Assembly: GCF_002218195.1 (NCBI RefSeq)
Contig: NZ_CP022336.1
Span: 1,240,001-1,304,000, forward strand
Origin: Sphingorhabdus sp. SMR4y
Lineage (GTDB): Bacteria; Pseudomonadota; Alphaproteobacteria; Sphingomonadales; Sphingomonadaceae
DNA: 64,000 nt
Reading direction: 5' to 3'
A program made the position numbers and the translations under genes. A model generated the notes under the pieces. That model saw only the letters and a list, made by a program, of their open reading frames with translations, did no database searches and was not told the DNA's origin. This document shows positions 1 to 64,000 of this stretch, piece after piece; position 1 is the stretch's first letter; each line of letters starts with the position of its first letter.

Positions 1-335
1 TGATCGCCCGCTTCCAGCTGGCACAACAAGGCCGCGGTCATCGCCGCCATGCCCGATGCGGTGGCGCGGCAGGCTTCCGCGCCTTCCATGATCGCAATCC
101 GCTCTTCCAGCATCTGCACCGTCGGATTTTGCAGGCGGCTGTAGGTCATGCCGTCCTGCTCGCCGTTAAAGCGGGCTGCGGCATCCTCAGCGCAGTCGTA
201 GCTATAGCCAGATGTCAGGAACAGGGCTTCGGATGTCTCGCCAAATTCGCTGCGCATCGTGCCGCTGCGGATCGCCTGCGTCGCCGGACGCCAGTCCTTG
301 GTGATTTCGCGATTTCGCCCGGTATTTCTCTTCAT
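1..335 (-). CDS. metZ: O-succinylhomoserine sulfhydrylase, N-terminal part (cut by window edge)
   Basis: Only the first 111 or so codons lie in the window; the gene runs off the left edge. The translated start contains RPATQAIRSGTMRSEFGETS, then TYSRLQNPTVQMLEERIA and an EGAEACRATASGMAA segment. These are the usual N-terminal features of the Cys/Met-metabolism PLP enzyme family, and the TRAIRSG-like opening fits the MetZ branch, which makes homocysteine from O-succinylhomoserine and sulfide. The PLP lysine would lie outside the window. The ATG is 9 bases after the leuB stop, so the two are probably co-transcribed. A cystathionine gamma-synthase cannot be fully excluded from this fragment. Confidence 0.85.
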   Translation of the reverse strand, partial: MKRNTGRNREITKDWRPATQAIRSGTMRSEFGETSEALFLTSGYSYDCAEDAAARFNGEQDGMTYSRLQNPTVQMLEERIAIMEGAEACRATASGMAAMTAALLCQLEAGD

Positions 336-344
336 GTCTCTGTC

Positions 345-1397
345 CTAGCCGCCCGTCAGTTGCGCGACAATAGCGTCGCCGATGTCCGTGGTTGATGCCG
401 TGCCGCCAAGATCGTGGCCAAGCACGCCCTGCGCCAGCACCGCAGCAACCGCTGCTTCGATGCGGCTGGCTTCGGCTTCCATGCCGAAACTGTGGCGCAG
501 CATCATCGCTGCCGACAATATCATCGCCGAGGGATTGGCGATCCCCTGCCCGGCGATATCCGGCGCGCTGCCATGGATCGGTTCATAAAGGCCCTGGGTG
601 CCTTCGCCAAGCGAGGCAGAGGCAAGCAGGCCGATCGAACCAACGCACATGCTGGCCTGATCGGACAGAATGTCGCCGAACAGATTGCCGGTCACCACCA
701 CGTCAAACTGGCCCGGATTGCGCACCAGCTGCATCGCCGCATTGTCGACATACATATGGCTGAGCTCGACTTCCGGATAATCTGCCGACAGTTCGATCAT
801 CACGTCGCGCCACAGCTGCGATGTTTCCAGGACATTGGCCTTGTCGACCGAGCAGAGCCGCTTGCCGCGCCCCATGGCGGTCTTGAAGGCGACATGGCCG
901 ATCCGCCGGACTTCGCTCTCGTCATAAGACATGATGTCATAGCCTTCACGCAGGCCATCGGCCGTCTTGCGCATGCCCTTCTCGCCAAAATAGACATCGC
1001 CATTCAGTTCCCGGACGATCACTACATCAATGCTACGCGCGATTTCGGGCTTCAGACCGGAGGCATCTTCCATACCCGGAAACATTTTTGCCGGTCGCAA
1101 ATTGGCAAATGTCTGCATCGCCTTGCGCAGGCCGAGCACCGCCTGTTCAGGGCGCAAGTGGCGTTCGAGAGTATCGCAGGAAGGATCGCCGACCGCGCCG
1201 AACAGCACGGCATCGGCGGCCTCCACCAGTTCCAGCGTTTCCGGCGGCAACGGGTGACCGTGTTTGTGATAGGCCACACCGCCGACATCGCCGTGATCGA
1301 GACAGAGATCGGGCAAGTCCATCGCTCCCAGCACGCGCAGCGCCTCGACCATGATTTCCTGACCAATGCCGTCACCGGCGAGCACTGCAATATGCAT
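345..1397 (-). CDS. leuB: 3-isopropylmalate dehydrogenase
   Basis: NAD-dependent oxidative decarboxylation of 3-isopropylmalate in leucine biosynthesis, cytoplasmic. The 350-residue protein is full length. It opens with the [15 protein letters not shown] nucleotide-binding segment. The substrate arginines sit near residues 91, 101 and 129, the catalytic lysine is in SVDKANVL (K186), the metal-binding aspartates are in [10 protein letters not shown] (237-246), and [13 protein letters not shown] lies at 271-283. An AGGAAGGAA Shine-Dalgarno precedes the ATG. It lies just upstream of metZ on the same strand, joining leucine and methionine synthesis in one probable transcript. Confidence 0.97.
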
Positions 1398-1445
1398 GAG
1401 AGTTCCTTCCTGTAATCGCGCCGCTTCCTGCCGAGAATCGCGCGG

Positions 1446-2180
1446 TTAGGCAACCACCCTTTTCAATCGATCGACCAACACCGTTCGCGCCGCCATCACA
1501 TCCTTGCGGCGGTCGTCAAAAAAATGGCGCTTCAGGAAGAAGCCGGTGACCCGCAGACCATCGAAAATATCATCCCATTCGGCGTCGGCAGCCCCTTTCA
1601 GAAGGGCGGGAAGCGGGAGCAGACGCTGCTTATATTCCTGCCCTGCAAAAGCGCTGACCGCAGTGGCGCTCTTCGGGCTGATATAGACCAGATCCTCCGC
1701 TGCTCCCGTCACCGCACATTTGTCCAGCGTCAGACCAAATCCCAGTTCCGAGAGCAACAGCAGTTCATAGCGCACCAGAGCCACTGCCCAGCCCTTTGCA
1801 GACGGCGCGCCGCAAATCGCATCCAGCAGCGCCGAGAGAGCTGAATACAGCTGCGGATAACTATGTTCTTCCGGCAGAATAGCCGCCGTCAACGCCGTCA
1901 CCCAGTCCAGCGCCGCACTCGCCAGCGGCTCTCCCAGGAAGGGGCCCCTGCTAAGCTGCAACTCCGCCGTCATCGAGGCCAGCTGATCTTCGGTTCGCGA
2001 CCGATAGTCGGCCTGCACGATATTGGAGGGAATCAACACAGGCCGCATCATCCGCGAATGCGCGCCGCGCACATAGCCGGACATCAAGCCATTTTCGGGC
2101 GTCAGCGAACGCACCACCGCCCCATGCTCGCCGTGGGAACGAACCGAGCAGATGATGGCGATCGTGCGGAGATTGGGCAA
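1446..2180 (-). CDS. recO: DNA repair protein RecO
   Basis: RecO loads RecA onto SSB-coated single strands in the RecFOR pathway and anneals complementary strands. The 244-residue protein has the expected N-terminal OB-fold (about 1-80, with TPENGLMSGYVRGAHSR) and a helical C-terminal half. The zinc-finger region of some RecO proteins is reduced to a single cysteine in LDKCAVTGAAEDLVYISP, as in many proteobacterial RecO. The start is separated by one base from the ParE toxin stop just upstream, so recO may be read through from that operon. Confidence 0.93.
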   Translation of the reverse strand: MPNLRTIAIICSVRSHGEHGAVVRSLTPENGLMSGYVRGAHSRMMRPVLIPSNIVQADYRSRTEDQLASMTAELQLSRGPFLGEPLASAALDWVTALTAAILPEEHSYPQLYSALSALLDAICGAPSAKGWAVALVRYELLLLSELGFGLTLDKCAVTGAAEDLVYISPKSATAVSAFAGQEYKQRLLPLPALLKGAADAEWDDIFDGLRVTGFFLKRHFFDDRRKDVMAARTVLVDRLKRVVA

Positions 2181-2181
2181 T

Positions 2182-2475
2182 TCAATTTACCGATGGATAG
2201 TTTCGACTGGTGTGCAGGATTGCATCAATGAGAATATTGTCGGACTTACCGCCAACGCCGAGGCGATATACCACTATATAGGGCAATCCGGTCACTGATA
2301 ATTCATATGTGTTTTCAATCCTGCCAACCTTTCCCAACTGTGGAAAGTCAGCAAGTATTTCAATGTTTTGCCGGAGACGTCCAAGAATTCGCAAGGCAAC
2401 TGCGGGACTGTCCTGCGCTATCCAGTCAAATATATCGTTCAGGTCTCTGACTGCACCGGATGAAAATTCAATCAT
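2182..2475 (-). CDS. ParE/RelE-family toxin
   Basis: A 97-residue protein of the RelE/ParE fold. It starts with a helical hairpin (FSSGAVRDLNDIFDWIAQDS) and has RLRQNIEILADFPQLGKVGR and YIVVYRL before the C-terminal ILIDAILHTSRNY strand, the ParE signature order. ParE-type members poison gyrase; RelE-type members cleave mRNA; the sequence here is closer to ParE. The ATG overlaps the 3' end of the upstream antitoxin by 8 bases, a classical coupled arrangement. The GC content is visibly lower than that of recO and uvrC on either side, suggesting acquisition. Function as a toxin is inferred from family and context. Confidence 0.85.
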   Translation of the reverse strand: MIEFSSGAVRDLNDIFDWIAQDSPAVALRILGRLRQNIEILADFPQLGKVGRIENTYELSVTGLPYIVVYRLGVGGKSDNILIDAILHTSRNYPSVN

Positions 2476-2644
2476 CTATGCCAAGTGCATTCCAAACTTT
2501 GTTTGCTGGATAGATTTCGGCACCCTTGTCGGTATCGTCGATCGACTTTTTGACCTTCGTCCGAAACCAGTCATCATAGCCGGCAGCCGGCTTTTCACCG
2601 GTGATAGCAACCTTCGCATTTTCGGCTTTGACCTCTTCGTTCAT
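2468..2644 (-). CDS. PaaA2-like (stability determinant) antitoxin, 58 aa
   Basis: A short ORF directly upstream of the toxin, encoding MNEEVKAENAKVAITG, then KPAAGYDDWFRTKVKKSIDD and ending NKVWNALGIDD. The YDDWFRTKVKKSIDD core resembles the YNEWLRAKVATSLAD core of the PaaA2 antitoxin that pairs with ParE2, a small, mostly disordered antitoxin without a DNA-binding domain. The stop lies inside the toxin start region (8-base overlap). No PaaR-type regulator gene was found next to it, so the module appears to be two-component. The ATG is 6 bases from a plausible -10 element, suggesting a leaderless message. Confidence 0.78.
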   Translation of the reverse strand: MNEEVKAENAKVAITGEKPAAGYDDWFRTKVKKSIDDTDKGAEIYPANKVWNALGIDD

Positions 2645-2650
2645 CCGCAG

Positions 2651-2679
2651 AGAATATCACGGCATGCAGATTGTAGCAA
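2651..2679 (-). promoter_or_regulatory. Probable sigma-70-type promoter of the PaaA-like/ParE operon
   Basis: On the minus strand a TTGCTA hexamer (2674-2679) and TATTCT (2651-2656) are separated by 17 bases. The antitoxin ATG begins 6 bases after the -10, where transcription would start, so there is no room for a Shine-Dalgarno. Confidence 0.5.
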
Positions 2680-2687
2680 CCAACTCG

Positions 2688-4625
2688 CTAAGCATGAAAA
2701 TAGTCGTAAATTTTCTGCGCCACGGTCGCCGACACGCCCGGCGCGCCCTGCAGGTCGTCGAGCGAGGCATTTTTCACCGCTCGCGCCGTGCCAAAATGCA
2801 GCAGCAGCGCCTTTTTCCGGGCCGGACCGATTCCGGGCACGTCATCCAGCGAGCTATGGCCGACGGCCTTGGCGCGCCGGGTCCGGTGCGCGCCGATGGC
2901 GAACCGATGGGCCTCGTCGCGAAGCCGCTGGAGATAGAAGAGCACCGGGCTGTTCATCGGCAGGTTGATCTGGCGGCCGTCGGGCAAATGGAATGTCTCG
3001 CGCCCGGCATTGCGATCCGGGCCTTTCGAGACACCAATCATGACCACATCTTCGACGCCAATTTCCGCCAGAGCTTCACGGGCAGCGCTCATCTGGCCCT
3101 TGCCACCGTCGATCAGCACCAAATCGGGCCATTCGCCCTTGTCGCGGTCCGGATCCTCCTTTTGCGCGCGGGAAAAACGCCGTTCGAGCACTTCGCGCAT
3201 CATCGCAAAATCGTCACCCGGTGCGATATCGGGATTTTTGATGTTGAACTTGCGATAGGCGTTTTTGCGGAAGCCCTCAGGTCCGGCGACAACCATCCCG
3301 CCGACCATATTCGTTCCCTGGATATGGCTGTTATCGTAGATTTCGATGCGGTCGGGCACCGCCTCCAGTTCCAGCAGCTCAACCATCTCGCGCATGATCT
3401 TGGCCTGCGTGGACGTTTCCGCGAGGCGTCGGGACAGCGCTTCCTCGGCATTGCGGCTGGCCTGTGCGAGTAATTTTCGACGATCCCCGCGCTGCGGCCT
3501 GGAAACGCTCACCTTATAATCCGCCTTGGTGCTCAGCGCCTCGGCCAACAGCTCCGCATCCGGCAATTCGCGGTCCAGCAGCACCAGCTTGGGTGGCGGC
3601 ATCTGCTCATAAAATTGCATCAGGAAGCTGGAAAAGACCTCGTCAATTGCGACATTGCTGGTGTGGGCGGGAAAGAAGCTGCGGTGTCCCCAGTTCTGGC
3701 CGCCCCGAATGAAAAAAGCCTGGATGCAGACGCTGGACCCTTCCGACGCCAATGCAAAAATATCCGAGTCCGGCAGCCCCTGCGCGTTGATCGCCTGGCT
3801 GCCCTGGATGAAGGTCAGCGCCTTCAGCCGGTCCCGGTAGACCGCCGCCATTTCGAAATCGAGCGCATCAGAGGCTTTTTCCATCGCCTCGCCCAGCTTG
3901 TTCTGCACCGCTGTCGATTTGCCGGACAGGAAATCCCGCGCATCCTCGACCAGTTCGGCATAATCCTGCTTGTCGATCCGGTCGACACAGGGCGCCGAGC
4001 AACGCTTGATTTGATAGAGCAGACAGGGCCGCGACCGGTTGTTGAAGAAACTGTCGGTGCAACTGCGCAACAGAAAAAGTTTCTGCAGTGCGTTGATCGT
4101 CCGGTTCACCGAACCGGCGCTGGCAAAGGGGCCGAAATATTGCCCCTTGGCCCGCTGCGCGCCGCGATGTTTGGTGATGCGGGGAAAATCATGATCCTCG
4201 CGCAGCAGGATGAACGGAAAGCTCTTATCATCGCGCAACAGCACATTATAGGCTGGACGAAACTTCTTGATCAGCTGCGCTTCGAGCAACAAGGCCTCTG
4301 CCTCGCTGCCGGTGGTGACGATGGTCATCGAACGGGTCTGCGCGACCATACGCATCAGTCGCTGCGGCAGCCGGTTCATCTGCACATAGGCCCCGACGCG
4401 CGCCTTGAGCGAGCGCGCCTTGCCGACATAGAGCACGTCACCGCGCTTGTCCTGCATCCGGTAAACGCCCGGCCTTGTCGGCAGGGTATTCAGAACCTCG
4501 CGGATTGCCGCCATGCCCGCTTCAAGGTCGGGCGTATCCCCTTCGCCGCGCACGGCATAGGTTGCCTTGTCCTCGTTGAACCGGGACGCGGCATTGGGTT
4601 GGTCGGGACGGTCGGCTTTGGACAT
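2688..4625 (-). CDS. uvrC: Excinuclease ABC subunit C
   Basis: UvrC makes both incisions around a lesion during nucleotide excision repair with UvrA and UvrB. At 645 residues the protein is full length. Domains in order: GIY-YIG endonuclease (about 46-130; PGVYRMQ with YVGKARSLKARVGAYV), four cysteines at 189, 201, 209 and 213 whose spacing matches the 4Fe-4S cluster of E. coli UvrC, a UVR motif (about 240-272) that binds UvrB, the RNase H-like 5' nuclease domain (EIYDNSHIQGTNMVGGMVV), and a C-terminal helix-hairpin-helix pair (591-645). The start follows the best ATG; about 35 residues precede the domain proper. Confidence 0.97.
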   Translation of the reverse strand: MSKADRPDQPNAASRFNEDKATYAVRGEGDTPDLEAGMAAIREVLNTLPTRPGVYRMQDKRGDVLYVGKARSLKARVGAYVQMNRLPQRLMRMVAQTRSMTIVTTGSEAEALLLEAQLIKKFRPAYNVLLRDDKSFPFILLREDHDFPRITKHRGAQRAKGQYFGPFASAGSVNRTINALQKLFLLRSCTDSFFNNRSRPCLLYQIKRCSAPCVDRIDKQDYAELVEDARDFLSGKSTAVQNKLGEAMEKASDALDFEMAAVYRDRLKALTFIQGSQAINAQGLPDSDIFALASEGSSVCIQAFFIRGGQNWGHRSFFPAHTSNVAIDEVFSSFLMQFYEQMPPPKLVLLDRELPDAELLAEALSTKADYKVSVSRPQRGDRRKLLAQASRNAEEALSRRLAETSTQAKIMREMVELLELEAVPDRIEIYDNSHIQGTNMVGGMVVAGPEGFRKNAYRKFNIKNPDIAPGDDFAMMREVLERRFSRAQKEDPDRDKGEWPDLVLIDGGKGQMSAAREALAEIGVEDVVMIGVSKGPDRNAGRETFHLPDGRQINLPMNSPVLFYLQRLRDEAHRFAIGAHRTRRAKAVGHSSLDDVPGIGPARKKALLLHFGTARAVKNASLDDLQGAPGVSATVAQKIYDYFHA

Positions 4626-4705
4626 GGGGCATATCTAGGATGACCGGAAGGGCATTGCCAGTCACAAGATATAATCCTTTCCCGCTTGGCGGGAGAGGAT
4701 GCAGA

Positions 4706-5233
4706 CTAGTTCAGACTTTTACCGATGTCGCCAATGGCTTTGTCGATCAGGCCCTTGTCGGCTGCTGCATCGTGCCGCGCAGCGATCAGCGATTCCGCAG
4801 CCTGTGTCGCAGCGGTTGCCGCCTTGGCACGAACCGCAGCAATTGCGGAGCGTTCGGCAGCTCCGATCTTTTCTTCGGCCATTTTCTTGCGGCGCGCCAC
4901 CAGTGCCTTGGTTTCCGCCTCGGCTTCCTTGACCAGGATCGCGGCTTCTTTTTCGGCGCTGTCCATCAGCGCTTCGATTTCCGCCTGAGCGCCGGCTGTC
5001 TTGGCCTCATATTCGGCTTTCAGCGCTTCGGCTTCCTTGCGCAGATCAGCGGCTTCGTCGAGCGTCTTCTTGATCTCGGCAATCTTGTTGTCCAGCATGC
5101 CGCCGACAAGCTTTGGGACTTTCGTCCACAACATGATCGCAAATACGACCAGAACGCCGACCGCAACCCAGAAGGTTGGATCCTTAAGTGGACCGCCAGC
5201 GCCTGCGCCCTCTGCCAAAATCGTCAATAGCAT
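4706..5233 (-). CDS. atpF: ATP synthase F0 subunit b
   Basis: Stator stalk subunit connecting subunit a to the F1 head. The 175-residue protein has one N-terminal membrane segment (about 20-40, FWVAVGVLVVFAIMLW), then a long charged, alanine-rich helix with coiled-coil character. It is the last gene of the atpI-atpB-atpE-atpF'-atpF operon, 23 bases after atpF'. The F1 genes are not in the window, as usual for alphaproteobacteria where F0 and F1 operons are separate. Confidence 0.95.
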   Translation of the reverse strand: MLLTILAEGAGAGGPLKDPTFWVAVGVLVVFAIMLWTKVPKLVGGMLDNKIAEIKKTLDEAADLRKEAEALKAEYEAKTAGAQAEIEALMDSAEKEAAILVKEAEAETKALVARRKKMAEEKIGAAERSAIAAVRAKAATAATQAAESLIAARHDAAADKGLIDKAIGDIGKSLN

Positions 5234-5256
5234 ATTCTATCTCCTTCAGCAGGCGC

Positions 5257-5742
5257 TCAGAAAGCCGCCTTGACCGCCTTCTTTGCGTCCGTTGCCGTGA
5301 CCTTGGCACCGGATACCGTCTTGACGATAGCCTGAGCGGCTTCTGCCGCGACGGCTTCGATTTCTTTCATTGCTTCGCTTTGCGCCGCCTTCAGCGCAGC
5401 ATCCGCCTCGTCCGCTTTCTTTGCAATCGCGGTATCGGCCCGTTTGATGGCTGCCTCGTTTTTCTTGGCGACCTTGGCTTTGGCTTCGTTGACCTTGCTC
5501 ACCGCATCGGCCCGCGCATCATTGATGCTCGCGCGATAATCGGCTTCGATCTGCTCAGCCTTGTCCTGCCCGGCCTGCGCCGCAGCAAGGTCGTCGGAGA
5601 TCCGCTTTTGACGGTCATCAACGGTTTTGCTGATCTTCGGCACCATATTCTTGGCAATGCCAAAATAAATGATTCCGATGACGATCAGCAACCAGAAAAA
5701 CTGGCTGCCGTAGACTTCCATAAGCTGGCTAATTTGAGGCAT
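5257..5742 (-). CDS. atpF': ATP synthase F0 subunit b'
   Basis: Second, divergent stalk subunit found in alphaproteobacteria and phototrophs, which pairs with b as a heterodimer. The protein has 161 residues, with a membrane segment at about 10-30 (YGSQFFWLLIVIGIIYFGIA), then AKNMVPKISKTVDDRQKRI and a helical Ala/Lys/Glu-rich body. It is distinguished from b by its position next to atpE and by the MPQISQLMEVYGSQFFW opening, which is characteristic of b'. Confidence 0.93.
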   Translation of the reverse strand: MPQISQLMEVYGSQFFWLLIVIGIIYFGIAKNMVPKISKTVDDRQKRISDDLAAAQAGQDKAEQIEADYRASINDARADAVSKVNEAKAKVAKKNEAAIKRADTAIAKKADEADAALKAAQSEAMKEIEAVAAEAAQAIVKTVSGAKVTATDAKKAVKAAF

Positions 5743-5782
5743 TATTCACCCGATGTTTCGAGACGCAAATAGGCAATTTTGG

Positions 5783-5807
5783 GGCGGGCCGGACGTGCCG
5801 GCCCGCC
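5783..5807 (-). other. Strong hairpin between atpE and atpF'
   Basis: A perfect 10-bp inverted repeat with a 5-base loop (GGCGGGCCGG, ACGTG, CCGGCCCGCC) sits in the 71-base gap after atpE. On the transcribed strand no run of U follows it, so it is a poor intrinsic terminator. More likely it protects the atpE message from 3' decay or partly blocks read-through, which would suit the high copy number of subunit c. That role is inferred. Confidence 0.6.
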
Positions 5808-5813
5808 ATCAAA

Positions 5814-6134
5814 TCATTCAGCTGCTTCAGCGACCGGAGCTTCTTCAGCTGCTGGCGCTTCAACGGCTGGTGCTTCGACAGCAACAGCTTCAGCCGGGGT
5901 TGCTGCTGGTGGTGCGTAGAGAATCATCATGGCAACAGCGAAGGCGATCAGGCCGAGCAATTCAGCAGCAGCAAAGCCGATGAACAGACGTCCCTGCTGG
6001 CCGTCAGCCGCAGATGGGTTACGCAGAGCGCCTTCGAGGAAGGATGCGAAAACATTACCAACACCGGATGCAGCAACACCGATACCAATTGCCGCGATAC
6101 CAGCGCCGATTACTTGTGCAGAAGCGAGATCCAT
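5814..6134 (-). CDS. atpE: ATP synthase F0 subunit c with a C-terminal Ala/Glu/Pro extension
   Basis: Proteolipid of the rotating c-ring. Residues 1-74 are a standard c subunit: first membrane helix with GAGIAAIGIGVAASGVGNVF, polar loop RNPSAADGQQ (38-47), second helix with the ion-binding glutamate E58 in FAAAELLGLIAF. Usual c subunits of the group end at about residue 75, but here the frame continues for 32 residues (75-106) rich in Ala, Glu and Pro with repeated VEAPA units. The tail bases are in the same frame and read cleanly to a TGA; I see no sign of a frameshift. Both termini of c face the periplasm, so the acidic tails would line that side of the ring. Confidence 0.93.
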   Translation of the reverse strand: MDLASAQVIGAGIAAIGIGVAASGVGNVFASFLEGALRNPSAADGQQGRLFIGFAAAELLGLIAFAVAMMILYAPPAATPAEAVAVEAPAVEAPAAEEAPVAEAAE

Positions 6135-6174
6135 TTTTTAAACTCCGTATTGAAAAATTAGGATTGAAAGTGAC

Positions 6175-6954
6175 TTAGTGAAGATTTTCCGCGTCGCTGA
6201 TATACAGCGAAGTCAGAAGAGCGAAAACATAGGCCTGGATGGCGCATACCAGAAGTTCCAGTGCGCTGACAAATGCGATGAAGAGAATGCTCAGCAACGC
6301 GATGCCCCAGCTGGCGCCGCCCGCATCGATGGCCTGAACCACGAAGCTTGCGAACACCTTGATCAGAATATGCCCGGCAATCATCGCCACGAACAGTCGC
6401 AACGCGAGGCTGAACGGACGAACCAGGAACGACAGAAGTTCCACCGAGAAGATCAGCGGCATCATCCACACCGGCGTACCGTGCGGGATGAAAAGGCTGA
6501 AAAAGTTGAAGCCATGCTTCCAGAAACCGACAATCAATACGATTGAAAAGCTGATCGCCGCCAACAGACCGGTAACGGTGAACTGGCTGGTGACCGTAAA
6601 CGGGTGGATGCCGGGAATGATCCCGAACGGCATCATACCGAGAAGATTGGAAAACAGGATGAACATGAACAGGGTGAAGACCCACGGCGTATATTTCTTG
6701 CCATTGGGCCCGATGCTGTTGGCGATGATATTGTCGATAAAACCGACAACACCTTCAACCATCACTTGCCAGCGGCCAGGAACCAGTTCCCGCTTCATTC
6801 CGCCCATCATGAAAACATAGAGCAACACGAGGACGACAAACATCCACAGTGCGCTGTTTGTGAAATCAATCTGCTGACCGAACAGAGTGAAGCCATCAAA
6901 GATGGGCTGCACTTCAAATTGGTGCATTGGATCAATTTTGCCTTCGGTCGCCAC
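6175..6954 (-). CDS. atpB: ATP synthase F0 subunit a
   Basis: Membrane subunit forming the proton half-channels against the c-ring. The protein has 259 residues and multiple membrane helices. The essential arginine is R186 in RPFSLALRLFVAMIAGHIL, and the VELLSFLVRPF segment before it and the C-terminal ALELLVCAIQAYVFALLTSLY helix are typical. It lies between atpI and atpE in the expected order, 40 bases before atpE. Confidence 0.97.
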   Translation of the reverse strand: MATEGKIDPMHQFEVQPIFDGFTLFGQQIDFTNSALWMFVVLVLLYVFMMGGMKRELVPGRWQVMVEGVVGFIDNIIANSIGPNGKKYTPWVFTLFMFILFSNLLGMMPFGIIPGIHPFTVTSQFTVTGLLAAISFSIVLIVGFWKHGFNFFSLFIPHGTPVWMMPLIFSVELLSFLVRPFSLALRLFVAMIAGHILIKVFASFVVQAIDAGGASWGIALLSILFIAFVSALELLVCAIQAYVFALLTSLYISDAENLH

Positions 6955-6972
6955 TAATATAACCCCTGATCG

Positions 6973-7323
6973 TCAATCGTCATCATCTGGTAACGCCGTA
7001 CCGATGTCGTCCACCGGCTGGCTCGAAATCATATAAATCTTCCTGAATGCCACGCCCGCCCCGAGGAGAAAGAACAGCAACAGGAACAATGGCGTCGTTC
7101 CCAGCCAGGTGTCAAAAAGCCACCCGAGTAGAAAACCGGCAGCCACGCCCCCGATCAGATAGCTTAGCACCCTCGCGCCGAGCCGCTGACTTTCGTCTGG
7201 CCCTTTGTTCCGGTGCCCTGCTTTGATCCGCTCTCTGGTCTGTGCCAATTCCAGTCGCTCTTCCAGCGACGAAACCCGCACATCCTCTTCGAGGGGATCC
7301 CGATCAGATTCGCTTGCTGCCAT
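6973..7323 (-). CDS. atpI: ATP synthase assembly protein AtpI
   Basis: Small membrane protein that helps assemble the c-ring. The chosen ATG at 7323 gives 116 residues: a charged N-terminal region (1-50), two membrane helices (about 52-70 and 76-93, LSYLIGGVAAGFLLGWLFD and PLFLLLFFLLGAGVAF) and an acidic end (LPDDDD). An AAGGGGG Shine-Dalgarno lies just upstream. The frame stays open for 250 more codons upstream, but that part overlaps the LysR gene and has no family features, so it was excluded. It is the first gene of the F0 operon, 18 bases before atpB. Confidence 0.9.
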   Translation of the reverse strand: MAASESDRDPLEEDVRVSSLEERLELAQTRERIKAGHRNKGPDESQRLGARVLSYLIGGVAAGFLLGWLFDTWLGTTPLFLLLFFLLGAGVAFRKIYMISSQPVDDIGTALPDDDD

Positions 7324-7399
7324 TACAACCCCCTTAAAGCCCCAAATAGCGCCGAAAAGAGCCTTGAACAACAGCAGGCCGACCCGCCAAGGCGCGGTC

Positions 7400-7428
7400 C
7401 GTTTAGGAAAGCAACGTGCCCAAGTCAA
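7400..7428 (-). promoter_or_regulatory. Probable promoter of the F0 ATP synthase operon
   Basis: On the minus strand TTGACT (7423-7428) and TAAACG (7400-7405) are separated by 17 bases, a good sigma-70-type match about 77 bases before the atpI start. It lies in the 364-base gap between atpI and the divergent lysR gene (7324-7687); I recognise nothing else there apart from the opposing leader region of lysR. Confidence 0.55.
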
Positions 7429-7687
7429 CAGCAATGCTGCAACGCAGAAACTTGGTTGTTTTGGAGGCCGGATAATCGGCTTGTCCAGACCGAAATTCCG
7501 TTCGACAATGCCGGTGCAAGCCAGCCTGACAACCATATTTTGCCTCTCATAGAAACCCGCCCGCTCGCGACCAGCCCTGTCAAAAACATCCCGAGCGAGG
7601 CTCCTTCCAACGCCTGCCCCCGTTTTTTCGCCCTTCCCCCCGCGCGATATGCTAGCGCCGTCGGGATCCAGAAGCCGGGAAATATAT

Positions 7688-8602
7688 GTGACCTTTGATC
7701 TGAAAAATCTCGACCTGTTCGTCCGCGTGGCTGCGCTGGGAGCGATTGGCAAAGCCGGTGCCGAATTCAATCTTTCGCCGACCAACGCCACCCAGCGAAT
7801 CCAGGCGCTCGAAAGCGATCTCGGCGTCAAGCTGCTGAACCGGACGACCCGCTCGATATCCCTGACACCCGATGGCGAGATTTTCGTCGACCATGCCAAG
7901 CGTATCCTCGATGCCGCCGAAGAGGCGCGACAGGTGCTCTCGCAGTCCACCAATTCGGCATCCGGCCTGCTCCGGGTGACCGCATCGGCGACATTCGGCC
8001 GCGCCCATATCGTGCCCTTCCTGTCGGAGTTTCTCGAACGGCATCCCGATGTCACACTCGATCTCAATCTGACCGATGCGGTAATCGATATCGTCGAGCA
8101 GGGCTACGAGCTGGCCTTCCGGATCGGCGAACTGGCACCATCATCGCTACTCGCGCAGAAAATCGATGCCAATCCCGAATGGCTGGTTGCCTCGCCGGCC
8201 TATCTGGAACGCGCGGGGCGACCGCAAAAGCCGGCGGATCTCGCTGACCACGCTTGCCTGCCGCTGGGCAATATGCGCCATTGGCAGCTGACCGGACCCG
8301 ATGGCAGGATTCATGACGTTCCAGCAACCGGACCAGTGACCGTCAATCATGGCGAGGCGATGAGCGTGCTCGTCCGCGCCGGCGTCGGAATCGGCATGGC
8401 GGCGCTTTGGCATGTCGGCCCCGATATCAGGGCTGGCCGCCTGGTCCATGTGCTGCCCGAATATAGAGTTACGCGCGAACCCGATATCTGGGCCGTGCGG
8501 CCGCCGGGACGGGTAATGCCGGCGCGGGTCAAGGCCTTTCTCGATTTCATGCAGCGCCGAATCATCGAGACCAACCGGCAGCGCTACGGTGGATTGACCT
8601 GA
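7688..8602 (+). CDS. LysR-family transcriptional regulator
   Basis: N-terminal winged helix-turn-helix (about 1-60: FDLKNLDLFVRVAALGAIGKAG, then NATQRIQALESDLGVKLLNR and RSISLTPDGEIF) followed by a periplasmic-binding-protein-like effector domain (about 90-295). The start is set at a GTG with CCGGGA upstream, because family members open with FDLxxLxLF; an in-frame ATG at 7649 would add 13 residues. It is followed in the same direction by nitroreductase, cupin and dehydrogenase genes, which are its likely targets. The inducer cannot be read from the sequence. Confidence 0.9.
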   Translation: MTFDLKNLDLFVRVAALGAIGKAGAEFNLSPTNATQRIQALESDLGVKLLNRTTRSISLTPDGEIFVDHAKRILDAAEEARQVLSQSTNSASGLLRVTASATFGRAHIVPFLSEFLERHPDVTLDLNLTDAVIDIVEQGYELAFRIGELAPSSLLAQKIDANPEWLVASPAYLERAGRPQKPADLADHACLPLGNMRHWQLTGPDGRIHDVPATGPVTVNHGEAMSVLVRAGVGIGMAALWHVGPDIRAGRLVHVLPEYRVTREPDIWAVRPPGRVMPARVKAFLDFMQRRIIETNRQRYGGLT

Positions 8603-8703
8603 ACGTTTATTTTGTATTTCAAAATAATCAATTTCATATTCAGGAGATAGAACCAATATCCAAAACTGTTATGATCATGCCCAACAGCAAAGGAGCTACT
8701 ATC

Positions 8704-9483
8704 ATGACTTTGACATCCACAACCCGGGCATCCTCTTCCGACACGATCGACAGCGTGTCGCGAGGCCAGACTATCATCCCTGCCAACGGCGACCGCAACC
8801 TGGACAGACTGAATGGCGATCACGACATCACTTATTATGCCAAGCACCGGCACACGGTGAAAGCATTCGATCCGGACCGCAAAATCACCCCGGAAAATGT
8901 CGACAAAATTCGCGACCTGCTGCGTTTCAGCCCGTCGAGCACCAATGCCCAGCCGTGGAAGTTCATTCTGGCATCTACCGATGAAGGCAAGGACCGGGTC
9001 GCCAAGGCGACCGACACGCTTTATCCGTTCAACAGCCCCTCCATCCGCAACGCGTCGCATGTTGTGGTCTTCGCCAGCCGGCTCGCAATCGAAGAAGACT
9101 TTTTGCTGAAGATCCTCGACCAGGAAGAACAGGACGGCCGGTTTGATGCCGATCCGGAAACCTTCCGCGCCCAGATGCACGGCGGCCGCAGCCTGTTTGT
9201 CAATCTGCACAAGCAGGATATGAAGGATGTCCAGCACTGGATGGACAAGCAGGTCTATCTGAACATTGGACAGTTCCTGCTCGGCGTTGCGACGCTCGGC
9301 ATTGACGCAACCCCGATGGAAGGCATTGATACCAAGGCGCTGGACGAGCAATTCGGCCTGCGCGAGCAAGGTTATAACAGCCTCGTCGTGGTCGCTCTGG
9401 GTTATAGCGACGAAGAAGCGGACTATAATGCCGGACTGCCCAAATCACGCCTGCCACTTTCCGAAATCCTGACCGAAGTCTGA
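8704..9483 (+). CDS. nfsB: Oxygen-insensitive NAD(P)H nitroreductase, NfsB-like
   Basis: FMN flavoprotein that reduces nitro compounds and quinones by two electrons. From about residue 44 the protein follows E. coli NfsB closely as recalled: KHRHTVKAFDPDRKITPENV, RFSPSSTNAQPWKF for FMN, ILDQEEQDGRFD, DKQVYLNIGQFLLGVATLG, and GLPKSRLPLSEILTEV at the end. It is about 43 residues longer than NfsB at the N-terminus, with no evident signal peptide. The ATG at 8704 is chosen because AAAGGAG lies 8 bases upstream; an ATG 33 bases earlier lacks such a site. It is the first gene after lysR. Confidence 0.92.
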   Translation: MTLTSTTRASSSDTIDSVSRGQTIIPANGDRNLDRLNGDHDITYYAKHRHTVKAFDPDRKITPENVDKIRDLLRFSPSSTNAQPWKFILASTDEGKDRVAKATDTLYPFNSPSIRNASHVVVFASRLAIEEDFLLKILDQEEQDGRFDADPETFRAQMHGGRSLFVNLHKQDMKDVQHWMDKQVYLNIGQFLLGVATLGIDATPMEGIDTKALDEQFGLREQGYNSLVVVALGYSDEEADYNAGLPKSRLPLSEILTEV

Positions 9484-9525
9484 TCCCGATCGGTCGAAAA
9501 CCAACAGTCAAAGGACACCCGCATA

Positions 9526-10404
9526 ATGACGAAGAAGACTTTCCTTTCGATCGCTACCGCACTCTCCGCGACCTTGGTGACCTGTCCACCGGCGGTCGCG
9601 CGAGATGCGGCATCCACGACTGCAGTGGCACCAGTTGCCGAGACCGTCCTGCCCGACGATGTCCAGTGGGGCCCCCTCAACGCCGCCCGCGGCGAGGCCA
9701 GCCCGCGGGCCGGCAATCTCTGGGGCGATCGCACCACCCCCGGCGCATCCGGTTTCCTGGTCAAATTCGACGAAGGCTTTGCCTCGCCGCCGCATATTCA
9801 CAATGTCACCTATCGCGGTCTCGTCATCGAGGGTCTGGTCCACAATGACGATCCCGCCGCCGCCGACATGTGGCTGCCCGCCGGTTCCTACTGGACCCAG
9901 CCAGCCGGTGAATCGCATATCACATCCGCCAAGGGAAAAGCCAATCTCGCCTATATCGAGATCGAAGACGGGCCCTATCTGGTCCGGCCATCGGACAAAG
10001 CCTTTGATGATGGCGAGCGACCGATCAATGTCCACGAATCCAATATCGTCTGGCTCGATGCATCCGATATCAACTGGCTGGAAAAATCAGCAAGCGCGAC
10101 AGTCGGCAAAAACCCGCGATTGGCCTTTCTCTGGGGCAGTCCAGAACAGGGCGAACTGCGCGGCGCACTGGTGAAACTGCCGCCCGGCTTTTCCGGCACA
10201 TTGCAGGGCAATATCTCCCCCTTGCGGGCCGTCGTCATCAAGGGGCAGATTGGCCACGGCCTGACGCAAGACAGCGAAAAGAAAGCTCTGCCGCCCGGCA
10301 GCTATTTCGGATCCACCGTTGCGGCGGTCCATGAAATCACGAACATGTCGGACAAGGACAGCATCATCTATATACGCAGCAATGGCCCCTTCACCATCGA
10401 GTGA
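9526..10404 (+). CDS. Exported DUF4437-type cupin protein
   Basis: A 292-residue protein with a signal peptide ([20 protein letters not shown], cleavage near AVA-RD) and two cupin-like halves. The first carries [20 protein letters not shown], with metal-ligand-type histidines, and the [18 protein letters not shown] strand; the second repeats the pattern in a degenerate form ([30 protein letters not shown]). This matches the DUF4437 family, whose activity is not established. It lies between the nitroreductase and SDR genes, probably in one operon with lysR upstream. Confidence 0.8.
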
Positions 10405-10452
10405 CACATCGCCTTTCACCCGCACTTCAAAATGCAGCAACAAGGATATCCC

Positions 10453-11265
10453 ATGACGAAAACGATTCTGATAACCGGCTCGACCGACGGAATTGGCCTG
10501 GAAACCGCCAAGGCGCTGAGCAGCGCCGGGCACAATATCCTGCTGCACGGGCGCAGCGCACACAAACTGGCGGCCGCAAAGGCCACGCTTGAGGCTATTC
10601 CGGATCACGGGTCCGTAGAGACCTATGTCGCCGACCTGTCGGATATGGCTGCAGTCGCAGCGCTGGCAACAGCGGTCACGGCGCTACACAAACGGATTGA
10701 TGTGCTGATCAACAATGCCGGGGTTTTCGCTGTTTCCGATGTGCGGACTGCAGATGGCCTTGATATACGCTTCGCGGTCAATACCATCGCTCCCTATCTG
10801 CTGACCCGGCGCCTGTTGCCCTTGCTGGAGAAGTCCGCGCGGGTGGTGAACCTGTCCTCGGCGGCCCAGTCACCGGTGGATTGGGATGCTCTGGCCGGAC
10901 ATGCGAACCTGTCCGACAGTGCGGCCTATGGCCAGAGCAAGCTGGCACTCACCATGTGGTCGCGCAGTCTGGCGCAGGAACTTTCATCCGATGGCCCGAT
11001 AATGGTTGCGGTCAATCCGGGTTCGTTTCTCGGCACCAAGATGGTGAGAGAGGCCTATGGGTCCCAAGGCAATGATGTCGGGATCGGCGTAGAAATCCTG
11101 GTACGCGCGTCCCTGTCCGAAGAGTTCGCGGACGCGTCCGGCCTCTATTTCGACAATGACAGCGGCCGGTTTTCCCGCCCTCACCCGGACGCGCTTGACC
11201 CGCAGAAATGCGACGAACTGATGCACAGAGTCGACGCGATCCTGCAGAACCTGTCCACCCGATAG
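10453..11265 (+). CDS. Short-chain dehydrogenase/reductase
   Basis: Classical SDR of 270 residues with a Rossmann fold. It has the nucleotide motif TGSTDGIG (8-15), NNAG (87-90), the catalytic serine at S135/S136 in VVNLSSAAQ, and Y159-xxx-K163 in AAYGQSKLAL. The GRSAHKL segment after the second strand suggests NADP(H). The start at 10453 has AAGGA 8 bases upstream. The substrate is unknown. As the last gene of the lysR-associated group it may act with the nitroreductase on reactive carbonyl or quinone compounds; this is only inferred from position. Confidence 0.88.
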   Translation: MTKTILITGSTDGIGLETAKALSSAGHNILLHGRSAHKLAAAKATLEAIPDHGSVETYVADLSDMAAVAALATAVTALHKRIDVLINNAGVFAVSDVRTADGLDIRFAVNTIAPYLLTRRLLPLLEKSARVVNLSSAAQSPVDWDALAGHANLSDSAAYGQSKLALTMWSRSLAQELSSDGPIMVAVNPGSFLGTKMVREAYGSQGNDVGIGVEILVRASLSEEFADASGLYFDNDSGRFSRPHPDALDPQKCDELMHRVDAILQNLSTR

Positions 11266-11508
11266 AATTTGGCCGCCACCGGGGGAGACAGACGGACTGA
11301 CCATCATCACCATCAGCATCCGCACAAAATTGACAGCGCGTTTATCCGCTCGCCGTCGCGAAACGCAGAGCGATCGGGGGCCGGGCCGGTGTCGTCCCGG
11401 GACACGGTCCCCGCGGATGATGGCCGGCGCGTAGTGACTTGCGCTGTCTGATCAAAATCAGCCGACAGGACTGTTGAGTTTTCAAGCACAAATCTTCAGG
11501 AGGCAGCG
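11266..11508 (+). other. GC-rich leader region upstream of mntP, no gene seen
   Basis: This 243-base stretch has no convincing ORF. It contains short inverted repeats, for example GTGTC and GACAC around a CCCGG core at about 11389-11405, and an AGGAGG Shine-Dalgarno at about 11498-11503 just before mntP. The yybP-ykoY manganese riboswitch often controls mntP, but its conserved loop sequence was not found here. A regulated leader is possible, not shown. Confidence 0.3.
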
Positions 11509-12069
11509 ATGATTTTCGCAACACTTGTTCTGCTGTCACTCGGTCTCGCGATGGATGCCTTTGCTGCAGCCGTCGCCCAGGGCGCAGCCAGTCGCCCCAG
11601 CCGATCCACCGCCTTGCGAATGAGCTTTGCTTTCGGTTCGGCCCAGGCGGTCATGCCCCTGTTGGGTTGGGCTTTGGGAATGGCCTTTGCCGCTGTCATG
11701 CAATCAGTGGCTCACTGGATTGCGTTCGTGCTCCTGGCGATATTGGGTCTCCGGATGATCCGGGAAGGCCTTGATCGTGATCCGGAGGCCCCCAGCAAGG
11801 ATCTGACGCTCTGGCCCTTGCTCGTCATGGCGATTGCTACCAGTATCGACGCGGCCGTAGCCGGGATCACCCTGCCCAGTTTTGGCGCGCCGATCCTGCT
11901 GGCCTGCCTGCTGATAGGACTGACCACTTCGCTGCTGGTCTACCCCGGTGTCTTTCTGGGCGCACTGCTGGGCACTAGGGTCGGCCAATGGGCCGAGGTG
12001 CTGGGTGGATTGATACTGATCAGTCTGGGCGCAAAAATCTTTATTGCCCAACAATATTTTCCAGTTTGA
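11509..12069 (+). CDS. mntP: Manganese efflux pump MntP
   Basis: Inner-membrane Mn(II) exporter of 186 residues with six predicted helices arranged as two three-helix repeats. Each repeat has the conserved aspartate of the family: D16 in LGLAMDAFAAAVAQG and D114 in ATSIDAAVAGITLP. A strong AGGAGG lies 5 bases before the ATG. MntP normally relieves Mn excess under MntR or riboswitch control; no such site was recognised here. Confidence 0.93.
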   Translation: MIFATLVLLSLGLAMDAFAAAVAQGAASRPSRSTALRMSFAFGSAQAVMPLLGWALGMAFAAVMQSVAHWIAFVLLAILGLRMIREGLDRDPEAPSKDLTLWPLLVMAIATSIDAAVAGITLPSFGAPILLACLLIGLTTSLLVYPGVFLGALLGTRVGQWAEVLGGLILISLGAKIFIAQQYFPV

Positions 12070-12078
12070 TGACAAAAA

Positions 12079-12105
12079 AAGCGCACCGATCTGATCGGCG
12101 CGCTT
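12079..12105. terminator. Bidirectional intrinsic terminator between mntP and the ydbL operon
   Basis: A 12-bp stem (arms 12079-12090 and 12094-12105, one wobble/mismatch) with a 3-base loop. On the minus strand it is followed by seven T residues, a strong terminator for the YdbH-YnbE-YdbL genes. On the plus strand a weaker T-rich run follows, so it may also end mntP transcription. Confidence 0.8.
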
Positions 12106-12132
12106 CTTGTTGTCGTACGGGTTCAATCGCGC

Positions 12133-12528
12133 TCAGGGGCAGCGCGAATCCCGGACCGGTTCGCTCGCATCGCGAGTGTTCCAGGTTCCTGACGGCGTCT
12201 GGTATTTCTCGCCCGGTGCTGTCCGCATGATCAGGTTGCAGCCCGAGGTGAAGGCAAATTGCTCGACCGTCGAATTGGTTTCCTGCGCCTTGCGGGTATA
12301 GGCCGCCTTGCGTTTGATATTGATATCCTCGACCAGCGCCTTGATCGCCGGAGATGGCGAAGTCACATAGCCGAGATAGCCGTCCGGCTTTTCACCGATC
12401 GCACCCGATGCCCGTGCCGCGGCATAAGCCGGATCGCGCTGTGCAATCGCCGGCACGGCCACCGCTGCGGTTAGAACCAGTCCGCCGACTAGGGCCAAAG
12501 CCTTGTTTTTCTTCATATAGTCAAACAT
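12133..12528 (-). CDS. ydbL: YdbL-like DUF1318 periplasmic protein
   Basis: A 131-residue protein with a signal peptide (MKKNKALALVGGLVLTAAVA, cleavage near AIA-QR) and the DUF1318 body: AARASGAIGEKPDGYLGYV, VEDINIKRKAAYTRKAQ, and two cysteines (in TSGCNLIM and at the C-terminus). In enterobacteria ydbL follows ydbH and ynbE, and the YdbH-YnbE pair links the inner and outer membranes for phospholipid transport; YdbL has been proposed as a chaperone or modulator. The start overlaps the ynbE stop (TAATG), indicating translational coupling. A second ATG four codons in is possible. Confidence 0.9.
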   Translation of the reverse strand: MFDYMKKNKALALVGGLVLTAAVAVPAIAQRDPAYAAARASGAIGEKPDGYLGYVTSPSPAIKALVEDINIKRKAAYTRKAQETNSTVEQFAFTSGCNLIMRTAPGEKYQTPSGTWNTRDASEPVRDSRCP

Positions 12529-12713
12529 TAGAAAATATCCGCTTCCTCGTTGATCAGGTCTTTCGCATCGCCGTCCAGACGATAAACCACTTCCTGCTTG
12601 ATATTGATATTGAGATTGATCACGATCGGCTTGTCCGGCGCAGTCACCTGCACGCAGGCCGAAAGACCTATCAAGATACCCAAAATCAGGCTGCTGGTGG
12701 TTAAGCTCCTCAT
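12528..12713 (-). CDS. ynbE: YnbE-like outer-membrane lipoprotein
   Basis: A 61-residue lipoprotein, the same length as E. coli YnbE. A lipobox ends at C20 (GILIGLSAC), and the rest (VQVTAPDKPIVINLNINIKQ, then EVVYRLDGDAKDLINEEADIF) is the conserved YnbE body. YnbE multimerises through beta-strand augmentation and stacks on the C-terminus of YdbH. The ATG at 12713 matches the family length but lacks a clear Shine-Dalgarno; an ATG pair at 12770/12773 is preceded by GAGGGAAAG and would add about 20 residues before the signal peptide. The 3' end overlaps ydbL by one base. Confidence 0.85.
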   Translation of the reverse strand: MRSLTTSSLILGILIGLSACVQVTAPDKPIVINLNINIKQEVVYRLDGDAKDLINEEADIF

Positions 12714-12795
12714 ATTGTGACGAATCGCACCATCTGGACGATCCGTCAATTGACTTGTCTGATAAAGCATCATCGCTTTCCCTCGGCTGAATGGA

Positions 12796-15700
12796 TTATT
12801 CATCGTCTTCCAGAAGTTGTACGGCAGCCTTTGCCCGCGCCTCCTGCGCGCGCAACAGCGCGGGCAAATTCTGCCCGACCAGGATTTCCGGTTCATAATA
12901 GGATTTGGCGCTGCTCATCAGTTGCATGAATGGCGCCTGGATACGGACATTGAACTCGAGCGGGATACGCGCGAACTGCCGGGTGATGAAATTGCGGCTC
13001 GCGTCATCGCCCTGCTGCAGGCCGGCGAATTTCACTTCGGTAATGATCTCGCCGGCAATGTCGCCATCCATTCCGATGGTCAGGTTGCGATATTTGATCG
13101 ATTTCAGCGCGTTAAACGCGAAATTGGCCATCGTTCCCATATCCTCGTAGCTCAACTCTCCGACGTAGGCGAGCGTGCCGCCGCCTTCGCGCGCGACCAG
13201 ATAGCCACCGACAATCCGGCCGCCGTCCTGGTCAAACACCATCGGCAGCTTGCCGTCAAAAACGCCGGATGCGGTCAAATTCTCGAAATCAAACTGGGTC
13301 AGGAATTGGGCGGCATCCACGCCCTCGACGGTGAACTGCAACCGTCGCTCGGCCTCTTCGCTCAGATCCAGAATCGTCGGTTCCAGATAGAGCTTGCCGC
13401 CGGCAAACGGCCATTCGCCCGCCTCCACCTGCAATTTGAAATCGGGGAGCAGGCGATAGCGGATCTGGCCATTGAACACCGCGACACCGGGATTGACCTC
13501 GGACAGGCTGACAATCTGCCCCGGCCGGGTTTCCAATGCCAGCAGGTCGGAAAATTCTATCTCCCCGGCCAGACCGGTGACCGGGCCGAAAGCAGCCGCC
13601 AGATTCAGGCCGTTGGTCCGGAATGTCCCGCTGCTTTGGACACCGTTTTCTGATGCGTCCCATGCAATGCGGCCAGCCCCGGATATCTCTCCGCGAACAT
13701 TGGCGATCACACCCAATGTGAGGGAGGTCAACTGTTCAGGCTGCAACCGGTCGTTGAATATCAGCGACTGGACATCGATCAACGCCCTGCCCTCGCTGCT
13801 CTGCAGATCATGGGCGATGTCGACGGCGGCAACCGAACTCAGGGTCTCCGGTTCGCGGAGCAGGCCGGTAGCGGTCAGATCATTGCCGTCAAAACCGAGC
13901 CTTACATCATTGCTGATCAAGGGCCGGAAGCGCTCCGCCGCTTGCTCGTCACGGACCAGCAGGCTGGCATCGGCGAGGAATTTGCCATCTTCATAGCGCC
14001 AGTCACCCTCGATATTCTCCATCAACAACGGCACATTGGCGACCTTGCCCGCCGCACCCTCGATACGCCCGTTGATCGTGCTGCCGAATGCAGCGTTGAG
14101 CAGCGCTATGTCGAGCCGGGTCATACTGCCGGCCGTGCCCAGGCGGACGCCGACATTTTCCGCCGTCAGTCCTTTCGCGAGCGAAAAGCCCAGAGCGCCG
14201 CTGGTTATGGCCAGCGGCGTGCTGCCGACCGCACCATCCAGCTTGAGCGAGGGAGCGCTGGCTGCGATGTTCACGCCCGATCCGTCACCGGAGACGATGG
14301 CGCTGCCCTGCGGACACAGGCGTGCGCTCGTCGGGCCAGCGGTCAGCGATGCCGTGCGCAGGCTGGCAAATTGCAGGTTGATACACTGGCGGAACAGCGC
14401 GAAATCGCCATTGCGACTGATACCGCCGCTGACCGGTATCTGCAGTCCGGTAAGCTGACCGCCGCCAAGCGGCCCCGTCAGGATGATCCGCCCGTCAATA
14501 TTGGTCCCGCCCTGACGCGTTGGCGAAAAGGCCATGGCCGGAACCTTCAGCTGGGCCGAACCGACCTGATAATTGGCCATTTCGAGCCGGCCGGAAAATC
14601 CGCGCGACAGGCTGCCGTCGTCGAGCTGCAATCTGGCGCTGGGGAAGCCACCCCCGGCCAGCCGGATGGGACCGTCGGCCAGCATCCTGATATTCTTGTC
14701 GGTAAAGACCAGCAACAGCGGATCACTCAGGCTGACCGAAGCGCCGGAACGCGAACGGGCTGCGGCTTCATCAAAAGACAGTGTCGTCCGTTCGGCCGTC
14801 CTGGAAAATTTTACGTCACCGGAAATATCAAACCGGCTTCCGGCCTTTCGAACCGCTGTTGCCATCTGGCCCGCAATCGGACCAAGGGGCGTGCCCGCGA
14901 CAGACGCCGATAGGCTGGCAACCTGCTCCAACCAGCCTTGCGCCACTTGTACGCCGCGGATCTCCGGCTGCCCGGCGAAGCTCGCGGTCATCCGCTCGCC
15001 GCCGTAACCCAGCGTAAACGGTCCCCTGATCCGGGAGATATTGGCCTGGCCATAAGGAGACAGCAAACCGCTAGCGGTCATGTCGATTTCACCGCTGCTC
15101 TGCTGCAAATCCCCGGTCAGGTCGAGAGTCGCCTTGATTTCCTGACCGCTATAATCGGCAAAGCGAAGCGGCCCGCCTATCAGTCCGATATTTCCGGTCC
15201 AGCTCGCCAGGTCGACGCCAAGATCGACCGAGATCCGCGCGGCGAAATCTTCCGCGCTCAATGGAAGATCGCCGCAATTTACAGAAGGCAGTCGCAAAGG
15301 CCCCTGCAAATGGGGCTTTCTCGCCCGTATCGTGATTTCGCCGAAGAAAGTCGGTTTCTGCAAGACACAGCCGCCGGTTTCCAGCTTGCTGGCGATGGCA
15401 GCAATTTCTCCACTGAAACCATCGTGCAATTCGCCCTGCCCGTTGAGTGCCAGACCAATCGCGCCATAATCGCTGTCGATCCGCAATTTGGCATCTTGCA
15501 GACCCAGCCACATATCCGGCAACGCCAGCGGACTGTCATCATCCGGAGCGGAAAATTTGTCGAGCTCGCCAAAGCTGAGCCTGCCATTTTCGACGCGTCC
15601 GAACAGTTCCACCCCGCTGGCGCTGACCCAGTTGATACCGACGCCGCCAAGGCTCAGGCTGTTCCCGACTTCGACGAGATCAGCCGTCAGATCCGGCCGC

Positions 15701-15939
15701 TCCGGGTTTCCGATGACCAGATTGCGAATGACTTGTTTGCGCAGCCCGATTTCATCGATCTCGTAAGTGGCCACGACATCCATCTGCTCGAGCTGCGATT
15801 GGACGTAGTTATCGGCCAGCGTTGTGCGACTCACCCACAGGGCAATCAGACCGAGCAGAATCAGAACAAGCAATATTCCGCCGAACAGTCGAAACCGGGA
15901 GCGGCGACCGACGGGGTCATTGGCGATTTCTTCTTCCAT
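12796..15939 (-). CDS. ydbH: YdbH-like AsmA-clan intermembrane lipid transport protein
   Basis: A large protein of about 1047 residues with one N-terminal membrane anchor (FGGILLVLILLGLIALWV), followed by a long region of repeated beta-strands typical of the AsmA/TamB/YhdP clan. It has AsmA-like phrases such as LQVEAGEWPFAGGKLYLEPT and a C-terminal FDGKLPMVFDQDGGRIVGGY segment as in YdbH. E. coli YdbH is shorter (about 880 residues). Family knowledge: these proteins form a hydrophobic groove bridging the periplasm. The ATG at 15939 is chosen because the anchor follows closely; an ATG at 16041 would add 34 residues with no domain. It starts an operon with ynbE and ydbL. Confidence 0.88.
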   Translation of the reverse strand: MEEEIANDPVGRRSRFRLFGGILLVLILLGLIALWVSRTTLADNYVQSQLEQMDVVATYEIDEIGLRKQVIRNLVIGNPERPDLTADLVEVGNSLSLGGVGINWVSASGVELFGRVENGRLSFGELDKFSAPDDDSPLALPDMWLGLQDAKLRIDSDYGAIGLALNGQGELHDGFSGEIAAIASKLETGGCVLQKPTFFGEITIRARKPHLQGPLRLPSVNCGDLPLSAEDFAARISVDLGVDLASWTGNIGLIGGPLRFADYSGQEIKATLDLTGDLQQSSGEIDMTASGLLSPYGQANISRIRGPFTLGYGGERMTASFAGQPEIRGVQVAQGWLEQVASLSASVAGTPLGPIAGQMATAVRKAGSRFDISGDVKFSRTAERTTLSFDEAAARSRSGASVSLSDPLLLVFTDKNIRMLADGPIRLAGGGFPSARLQLDDGSLSRGFSGRLEMANYQVGSAQLKVPAMAFSPTRQGGTNIDGRIILTGPLGGGQLTGLQIPVSGGISRNGDFALFRQCINLQFASLRTASLTAGPTSARLCPQGSAIVSGDGSGVNIAASAPSLKLDGAVGSTPLAITSGALGFSLAKGLTAENVGVRLGTAGSMTRLDIALLNAAFGSTINGRIEGAAGKVANVPLLMENIEGDWRYEDGKFLADASLLVRDEQAAERFRPLISNDVRLGFDGNDLTATGLLREPETLSSVAAVDIAHDLQSSEGRALIDVQSLIFNDRLQPEQLTSLTLGVIANVRGEISGAGRIAWDASENGVQSSGTFRTNGLNLAAAFGPVTGLAGEIEFSDLLALETRPGQIVSLSEVNPGVAVFNGQIRYRLLPDFKLQVEAGEWPFAGGKLYLEPTILDLSEEAERRLQFTVEGVDAAQFLTQFDFENLTASGVFDGKLPMVFDQDGGRIVGGYLVAREGGGTLAYVGELSYEDMGTMANFAFNALKSIKYRNLTIGMDGDIAGEIITEVKFAGLQQGDDASRNFITRQFARIPLEFNVRIQAPFMQLMSSAKSYYEPEILVGQNLPALLRAQEARAKAAVQLLEDDE

Positions 15940-16087
15940 CGCAGGTGAAATGCAGAAGTCTTCCTTAAGTTGCAATGTACAAGTGTCGGCGCGCGCGGTT
16001 TTTCGAGCCGGGCAGGAAATTGGACATTTTCGGTCTGCCATCCCCTAAATAGAGAAGTTCCTGATTTGTTCTGGTATCGGGACGACC

Positions 16088-16792
16088 ATGACCGAAGAAC
16101 ATGGAACCCAGTCAGGCGCTCCAATGCAGGGCAGCGGGCATCGCGCCCGGCTTCGGCATCGTATTCTGTCCGGTCAGGGCAATGGTCTGCACGATCACGA
16201 ACTGGTTGAATATCTGCTCGCGCTGGCCATTCCGCGCCGCGACACCAAGCCGCTCGCGAAGCAGCTGATCGACGAATTCGGCGGCTTTTCCCGGCTGCTG
16301 GTCAGCGATGCCGATGCGTTGCAGAATCTGCCCGGCATGGGCGCAACCAGCGTGGCGGCGCTGAAAATCGTGCAAGTGGCGGCCTTGCGCCTGCTCTCCG
16401 AGCCGGTGCGGACCCAGCCGATCCTTTCCAGCTGGCAGGCTTTGCTCGACTATTTGCGCGCCGATATGGCGCATCTCGCCCATGAACGGGTGCGGGTGCT
16501 GCATCTCGACAGCAAGAACCGGCTGATCCGCGACGAGCTGGTCAGCGAAGGCTCGATAGACCAGGCGGCCATCTATACCCGCGAGGTAATCAAGCGCGCG
16601 CTGGATCTGGGATCAGCCGCGATCATCCTGGTGCACAACCATCCCAGCGGCGACAGCACGCCGAGCCGGCAGGATATTGCGATCACCCGCGACATTTGCG
16701 CCGCCGGGGCCACATTGGGCATCGCCGTCCACGATCATATCGTCATCGGCCGCGACGGCCACACGTCTTTCCGGTCAAAGGGGCTGATCTAG
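16088..16792 (+). CDS. radC: RadC-family JAB/MPN domain protein
   Basis: A 234-residue protein with a UPF0758/RadC N-terminal helical part (about 20-105, HHH-like NLPGMGATSVAALKIVQV) and a C-terminal JAB metalloprotease-like domain. The JAMM metal ligands are visible as H183-x-H185-PSGD189 (LVHNHPSGDSTPS), with an upstream glutamate in LVSEGSID. The biochemical role of RadC remains unsettled; the old link to DNA repair has been questioned. It is divergent from the ydbH operon. Confidence 0.93.
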   Translation: MTEEHGTQSGAPMQGSGHRARLRHRILSGQGNGLHDHELVEYLLALAIPRRDTKPLAKQLIDEFGGFSRLLVSDADALQNLPGMGATSVAALKIVQVAALRLLSEPVRTQPILSSWQALLDYLRADMAHLAHERVRVLHLDSKNRLIRDELVSEGSIDQAAIYTREVIKRALDLGSAAIILVHNHPSGDSTPSRQDIAITRDICAAGATLGIAVHDHIVIGRDGHTSFRSKGLI

Positions 16793-16807
16793 CGAACCAT
16801 CCTGCCT

Positions 16808-17908
16808 TCAATAGAGGAACATCGGCATGCCTTCGACCTGGATCAGATTGGGCCGATACTGGTTCGCGTCATAAAGTCCCGAGACATTGACTCCCTTGCT
16901 GTCTTCCAGCAGCGTTCCGATCGGCACGACGCCGTAATTGCCGTCGGTCAGACAGACCATATTGGCCATCCGGTCCTGCTCGACCAATTGCACCGCCAGC
17001 GCGCCAAAGGCAAAACCGACCATCCGGTCCATCGCATCCGGCTCCCCGGCTCGCATCAGATAGGCCAGTTCCTGCACAATCGTCCGCTCGTCGCTGCGCG
17101 CCTCGATTTCCCGCGCCAGTTGGGTGCCGATATTCAGACCCGTGCGACTGGTGTTCGATTTGTTGATTTCATCGGCAAAATCGGTTGCCCCGGACAGCTT
17201 CGCCCCTTCCGACACCAGACAGATCGCATAGGATTCGGGATTGGCCTCCTTGTCGCCAAGCAGCAAGGGCAGCAGCACGTCCATGTCTGCCGGCACCTCG
17301 GCAATCACCGTCCGGTCCGCCTGCGACAGAAAGCCGGACAAAAGCGCGGTTTCGCCCGACCGGCGGCCAAACAATTCTATCACCGCAATCCGTTCGTGGC
17401 TCGCCGCCGTCGTCCGCAGCGAGTTGATCGCCTGCACCGATCGGGTGACGGCGGTCGAAAATCCGATGCAATAATCGGTGCCGTAGACATCATTGTCCAT
17501 CGTCTTGGGGATCGAAATGACGTTGCGCCCGAGACTGGACAAATAGGCGGAGAAGCGCAGCGTGCCATCTCCCCCCATGGTAATCAGCACATCGACCGCG
17601 AGCGCATCCAGCACGTCGAGCGCCTTTTGCGTCTGGTCCCCTTCATCGGTCACCCGCGGATCACAGCGGGAACTGTGCAATATCGTACCGCCCTGGCGGT
17701 CGATACCGCGAACCCGGTCCTTGTCGAGCATCATCACGCTATTTTCATTGGCCCAGGGATCGGCAGGGTCGATTTCCAGCACCCCTTCCCAGCCGCGACG
17801 CAATCCGACCACATCCCAGCCGCGCTGCCAGGCCGATGTGGCAATCGACTGGATGCAGGGGTTGAGCCCCGGGACATCGCCGCCGCCGGTGAGCACTGCT
17901 AATCGCAT
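16808..17908 (-). CDS. pfkA: 6-phosphofructokinase
   Basis: Phosphorylates fructose 6-phosphate. 366 residues from an ATG with AGGGAGAA upstream. Motifs: GGGDVPGLN (8-16), MGGDGTLRFS with G115 at the position that separates ATP enzymes (Gly) from pyrophosphate enzymes (Asp), and PKTMDND (134-140), with D138 as the catalytic aspartate and K135 where bacterial PfkA usually has Gly. The Gly/Lys pair occurs in ATP-dependent plant and trypanosome-type enzymes, so ATP use is the better guess, but PPi use is not excluded. Many sphingomonads rely on the Entner-Doudoroff route, so the role may be limited. Confidence 0.85.
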   Translation of the reverse strand: MRLAVLTGGGDVPGLNPCIQSIATSAWQRGWDVVGLRRGWEGVLEIDPADPWANENSVMMLDKDRVRGIDRQGGTILHSSRCDPRVTDEGDQTQKALDVLDALAVDVLITMGGDGTLRFSAYLSSLGRNVISIPKTMDNDVYGTDYCIGFSTAVTRSVQAINSLRTTAASHERIAVIELFGRRSGETALLSGFLSQADRTVIAEVPADMDVLLPLLLGDKEANPESYAICLVSEGAKLSGATDFADEINKSNTSRTGLNIGTQLAREIEARSDERTIVQELAYLMRAGEPDAMDRMVGFAFGALAVQLVEQDRMANMVCLTDGNYGVVPIGTLLEDSKGVNVSGLYDANQYRPNLIQVEGMPMFLY

Positions 17909-18021
17909 TTTATTCTCCCTGTTTCCGCGGCTGCATTGCCGACTCAATTCGTAGGTGCTAGCGGGACCGCAAATCAAGGCAATTCATTGCCGCAATCATC
18001 CTCTTTGTCCAAGGACCAAAA

Positions 18022-19323
18022 ATGATTCCACGCTATTCCCGCCCCGAAATGGTTGCCCTCTGGGAACCCGAATCGAAATTCCAGATCTGGTTCGAGATTG
18101 AAGCACACGCCACCGATGCTCTTGCCGAACTGGGCGTGGTGCCGAAAGAAGCGGCCGAAGCGATCTGGGCCAAGGGCAAGTTCGACGTGGAGCGGATCGA
18201 CGAGATCGAGCGCGAAGTGAAACATGACGTGATCGCCTTCCTGACCAATGTCGCGGAAAATGTCGGCGAAGAAGCGCGCTTCATGCATCAGGGCATGACC
18301 TCCAGCGATGTTCTCGACACCTGCCTCGCGGTGCAGCTGGCGCGCGCCTCCGACATCTTGCTGGATGATATCGACGCCCTGCTCGCGGCGATCAAGAAAC
18401 GCGCCTATGAGCATAAATTTACCCCCACCATCGGCCGCAGTCACGGCATCCACGGCGAGCCCGTCACCTTTGGTCTGAAGCTGGCACAGGCCTATGCCGA
18501 ATTCGAACGCAATCGCGAACGGCTGGTCGCCGCGCGCAAGGAAGTCGCCACCTGCGCGATTTCCGGCGCGGTCGGCACCTTTGCGAATATCGATCCCAAG
18601 GTCGAGGAACATGTCGCCGCAAAACTGGGTCTGGAAGTCGAACCGGTTTCCACCCAGGTCATCCCGCGCGACCGCCACGCGCAATTTTTTGCGACGCTCG
18701 GCGTGATTGCCTCGTCGGTGGAACGGCTCGCGGTCGAAGTCCGCCATCTGCAGCGCACCGAAGTGCTCGAAGCGGAAGAATATTTCTCGCCGGGCCAGAA
18801 GGGCAGCAGCGCAATGCCGCACAAGCGCAACCCGATCCTGACCGAAAACCTCACCGGCCTCGCCCGCATGGTCCGCAGCTATGCCCTCCCGGCGATGGAA
18901 AATGTCGCCCTGTGGCACGAACGCGATATTTCACACAGTTCGGTCGAACGGATGATCGGCCCCGACGCGACCATCACTCTCGACTTTGCTCTCGGCCGGC
19001 TCACCGGCGTGATCGAGAAATTGCTGATCTATCCCGAGCGGATGCAGAAGAATCTCGACCGCATGGGCGGCCTGGTCCACTCGCAGCGGGTCCTGCTGGC
19101 GCTCACCCAGGCCGGCATCAGCCGCGAGGACAGCTACCGCATCGTTCAGCGCAACGCGATGAAGGTCTGGGAATCGGACGGCGAAATCGCCCTACTCGAC
19201 CTGCTCAAGGCCGATCCCGACGTTACCGCCAAACTGTCCGACGAAGAACTGGAAGAGCGTTTCAACCTCGATTATCATTTCAAGCATGTCGACACGATCT
19301 TTGCCCGGGTTTTCGGAGAATAG
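18022..19323 (+). CDS. purB: Adenylosuccinate lyase
   Basis: Catalyses two fumarate-releasing steps of purine synthesis, acting on SAICAR and adenylosuccinate. The protein has 433 residues. It carries the superfamily signature GSSAMPHKRNP (261-271) with the mobile catalytic serine at 262/263, the TSSDVLDTCLAVQL segment, and GRSHGIHGEPVTFG with the histidine acid/base. It is divergent from pfkA, with 113 bases between the two starts. Confidence 0.97.
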   Translation: MIPRYSRPEMVALWEPESKFQIWFEIEAHATDALAELGVVPKEAAEAIWAKGKFDVERIDEIEREVKHDVIAFLTNVAENVGEEARFMHQGMTSSDVLDTCLAVQLARASDILLDDIDALLAAIKKRAYEHKFTPTIGRSHGIHGEPVTFGLKLAQAYAEFERNRERLVAARKEVATCAISGAVGTFANIDPKVEEHVAAKLGLEVEPVSTQVIPRDRHAQFFATLGVIASSVERLAVEVRHLQRTEVLEAEEYFSPGQKGSSAMPHKRNPILTENLTGLARMVRSYALPAMENVALWHERDISHSSVERMIGPDATITLDFALGRLTGVIEKLLIYPERMQKNLDRMGGLVHSQRVLLALTQAGISREDSYRIVQRNAMKVWESDGEIALLDLLKADPDVTAKLSDEELEERFNLDYHFKHVDTIFARVFGE

Positions 19324-19410
19324 CGCCTTTTTCGGGGCGGTTGCATAGCATCTGGCCACTGGCCTTTTTTAGGACTAGGATAGGCTAGAACACGGCATAA
19401 AGGGTGCGGC

Positions 19411-19785
19411 ATGCAATTCATCAAAATCCTCTTCTGGGTCCTCCTGCTGGTGGCGACGTTCATTTTCTGGTGGACCAACGAGGCGCGCGCCTCGCTGGAT
19501 CTGGGCGCGGCGCTTGTCGAGGCCAGGGTTTCAACCTTTGTCGTCGGCGCTTTCCTGCTCGGCTTCCTGCCGACCTGGCTGCTGCTGAGAGGCTCCAAAT
19601 GGCGGCTCTCCCGCCGGATCAAGACGCTGGAGGAAGCCGCAAGACCGGCGCCCCCTCCCGCATCCACCGCCAACCGGACACCGGCCCCTGCCGCTGCACC
19701 GGTCACGCCCCCGACGCCAACCGCCGCAGCCGAACCCGCTCCGGCGGTATCATCCATTGATAACAAGAAAGCGCCCGACGCATGA
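19411..19785 (+). CDS. LapA-domain (DUF1049) membrane protein
   Basis: A 124-residue protein with two membrane segments (about 3-22, FIKILFWVLLLVATFIFWW, and 43-60, TFVVGAFLLGFLPTWLLL), a short basic coil, and a disordered Ala/Pro-rich tail (79-124). The two-helix part fits the LapA/DUF1049 family, implicated in LPS assembly in E. coli. It commonly precedes pyrF in this order of bacteria. Its stop overlaps the pyrF ATG by 4 bases (ATGA), indicating coupling. Confidence 0.85.
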   Translation: MQFIKILFWVLLLVATFIFWWTNEARASLDLGAALVEARVSTFVVGAFLLGFLPTWLLLRGSKWRLSRRIKTLEEAARPAPPPASTANRTPAPAAAPVTPPTPTAAAEPAPAVSSIDNKKAPDA

Positions 19786-20456
19786 GCAACCCGATTTTCG
19801 TCGCAATCGACACGCCGGATCTAGATCGGGCCGTCGCGATTGCACAGTCGGTCACGGGCCATGTCGGCGGGCTGAAGCTCGGCCTCGAATTTTTCTGCGC
19901 CCACGGCCACCATGGCGTGCATGAAATCCAGAAGCTCGATTTGCCGATCTTTCTCGATCTCAAGCTGCACGATATTCCCAACACGGTTGCCAAGGCGATG
20001 CAGGCGATCAACGTGCTCGAACCGGCGATCGTGACCATCCACGCCTCCGGCGGCCGCGCGATGATGGAAGACGCCAAGGCGGCGGCGAACGAACATACCA
20101 AGGTGGTCGGCGTGACTCTGCTGACTTCGCTCGACGAACGCGATATGGGCCGGATTGGCTATACAGGCACGCCGCATGACCAGGTAGAGCGACTGGCCGA
20201 CCTCGCCCGCGAAGCGGGACTGGATGGCATCGTCTGTTCCGGCAATGAAGTGGCTGCGGCGCACAAAATCTGGAAAGACGGCTTTTTCGTCGTCCCCGGC
20301 CTCCGCCCCAAAGGCGGCGCGATGGGCGACCAGAAACGGGCGGTGACGCCGCGGCAAGCACGCGACAATGGCGCGAGCGTGCTGGTGATCGGCCGGCCAA
20401 TTACCGGAGCGGACAATCCCAATGCAGCAGCGCGGGCGATCGAGGCGACGCTTTAG
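19782..20456 (+). CDS. pyrF: Orotidine 5'-phosphate decarboxylase
   Basis: Final step of UMP synthesis. TIM-barrel protein of 224 residues. The catalytic D-K-x-x-D array is in LDLKLHDIPNTV, with D59, K61 and D64; the phosphate-binding end has GLRPKGGAMGDQKR and VIGRPITGADNP. Overlaps the LapA-like gene by 4 bases and is followed by a palindromic repeat and then trpF. Confidence 0.97.
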   Translation: MSNPIFVAIDTPDLDRAVAIAQSVTGHVGGLKLGLEFFCAHGHHGVHEIQKLDLPIFLDLKLHDIPNTVAKAMQAINVLEPAIVTIHASGGRAMMEDAKAAANEHTKVVGVTLLTSLDERDMGRIGYTGTPHDQVERLADLAREAGLDGIVCSGNEVAAAHKIWKDGFFVVPGLRPKGGAMGDQKRAVTPRQARDNGASVLVIGRPITGADNPNAAARAIEATL

Positions 20457-20463
20457 CAAGTCA

Positions 20464-20543
20464 TCGTCATCCTGAACTTGTTTCAGGACCCCAACCGGCT
20501 CAGCATAATCTCACGGGATCCTGAAACAAGTTCAGGATGACGA
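20464..20543. repeat. Palindromic intergenic repeat, type A
   Basis: Two 29-base arms (20464-20492 and 20515-20543) are inverted copies with a single mismatch, separated by 22 bases. Each arm contains the smaller palindrome CCTGAACTTGTTTCAGG. It lies between pyrF and trpF and reaches into the possible trpF start region. It resembles the REP-like elements common in sphingomonad genomes. Confidence 0.85.
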
Positions 20544-20572
20544 ACATGCTTGGCCGCGCTAATAGCCCTTGC

Positions 20573-21217
20573 ATGCAAACCCAAATCAAGATCTGCGGTC
20601 TTTCCACCGAAACCGCCATTGACGCCGCGATCCAAGCGGGTGCCGACTATATCGGCCTCGTCCATTTCCCGAAAAGTCCGCGCCATGTGTCGCTCGAACG
20701 GGCCGCCAAGCTACGCACCTATGCGGCACAGCGGGTCAAGACAGTGCTGCTGCTCGTCAACGCCGACCCGGCATCGACCGGCCAAGCGATCGCGGAAGTG
20801 AAACCCGACGTCATTCAGTTCCATGGCAGCGAGACTCCGGAATGGCTGAAACTGGTAGCCGACAACAGCGGACTCGAAATCTGGAAAGCGCTGGGTGTCA
20901 AAGACAAACCCACTTTGGCAAAATCCAGCCGCTATCTCGGCGCGGCGGACCGGCTTCTGTTCGATGCCCCGGCCAAGGCTTTGCCCGGCGGTACCGGGAC
21001 CTCCTTTGACTGGTCCCTGCTGGCGGATCATCACCATCAGATCGACTGGGGCCTCGCCGGGGGCCTTGACCCGGATAATGTCGCAAGCGCTCTCAACGGA
21101 ACCCACGCCCCGCTGGTCGATGTCTCCTCCGGCGTCGAATCCGCGCCCGGCGTCAAACAGGTGGACAAGATCGCCGCCTTTTGCCAAGCGGTGCGGGACT
21201 ATGACGCGTCCAAGTAA
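20573..21217 (+). CDS. trpF: Phosphoribosylanthranilate isomerase
   Basis: Amadori rearrangement in tryptophan synthesis. The protein has 214 residues. The general base cysteine is C8 in IKICGLST, and the general acid aspartate is in PLVDVSSGVES; phosphate-binding glycines are in WGLAGGLDPDNV. The ATG at 20573 gives the standard N-terminus but has no Shine-Dalgarno. An in-frame ATG at 20546 has AGGA, contributed by repeat A, 8 bases upstream and would add nine residues, so initiation may depend on the repeat. Confidence 0.93.
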   Translation: MQTQIKICGLSTETAIDAAIQAGADYIGLVHFPKSPRHVSLERAAKLRTYAAQRVKTVLLLVNADPASTGQAIAEVKPDVIQFHGSETPEWLKLVADNSGLEIWKALGVKDKPTLAKSSRYLGAADRLLFDAPAKALPGGTGTSFDWSLLADHHHQIDWGLAGGLDPDNVASALNGTHAPLVDVSSGVESAPGVKQVDKIAAFCQAVRDYDASK

Positions 21218-21220
21218 GAC

Positions 21221-21291
21221 CCGTTCGCCCTGAGCCTGTCGAAGGGTGATTGCCGCAAGGGTTCCTGCTTCGACAAGCTCAGCACGAACGG
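21221..21291. repeat. Palindromic intergenic repeat, type B copy 1
   Basis: Imperfect inverted arms at 21221-21244 and 21268-21291, read as CCGTTCG...CTGAGC...GTCGAAG and its complement. The same element recurs at 29373-29444 and 32577-32669. It lies between trpF and trpB. Confidence 0.85.
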
Positions 21292-21304
21292 ATATGATCG
21301 CACC

Positions 21305-22540
21305 ATGAACGACACACCCCCCAACAGCTTCCGCAACCAGCCTGATGACCGTGGCCATTTCGGCGAATTCGGCGGGCGCTATGTCGCCGAAACCTTGATG
21401 CCGCTGATTCTCGATCTGGAAAAACATTATCGCGCGGCACAGGCCGACCCGGCGTTCGAGGAAGAGTTCAACGACCTGCTGCAAAATTATGTCGGCCGGC
21501 CCTCGCCGCTCTATTATGCCGAAAGCCTGACCGAGGAAGTCCGCAAGGATGCACCGGAAGGAAAAGGCGCGCAAATCTGGTTCAAGCGCGACGAGCTCAA
21601 CCACACCGGCGCGCACAAGATCAACAATTGCATCGGGCAGATATTGCTGGCGAAGCGCATGGGCAAAACCCGGATCATCGCGGAAACCGGCGCCGGCCAG
21701 CATGGCGTGGCGACGGCGACCGTCTGCGCCCGCTTTGGCCTCCCCTGCACCATCTTCATGGGCGCAACCGATGTCGCGCGGCAGAAGCCCAATCTGTTCC
21801 GGATGAAATTGCTTGGCGCCGAAGTGGTGCCGGTGACCAGCGGCGCAGCGACGCTGAAAGACGCGATGAACGAAGCGCTGCGCGACTGGGTCGCCAATGT
21901 GCACGACACATTCTACATCATCGGCACCGCCGCCGGTCCACACCCCTATCCCGAACTGGTCCGCGATTTCCAGAGCGTGATCGGCAAGGAAGCTCGCGCC
22001 CAGATGCTCGAGCGCACCGGTCGCCTGCCCGATATGCTGGTCGCGGCCATTGGCGGCGGTAGCAATGCCATCGGCCTGTTCCACCCGTTTCTCGATGATC
22101 CGGACGTCAAGATGCTGGGCATCGAAGCGGCCGGCCATGGTCTGGACAAGGAACATGCGGCGAGCCTCGCCGGCGGCGGGCCGGGCATCCTCCACGGCAA
22201 CAAGACCTATCTGCTGCAGGACGAGGACGGCCAGATCACCGAGGCCCATTCGATCAGCGCCGGCCTCGACTATCCCGGCATTGGTCCCGAGCATAGCTGG
22301 CTGAAGGAATCCGGCCGCGTCGATTATGACAGCGCCACAGACAAAGAAGCGCTCGACGCCTTCCAGCTGCTCTGCCGCACCGAAGGTATCATTCCCGCGC
22401 TCGAACCGAGCCACGCGATTGCAGCGGTAGTGCGCGAAGCGGTGAAGATGGATCGGGACAAGATCATTCTCGCCAACCTGTGCGGGCGCGGTGACAAGGA
22501 TATTTTCACTGTCGCCGAGGCTTTGGGGACGGAGATATGA
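21305..22540 (+). CDS. trpB: Tryptophan synthase beta chain
   Basis: PLP enzyme that joins indole and serine. 411 residues. The PLP lysine is K105 in [10 protein letters not shown], the substrate loop is [12 protein letters not shown], and the phosphate of PLP is held by [23 protein letters not shown] near the start is typical. The stop overlaps the ATG of a small membrane-protein ORF that separates it from trpA, an unusual arrangement since trpB and trpA are normally adjacent. Confidence 0.98.
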
Positions 22541-22734
22541 TCGCTGAAATTCTCAAGCGATCTTTTACACGAGCCACCGGAGCGACACTGTTAGCTATTT
22601 TGGGTGTATTTTTGTTTCAGTATTTTGCTGACAATCCAATGCCTATGGAATCCGACGAATTGGCGATATTCCTTCCCATCATATTCATTTCAACTTTGTT
22701 GGCCTCGTTGCCCAATGACCAAGGTAGCTCATGA
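22537..22734 (+). CDS. Small membrane protein of unknown function between trpB and trpA
   Basis: A 65-residue ORF tied to both neighbours by ATGA overlaps (4 bases each with trpB and trpA), so it is placed for coupled translation. It has two hydrophobic segments (about 15-31, [16 protein letters not shown], and 42-58, [17 protein letters not shown]) with a basic N-terminus (KRSFTRATG). Its bases are clearly AT-richer than trpB and trpA and the codon choice differs (ttt, tta, att, gta), suggesting later insertion. I recognise no family. The perfect fit of both overlaps argues for a real gene. Confidence 0.65.
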
Positions 22735-23525
22735 CCCGTCTCTCCCAATCCTTCCCCGCCGACCGCGCGGCGCTCGTCGCCTTTGTGACCGCTGGCGATC
22801 CGACCCCGGCCGATACCGGTGCCATTCTCGACGCGCTTGTCGAAGGCGGCGCGGACATCATCGAACTCGGCATGCCGTTCACCGATCCGATGGCCGATGG
22901 TCCCTCGATCCAGGAAGCGGATATCCGCAGTCTGGCCGCGGGCACGAAAACCACCGATATTTTCAATATGGCGAAGGAATTCCGCCAGCGTCACCCTGAC
23001 ACGCCGCTGGTGCTGATGGGCTATGCCAATCCGATGACCATCCGGGGTTCCGACTGGTTCGCCAATGCCTGCGTCAACGCCGGTGTCGATGCCGTGATCT
23101 GCGTCGATATCCCGGTCGAGGAAGATGAAAGCCTCGGCGACGCTCTCCGCGCTAAGGAAGTTGCGGTGATCCGGCTTGCTACGCCGACCACCGATGCAAA
23201 ACGCCTGCCTGAGATTTTGAACAATGCGAGTGGCTTTCTATACTATGTCTCCGTCGCCGGGATTACCGGCCAGCAACAGGCGGCACAGGCGAGCATCGAA
23301 GAGGCCGTTGCGCGCCTCAAAGCCGGCACCGACCTGCCCGTTGCCGTCGGCTTTGGCGTACGCACGCCGGAACAGGCTGCCGAGATCGCCCGCGTTGCGG
23401 ATGGCGTCGTCGTCGGCTCGGCGATTGTTGAGATTGTCGGCGAATATGGCAAGGATGCCGCGCCGCATGTCAGGGACTATGTAAAATCGCTTTCCGATGC
23501 TATCAGGGCCGCCAGAGAAATCTAA
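22731..23525 (+). CDS. trpA: Tryptophan synthase alpha chain
   Basis: Cleaves indole-3-glycerol phosphate and passes indole to TrpB. TIM barrel, 264 residues. The catalytic pair is E45 and D56 in IIELGMPFTDPMADGP, with the same spacing as E49/D60 of the enterobacterial enzyme. GFGVRTPEQA and GVVVGSAIV bind phosphate. It starts by a 4-base overlap with the small membrane ORF. Confidence 0.97.
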   Translation: MTRLSQSFPADRAALVAFVTAGDPTPADTGAILDALVEGGADIIELGMPFTDPMADGPSIQEADIRSLAAGTKTTDIFNMAKEFRQRHPDTPLVLMGYANPMTIRGSDWFANACVNAGVDAVICVDIPVEEDESLGDALRAKEVAVIRLATPTTDAKRLPEILNNASGFLYYVSVAGITGQQQAAQASIEEAVARLKAGTDLPVAVGFGVRTPEQAAEIARVADGVVVGSAIVEIVGEYGKDAAPHVRDYVKSLSDAIRAAREI

Positions 23526-23535
23526 AGGTCAACAA

Positions 23536-23604
23536 CCGTTCGCATCGAGCGTAGTCGAGATACCGGCGTGCAAAAAGTCTCTCGACTTCGCTCGAGACGA
23601 ACGG
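23536..23604. repeat. Palindromic intergenic repeat, type C
   Basis: Imperfect inverted arms (about 23536-23560 and 23578-23604) with CCGTTCG/CGAACGG ends as in type B, but an inner sequence built on TCGAG. It lies between trpA and accD. Confidence 0.7.
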
Positions 23605-23625
23605 ATCAAACGAAAAGGGTAATTC

Positions 23626-24480
23626 ATGTCCTGGCTAAGCAATGTCCGCAAAAAGATCGCGTCGATCACCAAGAAGGAAACGCCTGACAATCTCTGGCAC
23701 AAGTGCAAGAAATGCGAAGCGATGGTGTTCCTCAAGGAATATCAGGACAATATGTATATCTGCCCGAAATGCGACCATCACGGCCGTATCGGACCGATGA
23801 CCCGCTTTGCCCAGATCATGGACGAAAACAGCTGGAAACTGATTCCCTGGGCCCCGGTTCAGGAAGACCCGCTCAAGTTCAAGGACCAGAAGAAATATAC
23901 CGACCGGCTGAAAGAGGCCCGCGCTAAGACCAGTGAGCAGGACGCGCTGATCAACGTCAAGGGCACGATCGAGAGCGTCCCCTGCGTCGTCGGCGTGCAG
24001 GATTTTGCCTTCATGGGCGGCTCCATGGGGCTGGCAGTCGGACAGGCCTTCGTCGACGGGGCCAAGCGCGCGCTCAAGGACCAGTGCCCCTATATCATCT
24101 TCACCGCCGCTGGCGGTGCGCGGATGCAGGAGGGGATTCTCTCGCTAATGCAGATGCCCAAGACCACCGTGGCGATTTCGATGCTGCGCGAGGCGGGTAT
24201 CCCGTTCATCGTCGTGCTGACCGACCCGACCACCGGCGGTGTCACCGCCAGCTATGCAATGCTCGGCGACGTACATATTTCCGAACCCGGCGCGATGATC
24301 GGCTTTGCCGGCCAGCGGGTGATCGAGAATACCATCCGCGAAAAACTGCCCGAGGGCTTCCAGACGGCAGAGTATCTGCTCGAGCACGGCATGGTCGACA
24401 TGGTCGTACACCGCAAGGAACTGCGCGCAACACTGGCCCAGGTGATGGGCTATCTGATGGCATGGAAAGACGCGGCCTAA
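23626..24480 (+). CDS. accD: Acetyl-CoA carboxylase carboxyltransferase subunit beta
   Basis: Beta half of the carboxyltransferase that makes malonyl-CoA for fatty acid synthesis. The protein has 284 residues. The N-terminal zinc ribbon is complete: C27, C30, C46, C49 (WHKCKKC and YICPKC). The crotonase-like core has [18 protein letters not shown] and [20 protein letters not shown]. Its neighbours trpFBA upstream and folC downstream are the usual alphaproteobacterial order. Confidence 0.98.
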
Positions 24481-24482
24481 AT

Positions 24483-24591
24483 CCCCCTCCCGCTAGCGGG
24501 AGGGGTTAGGGGTGGGAATATCTCCATGATCAGGACCGCCGATTCCAATATTAAGGCCCACCCCCGACCCCTCCCGCAGGCGGGAGGGGAG
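24483..24591. repeat. Palindromic intergenic repeat, type D, carrying the folC ribosome binding site
   Basis: Outer inverted arms (about 24483-24516 and 24558-24590), each containing its own small palindrome (CCCTCCCGCTAGCGGGAGGG and the matching CCTCCCGCAGGCGGGAGG). It fills the whole accD-folC gap. Its right end supplies GGGAGGGGAG only a few bases before the folC ATG, so the repeat appears to provide the Shine-Dalgarno. Confidence 0.85.
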
Positions 24592-24594
24592 TAG

Positions 24595-25917
24595 ATGGCC
24601 GACGGCGCGCGTTCCGATCATCCGGCGGTCCAGAAACAGCTCGACCGACTCGAGATGCTTTCGCCCGGCCGCGATGTGCTTGGGCTGGAGCGGATCAGCG
24701 AAGTCCTGAACCGTCTCGGCAATCCGCAGGACAAAGTGCCCCCCGTCTTCCACGTCGCCGGCACCAATGGCAAGGGTTCGACCTGCGCCTTCCTGCGCGC
24801 TGCAATCGAAGCGGAAGGGCTGAAGGCCCATGTCTACACCAGCCCGCATCTGGTCCGCTTCAATGAGCGCATCCGGCTGGCCGGCAAGCTGGTCGAGGAT
24901 GATTATCTCGCCGACCTGCTCGCGCGGGTGCTCGACAGCAGCGAGGATATCAATCCCAGTTTCTTTGAAGCAACCACCGCCGCGGCCTTCCTTGCCTTCT
25001 CCGAAATTCCCGCCGATGCCTGCATTCTGGAAGTCGGTCTTGGCGGCCGGCTCGATGCAACCAATATCATCAGAAATCCCGTCGCCACCGGCATAGCGGC
25101 GCTCGGCATCGATCACGAAGCCTTTCTGCTGTCGCCCGAAGACGGCACGCCCGCCGATCCGATGGTCCGCATTGCCTGGGAAAAGGCCGGTATTGCCAAG
25201 AAAAACGCCCCGCTGCTGACGCAAAAATATGCTGCGGACATGCTGCACGCCGTCGCCGATCATGCTGCCAATATCGGCGCGCATCATTGCCCGCGCGGCG
25301 AAGAATGGGACGCCGCAATTTACGAAGGCCAGCTCCACTACAGGGATGCGCGCGGGAAGCTCAACCTGCCCCTGCCCGCTCTGGTCGGCGCGCATCAGGC
25401 GGACAATGCCGCGCTCGCCGTCGCGATGTTGCGCCATCAAAACGCGCTCTGCATTTCCGACGCCGCGCTCAAGGCCGCCATGGGCTGGGCGCAATGGCCG
25501 GGGCGGATGCATTTCCTGATCGCCGGACCGGTCACCCATTTGCTGCCACCAGATGCCGAAGTCTGGGTCGACGGCGGCCATAATGTCAGTGCCGGCCTGG
25601 CCCTCGCCAAGCATTTTGCCGATTATGAAGCCGGCTCAATCGATCTGCTGATCGGCATGCTGGCAAACAAGGACCCGGCCGCAATCATCGCGCCGCTGCA
25701 CGAGAAACTGGCCAGCGTGACAGTGATCCCGGTGCCGGGCCATGAATCGCACGCGCTGGGTGACTATCCGGATGCGGCTGCGCCCATGGCCAAAGCAGAC
25801 GATATGGATTCCGCGCTGCGGTCGCTGAAGATCGCGCCGGGCAAAACAGTGCTGATCGCGGGATCGCTCTATCTGGCCGGAGACGTGCTCAAGGCAAACG
25901 AGCAGGTTCCGGACTAG
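24595..25917 (+). CDS. folC: Bifunctional folylpolyglutamate synthase/dihydrofolate synthase
   Basis: Adds glutamate to dihydropteroate and to folates. A Mur-ligase-fold protein of 440 residues with the P-loop GTNGKGST (56-63), the YTSPHLVRFNERIRL segment, FFEATTAAAF, EVGLGGRLDATN and GIDHEAFL, as expected for the family. It ends by a 4-base overlap with the convergent AmpG-like gene. The Shine-Dalgarno lies inside repeat D. Confidence 0.96.
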   Translation: MADGARSDHPAVQKQLDRLEMLSPGRDVLGLERISEVLNRLGNPQDKVPPVFHVAGTNGKGSTCAFLRAAIEAEGLKAHVYTSPHLVRFNERIRLAGKLVEDDYLADLLARVLDSSEDINPSFFEATTAAAFLAFSEIPADACILEVGLGGRLDATNIIRNPVATGIAALGIDHEAFLLSPEDGTPADPMVRIAWEKAGIAKKNAPLLTQKYAADMLHAVADHAANIGAHHCPRGEEWDAAIYEGQLHYRDARGKLNLPLPALVGAHQADNAALAVAMLRHQNALCISDAALKAAMGWAQWPGRMHFLIAGPVTHLLPPDAEVWVDGGHNVSAGLALAKHFADYEAGSIDLLIGMLANKDPAAIIAPLHEKLASVTVIPVPGHESHALGDYPDAAAPMAKADDMDSALRSLKIAPGKTVLIAGSLYLAGDVLKANEQVPD

Positions 25918-27611
25918 GCGCCCTTCAAGGCGGTCTGATCAATCCCCGACCTGGCCCCGAGACGCGAAATGCGTATCCATTCAACGATGCAGATTATCAC
26001 CGCGATTCCGCCCATGAGCGTGGTCAGGATGAAGACCTGGAAATAGCCCTGCTCCTCGATCATCTGGCCCAGTGCACCGCGGCCCAACGTCCCGACCAGC
26101 ATTGTAAGCGAAGAAAGAAGCGCGTATTGGACCGCGCTGTAGCCCTTGGCGACAATCGACGACAGATAGGCGACAAAGGCTGCTCCGGCGATACCGACCG
26201 CAATATTCTCACCGGCGATCGCCATCATCAGCTTCGCAAGCCCGGCATCCCCGCCGAGATTGGCAACCAGCCAGGTAAAGCCGGTCAGATCACTGACCGA
26301 TTGCACCACTGCCCCGCCTCTCGCCAGATCGGCGTAGAGCAGGTTGGTCGCAGCTGCGAGCACAGCGCCCAGGGTAAGGGTCAACATGCGGCCCAGAGTG
26401 GTGAGCATATAGCCACCAGCCGCGAGACCGATCATTAACGCGCCGATGCCGAAGAATTTCGACGCCACGGCCACTTCGTCCTTGGTATATTGAAGCTCGC
26501 CCAGATAGAACGGATAGGCGAAGCTGCCCCAGATAGAATCCGTGATGCGATAGGTCAGAACCAGACCCAATATGACAATCAGCGCCCAGCCCAGCCGTCC
26601 GACAAATTCGGTGAGGGGAAGCACCAGCGCGCGATAGCCGTGATCAAGAAACCGTCCGGCAGTGGATTCAGCGGGGACATCCCTGGTCAGAAGATATTGG
26701 CCCTTGCGTTCCAGACGCACCAGAAATGCAGAAATGAGAACGGGAATGACAACCGTTGCCACAACGATCAGCGGCCCCATCGTTGAAATGAAGGCGACAG
26801 AATCCGGACGCGTCTCCGGATCGCTTCCCAGCGACTGGACCATGAAGGTTCCGACCGTCAGCAAGGCCCAGCCCCACAGGATTGCCACAGCCAGCAACGC
26901 CCATCCACGAACACGCGGATCAAGCTGGCCGGTTTTCCGCAGGCCGTGCTCGTCGGCCATTTCGGTGGCGGTCTGAACCTTTGTCTCTGCATCCGGCGCG
27001 AACAGGCCGGCAAAACCGATCAGCAGCATGACCGCTCCCATCGTCAGGTAAACAGTAGGCCAGTCGGTCCGCTCCGCAAGGAAAAGGGCCAGTGCACCAC
27101 CGACCAGTGCGGCGATCCGGTACCCCATTTGATAAACGGTCGAGAGGATATCTATCGTCGCAACTTCATCGGCGACGTCGACCCGCCATGCATCGATGAC
27201 AACATCCTGCGTAGCTGATGCAAAAGCACCTATTCCCGCCAGCAAGGAAAACCATCCGATGGACGAAACCGGATTCAACATCGCCAGAATGACCAGAATT
27301 GCACCGAGCAACAATTGCGCCGTAACGATCCATTGCTTCCGCTTTCCCAGCTTCTTCAGAAGCGGAACATCGATCCGGTCAAGCGCCGGTGACCAAAGAA
27401 ACTTGAATGCATAGGCTAATCCGATCAGCGAAAAGACGCCCATCGTTTCGAGATCAACCTCGGCATCGGAAAGCCAGGCATAGAGAGTCCCGAGCAGCAG
27501 TGCATAAGGCAAACCCGCTGCAAAACCAAAAATGGTCATGAACAGCGTTTTGCGATTGCCCAGTGACGCAATAACTTTGCGCCATCCCAATTTTTCTGCC
27601 TGCTCACTCAC
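25914..27611 (-). CDS. AmpG-like major facilitator permease
   Basis: A 565-residue inner-membrane protein with about 14 hydrophobic segments. It opens with FGFAAGLPYALLLGTLYAWL and has GLAYAFKFLWSPALDRID and FASATQDVVIDAWRVD, signatures of the AmpG group that imports muropeptides for cell-wall recycling. AmpG of E. coli is about 490 residues; the extra length here is in the loops around 215-240 and 300-330 as I read it. An actual muropeptide substrate is inferred from the family. It converges on folC with a 4-base overlap. Confidence 0.82.
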   Translation of the reverse strand: MSEQAEKLGWRKVIASLGNRKTLFMTIFGFAAGLPYALLLGTLYAWLSDAEVDLETMGVFSLIGLAYAFKFLWSPALDRIDVPLLKKLGKRKQWIVTAQLLLGAILVILAMLNPVSSIGWFSLLAGIGAFASATQDVVIDAWRVDVADEVATIDILSTVYQMGYRIAALVGGALALFLAERTDWPTVYLTMGAVMLLIGFAGLFAPDAETKVQTATEMADEHGLRKTGQLDPRVRGWALLAVAILWGWALLTVGTFMVQSLGSDPETRPDSVAFISTMGPLIVVATVVIPVLISAFLVRLERKGQYLLTRDVPAESTAGRFLDHGYRALVLPLTEFVGRLGWALIVILGLVLTYRITDSIWGSFAYPFYLGELQYTKDEVAVASKFFGIGALMIGLAAGGYMLTTLGRMLTLTLGAVLAAATNLLYADLARGGAVVQSVSDLTGFTWLVANLGGDAGLAKLMMAIAGENIAVGIAGAAFVAYLSSIVAKGYSAVQYALLSSLTMLVGTLGRGALGQMIEEQGYFQVFILTTLMGGIAVIICIVEWIRISRLGARSGIDQTALKGA

Positions 27612-27684
27612 GCCAAACTCTCCCTCGAATTGGAGGAATCATTAGCGCCTATTCACCTGAATGCCAGCTTGATTTTGCTACAGA

Positions 27685-28446
27685 TCAGATATCGAGCAGC
27701 TTCGCCGCGACAATCGGACCCGCCCCCGGGCGCTGCACGACGATCGCATATTTGTCTGCGCCACCCACCCGCAAATCGGCGCGCGACAGGGGAAAGCGTG
27801 CCCGCTGCCCGCGCCAGCTTCCAAGCTTGCGCTCCGCCTTGACCACATTGACATAATGCATCGTCCGCCCGCCATTCTCGCCACGCCCGACGCGCACGGT
27901 TTCCGAAGAACTGAGCGCGATCAGCGACACGCTCGCCAGATAGTCGGACTGGCCGCTGATCGTGACCGTCATCCGGCCCTCGCTGTCGGTTGCCGCGCTG
28001 ATCCGGGGGCCGTTGCGGTCGGCCCGCCGGACCAGCGAGCGGATATCATTTTCCCGTGAACCGATCGCGCCACCGCCACCATTGACAATCATTTGCGGAG
28101 TATAGACCCCCGATCCTTCATTGCCCCTTGCTGCATAAGCCCGCTGCAAGCGCGTATTATCCTCGCGCGCCAGCGTGTCCTTCCAGCCGAGCCGGTCCCA
28201 GTACGTCACCGGTCGCGTGATCACCAGCAGGGAGCTGTCTTTAGCCAGCCGTCTGGCCAGCAGATCGGCAGGGGGGCAGGACGAGCACCCCTGGCTGGTG
28301 AACAACTCGATGACCACCGGACCGGAGATTCCGGCATCATCGGGCACCCGAACCGCGCTGGCTGCAGAGACCGGTGCCAGTTGCGTGGCAAGGACACCGG
28401 CAAGGGCCAGTCCTGCTATCAGCACAGCTATGACAATTTTTCGCAT
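27685..28446 (-). CDS. DUF1223 exported thioredoxin-like protein
   Basis: A 253-residue protein with an N-terminal hydrophobic signal (MRKIVIAVLIAGLALAGVLA). The mature part opens with VVIELFTSQGCSSCPPADLL, a thioredoxin-fold start with a CxxC pair at C54 and C57, then VTYWDRLGWKDTLA and TPQMIVNG, all typical of DUF1223. The family's reaction is not known. The ATG is chosen over a TTG four codons upstream because GGAG lies 6 bases before it. It is divergent from the pseudouridine synthase gene, with 95 bases between the starts. Confidence 0.85.
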   Translation of the reverse strand: MRKIVIAVLIAGLALAGVLATQLAPVSAASAVRVPDDAGISGPVVIELFTSQGCSSCPPADLLARRLAKDSSLLVITRPVTYWDRLGWKDTLAREDNTRLQRAYAARGNEGSGVYTPQMIVNGGGGAIGSRENDIRSLVRRADRNGPRISAATDSEGRMTVTISGQSDYLASVSLIALSSSETVRVGRGENGGRTMHYVNVVKAERKLGSWRGQRARFPLSRADLRVGGADKYAIVVQRPGAGPIVAAKLLDI

Positions 28447-28541
28447 TTCCGGCTCCAATCGGGTGACAATAGCTGTTCGCGCCCGTGAAACCAGAGGTTA
28501 CAGATTGCAGACAGCGCATTTTTCCGCCATGGGACCGGCCC

Positions 28542-29354
28542 ATGACCGAAGAGAAACCAGCCAAGATATATCGCGCAAAACCGACCCCCGGAGCGAAGGC
28601 CCCGGCGGCCGCCAAAGCGCCTGCGAGCGACGTTCGCGAAGGCCAGCGCATTGCCAAGCTTCTGGCCCGCGCCGGCGTGGCGTCGCGGCGTGAAATAGAG
28701 CGGATGATCGATGCGGGACGGATCGAGCTGAACGGCGATCCGGTCGAGCATCCTTCGCTGTTGCTCAAGAACCTGACCGGCATCACTGTCGATGGCAAGC
28801 CGGTGGCAGAGCCCTCCCCGGCGAAATTATACCGCTTTCACAAGCCCAATGGCTATCTGACCGCAGAGCGCGACTTTTCCGGCAAGAAGACGATCTACGA
28901 CGTCCTGCCCAAGGATATGGAGCGGATCATGCCGATCGGTCGGCTCGACATGAACACCGAGGGCCTGCTGCTGATGACCACCGACGGCGAGTTCAAGCGG
29001 CAGATGGAATTGCCGAAAAACGGCATCGAACGGTCCTACCGGGCGCGGACGTTCGGCGACATCACCCAGAACGAGCTCGAAGAACTCTATCGCGGCATTA
29101 CCATTGACGGCATGCGCTACGGGCCGATCACCGCCAATCTGGAGCGGCGCACCGGCCGCAACCAGTGGATCGAAGTGACGCTGACCGAAGGCAAGAACCG
29201 CGAAGTCCGCCGGGTGCTGGAGCATTTTGGCCTGGAAGTCTCCCGCTTGATCCGCACCCGTTACGGCCCCTTCGTTCTGGGCGATTTGGAAAAAGGCGAG
29301 ATTGAAGCGGTGCGCCAGCACGACCTGGTCCAGTTCCGGAAGACGCTGAAATGA
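28542..29354 (+). CDS. rluB: RluB/RsuA-family rRNA pseudouridine synthase
   Basis: Modifies uridine in rRNA, probably 23S U2605 by homology to RluB. The protein has 270 residues: a basic Ala/Lys-rich start (1-33), an S4 RNA-binding domain (about 34-80, RIAKLLARAGVASRREIERM), then the catalytic domain with D136 in GRLDMNTEGLLLMT and EGKNREVRRVLEHFG near the end. The ATG at 28542 is preferred; an earlier alternative adds 19 residues with no domain. RsuA or RluE specificity cannot be excluded. Confidence 0.9.
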   Translation: MTEEKPAKIYRAKPTPGAKAPAAAKAPASDVREGQRIAKLLARAGVASRREIERMIDAGRIELNGDPVEHPSLLLKNLTGITVDGKPVAEPSPAKLYRFHKPNGYLTAERDFSGKKTIYDVLPKDMERIMPIGRLDMNTEGLLLMTTDGEFKRQMELPKNGIERSYRARTFGDITQNELEELYRGITIDGMRYGPITANLERRTGRNQWIEVTLTEGKNREVRRVLEHFGLEVSRLIRTRYGPFVLGDLEKGEIEAVRQHDLVQFRKTLK

Positions 29355-29372
29355 CCAAATGCGTTGCAAAAC

Positions 29373-29444
29373 CCGTTCGTGCTGAGCCTGTCGAAGCACA
29401 TGGTGTCAGCGCGAACGGTCCTTCGACAAGCTCAGGACGAACGG
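29373..29444. repeat. Palindromic intergenic repeat, type B copy 2
   Basis: Inverted arms at 29373-29396 and 29421-29444, the same element as at 21221-21291. It fills the gap between the pseudouridine synthase and rsmD; the frame of rsmD stays open through it, which gives a false N-terminal extension if the first start is taken. Confidence 0.87.
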
Positions 29445-29450
29445 TTTAAG

Positions 29451-29987
29451 ATGCGCATAATCGCAGGCCAATGGCGCGGACGGAAAATTGTTGCGCCGAA
29501 AGGCGACACCACCAGGCCGACCGCCGACCGCACGCGCGAGCGGCTGTTCTCGATGCTGACCAGCCGGCTCGGTGATTTTGAAGATTTGCAGATACTCGAT
29601 CTGTTTTCCGGATCAGGCGCGCTGGGCCTGGAAGCACTGTCACGCGGCGCCGCCCATTGCACCTTCGTCGAGCAGGATCCCGAAGCGGTTCGGACGCTGG
29701 AAAAGAATATCGAGACGCTTGGCGCCGATGCCGATATCCGGATCGGTTCGGTCCTCCACCTCGGTGCAGCGCGCAAGGCCTATGATCTGATCCTGATGGA
29801 CCCGCCCTATGATACGGGCGCCGGCGCGGTGGCGCTGGACAAGCTTGGCCGGCACGGGTGGTTCGCTCCATCGAGCTGGATTGCCGTCGAAACGGCGCGT
29901 CACGAAAAGGTGGAAGTGAAAGGCTTTGATCTTGATGTGGAACGGGACAGTGGCAAGGCGCGGCTGCACATCCTGCGCCCCGCCTAA
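29451..29987 (+). CDS. rsmD: 16S rRNA (guanine966-N2)-methyltransferase
   Basis: A 178-residue SAM-dependent methyltransferase acting on the small subunit during assembly. It opens with MRIIAGQWRGRKI as the family does, has RPTADRTRERLFSML, the SAM-binding DLFSGSGALGLE (50-61) and catalytic DPPY (117-120). The ATG at 29451 is chosen because upstream codons are repeat sequence. It follows the pseudouridine synthase on the same strand, two rRNA-modifying enzymes in a row. Confidence 0.95.
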   Translation: MRIIAGQWRGRKIVAPKGDTTRPTADRTRERLFSMLTSRLGDFEDLQILDLFSGSGALGLEALSRGAAHCTFVEQDPEAVRTLEKNIETLGADADIRIGSVLHLGAARKAYDLILMDPPYDTGAGAVALDKLGRHGWFAPSSWIAVETARHEKVEVKGFDLDVERDSGKARLHILRPA

Positions 29988-30004
29988 TTGGCACAAAGAC
30001 TTGG

Positions 30005-30130
30005 CTAGCCGCCCATCATCGTCAATACAGACGCGGTTTCGCTGCCATGCTGGTAAAGTGTCGAATAGACGCTCATGCCGGTCATCATCAGGGTCGCGAT
30101 TACCGCGCTGCCAAATAGTCTCTTGCTCAT
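30005..30130 (-). CDS. Hypothetical 41-residue single-span membrane protein
   Basis: An ORF of 41 residues (MSKRLFGSAVIATLMMTGMS, then VYSTLYQHGSETASVLTMMGG). It has a basic start, one hydrophobic segment of about 15 residues and a short polar tail. GGAG lies 7 bases before the ATG, which supports translation. It sits convergent to rsmD and divergent from the pcrA helicase. I do not recognise a family; the hydrophobic stretch could be a signal peptide as well as a membrane anchor. Confidence 0.55.
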   Translation of the reverse strand: MSKRLFGSAVIATLMMTGMSVYSTLYQHGSETASVLTMMGG

Positions 30131-30250
30131 TTTCTGCTCCATGGGCGTGCCGTTAGCCGCCTTTGGTGAACAAATGGTGCATCGCAACAAAGATTACAAC
30201 CTGCCCTTTCGGTCATGTCAAAATAGATATTGGCCTTGCCGCCCGCGCCG

Positions 30251-32569
30251 ATGTTCCCTAACTGTTCACCCGTGACCGATACTGTCAAAATACCGAGCGA
30301 GAATGATCCTCCCTATGTCCGTGGCCTGAATGCGCCGCAGCGCGAGGCCGTGCTGACCAGCGAGGGTCCGGTGCTGGTGCTGGCCGGCGCCGGCACGGGT
30401 AAAACCGCGGCCCTGACGCGGCGAATCGCCCATATCGTCTATTCCCGCAAGGCCTGGCCGAGCGAGATTCTCGCGGTGACCTTCACCAACAAGGCCGCCC
30501 GCGAAATGAAGGAGCGGATCGGGGCAATCGTCGGCGAAAGCTTTGAAGGCATGCCCTGGCTCGGCACCTTCCACAGCATCGGCGCGAAAATGCTGCGCCG
30601 CCATGCCGAGATGGTCGGACTGCAGAGCAATTTCACCATTCTCGACACTGATGACCAGATTCGCCTGCTCAAGCAGTTGATCCAGGCCGAGGAAGTCGAT
30701 GACAAGCGCTGGCCCGCCCGGATGCTCGCCGGTCTGATCGACCAGTGGAAGAACCGTGGTCTAAATCCTCAGGATCTCGATGCCAATGAGGCAGAGCGCT
30801 ACGACAATGGCAAGGGCCAGCATTTCTACGCGCTCTATCAGGCGCGGCTGAAGGCGCTGAACGCCTGCGATTTCGGCGATCTGCTGCTGCACTCGCTGAA
30901 CCTGCTCAAGAATCACCGCGAGATTCTCGAACGCTACCAGAAGCAGTTCAAATATATATTGGTCGACGAATATCAGGACACCAACAGCTCGCAATATCTC
31001 TGGCTGCGGTTGCTCGCGCAGAGCCACAAGAATATCTGCTGCGTCGGTGATGACGACCAGTCGATCTATTCATGGCGCGGCGCCGAAGTGGCCAATATCC
31101 TGAAGTTCGAAAAGGATTTTCCGGAAGCCAAAGTAGTCAAGCTGGAGCAGAATTACCGCTCGACGCCGCATATATTGGCCGCCGCATCCGGGCTGATCAA
31201 CCATAATAGCGGCCGCCTCGGCAAGACTTTGTGGACCGAGGAAACCGAAGGCGACAAAGTGCAGGTGATCGGCGTCTGGGACGGTCCGGAAGAGGCCCGG
31301 CGCACCGGCGACGAGATCGAAGCGCTACAGCAGATCAAACAGGTGTCGCTGAACGATATCGCGATCCTGGTTCGCGCCCAGTTCCAGACCCGCGAATTTG
31401 AAGACCGCTTCATCTCGATCGGCATGCCCTACAAGATCATCGGCGGTTTCCGCTTCTACGAACGCGCCGAAATCCGCGATGCCCTGGCCTATCTTCGCGT
31501 GATCACCCAGCCCGCCGACGATCTCGCGTTCGAACGAATCGTCAATACGCCGAAGCGCGGCCTGGGCGACAAGACGGTCGAGAAAGTCCACCGGCTCGCC
31601 CGCGCGCAGGGCATTCCGCTGGCCGCTGCGGCGCTGAATATCTGCGATACCGACGAGCTGCCGCCGCGCGCGCGCAACACCTTGCTCGAGCTGATGCGCA
31701 ATTTCGGCCGCTGGCGGGAGATGGCCGCCAATACCGACCATGCCGAGCTAACCCGGATCGTGCTCGACGAGTGCGGCTATACAACGATGCTGCAGGCCGA
31801 CCGTTCGACCGAGGCCGCCGGCCGTCTGGAAAACCTGACCGAACTCGCCCGCGCGATGGAAGAATATGAGACGCTCGGCGATTTTCTGGAACATGTCAGC
31901 CTCGTGATGGACAATGATGCCCGCGACGACGAGCCCAAGGTCACGATCATGACCATGCACGGCGCCAAGGGTCTGGAATACGACCATGTTTTCTGTGCCG
32001 GCTGGGAGGAAGGCGTCTTCCCTTCACAGCGCAGCATCGACGAGGGCGGCAATGCCAGCCTCGAGGAAGAACGCCGCCTCGCCTATGTCGCAATCACCCG
32101 CGCCAAGCAGAAATGCACCATATTCCATGCTGCCAACCGGCGGATCTACGGCCAATGGACCAGTTCCATCCCCTCGCGCTTCATAGACGAACTGCCAGAA
32201 GACCATGTCGAGCATGAAAGCAGCATGAGCGGCGGCGAAAGCCTGTGGCGCGCCAACTGGAGCGAAAACAGCGATCCCTTCGCCCATCTCGCTGCGACCA
32301 ATGCCACCCGCGCCGGCAAACGCGGGCCCGGCTGGCAACGCGCCGCCTCGTCCGGCTTCGACAAGAAACCCCGCGTCATCAAGGAAGCCCGCCGCAGCGC
32401 CGTCTCCCTCGGCAACAAGGGCCGCGACGACGTAAAAGTCGGCATGCGCGTGTTCCACACCAAGTTCGGCTATGGCGAAGTGAAGGTAAAGGAAGGCAAC
32501 AAGCTGGAAATCGCGTTCGAAAAGAGCGGTGACAAGAGGGTTTTGGATAGTTTTGTCGAGGTGGCCTAG
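30251..32569 (+). CDS. pcrA: UvrD/PcrA-type superfamily 1 DNA helicase
   Basis: 3'-5' helicase for excision and mismatch repair and for removing RecA filaments. About 772 residues. Motifs in order: Walker A GAGTGKTAAL (46-55), TFTNKAAREMKER (Ia), VDEYQDTN (II), VGDDDQSIYSWRGA (III), EQNYRST (IV), VTIMTMHGAKGLEYDHVF (V) and EERRLAYVAITRA (VI). The C-terminal region holds a VGMRVFHTKFGYGEVKVKEG Tudor-like domain that in PcrA binds RNA polymerase. The first ATG is used; no clear Shine-Dalgarno is seen. Confidence 0.95.
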   Translation: MFPNCSPVTDTVKIPSENDPPYVRGLNAPQREAVLTSEGPVLVLAGAGTGKTAALTRRIAHIVYSRKAWPSEILAVTFTNKAAREMKERIGAIVGESFEGMPWLGTFHSIGAKMLRRHAEMVGLQSNFTILDTDDQIRLLKQLIQAEEVDDKRWPARMLAGLIDQWKNRGLNPQDLDANEAERYDNGKGQHFYALYQARLKALNACDFGDLLLHSLNLLKNHREILERYQKQFKYILVDEYQDTNSSQYLWLRLLAQSHKNICCVGDDDQSIYSWRGAEVANILKFEKDFPEAKVVKLEQNYRSTPHILAAASGLINHNSGRLGKTLWTEETEGDKVQVIGVWDGPEEARRTGDEIEALQQIKQVSLNDIAILVRAQFQTREFEDRFISIGMPYKIIGGFRFYERAEIRDALAYLRVITQPADDLAFERIVNTPKRGLGDKTVEKVHRLARAQGIPLAAAALNICDTDELPPRARNTLLELMRNFGRWREMAANTDHAELTRIVLDECGYTTMLQADRSTEAAGRLENLTELARAMEEYETLGDFLEHVSLVMDNDARDDEPKVTIMTMHGAKGLEYDHVFCAGWEEGVFPSQRSIDEGGNASLEEERRLAYVAITRAKQKCTIFHAANRRIYGQWTSSIPSRFIDELPEDHVEHESSMSGGESLWRANWSENSDPFAHLAATNATRAGKRGPGWQRAASSGFDKKPRVIKEARRSAVSLGNKGRDDVKVGMRVFHTKFGYGEVKVKEGNKLEIAFEKSGDKRVLDSFVEVA

Positions 32570-32576
32570 CCCCCTG

Positions 32577-32669
32577 CCGTTCGTCCTGAGCCTGTCGACC
32601 CGAAGGGCGAGCGCAGCTCAACGACAGCTCTCGCCGCAAGGCGTGGTTCGACAAGCTCACCACTAACGG
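32577..32669. repeat. Palindromic intergenic repeat, type B copy 3 (diverged)
   Basis: Left arm 32577-32598 is close to the other copies, while the right arm (32647-32669) has several changes and the central part is longer. It lies directly after pcrA and before a second repeat and a toxin-antitoxin pair. Confidence 0.75.
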
Positions 32670-32682
32670 ACACGTCCACTAA

Positions 32683-32814
32683 CCCTTCCCTTTTAAAGGA
32701 GGGGATCAAGGGGTGGGATAGCCGCGAACCGGCTCGATGCCGGTGAGTGGCTTCCTTGCACTAGCTCGGCTCCCCCGCGCCACCACCCCAACCCCTCCTC
32801 CAAAGAGAAGGGGC
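32683..32814. repeat. Palindromic intergenic repeat, type E
   Basis: Outer arms (about 32683-32718 and 32783-32814) read CCCTTCCC...GGAGGGG...AAGGGGTGGG and its approximate complement, related in layout to type D at 24483-24591. It abuts the end of the antitoxin gene. Confidence 0.75.
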
Positions 32815-32822
32815 TTGAGCCC

Positions 32823-33110
32823 TCACCCCACCACCGACATCTTCACCCCCAGCGCCTTCACTATCGCCAGCAGCGTATCGAGCGTCGGATTGCCGCCCTC
32901 GCCCAGCGCCTTGTAGAGCGCCGAACGCGACAGGCCGGTCTCTTTTTGCAGATCACTCATGCCGCGTGCGCGGGCGACATTGTTGAGGGCAATCCGTATT
33001 TCTTCCGCATCGCCTTCCTCGAACGCCACGGCGAGATATTCCGAGATCATTTCCTCACTATCGAGGAATTCCGTTGCATCCCACGGCTTAAGGTCCAACT
33101 GTTCAGCCAT
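32823..33110 (-). CDS. HI1420-like addiction-module antidote protein
   Basis: A 95-residue protein with a C-terminal helix-turn-helix (about 51-72, MSDLQKETGLSRSALYKALG, then NPTLDTLLAIVKALGV). It opens with LKPWDATEFLDSEEMISEYL, the signature of the HI1420-type antitoxins that follow their toxin gene. The ATG shares one base with the toxin stop (TGATG), so translation is coupled. It should neutralise the toxin and repress the operon; both are inferred from the family. Confidence 0.9.
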   Translation of the reverse strand: MAEQLDLKPWDATEFLDSEEMISEYLAVAFEEGDAEEIRIALNNVARARGMSDLQKETGLSRSALYKALGEGGNPTLDTLLAIVKALGVKMSVVG

Positions 33111-33412
33111 CAATAAATCTCATTATTTCTCGCCATCTCCTGCGCGCCGGCGATATCGGCATTTTGCCGTTTCTTCGTCCCGCCGCAGAGCAGTATGACA
33201 ATTTCCCCATTCTGCCGCCGCGCAAAATAGAGCCGATATCCCGGACCATGGTCAACCCGCAATTCACTCACACCACCACCAACCGACTTCACGTCCCCGA
33301 AATTGCCCAGTGACAGACGGTCGATGCGCTGGACAATTTTCGCGATCGCTCTTCGGTCCTTGAGCCGTTTCAACCAGTGGACGAATGTCTGACTGCGGAC
33401 AATCTCAACCAT
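33110..33412 (-). CDS. HI1419-like RelE/ParE-superfamily toxin
   Basis: A 100-residue protein: QTFVHWLKRLKDRRAIAKIV, then RLSLGNFGDVKSVGGGVSEL, GPGYRLYFARR and VILLCGGTKKRQNADIAGAQ. This is the standard HI1419/RelE-like pattern (toxin first, antitoxin second). The C-terminal KRQNADIAGA region usually holds the catalytic or target-binding residues. The upstream region has TTGACA (33473-33478) and an ACTATAGT palindrome (33447-33454) as possible promoter and operator parts, though the spacing is long. Confidence 0.9.
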   Translation of the reverse strand: MVEIVRSQTFVHWLKRLKDRRAIAKIVQRIDRLSLGNFGDVKSVGGGVSELRVDHGPGYRLYFARRQNGEIVILLCGGTKKRQNADIAGAQEMARNNEIY

Positions 33413-33522
33413 TGGCGCAATATCAATGATTAGGTATCATCTGTCTACTATAGTGCACAAAATGACCGCAACTGTCAATCCCCGAACATGCGCTTGATCT
33501 CCGGGGACCGGAATATCATCTC

Positions 33523-33636
33523 TCAATATCCCCCGCGTTTCCTTATTTTTTTCCTGCGAACCGCGAAAATTATCGCACCCAGACCGCCGACCAGCAGCAC
33601 GATCAGACTATAAGCTATGATCAGACGCAGCTCCAT
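33523..33636 (-). CDS. Small 37-residue membrane protein
   Basis: Encodes MELRLIIAYSLIVLLVGGLG, then AIIFAVRRKKIRKRGGY: one membrane helix followed by a strongly basic tail, so N-out/C-in by the positive-inside rule. GAGG lies 6 bases before the ATG, within the end of the gene upstream, whose stop is one base away. A longer reading of the frame is the shadow of that gene. I recognise no family. Confidence 0.6.
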   Translation of the reverse strand: MELRLIIAYSLIVLLVGGLGAIIFAVRRKKIRKRGGY

Positions 33637-33637
33637 A

Positions 33638-33880
33638 TCAGACCTCGCCTCTGGACGCGTCATCATCGCTTTCCCCGGCAAATTCCAGGGTGATTTCCGC
33701 GTCCAGCCTGTCGCGCGGGCTGATATGGCCCGACTCGCGTTTTTCCGCCTGAATCGCTTCGAGACCCCATGCCTTTGCCGCAGCAGCAGCGACCTTGCGG
33801 CGGCTTTCCAGCGGGTCGTTGACCGCAAGGCCCAGGTGATGCGCTTCCTGCTCCCGGCAGGTCGATGCCTTTACACGCAT
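33638..33880 (-). CDS. Conserved-type small protein, 80 aa, unknown function
   Basis: An 80-residue soluble protein, MRVKASTCREQEAHHLGLAV and then NDPLESRRKVAAAAAKAWGL, ending in an acidic tail (EFAGESDDDASRGEV). The CREQEAHHLGLA...NDPLESRRKVA...KAWGLEAIQAEKRE pattern looks like a short protein I associate with sphingomonads, but I cannot name it. A GAAAGAG Shine-Dalgarno precedes the ATG. It lies 22 bases after a small basic protein gene and one base before the 37-residue membrane protein gene, so the three probably share a message. Confidence 0.7.
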   Translation of the reverse strand: MRVKASTCREQEAHHLGLAVNDPLESRRKVAAAAAKAWGLEAIQAEKRESGHISPRDRLDAEITLEFAGESDDDASRGEV

Positions 33881-33902
33881 GATTGTCGCTCTTTCTGTCC
33901 GC

Positions 33903-34043
33903 TCATTTGCCGCGATTGCTTTTCATATTTTCAAGCCCTGCAACAATGCCCGGCTTGGCCGAAGGATTGGAGGCGTTATTCTTGACCTTGGCCGCTTTCG
34001 GCTTGCGTATTTCCTTGTTGGATTTCTTCTGTGACTTGGCCAT
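33903..34043 (-). CDS. Small basic protein, 46 aa
   Basis: Encodes MAKSQKKSNKEIRKPKAAKV, then KNNASNPSAKPGIVAGLENM and KSNRGK, about a third Lys/Arg with no hydrophobic core, so probably disordered and perhaps nucleic-acid binding. AAAGGAAA lies just before the ATG. It is the first of three tiny genes in a row on this strand. I do not recognise a named family. The 277 bases upstream (34044-34320) hold only GC-rich hairpins that may end the L,D-transpeptidase message. Confidence 0.65.
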   Translation of the reverse strand: MAKSQKKSNKEIRKPKAAKVKNNASNPSAKPGIVAGLENMKSNRGK

Positions 34044-34320
34044 GATATTTCCTTTCGGAGGGGGGGGTGCCGGCCGCAGCCATCGGCTGCGCCGCGGAAC
34101 GGGCGACGAATTGGGACGGCGAATGACGTCAAACTAACAGGCGGCAAAATTGTCCTGCCTCAGGAAAGCCGATCAGAGCCATTTCCGATCGTGAAGAGGC
34201 AATGCCGACGCGGGTCGCATTGATGCGATCACAGCGGCGTATCTTTCATATAGGATGCGATGACGGCGATTGTAAGGCGCACGCAAGCAGAAGGTCTCGG
34301 TCAGCCCTGCCGGGCGACCG

Positions 34321-35013
34321 TTAAAGTATCGCGTCGCCCAGATTCATCATCTTGCCGTTGGTGACTATCACACGGTCGCCCAGCCTGGCCTGTTCGAACA
34401 GGCGCCGCGCGAATTCCATCGGCACGCCGATGCAGCCGCGTGTGCCCCAGCCCCATTTGACATCCGATGCATGGATAGCAATGCCATCATTGGTCAGGCG
34501 CATCATATAGGGCATCGGCAAGCCATAGATGTTGGAGACATGATCCTTGCTCTTCTGGCTGATCGGAAAGACTCCGGTCGGAGTCGGTTTCCGGGAATCG
34601 CCAAAACTGATCACCGCAGCGCCGATTTCATAGCCGGCGCGAAATACGGAAATGCTCTCGGCCTCGAGATCGACGGTGATGACCAGTTCGCCATCCGGCA
34701 CGCCTTCATCGTCCCATTTATAATAACCGTGAACGAACGGCTCGTCGATCTGGAGAATGCGCTTGATCACGAATTTGTCGCTCAGGGGCAGCTTTTCAGT
34801 CACGGCGGCCGGCTCTGCCACCTCTGGTTCAAGCGGAGCGGCGTTTTGCACAGCTGATTCTGGCACCCCGTTCTCGCTGGCTGTCGTCTGTGCTCGTACC
34901 GGCGGGGATTCGGGCCCGGCCCGGGTCAGCCCCATCAGCAACAGTGCGAGCATAGCCAGTGCCGTCAGCAGCAAAACCGTTGCGCTCACCCGATAGGCTA
35001 TTTTTTCGACCAT
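34321..35013 (-). CDS. L,D-transpeptidase (YkuD domain)
   Basis: A periplasmic enzyme that cross-links or anchors peptidoglycan through meso-diaminopimelate. It has 230 residues with an N-terminal membrane anchor (about 9-29), a Pro/Glu-rich linker (35-75) and a YkuD domain (about 108-225). The active site is IAIHASDVKWGWGTRGCIGV with H181 and the nucleophile C194. Its start is 155 bases from a divergent MFS gene. Confidence 0.92.
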   Translation of the reverse strand: MVEKIAYRVSATVLLLTALAMLALLLMGLTRAGPESPPVRAQTTASENGVPESAVQNAAPLEPEVAEPAAVTEKLPLSDKFVIKRILQIDEPFVHGYYKWDDEGVPDGELVITVDLEAESISVFRAGYEIGAAVISFGDSRKPTPTGVFPISQKSKDHVSNIYGLPMPYMMRLTNDGIAIHASDVKWGWGTRGCIGVPMEFARRLFEQARLGDRVIVTNGKMMNLGDAIL

Positions 35014-35168
35014 CGCTCACTCCATCAGTTAGGATATTGTTTACCATGGATTCGCAGCAGGAAATGGCCGATTTTTCCGCTGTCCCGCAGCGGAACGATG
35101 AATGCGAATATCTTAAGCGGCATCGTTAACCGCCGGATGGCGTAGGGCTAAAATTCCGGCTTCCGTTC

Positions 35169-36485
35169 ATGAAACGATTGCAGCGCCCTGCGGCAATCGC
35201 TAGCAGCTGTTCGGTGATCACTTCCGCCCCGCATCCCTTCACAATCGCCAATTATCGCTACCTCTGGTTCTCGCGACTGGCATCGATGTTCGCGCTTTAT
35301 GCGATGATGCTGATCCTCGGCTGGCAGGCCTATAATCTGGCGCGAGAAAGCATGGGAGTCAGCGCTTCTGCAGGGATATTGGGCCTGCTCGGCCTGCTGC
35401 AGTTCGTTCCGCTCTTCATCCTGACGCCGCTGGTCGGCTGGGTCGCCGATCATACGGACCGCCGCTGGATCGCCCGTATCGTGCTCGCGAGCCAGGCGCT
35501 GATCGCGCTGGCACTGGCGCTGCTGACCGCAACCGGCAGCATCACCTTGTGGAGCATCTATATCATTGCGGTGCTGCTTGGCGTCTGCCGCGCCTTTCTC
35601 GGCCCCGCGATCACCTCGCTGGCCCCCAATCTGGTTCCGAAAGCCTCTATTCCCCGCGCGATAGCGCTCTCGACTATCGCCTGGCAGGTCGGCGTCATCG
35701 CCGGACCGGGTATGGCCGGACCGCTCTACAAGGTTGACGCCGCCCTGCCCTATTTCGTCTGTGCCGGGCTTTACGGACTGGCGACACTGGCGATGTTCCT
35801 GATCGGGCCGGTGCCGCGTCCGGAAGCGGACAAGACCAGAGGCCCGCTGCAACAGGTCGGTGACGGCATGGCCTATGTCTGGACCAACAAGCTGGTGCTC
35901 GGCGCGATCACGCTGGATCTGCTGGTCATGTTTCTCGCCGGCGCGACCGCTATGATCCCGGTCTTTGCCAAGGACATACTGGATGCCGGCGAAATCGGCC
36001 TGTCGCTCCTCGCCGCTTCCCCGGCCGTCGGAGCAGTGATCGTCGCGTTGATCTTCTCCTTTGCCCCGCTCAGCAGGAATGTCGGCAACAGCATGCTCGT
36101 CGCCATGGCCGTGTTCGGTCTCGCTACCATCGGCTTCGGCCTCAGCACCAATCTCTACCTGTCGATGGCCTGCCTCGGGATTTGCGGTGCCGCCGACATG
36201 TTTGGCGTCTATGTCCGCAGTTCGCTGATCCAGCTGCACACGCCGGATGCCAAGCGCGGCCGCGTCGGCGCGGTCAGCCAGATGACGATCAGCGCCTCCA
36301 ACGAACTCGGCGATGCCTTGTCCGGCGGTCTTGCCGTGCTGGTCGGTCCCATTGCCGCCATTGTCGCCGGCGGTGCCGGTGCTATAGTGGTGACGGGACT
36401 CTGGTCGCGCCTGTTCCCCCAACTGGGTGCTGCCAAGACTTTTGATCCGCCGGAGGACCTGCAGGGGGACGCGGCGAAACCATGA
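35169..36485 (+). CDS. MFS transporter of the EntS/DUF894 type
   Basis: A 438-residue permease with 11-12 membrane helices. FTIANYRYLWFSRLASMFAL near the start, the loop GWVADHTDRRWIARIVL between helices 2 and 3 (MFS signature), and RSSLIQLHTPDAKRGRVGAV in the second half resemble the EntS/YfiS group of drug and siderophore exporters. The substrate is not known. No Shine-Dalgarno precedes the ATG. A 633-codon open frame on the opposite strand spans this gene but has no family features. Confidence 0.85.
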   Translation: MKRLQRPAAIASSCSVITSAPHPFTIANYRYLWFSRLASMFALYAMMLILGWQAYNLARESMGVSASAGILGLLGLLQFVPLFILTPLVGWVADHTDRRWIARIVLASQALIALALALLTATGSITLWSIYIIAVLLGVCRAFLGPAITSLAPNLVPKASIPRAIALSTIAWQVGVIAGPGMAGPLYKVDAALPYFVCAGLYGLATLAMFLIGPVPRPEADKTRGPLQQVGDGMAYVWTNKLVLGAITLDLLVMFLAGATAMIPVFAKDILDAGEIGLSLLAASPAVGAVIVALIFSFAPLSRNVGNSMLVAMAVFGLATIGFGLSTNLYLSMACLGICGAADMFGVYVRSSLIQLHTPDAKRGRVGAVSQMTISASNELGDALSGGLAVLVGPIAAIVAGGAGAIVVTGLWSRLFPQLGAAKTFDPPEDLQGDAAKP

Positions 36486-36509
36486 GAAGACACACAGGAG
36501 CGCAGGATA

Positions 36510-37430
36510 ATGATTGCCAATAATATTCTCGAAACCATCGGAAACACGCCGCACATCAGGATGCAGCGCCTGTTCGGCGACGCCAATGTCTGGATCAAGT
36601 CCGAGCGCTCCAATCCCGGCGGATCGATCAAGGACCGGATCGGTCTGGCGATGATCGAGGCAGCCGAGCAATCCGGTGCGCTCAAGCCCGGCGGCACGAT
36701 CATCGAACCGACATCGGGCAATACCGGTGTCGGCCTCGCGATGGTCGCTGCAGTGAAAGGCTATACGCTGGTGCTGGTGATGCCCGAGTCGATGTCGCTC
36801 GAACGCCGCCGCCTGATGCTGGCTTATGGCGCAACCTTTGATCTCAGCCCGAAAGAAAAGGGCATGAAGGGCGCGATCGAGCGCGCGCAGGAACTGGTCG
36901 ATCAGACGCCCGGCGCCTGGATGCCGCAGCAATTTGAAAATCCGGCCAATTTCGAGGTGCACAAACGCACGACCGCAATCGAAATTCTCAACGATTTCAA
37001 GGATGATCCGCTCGACGCGATCATTACCGGTGTCGGCACCGGCGGTCATATCACCGGCGTCGCCGAAGTGCTAAAAGAGCATTGGAGCCATTTGAAAGTC
37101 TATGCCGTTGAGCCGACCTCATCCCCGGTCATCAGCGGTGGCCAGCCCGGTCCGCACCCGATCCAGGGTATCGGCGCCGGCTTCATCCCCGGCAATCTGC
37201 ACACACAGAGCATTGATGGCGCGATTCAGGTCGATCCGGCCAAGGCCAAGGCTATGGCGCTGAGAGCGGCCAAGGAAGAAGGCATGCTGGTTGGCATTTC
37301 TTCCGGCGCAACGCTGGCGGCCATTGCCCAGAAACTGCCGGAACTGGGTGACGGGGCCAAGGTCCTCGGATTCAACTATGACACCGGCGAGCGCTATCTC
37401 TCCGTGCCAGAGTTTTTGCCCGAAGAATGA
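36510..37430 (+). CDS. cysK: Cysteine synthase A
   Basis: PLP enzyme converting O-acetylserine and sulfide to cysteine. The protein has 306 residues. It has the PLP lysine K41 in [14 protein letters not shown], the substrate loop TSGNTG (68-73), [13 protein letters not shown] for the cofactor phosphate, and [10 protein letters not shown]. It overlaps the dienelactone hydrolase gene by 4 bases (ATGA), which suggests one transcript. Confidence 0.97.
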
Positions 37431-38167
37431 GCTCGATCGAGGTCCAGCAATTCACCTACCGCCATGGTGACGTGGAATTGGCCGGCTATATGGCCCAACC
37501 CAGCCGTTATCCGCGCGCGGGCATATTGATCGTTCCGACCATCGCCGGACCGACCAAGCTGATGCATGATCGCGCCCGTTGGCTCGCCTCGCTGGGCTAT
37601 AGCGCAATGGTCTGTGACCTTTACGGCAAGGGCCATGTCGAAAATATCCGCGAAGCCCGTCAATTGGCAGACGCGTTGCGCGCCGATGCCGAATATTATC
37701 GCGACCGGCTCCGCTGCGCGCTCGCGGAATTGCGTACGCGGTCAAAGCTGGCCAACAACCGGCTCGCAGCGATCGGCTATTGCATGGGCGGTGAAGCGGT
37801 CCTCGAAATGGCACGCGGCGGCGAGGATATCGCGCTTGTAGTCAGCTTTCACGGGCTGCTGGCCACTCCCCTGCCGGCCAAGCGCGGTACAATCAAGGCG
37901 CGCATCCTCGTCTGTCACGGCCGCGCCGACCCGCTGGTTCCGCCGAAGCAGGTTCGCGAATTTCTCGAGGAAATGGATCTCGCCGGCGCCGATTGCCACA
38001 TGCATGTCTATACCGGCGTGCTCCACGGATTTACCGACGTCAGCAGCAATTCCCGATCCATGGATGCGGTTCGCTACAACGCGTCAGCCGACCGGCAAAG
38101 CAAGGCCGCGATGCTCAGCATGTTCGACGAACTGTTCGAAAATAAAAAAACACCGGACCAATATTAG
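37427..38167 (+). CDS. Dienelactone hydrolase family protein
   Basis: Alpha/beta hydrolase of 246 residues with a cysteine nucleophile: C119 in [16 protein letters not shown]168 in [12 protein letters not shown] and H200 in [10 protein letters not shown] form the Cys-Asp-His triad of the family. The substrate need not be dienelactone; many members are general esterases. It starts inside the end of cysK. The last codons (NKKTPDQY and stop) are encoded by the stem and loop of the downstream terminator. Confidence 0.9.
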
Positions 38168-38178
38168 GTCCGGTGTTT
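38148..38178. terminator. Strong terminator overlapping the hydrolase stop codon
   Basis: Perfect 12-bp stem (AAACACCGGACC, 38148-38159, and its complement, 38167-38178) with a 7-base loop. The hydrolase TAG begins in the loop (38165-38167). On the minus strand a T-run follows, so it also serves the gene at 38201-38473; on the plus strand only TTT ends the stem. Both convergent genes probably share it. Confidence 0.85.
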
Positions 38179-38200
38179 CGGGTCATCGGGTAATATTCAT

Positions 38201-38473
38201 CTAGTCCGGTTCGCCGTCTCCGTCATTGTCGAGCAAATCCGGCTGACCATCGCCATCGCTGTCCCAGGCATCGGGCTGCCCGTCGCCACTGCGATCCCAG
38301 GCATCCATCGTTCCGTCTCCATCCGTGTCAAGGGTTGGCGCCGGTATTTCGGACGGCGCTTCTTCGGTGGCCTCGGGTTCGGCGGCATGGGCTGCAACCG
38401 ATAGGCCCAGGCTGGCACCGATCAGAACAGATGTCATCTGGCGCAGGCGCTTCTGGCTGGTGTTGGAATGCAT
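38201..38473 (-). CDS. Exported protein with calcium-binding DxDGDG repeats
   Basis: A 90-residue protein with a signal peptide (LGLSVAAHA cleavage region at about 30) and an acidic C-terminal half made of calcium-loop repeats: DTDGDGTMDAW, DRSGDGQPDAW, DSDGDGQPDLL, DNDGDGEPD. The pattern is that of thrombospondin type 3/EF-hand-like loops. The protein ends inside the last repeat. It is probably periplasmic or secreted and binds Ca2+. No partner is evident; the divergent neighbour is an LpxO-like hydroxylase 273 bases away. Confidence 0.75.
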   Translation of the reverse strand: MHSNTSQKRLRQMTSVLIGASLGLSVAAHAAEPEATEEAPSEIPAPTLDTDGDGTMDAWDRSGDGQPDAWDSDGDGQPDLLDNDGDGEPD

Positions 38474-38746
38474 TGCATATACTCCTTAAGCAAATCATTC
38501 CCCTGTCACCCATCTGTCTGACGGAATGGGACCATCGCGTCGAGAAACCTTCGATAATATGGTTGAAATGAAAGCTAAATAGCTGAATTAAGGAGCTTAT
38601 CTACAGAAAAGAACCGCTTGTCGCGGGACCGGAGCGATTCCGCTTTTGACAGAATTTCGGCAACAGTTTGTCGAATTACCGTCACATTCTGCTCTATAAT
38701 CGGAAAGCAGGGGTCCGGAAATTTTTCAACGGAAAGATTGCTAGCC

Positions 38747-39535
38747 ATGCCCAGTCAAGACCAGCGCCCCGCCACCGCCAGCCAGACAAGCCAGACCAAT
38801 CGCCCGCTTATCATCAAGATCGGCAAGCGGCTGCGCGGCACGATGAACCGGATCTCGCAGGAGCAATCGAAAATCCCGACCGAACCGGTACTTCCGGCCA
38901 GCGCCTTTCCATGGACCGGCGAACTGACCGAAAAATGGCAGACCATCGCGGACGAGGCTGCCGCGATCCTGCGGCACCGCGATGCCGTTCCGCCACTCAA
39001 GGAAATTTCACCCGATCATGCGCGGATCGCCGGCGATGGCAACTGGCGCTCTTTCTTTCTGGTCGGCTATGGCTATGAAGTGTTGGAAAATTGCGCTCGC
39101 GCACCGGTAACGGCAGAGCTGGTGCGCGAGATCCCCGATCTCAACTCGGCCTTTTTCTCGATTCTCGAGCCCGGCGCGACAATTCCCCGCCACCGCGGCG
39201 TGACGCGCGGCCTGGTCACCTGTCACCTCGGGCTGATCATCCCCGACAGAGCGGAAAAATGCACGATGCAGGTGGAGGATATCGATCTGCACTGGCAGGC
39301 TGGCAAATGGCTGATCTTCGACGACAGCTATTTTCACGAGGTGCACAATGAAACCGACCAGCGCCGGGTCATCCTGCTGGTGCAGGTGAAACGCCCGATG
39401 CGCCTGCTCGGACGGCTGGCCAATGATCTGGCTCTGTGGGGCATTCGCCGGTCACCCTTTGTACAGGATGCCCGGCGAAACCTTGGCATGTGGGAACAGG
39501 CCTATCGGCAGGCGGAACAGAACGAAGCCGCCTGA
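38747..39535 (+). CDS. Aspartyl/asparaginyl beta-hydroxylase-type dioxygenase (LpxO-like)
   Basis: Fe(II)/2-oxoglutarate oxygenase of 262 residues. The double-stranded beta-helix part has SAFFSILEPGATIPRHRGVT with the likely iron ligand H149, CHLGLIIPDRAEKC, and FDDSYFHEVHNETDQRRVIL with the second histidine at 197. Homologues hydroxylate lipid A acyl chains (LpxO) or protein side chains. The ATG at 38747 is used; an upstream extension of 43 residues is not domain-like. GGAAAG lies about 10 bases before it. Confidence 0.85.
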   Translation: MPSQDQRPATASQTSQTNRPLIIKIGKRLRGTMNRISQEQSKIPTEPVLPASAFPWTGELTEKWQTIADEAAAILRHRDAVPPLKEISPDHARIAGDGNWRSFFLVGYGYEVLENCARAPVTAELVREIPDLNSAFFSILEPGATIPRHRGVTRGLVTCHLGLIIPDRAEKCTMQVEDIDLHWQAGKWLIFDDSYFHEVHNETDQRRVILLVQVKRPMRLLGRLANDLALWGIRRSPFVQDARRNLGMWEQAYRQAEQNEAA

Positions 39536-39544
39536 CGAGGACGC

Positions 39545-41347
39545 TCAGGCAACTGCGAACATTTCCGGTTCGAGCGCCATGACCGCGTCGGCACCGCCTT
39601 CGATCTTGCGGCGCAACGATCCCGCATCGGGCAAAAAGCGCTCGGCAAAATATTGTGCAGTCACCAGCTTGGCTTCGTAATATTTCGGATTGTCGGTGCC
39701 CGCGTCGAGAGCCGCCTGTGCCGCCTTGCTCATCCGCAGCCACATCAGTCCGAGCGAGACGATGCCCATGATGTGCATATAATGATAGGCACCGGCACCG
39801 GCGTTGTTCGGATTGGCCATGCCGTGCTGCATGAACCACATGGTGGCTTTCTGCAGTTCGCCATTGGCCTTTTCCAGCGCTTCGGCAAATGCGGACAGTT
39901 TCTCGTGGCCCTTGGCTTCGGCAATCTCGTCGGCAATCACCTTGAAAAAGGCCTGCACCGCCCGGCCACCATTCTGGCCAAGCTTGCGTCCGACCAGATC
40001 CATTGCCTGGATACCGTTGGTGCCTTCATAGATCATGGCAATCCGCGCATCGCGCACAAACTGCTCCATGCCCCATTCCTGGATATAGCCGTGACCGCCA
40101 TAAACCTGCTGCGAGTCGGTCGCGACCTGGTAGCCCTTGTCGGTGCCATAGCCCTTGATTACCGGGGTCAGCAGACTGACCAGATCGTCTGCCATCTGGC
40201 GGTCCTCCTCGGTTTCCGCCTTGTCGGCCAGATCGACCTGCAACGCGCCCCATAGCACCAGCGCCCGCATCGACTCGGTAAACGCCTTGCCGTCCATCAG
40301 CATCCGGCGCACGTCGGGATGGACGAACAGCGTATCGGCCTTTTCTTCCGGATCCTGTGCTCCGGTCAACGCCCGGCCCTGACGCCGGTCCCCGGCATAG
40401 ATCACGGCATTCTGATAGGCGATTTCGCCCTGCGCCAGCCCTTGCAGGCCAACGCCTAGCCGCGCCGCGTTCATCATGATGAACATCGCGCGCAGGCCCT
40501 TATTCTCTTCGCCGACCATATAGCCGGTGGCGCCGTCATAGTTCATCACGCACGTGGCATTGCCATGAATGCCCATTTTTTCCTCGATCGAACCGCAGAT
40601 CAATTTGTTGCGCTCGCCCAGCGAGCCGTCTTCGTTGACCAGGAATTTCGGGACGATGAACAGCGAAATGCCCTTGGAACTGTCGGGCGCGCCCGGCGTC
40701 TTGGCCAGCACGAGGTGGATGATATTCTCCGCCATGTCATGTTCGCCGGCAGAGATAAAAATCTTCTGACCGGTGATCGCGTAAGTGCCACCCGGCATGG
40801 GCTCCGCCTTGGTCCGGATCAGGCCCAGATCGGTGCCGCAATGCGCTTCGGTCAGGTTCATCGTGCCGGTCCATTTTCCGGAGATCATCTGGGTCGCATA
40901 AGTCTGCTTCTGCTCTTCGCTGCCCTCGGTAAGGATCGAGGCAATTGCGCCCTGGGTCAGGCCGGAATACATTTCCAGCGCCTGGTTGGCCGAGATCATG
41001 AATTCCATGACTGCATTGCCGACCACGCGCGGGAGACCCTGGCCACCGAATTCTTCCGGTGCCGACAAGGTCGTCCAGCCGCCATCGGTCAGCTGCCGAT
41101 AGGCTTCCTTGAACCCCTTGGGCGTGGTGACCGATCCGTCTTCATGACGGGTACAGCCTTCCTCGTCACCCGACTGGTTCAGCGGATGCAGGACTTCGGC
41201 AGAAAATCGTCCTGCTTCGGTCAGAATCGCATCGACCATTTCCGGGGTCGCATTTTCAAAACCCGGGAGGCTGGAATAGTGTTCAAGGCCAAGAACCTCG
41301 TTCAGAATGAAACGGACTTCGCCAACGGGTGCGGTATAACTGGGCAT
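39545..41347 (-). CDS. Acyl-CoA dehydrogenase (large, C-terminal-domain type)
   Basis: FAD enzyme that forms enoyl-CoA. At 600 residues it is of the long type found for medium/long acyl-CoA or methylmercaptopropionyl-CoA (DmdC-like). It has [33 protein letters not shown], and [20 protein letters not shown] followed by [17 protein letters not shown], whose Glu is the likely catalytic base. A C-terminal extension (about 470-600) is typical. It lies 55 bases after a MerR regulator on the same strand, which probably controls it. Confidence 0.93.
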
Positions 41348-41402
41348 GATATTCTACTTTCTAATCAAATTGGGGGCGCCGGACCTTTCCGGCATCTGTC
41401 TT

Positions 41403-41840
41403 CTACTGATTTTGCGCTTCGGCTTCCGCCATGGCTTCCTTCACCGTCTTGATGAAACCGGTCAGTTCCTTGATCGAACTGTCAATGTCGGCCCGCTGCT
41501 TCTTCAGCGTGTCGACCTTTTCCTGACATTTTGCGACGGTAACCTGCATCTGCGTCTTCCGGCCATCGCCCAGATCGTACAGATCGATCATGTCGCGGAT
41601 CTCGGTCAGACTGAAACCGACATTTTTTGCCCGCATGATCCATGCAAGGCGCGCCCGGTCGCGCTTGGTATAAATACGCGACATGCCCTTGCGGTGCGGA
41701 GCAATGAGCCCCTCGTCTTCGTAGAATCGCAAGGCACGGGCGGTTACGCCAAATTCGTCCGAGAGGTCGGATATCGTGTAAGTTTCCCGATTCTGCAGAT
41801 CGGGCGTGTCAATTTCGGCATGGCTTGGTTGTTGTGACAT
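41403..41840 (-). CDS. MerR-family regulator (LiuR-like)
   Basis: A 145-residue protein with an N-terminal MerR winged helix (about 21-55, YTISDLSDEFGVTARALRFY, then EDEGLIAPHRKGMSRIY), a second helix pair (VGFSLTEIRDMIDLYDLGDG) and a C-terminal coiled coil (about 90-135). It lacks metal-binding cysteines at the C-terminus, so a metal sensor is unlikely. Because it precedes an acyl-CoA dehydrogenase it resembles LiuR, the regulator of branched-chain amino-acid and fatty acid breakdown. The ATG at 41840 is 6 bases from the -10, so the message is probably leaderless. Confidence 0.9.
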   Translation of the reverse strand: MSQQPSHAEIDTPDLQNRETYTISDLSDEFGVTARALRFYEDEGLIAPHRKGMSRIYTKRDRARLAWIMRAKNVGFSLTEIRDMIDLYDLGDGRKTQMQVTVAKCQEKVDTLKKQRADIDSSIKELTGFIKTVKEAMAEAEAQNQ

Positions 41841-41846
41841 GGCCAC

Positions 41847-41875
41847 CGTATAGCTTACGCTAACGTAAACGTCAA
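41847..41875 (-). promoter_or_regulatory. MerR-controlled promoter with operator palindrome in the spacer
   Basis: Minus-strand TTGACG (41870-41875) and TATACG (41847-41852) are separated by 17 bases. The spacer is almost wholly occupied by the inverted repeat TTACG-CTAA-CGTAA (41855-41868), a typical MerR-type layout and, from memory, like reported LiuR sites. The -10 ends 6 bases before the merR ATG. Confidence 0.75.
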
Positions 41876-41877
41876 TG

Positions 41878-42393
41878 TTAGCCGCCGGGGCACAGATTCT
41901 CGAAATCACGGCCGCTGGTCGACCGGGCAACCGCATCGCCCTCGCCGACGATATAAAAACTGACGCCCTCAAAACCGGCGCGCGGGCTGCAATAGCTTGA
42001 ACAGGCTTCCGGCAGACTGCCCGGCAATTCCAGCTCGACTCCGTCAAACCGCGCCGAAAAACTGCAGCTTTCTTCGCTGTTCAGGGTGATGCGGACCGTT
42101 TCACCATCGCGCTCGGCCTCACCCAGCCCTTCGCATTTGGTCTCCGGTCCGAACACCGCGATCATCCCTATCTGATAGCCATTCTCGTCATTGCCGACCG
42201 CGCAGAACCGGTCCGTGCCCAGATCGCTGCGCCGTTCAAAAGCGCCGGAGAGCGTGACGTTGCGGATATCGGGGATGACGCCGGCATCAATCGCCGCCTG
42301 TTCGAGCGGCGGCAGCTGTGCGACATTTTCCTCGGCCTCCGGCTGCTGCTGTCCGCAGCCCGCCAGCCATATCAACACCGCTAATGCAGCCAT
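41878..42393 (-). CDS. Lipoprotein of unknown function
   Basis: A 171-residue protein with a short lipoprotein signal (MAALAVLIWLAGCGQQ, lipobox ending at C13), a Gln/Glu/Pro-rich linker and a compact domain with five cysteines (RFCAVG, TKCEGLG, ESCSFSA, ACSSYC) plus a terminal C. I recognise no named family. The ATG at 42393 is 5 bases after the hisI stop, so hisI and this gene are probably co-transcribed. The stop is 2 bases before the -35 of the MerR promoter. Confidence 0.7.
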   Translation of the reverse strand: MAALAVLIWLAGCGQQQPEAEENVAQLPPLEQAAIDAGVIPDIRNVTLSGAFERRSDLGTDRFCAVGNDENGYQIGMIAVFGPETKCEGLGEAERDGETVRITLNSEESCSFSARFDGVELELPGSLPEACSSYCSPRAGFEGVSFYIVGEGDAVARSTSGRDFENLCPGG

Positions 42394-42398
42394 GCGAC

Positions 42399-42770
42399 TC
42401 AAGCGACAGGCTCCAGCTTGCCATCGACAATCTTTCGGTAAAAACAGCTTCGCTGGCCGGTATGACAAGCCGGACCGGCAGGCACAGCCTTGATCCACAG
42501 CGCGTCCTGGTCACAATCGATGCGCATTTCCCTAACCGTCAATATATTGCCCGATGTCTCGCCCTTCTTCCACAGGCTCTGGCGGCTGCGCGAATAGAAA
42601 TGCGCGATTCCGCTATCCTGGGTCAGGCGCAGGGCCTCGGCATTCATATGGGCGAGCATCAGCAGCTCGCCGGACGAATCATCGGTGACAACCGCCGTGA
42701 TCAGGCCGTTCGAATCATATTTCGGTTGCAGCCGGCTGCCGGTCTCCGGGTCATTTTCTATCTTGCTCAT
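42399..42770 (-). CDS. hisI: Phosphoribosyl-AMP cyclohydrolase
   Basis: Third step of histidine synthesis. The protein has 123 residues. Zinc ligands C102 (GPACHTGQ) and C109 (RSCFYR), with C86, and the metal/substrate aspartates in RIDCDQDA (D85, D87, D89) are all present. [15 protein letters not shown] is the conserved loop. It is separate from hisE, as in alphaproteobacteria. It lies 178 bases from the divergent purF. Confidence 0.97.
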
Positions 42771-42947
42771 GCCAGTGGATTAAGACCCGATCCGGTCGCG
42801 TGCAACGGCTAATGGCGCAATTGCCACAGCCTCGCCCCGTCCGATCGCGCAATATTATGATTTTATGACATTGGGGGCAGACAAAGCCGCCTTTCAAACC
42901 TATATGGCAGGCATCCCGCGCCCGACCAATTACATGCCAGGTGAGAT

Positions 42948-44471
42948 ATGCTGACAACCCACCCGTTTGAAGATGACAAGCTGCGGGAAGAGTGTGGCGT
43001 CTTCGGAGTCGCCGGCATTGACGATGCAGCCGCCATGGTTGCTCTCGGTCTGCACGCTCTTCAGCACCGCGGTCAGGAAGCCGCCGGCATCACCTGCCGC
43101 AACGGCAAGGAATTCTACAGCCACCGCGCACTTGGTCCGGTGGCCGGCAATTTCGACAGCGAAGAAGTGATCAACCGTCTGCAAGGCGATTCGGCCTGCG
43201 GCCATGTCCGCTATTCGACCACCGGTGCCGGCACCTTGCGCAACGTGCAGCCGCTCGAGGCCGATCTCGCGTCCGGCGGCTTTGCTATCGCCCATAACGG
43301 CAATATTTCCAATGCCCTGGCATTGCGCGACGAGCTGGTCCGCCATGGTTCGATTTTCCAGTCGACCAGCGATACCGAAGTGATCATCCATCTCGTCGCG
43401 ACTTCGAAATATCGCACCCTGCTCGACAAGTTCATCGATGCCCTGAAACAGGTCGAGGGCGCCTATTCGCTGATCTGCATGACCGCAGAGGGCATGATTG
43501 CCTGCCGCGATCCGCTGGGCATCCGCCCGCTGGTCATGGGCCGGATTGGCGAGGCCTATGTCTTTGCCTCGGAAACCGTAGCCCTCGATCTGGTTGGCGC
43601 GGAATATGTCCGCAGTGTCGAACCCGGCGAACTGATCGTCATCACCAACGGCGAATTGCGTTCGCACCGTCCGTTCAACAATGCACCGGCCCGCCCCTGC
43701 ATCTTTGAACATGTCTATTTCTCTCGCCCTGATTCGATTGTCGACGGCAACTCGGTTTACAGCGTACGCAAGGGCATCGGTGCGCAGCTCGCCATCGAAA
43801 GCCCGGTCACCGCCGATTATGTCATTCCGGTACCCGACAGCGGCACCCCGGCGGCGCTCGGCTTTTCAGAGGAATCGGGCATACCTTTTGAACTGGGCAT
43901 CATCCGCTCGCATTATGTCGGTCGCACGTTCATCCAGCCGGGCGACGGTGTCCGGCATCTCGGCGTCAAACTCAAGCACAACGCCAACCGGCCGCTGGTC
44001 AACGGCAAGAAAATCGTGCTGGTCGACGACTCGATCGTGCGCGGCACCACCAGCCTGAAGATAGTCCAGATGATGCGCGAAGCCGGCGCTTCGGAAGTCC
44101 ACATGCGGATTGCCAGCCCGCCGACCATGCACAGCTGCTTCTACGGCGTGAACACGCCGAAACGGGAAAAGCTGCTCGCCGCCCGCAAATCAATCGAGGA
44201 AATGCGCGAATTCATCCAGGCCGACAGCCTGGCCTTCGTGTCCATCGACGGCCTGTACCGGGCAGCCGGCGAAGATACGCGCCACGATCTCCAGCCGCAA
44301 TATTGCGACGCCTGTTTCACTGGCGCCTATCCGACCGTCCTCACCGACCGCGATGGCGAAGAGGAACCGGATCAGCTCAGCATGCTCAACGAGCGTTCCG
44401 ACTCGTCCGGCACCGCCCGGGAACATGAACCGTCCGGCGACATGCCTCGCCTCAAGCAATCCGCGAACTGA
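42948..44471 (+). CDS. purF: Amidophosphoribosyltransferase
   Basis: First committed step of purine synthesis, glutamine + PRPP to phosphoribosylamine. The protein has 507 residues. C16 in REECGVFGVAG would be the N-terminal glutaminase nucleophile after removal of a propeptide, as in the Bacillus-type enzyme. Cysteines in RPCIFEHVYF, MHSCFYGVNT and PQYCDACFTG match that type's 4Fe-4S cluster. The PRPP loop is IVLVDDSIVRGTTS. It is followed by an SDR gene 2 bases later. Confidence 0.97.
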   Translation: MLTTHPFEDDKLREECGVFGVAGIDDAAAMVALGLHALQHRGQEAAGITCRNGKEFYSHRALGPVAGNFDSEEVINRLQGDSACGHVRYSTTGAGTLRNVQPLEADLASGGFAIAHNGNISNALALRDELVRHGSIFQSTSDTEVIIHLVATSKYRTLLDKFIDALKQVEGAYSLICMTAEGMIACRDPLGIRPLVMGRIGEAYVFASETVALDLVGAEYVRSVEPGELIVITNGELRSHRPFNNAPARPCIFEHVYFSRPDSIVDGNSVYSVRKGIGAQLAIESPVTADYVIPVPDSGTPAALGFSEESGIPFELGIIRSHYVGRTFIQPGDGVRHLGVKLKHNANRPLVNGKKIVLVDDSIVRGTTSLKIVQMMREAGASEVHMRIASPPTMHSCFYGVNTPKREKLLAARKSIEEMREFIQADSLAFVSIDGLYRAAGEDTRHDLQPQYCDACFTGAYPTVLTDRDGEEEPDQLSMLNERSDSSGTAREHEPSGDMPRLKQSAN

Positions 44472-44473
44472 CC

Positions 44474-45175
44474 ATGAAATTTACAGGTCAACTGGCGCTC
44501 GTCACCGGGGCAAGCCGCGGGATTGGTGCGGCAACCGCTCTGGCCCTGGCCGCGGAAGGCGCTCATGTCGTAATCACCGCCCGCAGTGCCGATGGTCTGG
44601 AAAAGATCGAGGAACAGATTCACAACGCCGGCGGCAGCGCCACCATCGCGCCGCTCGACCTGACCGATGGCGACAGTATCGGACGTCTCGCGACCGCCAT
44701 AGCCGGGCGCTGGGAGGGTCTCGATATTCTTGTCCTCAATGCCGCCATGCTGGGAACACTGGCACCGGTTCCGGCGATCGACGGCAAGGAATTCAACAGC
44801 GTCCTGACGCTCAACCTGATCGCGCAGCAGGCGCTGATCGCCGGATTTGATCCGATGCTGCGCAAAAGCGACAATGCCCGGCTTGTCGGCATGACCAGCA
44901 GCGTCGGCCGCAAGCCGCGGGCATTTTGGGGCGCTTATGGGGCATCAAAAGCCGCTTTTGAGTCCCTTTTGACCAGCTATGGCGAAGAAATGCGCAATTT
45001 GGGCAAGATTCGCACAGCCATTGTCGATCCCGGCCGGACCCGCACAAAAATGCGGGCCAGTGCCTATCCCGGCGAGGATCCGGCCAGTGTCAAACTGCCG
45101 TCGGTCGTCGCCGACCGGCTGGTTGAAATACTCGCCAGCGATTTCGAAACCGGCGAGCATTTCCAGGTCAGCTGA
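44474..45175 (+). CDS. Short-chain dehydrogenase/reductase
   Basis: A 233-residue SDR. Nucleotide motif TGASRGIG (about 12-19), NAAML at the NNAG position, S in MTSSVG and Y-xxx-K in AYGASKAAF. The ARSADGLEK segment after strand 2 suggests NADP(H). It starts 2 bases after purF, likely on its transcript, a pairing often seen in sphingomonads. Its end overlaps the convergent serine hydrolase by 8 bases. The substrate is unknown. Confidence 0.87.
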   Translation: MKFTGQLALVTGASRGIGAATALALAAEGAHVVITARSADGLEKIEEQIHNAGGSATIAPLDLTDGDSIGRLATAIAGRWEGLDILVLNAAMLGTLAPVPAIDGKEFNSVLTLNLIAQQALIAGFDPMLRKSDNARLVGMTSSVGRKPRAFWGAYGASKAAFESLLTSYGEEMRNLGKIRTAIVDPGRTRTKMRASAYPGEDPASVKLPSVVADRLVEILASDFETGEHFQVS

Positions 45176-46370
45176 CCGGCGGCTCTGCCGCCACATATTT
45201 TTGCACCGCTTGGTAAAAGGCGTTCCGCTGGCTCTTCTGCTCGTCGGGTGACGCACTCGGCCAGTTGCCATTGGTCGCGATGACCAGCTTGTGTGCCGGG
45301 TCGATGAATATGCCCTGGCCGAAAATCCCCTGGCCGGCAAAGCTGCCGTCGTCAAAGGTCCACCACTGATAGCCATAGCCGCGACCCGGAACGCCAATAT
45401 CCGCCTGTTTCGAGCCGGCCTTTTCAAACCAGCCTTCGGGCACCACAGAGGTCTCGCCGATCTTGCCGCCATCCATCGCGAACTGGCCGAACAGGGCATA
45501 ATCTCTTATTGTCGCCGAGATACAGCAGCCGCCGATTTCCTTGCCACCCTCGTTGAGCAGCCATTCGGCATCCTGAATCATTCCATAAGGTCTCCAGACC
45601 TTTTCAGACAGATATTCAGACAGAGTCTTGCCGGTCGCCTTGGCCACCAGCACACCGATCAAATTGGTCTCGCCGGTATTATATTGCCAGCGCGTGCCCG
45701 GTGTCGCCTCGTTCTCGAGCGTCTTCATATAGACGATGATCGGGTCCATGCCGTCGACCGGTTTGGTATTGTTGAACAGCGCCACATCCGATTTCGGATC
45801 GCCATAATCCTCATTCCACTTCACCCCCGACGTCATGGTCAGCAGTTGCAAAACCGTCACCCCGTCATAGCCGCTGCCCTTCAGCTCCGGGATATATTGG
45901 GTCAAGGGATCGTCGATCGATTTGATATAACCGTCCTTGATCGCCGCACCGACCAGTGTCGAGACCAGAGACTTGGCCACCGAGAAAGATGTCCAGCGGT
46001 CGCTCTGTTCAAAATCGCGGCGATATTCTTCCTTGCGGATTTTACCATCCTGCAGAATGACCATCCCGGCCAGCCTCTGTTCATCCATATAGTTGGTGAT
46101 CGACAGCGGTTTGCCGGCAATTTCGAAACTGTCCGGGAGCGGATTTCCGGTTTCCAGCTTGCGTGGATTATCACCGGCTTCGATCGTGCTGGACGGGGCC
46201 AGTGTGTCCATCATCCGGAAAGCCTTGTCGCGCTGCGCATCGGTCCAGAACAGGATATTCTTGTCGGTCGGCAGACCGGCGGCATCCGCCGCAACTTTCT
46301 GCACCTGCTCGCAGGCTGTCAGGCTGATACAGGCAGCGCCCAGCATCGCCAGCTTTCCGATAAATCGCAT
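45168..46370 (-). CDS. Beta-lactamase-fold serine hydrolase, lipoprotein
   Basis: A 400-residue protein with a lipoprotein signal (LTAC ending at C20). The class C beta-lactamase/6-aminohexanoate-dimer hydrolase fold shows the catalytic S130-V-A-K133 in SFSVAKSLV, the YNTGETN motif as the YxN position, and GYGYQWWTF as the third element. Members act as esterases or amidases in the cell envelope. The substrate is unknown. It overlaps the cfa gene by one base and the convergent SDR by 8 bases. Confidence 0.88.
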   Translation of the reverse strand: MRFIGKLAMLGAACISLTACEQVQKVAADAAGLPTDKNILFWTDAQRDKAFRMMDTLAPSSTIEAGDNPRKLETGNPLPDSFEIAGKPLSITNYMDEQRLAGMVILQDGKIRKEEYRRDFEQSDRWTSFSVAKSLVSTLVGAAIKDGYIKSIDDPLTQYIPELKGSGYDGVTVLQLLTMTSGVKWNEDYGDPKSDVALFNNTKPVDGMDPIIVYMKTLENEATPGTRWQYNTGETNLIGVLVAKATGKTLSEYLSEKVWRPYGMIQDAEWLLNEGGKEIGGCCISATIRDYALFGQFAMDGGKIGETSVVPEGWFEKAGSKQADIGVPGRGYGYQWWTFDDGSFAGQGIFGQGIFIDPAHKLVIATNGNWPSASPDEQKSQRNAFYQAVQKYVAAEPPVS

Positions 46371-47638
46371 TAGTCCACTCTCCCACTTTCATTATTCTTT
46401 ATCAGCGTCACCTGGCCGACATCGATGCCACCACCACGAAAACCGCCTTCGCAATAGGTCAGATAGAACCGCCAAAGACGGACGAATTTCTCGTCAAATC
46501 CGGCCGGCAGATCGCCGCGCTCCACCGCTTCGTCAAACCGCTCGCGCCAGATTTTCAGGGTCCGCGCATAGTCGAGCCCAAAATTTTTCTGGTCGGTCCA
46601 TTGCAGGCCGCGCTGCTCGGCCAGCGCCCGGAACCGGCTCTCCGACAGCAACATGCCGCCAGGGAAAATATAGGTCTGGATGAAGTCCGCGCTGCTCGCA
46701 TATTGCTCGAAAATATCATCGGCAATCGCGATATATTGCAGCGCCGCCCGGCCGCCGGCCTTCAGGTTGCGGGCGATGCAATCAAGGAAATCGGGCCAAT
46801 ATTGCTGGCCGACCGCCTCCACCATCTCGACGCTGGCAATGGCGTCATACTGGCCATCAACATCGCGGTAATCCTGGATCAGAAATTGCGGTTCGGGATG
46901 ATGGTCCCGCGCCCAGGCGGTCTGTTCATCCGACAGCGAGATACCGGTCACATCCAGTCCGTGATCGCGCGCCAGGCTGCCCGACAACGCGCCCCAGCCG
47001 CAGCCGATTTCCAGCACGCTGGCACCGGCCTTGGTAGACAGTCTTTGCGCAATGGCCTCGATCTTGTTCCGCTGCGCCTGCTCCAGACTATCGGCCTCGC
47101 TGGTAAAAATCGCGCTGGAATAGATCATGTTTTCATCCAGCCAGAGCCGGTAGAAATCATTGCCCAGATCATAATGATATTGGATATTCTGCCGCGCCCG
47201 ACGCTTGTCATTGTCGCGTTTCGCATGGCGGCGGCGCACCACCCAGTTGAAAAGACCGGATGCCCGGCCGGTGCTTTTCAGTCCCTCGCGGTTGCGGGTA
47301 AACAGATCAAACACCGACACGAGGTCGGGACTGTCCCACTCGCCCAGCTCCCACGCCCGGTACCAGCCGACCGAGCCGCTGTTGATCAGCCGCAACAGGG
47401 CGTTCCAGCTGCGCAGATCGACCTCCGCCATCGGACCTTCGCCGCGCCCGCCCAATATCCGGGTCGTCCCGTCGGGCAGCTTGCCCTCGAACGTTCCGTG
47501 GTCGAGCCCGGCATCGATCCGGTCGAGTATATGGTGAAAACCGGGCGCGAACAGGCGCGCGAAAAACCCCCCGCCGGTGGCGAATCTCTTGCGGCCGTCC
47601 AGCAGATGCTGGCCGCGCTTGGGGGTTTCGACATTCAT
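46370..47638 (-). CDS. cfa: Cyclopropane-fatty-acyl-phospholipid synthase
   Basis: SAM-dependent transferase that adds a methylene across unsaturated acyl chains of membrane phospholipids. The protein has 422 residues. It has QNIQYHYDLGNDFYRLWLDE, the SAM motif VLEIGCGWGALS (208-219), and the YIFPGGMLLSESRF segment. An N-terminal lipid-binding part (about 40-130) precedes it. Its stop is at the start of the serine hydrolase gene, so both are probably co-transcribed. Confidence 0.95.
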   Translation of the reverse strand: MNVETPKRGQHLLDGRKRFATGGGFFARLFAPGFHHILDRIDAGLDHGTFEGKLPDGTTRILGGRGEGPMAEVDLRSWNALLRLINSGSVGWYRAWELGEWDSPDLVSVFDLFTRNREGLKSTGRASGLFNWVVRRRHAKRDNDKRRARQNIQYHYDLGNDFYRLWLDENMIYSSAIFTSEADSLEQAQRNKIEAIAQRLSTKAGASVLEIGCGWGALSGSLARDHGLDVTGISLSDEQTAWARDHHPEPQFLIQDYRDVDGQYDAIASVEMVEAVGQQYWPDFLDCIARNLKAGGRAALQYIAIADDIFEQYASSADFIQTYIFPGGMLLSESRFRALAEQRGLQWTDQKNFGLDYARTLKIWRERFDEAVERGDLPAGFDEKFVRLWRFYLTYCEGGFRGGGIDVGQVTLIKNNESGRVD

Positions 47639-47704
47639 GGCGCAAATATGGACCAGCGTTAACCGCTTGGCAACGTAGAACTATCCGCTATCGCCAGCGA
47701 TCGC

Positions 47705-48487
47705 TCAGCTTCCCGGTGCGGCAGCAGAACCGGCCAATATGCCGCCGTCAATGTTCAGTTCCGATCCGGTAATATAGCCCGCTTCGTCCGATGCCAGCAG
47801 CACCGCAATCGCTGCCACTTCGCTGTCCTTGCCGAACCGCTGCAGCGGCGTATCGCGGACCAGCGCCTTTTCCGAGGCCGCCCGCGCTTCGCCTTCTCCG
47901 AGCATCGGTTCCCACATCGGCGTCATGATCGCCGCGGGGTGGATCGAGTTGCAGCGGATCTGCCAGCCCTGCTGCGCGCAATAGAGCGCGACCGACTTGC
48001 TGTGGTTGCGGATAGCGGCCTTGGACGAGGCATAGGCCGCTGCGCCGGGGATGCCGACCAGCCCGGAGCGCGAGGAGATATTGATGATCGATCCGGTGCC
48101 CGTGTCCTTCATCGCCCGGATCGCATAGCGACAGCCGAGAAAGGTCCCGTCCAGATTGACCCGGTGGACAGCGCGCCAGTCCTCGAGCGAGGCATTTTCC
48201 GGATCATGCGGCCCCACGCCCTTTTCAAAGCCGGTGACGCCCGCATTGTTGACCACAACATCGGCCCTCGGGTGCAACGCCGCTAACTGTTCCCAGTCGG
48301 TTTCCTGCTCCACGTCGAGCAACAATGTTTCGCAGCCCAGTTCTTTCCCGGTGGCCTGCAGCATATCGGCATCGCAGTCGGTGAGCAGAACCGTCGCGCC
48401 TTCGTCGACAAAGGCCTTGGCAATGGCCTTGCCGATACCGCGCGCTGCACCGGTGATAACGCAAAATTTTCCTGATAGTCTGTGCAT
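47705..48487 (-). CDS. Short-chain dehydrogenase/reductase
   Basis: A 260-residue [13 protein letters not shown] (12-21) binds the cofactor; DCDAD after strand 2, with Asp at the key position, indicates NAD(H). [13 protein letters not shown] with the serine, and [10 protein letters not shown] with Y-xxx-K follow. It resembles glucose/ribitol dehydrogenase-type SDRs. The upstream 160 bases (48488-48647) hold no gene. Confidence 0.88.
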
Positions 48488-48647
48488 AAAAGATCCTGAA
48501 TATAGGTGTCAAAATGTCCAGCCCGGCGGACTGGAGAGCGTATATTTTGATAATGCCTGACGGCGACCTATTTGTTCATCGACCCGATATCCTTGTGATC
48601 TGTGCGCCAACAATAGCGGCCCGGCGCGCAGATTTCAATTCCCCAGC

Positions 48648-50039
48648 TTATTTGACCTTCGCATATGCATCAAGGGCGCGTTGCCGCGATTCCTTGTGGC
48701 CGATGATCTTGGCGGGATAATCCGACGGCTTGCAGCCATGGTCCTCCGGATCGTGAATATAAGGATCGCCAATATCCGCCAGTTCAGGCACCCATCGCCG
48801 GATATAGTCCCCGGCATTGAATTTCTCCGACTGGCTGAGCGGCGCCATGATCCGGACGAACATATTGCTGTCGACGCCGGTGCCCGACACCCATTGCCAG
48901 TTGACGCTGTTGGAGGCGTAGTCGGCGTCGACCAACGTGTCCCAGAACCATCGCTCGCCCTCGCGCCAGTCGATCAGCAGATGCTTGATCAGAAAACTCG
49001 CCGCGATCATCCGCACGCGATTGTGCATCCAGCCGGTCACCCATAATTCGCGCATTCCGGCGTCGACGATCGGATAGCCGGTCCGGCCCTGACACCAGGC
49101 CTCGAAATCGGCCTTCACCGCATCATCGCTCAATTCCCGCCACGGCAGCGCGCGCATTTTCTCGCGATAGCTCTCGCCGCCATATTGCGGGAACTGTTCG
49201 ATCACATTTTGCGCATAGTCGCGCCAGACCAGCTCCTTGAGATAGGTTTCCACCTTGCTGCCCTGCTCCGCCAGCCGGTTCCAGACGGTGGCGGGGCTGA
49301 TCTCGCCAAAATGCAGATGCGGCGACAAGCGGGAGACCAGCTCTTCGGACGGCAGATTGCGGCCCTCGTCATAGGCCGCCGCCTTATCGGCAAAATCCTC
49401 GAGATTATCCTCCGCGCCCGCCGACCCGGGTTTCCAATGGTCGCCAAAAGCGGCGGCCCAGTCGGGCTTGCTGGGCAACAGGCTCCAATCCTCCAGCGCA
49501 TCGCTGTCCGGCCAGCTCTCCGGTGTTACCAGACTATCGGGCGCCGGAGCGGCTTCCCCCGGCGGCATATGCTGGCGCAACGCCTTCCAGAACGGCGTGT
49601 AGATTTTATAGGGCGTGCCAGCCCCGGTGGTCACGGTCCCGGGCGGCAACAGATAATTGCCATCATGCAGGATCAGCTGGGCTTCGTCGCCGAGAGACTT
49701 TTCCAACATTCGTTCGGCATTGATCCACCAGGGCTCGTAATGGTGCAGCGCATGGATTTCATCCGCACCGGTCGATTTGACAATTTCGGCCAAATGCTCT
49801 GCGGCCGGCCCCTGACGCAGGATCAGACGTGATCCCAAAGCCTGCAAACATGCTTCCAAATCTTCCAATGACCGGTGCAGCCACCAGCGCGAAGCGCCGC
49901 CCATGATGCGGTGTCTGGGCGTTTCATCGTCGAGAATATAGACCGGGATGACCGGACCACTTGATGCGGCAGCAGCAACGGCAGCTTGATCGGCCAGACG
50001 AAGGTCGCGGCGGAACCAGATAATTTTGGGTTTTGTCAT
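48648..50039 (-). CDS. phrB: Deoxyribodipyrimidine photolyase
   Basis: Light-driven repair of cyclobutane pyrimidine dimers. The protein has 463 residues. The antenna alpha/beta domain has KIIWFRRDLRLADQAA; the FAD domain has TGYPIVDAGMRELWVTGWMH, NRVRMIAASFLIKHLLIDW and DADYASNSVNWQWVSGTG, the last with conserved aspartate and tryptophans of the electron-transfer chain. It follows a YdjM-like gene 14 bases upstream, probably in one message. Confidence 0.96.
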   Translation of the reverse strand: MTKPKIIWFRRDLRLADQAAVAAAASSGPVIPVYILDDETPRHRIMGGASRWWLHRSLEDLEACLQALGSRLILRQGPAAEHLAEIVKSTGADEIHALHHYEPWWINAERMLEKSLGDEAQLILHDGNYLLPPGTVTTGAGTPYKIYTPFWKALRQHMPPGEAAPAPDSLVTPESWPDSDALEDWSLLPSKPDWAAAFGDHWKPGSAGAEDNLEDFADKAAAYDEGRNLPSEELVSRLSPHLHFGEISPATVWNRLAEQGSKVETYLKELVWRDYAQNVIEQFPQYGGESYREKMRALPWRELSDDAVKADFEAWCQGRTGYPIVDAGMRELWVTGWMHNRVRMIAASFLIKHLLIDWREGERWFWDTLVDADYASNSVNWQWVSGTGVDSNMFVRIMAPLSQSEKFNAGDYIRRWVPELADIGDPYIHDPEDHGCKPSDYPAKIIGHKESRQRALDAYAKVK

Positions 50040-50053
50040 ATCCCAGCCTTCGC

Positions 50054-51022
50054 TCAGGGAGCCGTCTGATCCAACCTGTCTTTTCGGACATTCACCCGGA
50101 CCGAGAACCGGTCCCCGACCAGCGGATCCATGAAGCGCTGGTCCCTGACAATGGCCTCGGCTTGATCCCGCTCAACGACGGGCATCCGCGACCAGAACAG
50201 GAAAGCCGCGGCGTCATCGCTGGCGGTTGCCAGCTCGGGAAGCAGCGCCCGGCCGGGTTCGGCCATGGCCTGTTTTTCATCGAGAATCAGTCCAGCAAAC
50301 AGATCATAAGCACCTGATCCATATGCAGAATGATTCCGCCACAGCATCTCGCGCTTCCAGAACTGAAGCGGCACCGGGTTGGCCACCACCATATTCGCTT
50401 CGCCCTGAGCAGCATCGTGCGCGAGCATCGCCTTGGTCTCCGCTTCCGCCTTGCCGGTGATCACGCCATTGGCGAAAATATAAGCGCAGACGGCAGCAAA
50501 GCTGATCCACGCGGGTCGTTGCCAGTTGTCCGCCCCCTTTTTCTCCCGTCGCCGCGAAACCCAGAGGCCAGCGATCATCGCCGCCCAGATCCAGAGATCG
50601 ATGATGAAGATGCTGTCACCGTAAAACCATTGCGATGAAAAGGGCTCGAGCAGGCGAATGCCATAGCTGTTCAGCCAGTCCAGCGCCGGATGGCTCAGGC
50701 ACCCGATATAGGCCAGCGCCAGCAACCAGCCCTTGTGGATCGGCAACCGGTCCGCAGGCCGTTTCCCACGCTTTTCCTGCCAGCGATCGAACCATATCAT
50801 GATCCCGGTCAGCACCATCGGCAACAGCAGCATCGCAATCGGCCCGTGGGTGATCCCCCGCCGGATCGCCAGATGCTGCACGCCGCCGAGCAAGGTCGCA
50901 ACCGCATCGATATCGGGAATATTGGCGGCAATGATCAAAGTCGCCATGCCGAGGCCGGTTTTCTGTTTCAGACCCATCTGGCCGAGAACAGCGCCCGCTA
51001 GGCTATGGGTTAGATTATCCAA
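50054..51022 (-). CDS. YdjM-like inner-membrane metal-dependent hydrolase (DUF457)
   Basis: A 322-residue membrane protein. N-terminal DNLTHSLAGAVLGQMGL, the metal-type aspartates and histidines NIPDIDAV and RRGITHGPIAM, and IGCLSHPALDWLNSYGIRLL are hallmarks of the YdjM/DUF457 family. Four or so membrane segments follow in the middle. YdjM of E. coli is induced in the SOS response; here the gene precedes photolyase, consistent with a damage-linked role, but its reaction is unknown. Confidence 0.85.
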   Translation of the reverse strand: MDNLTHSLAGAVLGQMGLKQKTGLGMATLIIAANIPDIDAVATLLGGVQHLAIRRGITHGPIAMLLLPMVLTGIMIWFDRWQEKRGKRPADRLPIHKGWLLALAYIGCLSHPALDWLNSYGIRLLEPFSSQWFYGDSIFIIDLWIWAAMIAGLWVSRRREKKGADNWQRPAWISFAAVCAYIFANGVITGKAEAETKAMLAHDAAQGEANMVVANPVPLQFWKREMLWRNHSAYGSGAYDLFAGLILDEKQAMAEPGRALLPELATASDDAAAFLFWSRMPVVERDQAEAIVRDQRFMDPLVGDRFSVRVNVRKDRLDQTAP

Positions 51023-51029
51023 ATTTTAT

Positions 51030-51493
51030 CTCGCACGAAGCCACGAAGGCACAAAGAACTTGCATTGCCTAGCCTCGGAAATAGTTATTTGCCAGACGTT
51101 TGACACCTTCTTTGAAAGTGGCTGCGCCAAAATTCATCAGGAAACCCAATGGCAAATCCATCAGTCGCAAATAAGTTAACAGTTGTTTTGCATGAACAGG
51201 CGAGTGCCGTTCGGTAGACTTCAACTCTATCAGCAGTCGCTTTTCGACGATGAGGTCCGCACGAAACGCATCGTCCAAAACCCGGCCCTTAAACGTAACA
51301 GGTATGATCTTCTGCCTTTCGACAAAAAGCCCCCTGTCCTTCAGGCTTTCGAAAAGCAAAACTTCATAGACGGATTCGAGGAGTCCCGGCCCAATATCCC
51401 TGTGCAGGTGAAACCCGCAATCAACAGATATTTTCGCGATTTCCTCAAGACTTGGCACGCTCTCATCTTAGTGCCTTCGTGCCTTCGTGCGAG
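51030..51493. mobile_element. Inverted-repeat-bracketed cassette holding a GxxExxY gene
   Basis: A 23-bp inverted repeat brackets the gene: 51030-51052 and 51471-51493 are complementary with a single mismatch. Each arm is itself a tandem of GCACGAAG units. The left arm is 8 bases from the YdjM-like start and the right arm 10 bases from the korB stop. The DNA between is AT-richer than both neighbours. No transposase is present and no target-site duplication could be confirmed, so mobility is inferred. Confidence 0.6.
51069..51458 (-). CDS. GxxExxY protein (PD-(D/E)xK nuclease-like)
   Basis: A 129-residue protein with the name-giving G25-LL-E28-SV-Y31 motif in DIGPGLLESVYEVLL. A nuclease-type D68-x9-E78-x-K80 array follows in FRADLIVEKRLLIELKS, the PD-(D/E)xK core. 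The C-terminal half has HAKQLLTYLRLMDLPLGFLM, and NFGA. The family is widespread in environmental bacteria and its function is not established. The gene lies inside a pair of 23-bp inverted repeats. Confidence 0.88.
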   Translation of the reverse strand: MPSLEEIAKISVDCGFHLHRDIGPGLLESVYEVLLFESLKDRGLFVERQKIIPVTFKGRVLDDAFRADLIVEKRLLIELKSTERHSPVHAKQLLTYLRLMDLPLGFLMNFGAATFKEGVKRLANNYFRG

Positions 51494-51503
51494 CCAAAAA
51501 TCT

Positions 51504-52535
51504 TTACAGTTCCGGCCCACCCTCAGTCACCGTCCAGGTCTGCCCCTTGCTCAGCAAAGCCTGCAGATCCGGCTTCTTGCCAGCTGCCGCAGCCTCGTTC
51601 TGCGCGACCACAGCCGATTCAAATGTCGGCCGCGGATCGTCATAGAGCACGCCCAGAGCCATCGGAAATTCACCGAATTGCATTTCGATCAGCATATGCG
51701 CCACCGACCGGTTGGTGACATCATGAACGATCACGTCGGCCGCCTGCCAGTCGCCGTCGACCACGTCGACGACTTCCAGCTGCAGCGTCTTGCGATTGAG
51801 CGTGATGCCCTTGGTGCCCTTGCCGAACAGCATCGGTTCGCCGTCGACCAGATGCAGTTGCGTATCGGCAGCGGTTTTCTTCGCCGCAAATTCCTCGAAC
51901 ACGTCCTTGTTATAGACGATGCAATTCTGGAAAATTTCGATGAAGGACGTGCCCTTGTGCGCGTGCGCCGCTTTCAGAACGTCGGGCAGTCCCTTGTGAA
52001 CATCGATGCCGCGCGCAACAAAGCGCGCACCGGCGCCCAAAGCAAAGGCACAGGGCGAAGCGGGCCGGTCGACCGAACCATAAGGCGTCGAGGGACTCTG
52101 CGTACCCTGACGGCTGGTCGGCGAATATTGCCCCTTGGTCAGCCCGTAAATCTCGTTGTTGAACAGCATCACCTGGCAATCGAGATTGCGGCGCAGCAAG
52201 TGCATCGTGTGGTTGCCGCCGATCGACAGCGCGTCGCCGTCGCCGGTGATGATCCACACGTCGAGCTCCGGATTGGCCAGCTTGACGCCGGTCGCCACAG
52301 CCGGCGCGCGACCATGGATCGTGTGGAAGCCGTAAGTTTCCATATAATAAGGAAAGCGCGAGGAGCAGCCGATACCGCTGACAAAGACCGTCTTGGACGG
52401 ATCAGCCCCCAGATCGGGCATCGTGCGCTGTACCGCCTTCAAAATGGCGTAATCGCCACATCCGGGGCACCAGCGGACTTCCTGATCGGTTTCCCAGTCT
52501 TTCAGCGTGGTCGTGATTTTTGTCATCTCGTTCAT
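51504..52535 (-). CDS. korB: 2-oxoacid:ferredoxin oxidoreductase, beta subunit
   Basis: TPP-binding half of a 2-oxoglutarate-type ferredoxin oxidoreductase. The protein has 343 residues. The single 4Fe-4S ligand set is C23 and C26 (WCPGCGDY), C57 (GIGCSSRFP) and C205 (FQNCIVYN). The TPP motif is GDGDALSIGGNHTMHLL (98 onward). It overlaps korA by 4 bases. The two-subunit form is the oxygen-tolerant type found in aerobes, where it may act in the TCA cycle; 2-oxoglutarate specificity is inferred from the family. Confidence 0.93.
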   Translation of the reverse strand: MNEMTKITTTLKDWETDQEVRWCPGCGDYAILKAVQRTMPDLGADPSKTVFVSGIGCSSRFPYYMETYGFHTIHGRAPAVATGVKLANPELDVWIITGDGDALSIGGNHTMHLLRRNLDCQVMLFNNEIYGLTKGQYSPTSRQGTQSPSTPYGSVDRPASPCAFALGAGARFVARGIDVHKGLPDVLKAAHAHKGTSFIEIFQNCIVYNKDVFEEFAAKKTAADTQLHLVDGEPMLFGKGTKGITLNRKTLQLEVVDVVDGDWQAADVIVHDVTNRSVAHMLIEMQFGEFPMALGVLYDDPRPTFESAVVAQNEAAAAGKKPDLQALLSKGQTWTVTEGGPEL

Positions 52536-54421
52536 GACAGATTCTCCTCAATCGCCGCTTCAATTTCGGCAATGGTAAACGGCTGGCCGGAAACCTTGTT
52601 CACCGGTTTGGCATCGACCAGATACTGATCGCGCAACACGGTTTTCAGCTGTCCGGTGTTCATTTCCGGCACGATCACCCGGTCATAGCTTTTCAGCAGG
52701 TCGCCGAGATTTTTCGGCATCGGCCAGATATTTCTGATGTGGATATGGGCGACATCCTTGCCGGCTTCCACGGCCCGGCGCACTGCCTGGTGGATCGGCC
52801 CGAAGGTTGACCCCCAGCCGACAACCGCCAGCTTGCCGCTTGTATTACCAAGCGCAACCTCCTGATCCGGAATGCTGTCGGCAACGCCCAAAACCTTGTC
52901 GCGGCGGATTTCGGTCATTTTCTGGTGGTTGGCCGCACCATAATCGATATGGCCGGTATCCACGCCCTTCTCGATGCCACCGATACGGTGCATCAAATCC
53001 GGCGTGCCCGGCTTGATCCAGGGCCGAGCCAACTTCTCGTCGCGGGCATAAGGCTTCAGTCCGTCTGCCGGCATGGTTTCGAGGAACGACGTCGGGAACG
53101 GCTCCAGACCGGAAACATCGGGAATTTTCCAAGGCTCGGCTGCATTGGCGATATAGCCGTCGGTCAGCAGCATCACCGGTGTCATATATTGCACCGCAAT
53201 GCGCACCGCCTCGATTGCGCATTCGAATGCATCGCTTGGCGAACGGGCGGCAATCACCGGCATCGGCGCATCGCCGTTGCGGCCATAGACAGCCTGGTAG
53301 AGGTCCGATTGCTCGGTCTTGGTCGGCAGTCCGGTCGAAGGTCCGCCGCGCTGCGAGTTGACAATCACCAGCGGCAATTCGGTCATGATCGCCAGACCGA
53401 TTGCCTCGCCTTTCAGCGCGATCCCCGGACCGGAGGATGAGGTGATGCCGAGCTTGCCGGCATAGCTTGCGCCAATAGCCGCCGCGATTGCCGCAATTTC
53501 GTCTTCAGCCTGAAATGTGGTCACGCCAAATTCTTTCAGCCGCGACAGATGGTGAAGGATCGCCGAGGCCGGCGTGATCGGATAGCCGCCGAAGAACATC
53601 GGCAGGTCCGCCAGTTGCGCCCCGGCAACCAGTCCCAGCGACAGCGACTCTGCGCCGGTCACCGTGCGATATTTTCCCGGTGCAGACGGTGCCGCGCCGA
53701 CCTTGCGGGTGGTCAGATGGCTGCTGCCCAGTCCGTCACCGGACAGCTCGGCGGTTTCGCCATAAGCATGACCGGCGTTGAGCGCTGCAATATTGGCATC
53801 CGCAACATCCGGCAATTTGGCAAATTTGCCCTTCAGCCAGTCGATGATCGGTTCACGGTCGCGCTCGAACATCCACAGCGCGAGGCCCAGCGTCCACATA
53901 TTCTTGCAGCGCAGCGCTTCCTTGTTGCCCAGTCCGAACGGCTTCACAGCTTCGAGCGTCAGCGCGGAAATATCCAGCTTGAGCAACTGCCATTTGGCCA
54001 GCGACCCGTCTTCCAGCGGATTATTCTCATATTTCGCCTTGTCGAGATTGCGTTTGCCGAACTCGCCCTCATCGGCGATGATCAGACCACCGGGACGCAA
54101 GGCGTCGACATTGGTCTTCAGCGCGGCCGGGTTCATCGCGATCAGCACATCCGGCTGGTCGCCCGCAGTCTCAATCGCGCGGCTGCCGAAGTTGATCTGG
54201 AAAGCGGACACGCCGAACAGGGTTCCCTGCGGGGCCCGGATTTCAGCCGGAAAGTCCGGGAAGGTCGCGAGATCACTGCCCGCCAGCGCCGTCGACAGGG
54301 TGAACTGCCCTCCGGTCAGCTGCATCCCGTCGCCGCTATCTCCGGCGAAACGGACGACAACATTTTCTGCGCCGTCACTATGGGGACTATTCGGTTCTTC
54401 CTGCTTCAATGCGGTGGCCAT
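52532..54421 (-). CDS. korA: 2-oxoacid:ferredoxin oxidoreductase, fused gamma-alpha subunit
   Basis: A 629-residue fusion: the N-terminal gamma domain (about 20-190, starting VVRFAGDSGDGMQLTGG, with GDSGDG at 27-32) precedes the alpha domain (about 230-629, GGYPITPASAILHHLSRL and GIALKGEAIGLAIM). The two halves bind CoA/TPP with KorB. There is no ferredoxin (delta) domain, so an external ferredoxin is needed. It leads the korA-korB operon; the 181 bases to the divergent esterase hold no gene. Confidence 0.94.
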   Translation of the reverse strand: MATALKQEEPNSPHSDGAENVVVRFAGDSGDGMQLTGGQFTLSTALAGSDLATFPDFPAEIRAPQGTLFGVSAFQINFGSRAIETAGDQPDVLIAMNPAALKTNVDALRPGGLIIADEGEFGKRNLDKAKYENNPLEDGSLAKWQLLKLDISALTLEAVKPFGLGNKEALRCKNMWTLGLALWMFERDREPIIDWLKGKFAKLPDVADANIAALNAGHAYGETAELSGDGLGSSHLTTRKVGAAPSAPGKYRTVTGAESLSLGLVAGAQLADLPMFFGGYPITPASAILHHLSRLKEFGVTTFQAEDEIAAIAAAIGASYAGKLGITSSSGPGIALKGEAIGLAIMTELPLVIVNSQRGGPSTGLPTKTEQSDLYQAVYGRNGDAPMPVIAARSPSDAFECAIEAVRIAVQYMTPVMLLTDGYIANAAEPWKIPDVSGLEPFPTSFLETMPADGLKPYARDEKLARPWIKPGTPDLMHRIGGIEKGVDTGHIDYGAANHQKMTEIRRDKVLGVADSIPDQEVALGNTSGKLAVVGWGSTFGPIHQAVRRAVEAGKDVAHIHIRNIWPMPKNLGDLLKSYDRVIVPEMNTGQLKTVLRDQYLVDAKPVNKVSGQPFTIAEIEAAIEENLS

Positions 54422-54602
54422 AATGGATTTTCCGTGCCTTGATTATTATTACGCATCCCGCTCTAGAGCAGCAATGTGCCCCGCTTCAAACCACAAAAAC
54501 TAATAGGGATAAAGCATTTGTTTGGGACGCCCCTCCCGATTAGCGCTTGCCTAGTGAACATGGCCTGATCTAATCGGTCAATTAAAAGCTAGGAGATGAG
54601 AG

Positions 54603-55553
54603 ATGACTGACGCTTATGTGCGCCCCGATGTGCAGATGATTTTGACTATGATGGCGCAATCGGACCAGCCGCTGATGTCGGAAGTCGAACCCGCAGCAGC
54701 CCGCGAAATGTACAATGTGATGGCGGCGATGCTGGAAGCGGACGCCGTCGAACTGCCACGAATCGAGGACATCTCCTGTCCCGGTCCCGCCGGCGAAATC
54801 CCGCTGCGTCTTTATGACAGCCAGGCCGAGCGCAGTGCGGAAACACCCGTCATCATCTTCTATCACGGTGGCGGCTTTGTGATCGGCGATCTCGAATCCC
54901 ACCATAGCTTCTGCACCTATATAGCGCGCGAAATGGACATGCCGGTTATCGCTGTAGACTATCGACTGGCCCCGGAAGCGCCTTTCCCGGCTGCACCGCA
55001 GGACAGTCTCGCCGCAACGCGCTGGGTCGCCGACAATCAGGAACAGCTCAAGCTCAAGATCAGCGGGATGATCCCCTGTGGTGACAGCGCCGGCGGCAAC
55101 CTCACGCTGGTTGTCGGACAAGTGCTGGCCCAGGATCCCGCTGCTGTTCCCGTTGTCGCGCAATTTCCCATCTATCCCGCCACCCGCATGGACGCAGCAG
55201 GCGGATCAATGGACGAGTTTGCCGAAGGATTTCTGCTGACCAGAGACAGTATGGACTATTTCAACAACCATTATGCGGCCAAGGATGATGATATTCAGGT
55301 CTCACCCTATCTCGGCGATCTTGCGAAATCCCCGCCAACGGTGCTGGTCACCGCCGGTCTTGATCCGCTACGCGACCAGGGCCGCGACTATGCCGCGGAT
55401 CTGATCCGCCACGGTGTGAACACGACTTTCATCGAAATGCCGGGCAATGTCCATGGCTTCATCAACATCCGCAAGGCGGTCCCGTCCGCTGCGCAGGATG
55501 TCGACAAGATGATCGCCGCGTGGAAAACATTGCTGGCCTCGCTCGACTCCTAG
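54603..55553 (+). CDS. HSL-type alpha/beta hydrolase (esterase)
   Basis: Carboxylesterase of the hormone-sensitive lipase family, 316 residues. The oxyanion motif HGGG is at 88-91 (FYHGGGFVIGDLESH); the nucleophile S162 is in GDSAGGN; the aspartate is in AGLDPLRDQG and the histidine in VHGFINI near the end. A good AGGAGATGAG site precedes the ATG. No signal peptide is seen. The natural substrate is unknown. Confidence 0.92.
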   Translation: MTDAYVRPDVQMILTMMAQSDQPLMSEVEPAAAREMYNVMAAMLEADAVELPRIEDISCPGPAGEIPLRLYDSQAERSAETPVIIFYHGGGFVIGDLESHHSFCTYIAREMDMPVIAVDYRLAPEAPFPAAPQDSLAATRWVADNQEQLKLKISGMIPCGDSAGGNLTLVVGQVLAQDPAAVPVVAQFPIYPATRMDAAGGSMDEFAEGFLLTRDSMDYFNNHYAAKDDDIQVSPYLGDLAKSPPTVLVTAGLDPLRDQGRDYAADLIRHGVNTTFIEMPGNVHGFINIRKAVPSAAQDVDKMIAAWKTLLASLDS

Positions 55554-55782
55554 CGCGGATCGCGAGCCAGCAGCATTGTGGATATGGTGGTGTTCCTGCT
55601 ATTGCCGTTCGCACAGCGGATAACTAGATTCCATTTGAAGCGCAGCTGGGTGTATCAGCCTTTATAGGCTAGAGGCACGCCGAGACGGATCGCCTGTCAG
55701 GCAGAACAGCACAACGCGTGATTTTGGAAAGGTATATATCATCGACTTCTCCCATCTCCCCTACCGCCCCTGCGCCGGTATC

Positions 55783-56226
55783 ATGCTCGCGAACCGGTCG
55801 GGACAGGTTTTTGTCGGCCAGCGTCTGGATGCGGCGGACAGCCAATATCCCGACGCATGGCAAATGCCGCAAGGCGGGATCGACAAGGGCGAAGAGCCTG
55901 AAACCGCGGCCTTGCGCGAACTGCGCGAGGAGACCGGTGTGATCGAGGATCTCGTGCAGATCATCGGTCGCAGCTCCGAAGAATATCTCTACGATCTCCC
56001 CGACGAACTGCTCGGCAAGATCTGGAAAGGCAAATATCGCGGCCAGCGGCAAAGCTGGTTCCTGATGCGCTTCACCGGCGAGGATGAGCATATCGATATC
56101 CAGACCGAGCATCCCGAATTCAAAAACTGGAAATGGACCGACCCGCAAGGCTTGCCAGACCTGATCGTTCCCTTCAAAAGAGACCTGTATCGGGCGGTGT
56201 TGAAAGAGTTTCTGCCGCTGATCTAG
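55783..56226 (+). CDS. rppH: RNA pyrophosphohydrolase (Nudix), start uncertain
   Basis: Removes pyrophosphate from mRNA 5' ends, starting decay. The Nudix box is at 31-53 of this reading ([10 protein letters not shown]...RELREETGV); [33 protein letters not shown] and [13 protein letters not shown] are characteristic. Starting at this first ordinary ATG omits [14 protein letters not shown], the conserved opening of RppH, which is encoded in frame just upstream. No ATG, GTG or TTG lies in frame there, but GGAAAGG precedes two ATC codons at 55738 and 55741. The true start may be an ATC there. Confidence 0.9.
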
Positions 56227-56247
56227 TAACAGCAAGCAGGACATTTC

Positions 56248-57198
56248 ATGACCAGACCAGCATTAGCGGCCGCAATTCTCGTTGCGGCAAGCCTTTCCTC
56301 GCCAGCTGCCGCCGCACTGCCCGATCCGGTCAAGGCCATGATCAAAGCCGCGATTGCGACAGGCGACAAGCAGGATATTGCTGCTGTGGTGAAGATCGCG
56401 CGAGCGACGAACCCCGAGGCCCATGCCGAGATCGACGCCCTGATGGCCGACTATAACGCTCTGCAAGTCAAATCAGCCGCAGCAGCCCTGCGCGAGAAAC
56501 AGGAAGCCGGCTTTTTCGAGAACTGGCAGGGTCAAGGCGAGATCGGCGGCTTCCGTTCGACCGGGAACACCAGCAATCTGGGCCTTTCCGGCGGGCTGAA
56601 ACTGGTCAAGGATGCGGTCAAGTGGCGGCTGAATATCAAGGCCCGGGCCGACTATGAACGCAGCGCGGGGAGCACCACCCGCGATCAGTTGAGCGCGACT
56701 ATCGAACCCAATTACAAGTTCGACTCAAGCCTCTATGCTTATGGCCTGGCCCAGTTTGAACGCGACCGTTTTCAGGGATTCTCCGCCCGCTACACCGTGT
56801 CCGGCGGACTCGGGTATGAACTGGTCAAAACCGAAGACGTCCGTCTCGCGATCAAGGCGGGTCCGGCAATTCGGATCACGGATTTTGCCGGCGGTGGCTC
56901 AAAAAGCAGTCTCGCCGCGCTGGCTGGTCTGGATTTTGACTGGAAGATTTCCGATCATCTGAAATTTTCGCAGGATGCCGGCGGCACCTATGCCAGCGAT
57001 GCACAGGGCTTCAGCTCGGCTGTGATCGTCGTCGACAGTGACAACACCAGCCTGACCGCCACGTCAGCGCTGGAGGCGAAGCTGCTCGGCGCGCTTTCGG
57101 CCCGCCTTTCCTATACGATCGAACATGAAACCAATCCGCCGGCGGGGAGAATCAAGACCGACACGCTCAGCCGCGCGACTCTCGTCTATGATTTCTAG
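56248..57198 (+). CDS. DUF481 outer-membrane beta-barrel protein
   Basis: A 316-residue exported protein with a signal peptide (LVAASLSSPAAA, cleavage near residue 23), a helical region (about 25-85) and a C-terminal beta-rich part from FENWQGQGEIGGFRSTGNTS. The N-TG-NT-SN pattern and alternating strands end with F (LSRATLVYDF), the mark of an outer-membrane barrel, and fit DUF481/YdiY. The function of the family is unknown. It follows rppH by 21 bases on the same strand. Confidence 0.82.
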   Translation: MTRPALAAAILVAASLSSPAAAALPDPVKAMIKAAIATGDKQDIAAVVKIARATNPEAHAEIDALMADYNALQVKSAAAALREKQEAGFFENWQGQGEIGGFRSTGNTSNLGLSGGLKLVKDAVKWRLNIKARADYERSAGSTTRDQLSATIEPNYKFDSSLYAYGLAQFERDRFQGFSARYTVSGGLGYELVKTEDVRLAIKAGPAIRITDFAGGGSKSSLAALAGLDFDWKISDHLKFSQDAGGTYASDAQGFSSAVIVVDSDNTSLTATSALEAKLLGALSARLSYTIEHETNPPAGRIKTDTLSRATLVYDF

Positions 57199-57217
57199 CA
57201 GTTAGCGAGAGCCCGGT

Positions 57218-57748
57218 TCAGGGAGTCTCGGCGACCGGCTCTTCCTCGCCGATTTGCGGCTTGGGCGTCACCGCTTCGGCCGAGAGTACCGGCTTCTTTT
57301 CGGCTGTCTCGATCGCCGATGCCAGCCGGTCATTCTGCGCACAGCGCGACCGGCACAGCGTTTCGATGCGCGACAGATTGACCCGTGCCTTTTCCAACGC
57401 GCCACGCTGGATCAGCGCCTCGCCCTGACCGGCCAGCGCGTCAAGATTATTCGGGTCAAGTATCAGCGCTTCGCGATAGAGACGGATCGCCTTGCCGGGC
57501 AGTTCCTGCACCCGGGCAATTTGCGCCAGAGCAATGAAAGCCGAGCCATTGCGGGGGTCGACAACCAGAGATGTTTCATAAAGATCGGCAGCCAGATCGA
57601 GTTCACCACGCTTTTGCGCCGCCTCCCCCATCTGCATATATTCAACCGAGCGCGGCTTGATGTCGACGTCGGCGGACTGGCCAAAACTGGCGCTGGAAAC
57701 GGTAGCAAGGACGAGAGACAAGGCGACAACCGCCGGTGAAAAACGCAT
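57218..57748 (-). CDS. TPR-repeat exported protein
   Basis: A 176-residue protein with a signal peptide (MRFSPAVVALSLVLATVSSA, cleavage near FG-QS) and three or so tetratricopeptide repeats (about 40-140: RGELDLAADLYETSLVVDPR, PGKAIRLYREALILDPNN, RGALEKARVNLSRIE). A cysteine pair in LCRSRC follows. The ATG is chosen because GGAG lies 6 bases upstream. TPR proteins scaffold other proteins; no partner is evident. Converges with the DUF481 gene. Confidence 0.82.
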   Translation of the reverse strand: MRFSPAVVALSLVLATVSSASFGQSADVDIKPRSVEYMQMGEAAQKRGELDLAADLYETSLVVDPRNGSAFIALAQIARVQELPGKAIRLYREALILDPNNLDALAGQGEALIQRGALEKARVNLSRIETLCRSRCAQNDRLASAIETAEKKPVLSAEAVTPKPQIGEEEPVAETP

Positions 57749-57817
57749 AATCAGCTCCAATAGGGTCTCGCGACCATAGCCAGATTCATCTGCATGCTGG
57801 CTTAACATGCTTTGCTA

Positions 57818-58996
57818 TCACAATTTTTCGAGACAGGTAAAATAAAAGCCATCTGTTCCGTCATGATGCGGTGAAAGAAGTATGCCTTTACGATATGGAC
57901 GGCCAATCGGCAAATCAATCGATAATTCCCGCCACTCCGGGTGGCTTTCCAGGAAGCGGCCTGTCTGGTCACCGCCCTCGGCATCAAGCAGAGAGCAGAC
58001 GGCATAGACCAGGCGGCCGCCCGGTTTCACCAGTTCGCTGCCCAGTTCCATCAGCCTGTGCTGCAAGTCCGTCACATGGTCGAGCCGCTTGGGCGTCATC
58101 CGCCAACGCAATTCCGGATTGCGCCGCCATGTCCCCGTTCCGCTGCAAGGTGCGTCGACCAGGACGAGATCGCAACGGCCTTTCAGATGTTCCAGCGACT
58201 CCATTTCCCGGCCCGGGCCAAGCAGGATCGTCTCGATATTCCGCGCGCCGGTCCGCCGTTTGCGCGGTTCGATCCGGCTCAGCCGGCTGCGGTCCGCATC
58301 CGCTGCAACAAGCTTGCTCTCGGCTGGCAGCATGGCCGCCAGCGCCAGCGTCTTCCCACCCGCGCCCGCGCACAGATCGAGCGCCAGTGTTGGTTTCGCA
58401 GCAGCGCCCGCCACGGCAATGGCCTGGCTGCCGAGATCCTGGATTTCCACCGCACCGTCGCGATACAGCGCCTTGTCTTCAAGCTGGGTGCCGGTGGGAA
58501 GTTCGTAGGCCTGAGGGAGAGCCAGAGCGACCGCCTCTGGCCAGGCCGCCTTGACGTCGCTGTCCTTGGCACGCTGACCATGGACCCGGATATGCAGCGG
58601 CGCGCGATCGAACAGCGCTTTACGCTCAATCTCGTCGATCGGACCGGCAAACCGGTCGGTCAGCCACGCCGGGACCTGTGGACCGCTGGCAACCGGTTCA
58701 CCCACTTCGATCGCTGCCGGCCCATAATTGGCGCCGGTAAAGAGCTCCCGCAGTTCGGGCCGCTCGTCCAGCAGGCCGAGCATCGCCTGCCTGCCGTTCT
58801 CCGGCCGCTCGCCCCAGCGCCGGATCGCGCTATAGACCAACTCGCGAATGGCCCGCCGGTCGCCGGATCCGGCATAGCGCCGTTCCTTGAAGAATTTCTT
58901 CGCGATATTATCTGCCGAAGCCCCGTTATCGCGCGCCGCCGCGATAATCCAGTCCAGCATCTCGATAGCGGCCTGCAGCCGTGCCGACGGGGTCAT
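57818..58996 (-). CDS. RsmB/NOP2-Sun family rRNA m5C methyltransferase
   Basis: A 392-residue protein with an N-terminal NusB-like helical region and a C-terminal SAM domain. It has LDLCAGAGGKTLALAAML (SAM), DAPCSGTGTWRRNPELRWRM (motif IV with the release cysteine) and LVYAVCSLLDAEGGDQ with the catalytic cysteine. It fits RsmB-like enzymes that methylate 16S rRNA C967; which cytosine is modified here cannot be read from the sequence. It overlaps a small upstream ORF by 4 bases (ATGA). Confidence 0.9.
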   Translation of the reverse strand: MTPSARLQAAIEMLDWIIAAARDNGASADNIAKKFFKERRYAGSGDRRAIRELVYSAIRRWGERPENGRQAMLGLLDERPELRELFTGANYGPAAIEVGEPVASGPQVPAWLTDRFAGPIDEIERKALFDRAPLHIRVHGQRAKDSDVKAAWPEAVALALPQAYELPTGTQLEDKALYRDGAVEIQDLGSQAIAVAGAAAKPTLALDLCAGAGGKTLALAAMLPAESKLVAADADRSRLSRIEPRKRRTGARNIETILLGPGREMESLEHLKGRCDLVLVDAPCSGTGTWRRNPELRWRMTPKRLDHVTDLQHRLMELGSELVKPGGRLVYAVCSLLDAEGGDQTGRFLESHPEWRELSIDLPIGRPYRKGILLSPHHDGTDGFYFTCLEKL

Positions 58997-59202
58997 GGAT
59001 CGAGCCGATCATCGCGATGGATGCAGAAATATTCCGTGCGGCTATCCGCCCCATATTTGGCGATGACCCTGGCTTTCCGTATCGCCGCATCCTCTTCGCA
59101 ACTCTCGACCGTCAGATAGGCATCGCTGATCCACAATGGCCGGTCGTCCGTCTGACCCGCTGGCCAGATGAACATCAGCAAGACGATTTTGGCTTCGATC
59201 AT
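58993..59202 (-). CDS. Small hypothetical protein, 69 aa
   Basis: A 69-residue ORF (MIEAKIVLLMFIWPAGQTDD, then RPLWISDAYLTVESCEEDAA and IRKARVIAKYGADSRTEYFC). It has a short hydrophobic start that may be a signal or anchor and an otherwise mixed sequence with two cysteines. It lies 18 bases after guaB and overlaps the methyltransferase gene by 4 bases, so coupling favours a real gene. I recognise no family. Confidence 0.6.
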   Translation of the reverse strand: MIEAKIVLLMFIWPAGQTDDRPLWISDAYLTVESCEEDAAIRKARVIAKYGADSRTEYFCIHRDDRLDP

Positions 59203-59220
59203 AGGAGACCGCCCAAGGCG

Positions 59221-62252
<3,032 letters not shown>

Positions 62253-62351
62253 AGAAACAACCCTGGTATCAGCCTGAAAAATTCGCTTTTTCCTTGGCAA
62301 TATCCAGCAATTAATCAATGATAATGCGACGGTTCGCGGAGGAGAATGGAA

Positions 62352-63320
62352 ATGGACGTTTCACTGTTGTTATTGGTGCTGCTGGTCACCATCATCTATC
62401 TGTTCGCAAGTATCAAGATCGTCCGGCAAGGCTATCACTATACGATCGAATATTTTGGTCGGTTCACGACAATCGCCCAGCCGGGGTTCAACTTCTATCC
62501 GGCATTTCTCTATCGGGTCGGCCGCAAGGTCAACATGATGGAACAGGTGCTGGACATTCCGGGACAGGAAATCATCACCAAGGACAATGCGATGATCTCC
62601 ACCGACGGCGTGGTATTCTTCCAGGTACTCGAAGCGGCCAAGGCCGCCTATGAAGTCAATGATCTGTACAACGCGATCCTCAATCTCGTCACCACCAATC
62701 TGCGCACGGTCATGGGCTCGATGGATCTCGACGAGACCTTGTCAAAACGGGACGAAATCAACGCACGGCTGCTGACCGTGATCGACGATGCCACAACGCC
62801 CTGGGGGATCAAGATCACCCGTGTCGAGATCAAGGACATCCGTCCGCCGCAGGATATCGTCAATGCGATGGCGCGGCAAATGAAGGCCGAGCGCGAGAAA
62901 CGCGCCAATATCCTCGACGCAGAAGGTGCCCGGGCCTCCGAAATCCTCCGCTCGGAAGGCGAGAAACAGGGTCAGATCCTGCAGGCAGAAGGCCGCAAGG
63001 AATCGGCCTTCCTCGATGCCGAAGCGCGCGAACGGGAAGCCCAGGCCGAAGCAAAAGCGACCCAGATGGTGTCCGAAGCCATAGCCGGGGGCAACGCGCA
63101 GGCGATCAATTATTTTATCGCCCAGGACTATGTGAAGGCGGTTGAAAAATTTGCCACCTCGCCAAATGCAAAAACCATATTATTCCCGGTAGAGGCGACC
63201 CAGCTGATCGGATCACTCGGCGGCATCGGCGCGCTTGCCAAGGAGGCACTGGGCGAAGACGGGCACGCCATCACGCCCCCGCCCCGGCGCAAGGGCCCGT
63301 TTGACAATCAGGATCAGTGA
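62352..63320 (+). CDS. qmcA: SPFH/Band 7 protein (QmcA-like)
   Basis: A stomatin-like membrane protein of about 322 residues. One N-terminal membrane segment (about 5-21, LLLLVLLVTIIYLFASI), the SPFH domain (about 25-190: YHYTIEYFGRFTTIAQPGF, MISTDGVVFFQV, WGIKITRVEIKDIRPPQD), and an Ala/Glu-rich coiled coil (about 190-260). The second ATG (62352) is preferred because GGAGGAG is then 8 bases upstream. With the downstream NfeD gene this matches the E. coli QmcA-YbbK pair, membrane-microdomain proteins. Confidence 0.92.
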   Translation: MDVSLLLLVLLVTIIYLFASIKIVRQGYHYTIEYFGRFTTIAQPGFNFYPAFLYRVGRKVNMMEQVLDIPGQEIITKDNAMISTDGVVFFQVLEAAKAAYEVNDLYNAILNLVTTNLRTVMGSMDLDETLSKRDEINARLLTVIDDATTPWGIKITRVEIKDIRPPQDIVNAMARQMKAEREKRANILDAEGARASEILRSEGEKQGQILQAEGRKESAFLDAEAREREAQAEAKATQMVSEAIAGGNAQAINYFIAQDYVKAVEKFATSPNAKTILFPVEATQLIGSLGGIGALAKEALGEDGHAITPPPRRKGPFDNQDQ

Positions 63321-63346
63321 GACCGGCAACAGGCGGAGCATGAGCC

Positions 63347-63826
63347 ATGGATGATATCACACTGAATAACCCGGAATATCTCTGGCTGGGATTGGCCGCC
63401 TTGCTCGCACTCGCCGAATTGTTCGTGCCCGGCGTCTTCCTGATCTGGGTGGCGGCGGCCGCGGCGGTGACTGGAGTCCTGTCGCTTTTCATCGACATGA
63501 CTTTTGCCGGTCAGCTCACGGTATTCGGCCTTGCCACCGTCGCCGCTGTGCTCGGAGGACGGCGCTGGTACCTGACGCATAAGGTCGAGAGCGAAAATCC
63601 GCTGCTCAACAATCGCTCGGCGCAGCTGGTCGGCAAAACCGTGACTATAGTCGAGGCGGTTTCAGCAACCAGCGGGCGCGCAAAAGTGGCCGATGGCGTA
63701 TGGCCGGCAACAGGCCCGGACCTTAAAAAGGGCACGGTTGCCAGGATTGCCGCGGTAGAAGGTGGGGTCCTGCGGCTGGAAGCACTGGAGAGTCCCGTTC
63801 AACAGGACACCAAGCCTATTTCCTGA
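63347..63826 (+). CDS. NfeD-family membrane protein
   Basis: A 159-residue protein with two to three membrane helices (about 12-75: YLWLGLAALLALAELFV, FLIWVAAAAAVTGVLSL, LTVFGLATVAAVLG) and a C-terminal OB-fold domain (about 95-150, LVGKTVTIVEAVS...GVWPATGPDLKKGTVARI). It pairs with the upstream SPFH gene (26 bases away). Its stop overlaps a convergent minus-strand gene by 11 bases. Confidence 0.9.
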   Translation: MDDITLNNPEYLWLGLAALLALAELFVPGVFLIWVAAAAAVTGVLSLFIDMTFAGQLTVFGLATVAAVLGGRRWYLTHKVESENPLLNNRSAQLVGKTVTIVEAVSATSGRAKVADGVWPATGPDLKKGTVARIAAVEGGVLRLEALESPVQQDTKPIS

Positions 63827-64000
63827 AGAACCCCTTCGCCATATCGGTGAGATCATTGATCGGATTGCCATCGCCGTCCCGGTCCAGAAAACCGGTCATT
63901 TTACCGAGCAGCCCGTCTTCACCGCCCAGCTTGTCTATCAGGCTGCCCTCGCCATCCAGACCGGCTTTCTCCGCCATGGCGGGCAACAGTCCTTTGAGCT
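63816..64000 (-). CDS. 3' end of a protein with an EF-hand-like loop (cut by window edge)
   Basis: Only about 60 C-terminal codons are present: LKGLLPAMAEKAGLDG, then GSLIDKLGGEDGLLGKMTGF and LDRDGDGNPINDLTDMAKGF. The DRDGDGNPINDL stretch is a calcium-loop motif. I cannot name the family from this fragment. It overlaps the NfeD gene tail-to-tail by 11 bases. The 5' end lies beyond the right edge. Confidence 0.7.
   Translation of the reverse strand, partial: LKGLLPAMAEKAGLDGEGSLIDKLGGEDGLLGKMTGFLDRDGDGNPINDLTDMAKGFFRK

Follow-up and report, generated by a model that had tools for sequence, protein, structure and literature searches.

The question raised by this locus is why a single GxxExxY gene in the chromosome of Sphingorhabdus sp. 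SMR4y is enclosed by inverted repeats of its own, and what the encoded protein might have to do with them. To our knowledge, the genes of this family occur in many phyla and have no known function. In the window, the 64-kb stretch of DNA analysed here, the full inverted repeat comprises 34 nt per side (88% complementary), with the left arm at 51024-51057 on the plus strand and the right arm at 51466-51499 on the minus strand. Its 23-bp cores (51030-51052 and 51471-51493), described in the first-pass annotation as inverted copies with one mismatch made of tandem units, indeed differ by exactly 1 base, and each arm consists of three 7-base words which follow each other every 8 bp and read inward. 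From outer to inner, these are CACGAAG, CACGAAG and CACAAAG in the left arm (51034-51040, 51042-51048 and 51050-51056, plus strand) and CACGAAG, CACGAAG and CACTAAG in the right arm (51483-51489, 51475-51481 and 51467-51473, minus strand), so that the element holds 4 of the 7 CACGAAG words found in the window on both strands together. The further description of the cassette was equally accurate: exactly one gene lies between the arms (51069-51458, minus strand, 129 aa, GTG start), the interior is AT-richer (GC 47%, versus 60% and 59% in the genes on either side), and only 7 and 10 bp separate the 23-bp arms from, respectively, the gene of a YdjM-family membrane protein (50054-51022, minus strand; PF04307) and a korB-like gene for a 2-oxoacid oxidoreductase beta subunit (51504-52535, minus strand; 250 bits with TIGR02177, slightly below the cut-off of 261.9). 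These two neighbours lie outside the element and serve as junction markers below.

We consider it on balance probable that the locus belongs to a system which resembles that of REPINs and RAYTs and has at its centre a minimal RecB/Cas4-like nuclease, which binds the arms and probably drives their dispersal. This system would be widespread and consist of two parts, the locus being one of its gene-bearing copies. The first part would be a GxxExxY nuclease gene with an inverted arm at either end, in which two to four 7-base words (C-R-C-N-R-A-G, or with T, A or C as the last base) stand in tandem at intervals of 8-11 bp, and the second part would be short palindromes elsewhere in the chromosome, which have similar arms and no gene. 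The words would be recognition sites, arranged in a row, to which the protein binds, a palindrome cut or processed by the protein may become copied into gene junctions, and the copies can decay through internal deletion. Such a system would be an analogue of the RAYT tyrosine transposase and its REPINs, with an unrelated enzyme.

By profile the window protein is a GxxExxY family member (120.5 bits with TIGR04256, cut-off 35; 119.2 bits with PF13366, cut-off 22), and among the Pfam and NCBIfam profiles nothing beyond these two matched it, in particular no HUH tyrosine transposase. The D-x9-E-x-K nuclease array noticed earlier is present, and in an alignment of 16 sequences D63, E73 and Y91 are invariant and K75 and Q87 nearly so; Q87 and Y91 fall on the positions of a Q-x3-Y motif, which we take to be a mark of the RecB family. 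A structure model made for a relative's protein, L096, and not for the window's own (mean pLDDT 96.2), has Cas4 as its top fold matches in the PDB by Foldseek (4r5q and 4ic1, with E values between 1.9e-3 and 5.8e-3 and a query-based TM of at most 0.56), followed by lambda exonuclease, with no PDB match at E < 0.001. While the D, E-x-K and Q-x3-Y positions resemble those of Cas4 and RecB nucleases, the 118-residue core is without conserved cysteines and the match to the Cas4 sequence profile is weak (E 0.027), as is the match to RTasPDDEXK (E 0.0031), these two being the only matches among the defence profiles. A sequence search of the PDB gave no match below E 0.33. Fold and motifs suggest that the GxxExxY protein is a minimal RecB/Cas4-like PD-(D/E)XK nuclease, with nuclease activity predicted.

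The arms are not a peculiarity of the window. The gene is found over the cut-off in 57 of 299 genomes spread over the phylum, and when the highest-scoring ungapped inverted repeat up to 200 bp from the match was taken as the arms, 124 of 160 GxxExxY genes reached the threshold of 14, versus 3 of 270 control windows situated 400-800 bp further out; 36 of the 160 genes are without arms at this threshold. The armed genes comprise 24 of 30 loci in the genus, 24 of 30 in the phylum, 61 of 80 on the contigs of named genomes (the best 80 of 573 relatives) and 15 of 20 further loci. From the phylum-wide matches 30 loci and 20 fetched later were scored and the rest left out, as were 4 of the 35 genus matches, which had no locus, and L056, which lies at a contig end. 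Among the loci of the protein tree, armed genes are found in at least 14 phyla, one of these phyla being archaeal and represented by one metagenome contig, with binning errors possible. The commonest words at the 100 armed loci outside the genus are CACAGAG (33), CGCAGAG (28), CGCAAAG (22) and CACGAAG (16), with the consensus CRCNRAG, mostly TTMAC ahead of the first word and typically three words per arm every 8-11 bp. Three words in both arms are present in 53 of 105 parsed elements, the unit spacing is 9 in 147 cases, 8 in 108, 10 in 98 and 11 in 24, and both sides have the same spacing in 155 of 169 comparisons. At 77 of these 100 loci the words read forward when followed inward, at 8 in reverse and at 17 neither way, two loci being counted both ways. 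On plasmids the gene is rare (8, 8 and 7 matches for three queries in 72,556 records, all predicted non-mobilizable) and one query found none in 50,697 phage records. Beyond shared operons, no recurrent partner gene was seen, the largest cluster (uvrA-like by eye) accounting for 7 of 100 loci.

As all of these elements are palindromic and the listed ones intergenic, the arms might be RNA or DNA hairpins such as terminators, kept by selection on base pairing with the gene incidental. This is highly improbable: agreement between the two arms is 0.60 in the spacers versus 0.90, 0.88 and 0.96 at word positions 2, 5 and 7 and 0.75 at word position 4, even though the arms had been selected for complementarity, a hairpin has no need of tandem spacing, and arms of this design enclose the same gene family in no fewer than 14 phyla.

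What the arms have to do with the protein is indicated by the words themselves. When loci were labelled by the word ending, 94 of the 111 labelled loci, with 5 genus rows kept, entered a protein tree, 84 with -AG words and 10 with -AT, -AA or -AC words. On this tree the word class changes twice, versus a mean of 9.7 in shuffled labels (none of 500 shuffles was as low), and a branch with support 96/96 sets 9 of the 10 non-AG loci apart from the rest, L124 being the exception; the tree is built from few columns, with unsettled bootstrap and some long branches (L241, L245). In L096 numbering the clades are told apart by three positions, with L versus F at 21, S versus mostly K at 24 and R versus other residues at 61. 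The two classes coexist, with different words, within single genomes, in G056 (L231 versus L103 and L232) and in G060 (L244 versus L245), and a gene-sized element scan blind to the protein retrieved at L155 a second gene of the GFLEK type with CACGAAT arms. At L155 the two-class GxxExxY genes with their own arm words, at about 202-552 and 3490-4185, lie within 4.5 kb.

A further search, in which 16 loci were read, 12 of them new (L418, L420, L427 and L432 were already known), followed the same rule. The new GFLEK-type loci L411, L412, L413, L415 and L419 all have -AT words, L411 and L412 being near relatives, and the new GLLES-type loci L421, L422 and L430 all have -AG words. The rule holds in 8 of 8 clean new loci and in 10 of 10 with two less clean ones, both -AT, namely L416, which has the motif FVEK and a repeat score of 11, and L417, a match without the motif; at L423 and L425 no words are readable by the rule. 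That the protein recognises its own arms is, judged from these sequences, well supported; the co-variation of word and clade is the main evidence for such putative arm reading and rests on about two evolutionary changes.

The first-pass annotation had suggested a non-autonomous mobile unit without transposase, whose nuclease perhaps acts on the repeats. The latter idea is supported in so far as the type of nuclease goes with the repeat word; the former is not the best reading, as the word tracks the GxxExxY clade and the nuclease is thus the likeliest dedicated enzyme. The contrary view, that the gene is the cargo of MITE-like elements with words read and moved by another transposase, draws on the small size of the gene, on the fact that MITEs usually use a foreign transposase, and on a gene-sized arm pair at L123 which by eye encloses a restriction-modification gene fragment. 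We give it only a slight chance, since the word class follows the GxxExxY tree and since the only two gene-sized armed elements in 400 kb of G056 both carry GxxExxY genes, as does one further gene-sized element, that in L155, from the same scan. The other 9 of the 12 rows of the scan consist of separate palindromes with ordinary genes between them, of the fragment in L123, or of sequence without a clear ORF; read at the ORF level, the scan yielded no clean case of other cargo in the same arms besides this one fragment.

Three arm types occur in the genus, A (CTCGCACGAAG..., the type of the window), B (TCACGCGAAG...) and C (CACGCGAAGGACGCTAAGATT...), and 25 of 32 genus genomes have a GxxExxY match, 24 of them over the cut-off. 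In the genome of the window itself, a single contig of 3.48 Mb, there is another GxxExxY gene, whose arms are made of a variant word, together with at least eight short gene-less palindromes of either word type. At L005, L016 and L019 a CCGCGCCAGCGG-like hairpin adjoins three of the eight listed palindromes, at L019 with a T run, perhaps as a terminator.

Generic arms scattered without the gene had been named in the first-pass annotation as an argument against a mobile unit. Short gene-less palindromes are indeed dispersed locally, but scattered type-A arms are nearly confined to genomes with the gene or its remnant: type-A arm sequences have 124 matches in the 14 genomes with a type-A gene or remnant versus 3 in the other 18 genus genomes, the counts including the gene's own arms and the 14 including G015 (a partial match at a contig end). 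Only the gene's own two arms, with no scattered type-A copies, are found in G003. Of the 32 genomes, 8 contain type-C arm sequences, and exactly these 8 have a type-C-armed gene, an association which is partly circular because most matches are the gene's own arms and of which the informative part is the 24 genomes without any type-C arm sequence. As the genomes are related, the arm counts in the genus represent an association and not independent events. In G026 (C3:381547-382252) a type-C gene has a small palindrome on either side, in a REPtron-like manner.

The 0.87 Mb around the 160 genes contain 30 short palindromes with such arms away from the gene versus 0 in the reversed sequence, and 400 kb of one genome contain 8 gene-less palindromes versus 0 and 93 single arms versus 19. 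In the 57 gene-positive genomes 380 CACGAAG pairs were counted (mean 6.7, own arms included) versus 113 in the 242 gene-negative genomes (mean 0.47; p 3e-16), and the contrast persists inside the dominant family (7.6 versus 1.5, p 3.5e-4) and outside it (3.1 versus 0.33, p 0.006). Counting against the reading preferred here, 14 of the 242 gene-negative genomes have at least 3 such pairs. Dispersed gene-less inverted pairs and a gene flanked by its own repeats are found in the same genome, the combination by which REPIN/RAYT systems are delimited.

The history of the window copy can be followed at the korB-ydjM junction in the 30 genus genomes in which a korB-like gene was located. Eleven have the gene at this junction, two (G009 and G012) have lost the gene by deletion and kept its arms, and the other 17 lack both; the copy of G008 has a shortened start. 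An empty junction in relatives had been proposed as a sign of mobility, and in three of these 17, G005, G007 and G026, the junction is empty, with 6 bp from the korB-like stop to the ydjM start. The companion expectation, that gene-bearing copies with these arms would occupy varying loci in the genus, failed for type A: all 11 type-A gene loci adjoin korB, with the position of L056, at a contig end, relative to korB not judgeable. The window copy is therefore most simply regarded as inherited, most likely an old, vertically kept member of the system with no recent jump.

At a hisB-hisH-like junction (by eye), aligned in 15 of 20 relatives, 8 genomes have a type-B palindrome and the 7 others no element; the short junction of G019 resembles by eye one copy of an approximately 16-bp sequence which flanks the element on both sides in the filled genomes. 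Among relatives, the type-B gene occurs on either side of one and the same neighbour, and at two other junctions relatives have unrelated repeat families at the same place. Near C1:2449190 and C1:2452945 of G000 (loci L361-L380), relatives have CTGAACTTGTTTCAG-like and CTGAGCTTGTCGAAG-like palindromes instead of the word palindrome, and these junctions are a hot spot at which repeat families turn over.

Flanks of 40, 100 and 300 bp, compared for 120 elements, revealed no constant short target duplication. Long flanking duplications are present at L002 (62 nt), L099 (61 nt), L113 (30 nt) and L171 (66 nt, repeat-rich); L113 is a relative of L099 at the same site, and the 61-62 nt duplications stand at two independent sites, of which that of L002 is complex among relatives. 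A duplication score of at least 20 is reached by 4 of 120 elements versus 0 of 1000, and a score of 14 by 5 of 120 versus 4 of 1000. At L002 (1388-1449 and 2012-2073 region) and L099, unrelated copies lie between direct duplications of a neighbouring gene's end or start. Outside the genus, 60 of 79 elements lie between co-directional genes (versus 98 of 198 for other genes at these loci, p 5e-5), because of which the gene may rely on read-through; the median distances are 6 and 14 bp. In the genus only 3 of 14 elements were placed between co-directional genes, by a simple ORF caller misled by long antisense ORFs.

These observations bear on a third explanation, namely that recognition occurs without mobility, the words being operator or processing sites which control the gene's own and other operons, and gene-less copies arising via recombination or slippage. 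Binding alone would suffice for the co-variation of word and clade, no transposition event was observed, the window gene is vertically kept, and outside the genus gene and arms are often located inside operons. On the other hand, junctions at korB and the hisB-hisH-like site are found both empty and filled, gene-less copies of one type occupy many places of gene-carrying genomes, and the type-B gene changes sides of its neighbour. We hold this explanation to be unlikely, if by no means negligible, and prefer an active dispersal system, in which movement would be brought about by the GxxExxY enzyme.

The closest analogue is the REPIN-RAYT system (REPtrons; TnpA-REP), which has in common with the present elements a single chromosomal gene, flanks of palindromic repeats and many gene-less copies, as well as rarity on plasmids and, here, absence from the phages searched. 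Passages in two papers describe the RAYT phylogeny as largely congruent with that of the species (PMC3116915, PMC3733652). While RAYTs are HUH tyrosine transposases and REPs are GTAG-tagged, here the enzyme belongs to the PD-(D/E)XK family and the arms are rows of 7-base words; by eye, no GTAG tag is seen at the ends of the listed arms and palindromes. As in MITEs, the gene-less elements share terminal inverted repeats with a gene-bearing one, but a constant short target duplication and a recognised transposase are absent, the ends contain tandem words and, by eye, the gene-less copies are mostly unlike deletion derivatives, with the exception of G009 and G012. Rpn proteins share the PD-(D/E)XK fold. 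Rpn/YhgA-like nucleases (PF04754), as far as excerpts of the papers tell, were once linked to DNA mobilisation (PMC5350276, PMC10327210), with later work placing Rpn in toxin-antitoxin phage defence; they constitute another family, and flanking word repeats are not described in the abstracts.

In the open-licence literature no description of the repeats was found, and one may exist in subscription journals and most preprints, which lie outside that scope. Partial text of one paper has GxxExxY as an annotation near a reverse transcriptase (PMC8934634) and that of another mentions it also (PMC12085832); within the same literature, the family identifiers led to no relevant paper as far as the matching text goes (PMC9756366), and eighteen repeat strings led only to an apparently unrelated eDNA paper (PMC8438044). 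The more general proposition, that GxxExxY proteins are the dedicated enzymes of a hitherto unrecognised class of dispersed prokaryotic repeats, in which a lone minimal PD-(D/E)XK nuclease of the RecB/Cas4-like kind would read the rows of 7-base words at either end of an element and spread copies with and without the gene into gene junctions, by a recognition code that pairs the GxxExxY motif itself with the last bases of the word (GLLES with -AG, GFLEK with -AT), seems to us evenly poised. Through the link to a repeat class, the family acquires a biochemical role that can be tested, many palindromes of the CACGAAG, CACAGAG and CGCAGAG kind have a possible source, and the rule connecting word and protein type is a ready mutational test of DNA recognition. 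If the nuclease disperses the repeats, a Cas4-related fold would represent a second, independent route to the outcome known from RAYTs and REPINs.

Two further repeats came to light beside these elements. In G099 (C34:4008-4520), a genome without a GxxExxY match, word pairs stand in a tandem array with a period of 165-168 bp. At L002, about 2630-2700, lies a separate high-copy dispersed repeat of the genus, with many matches in the searched genomes.
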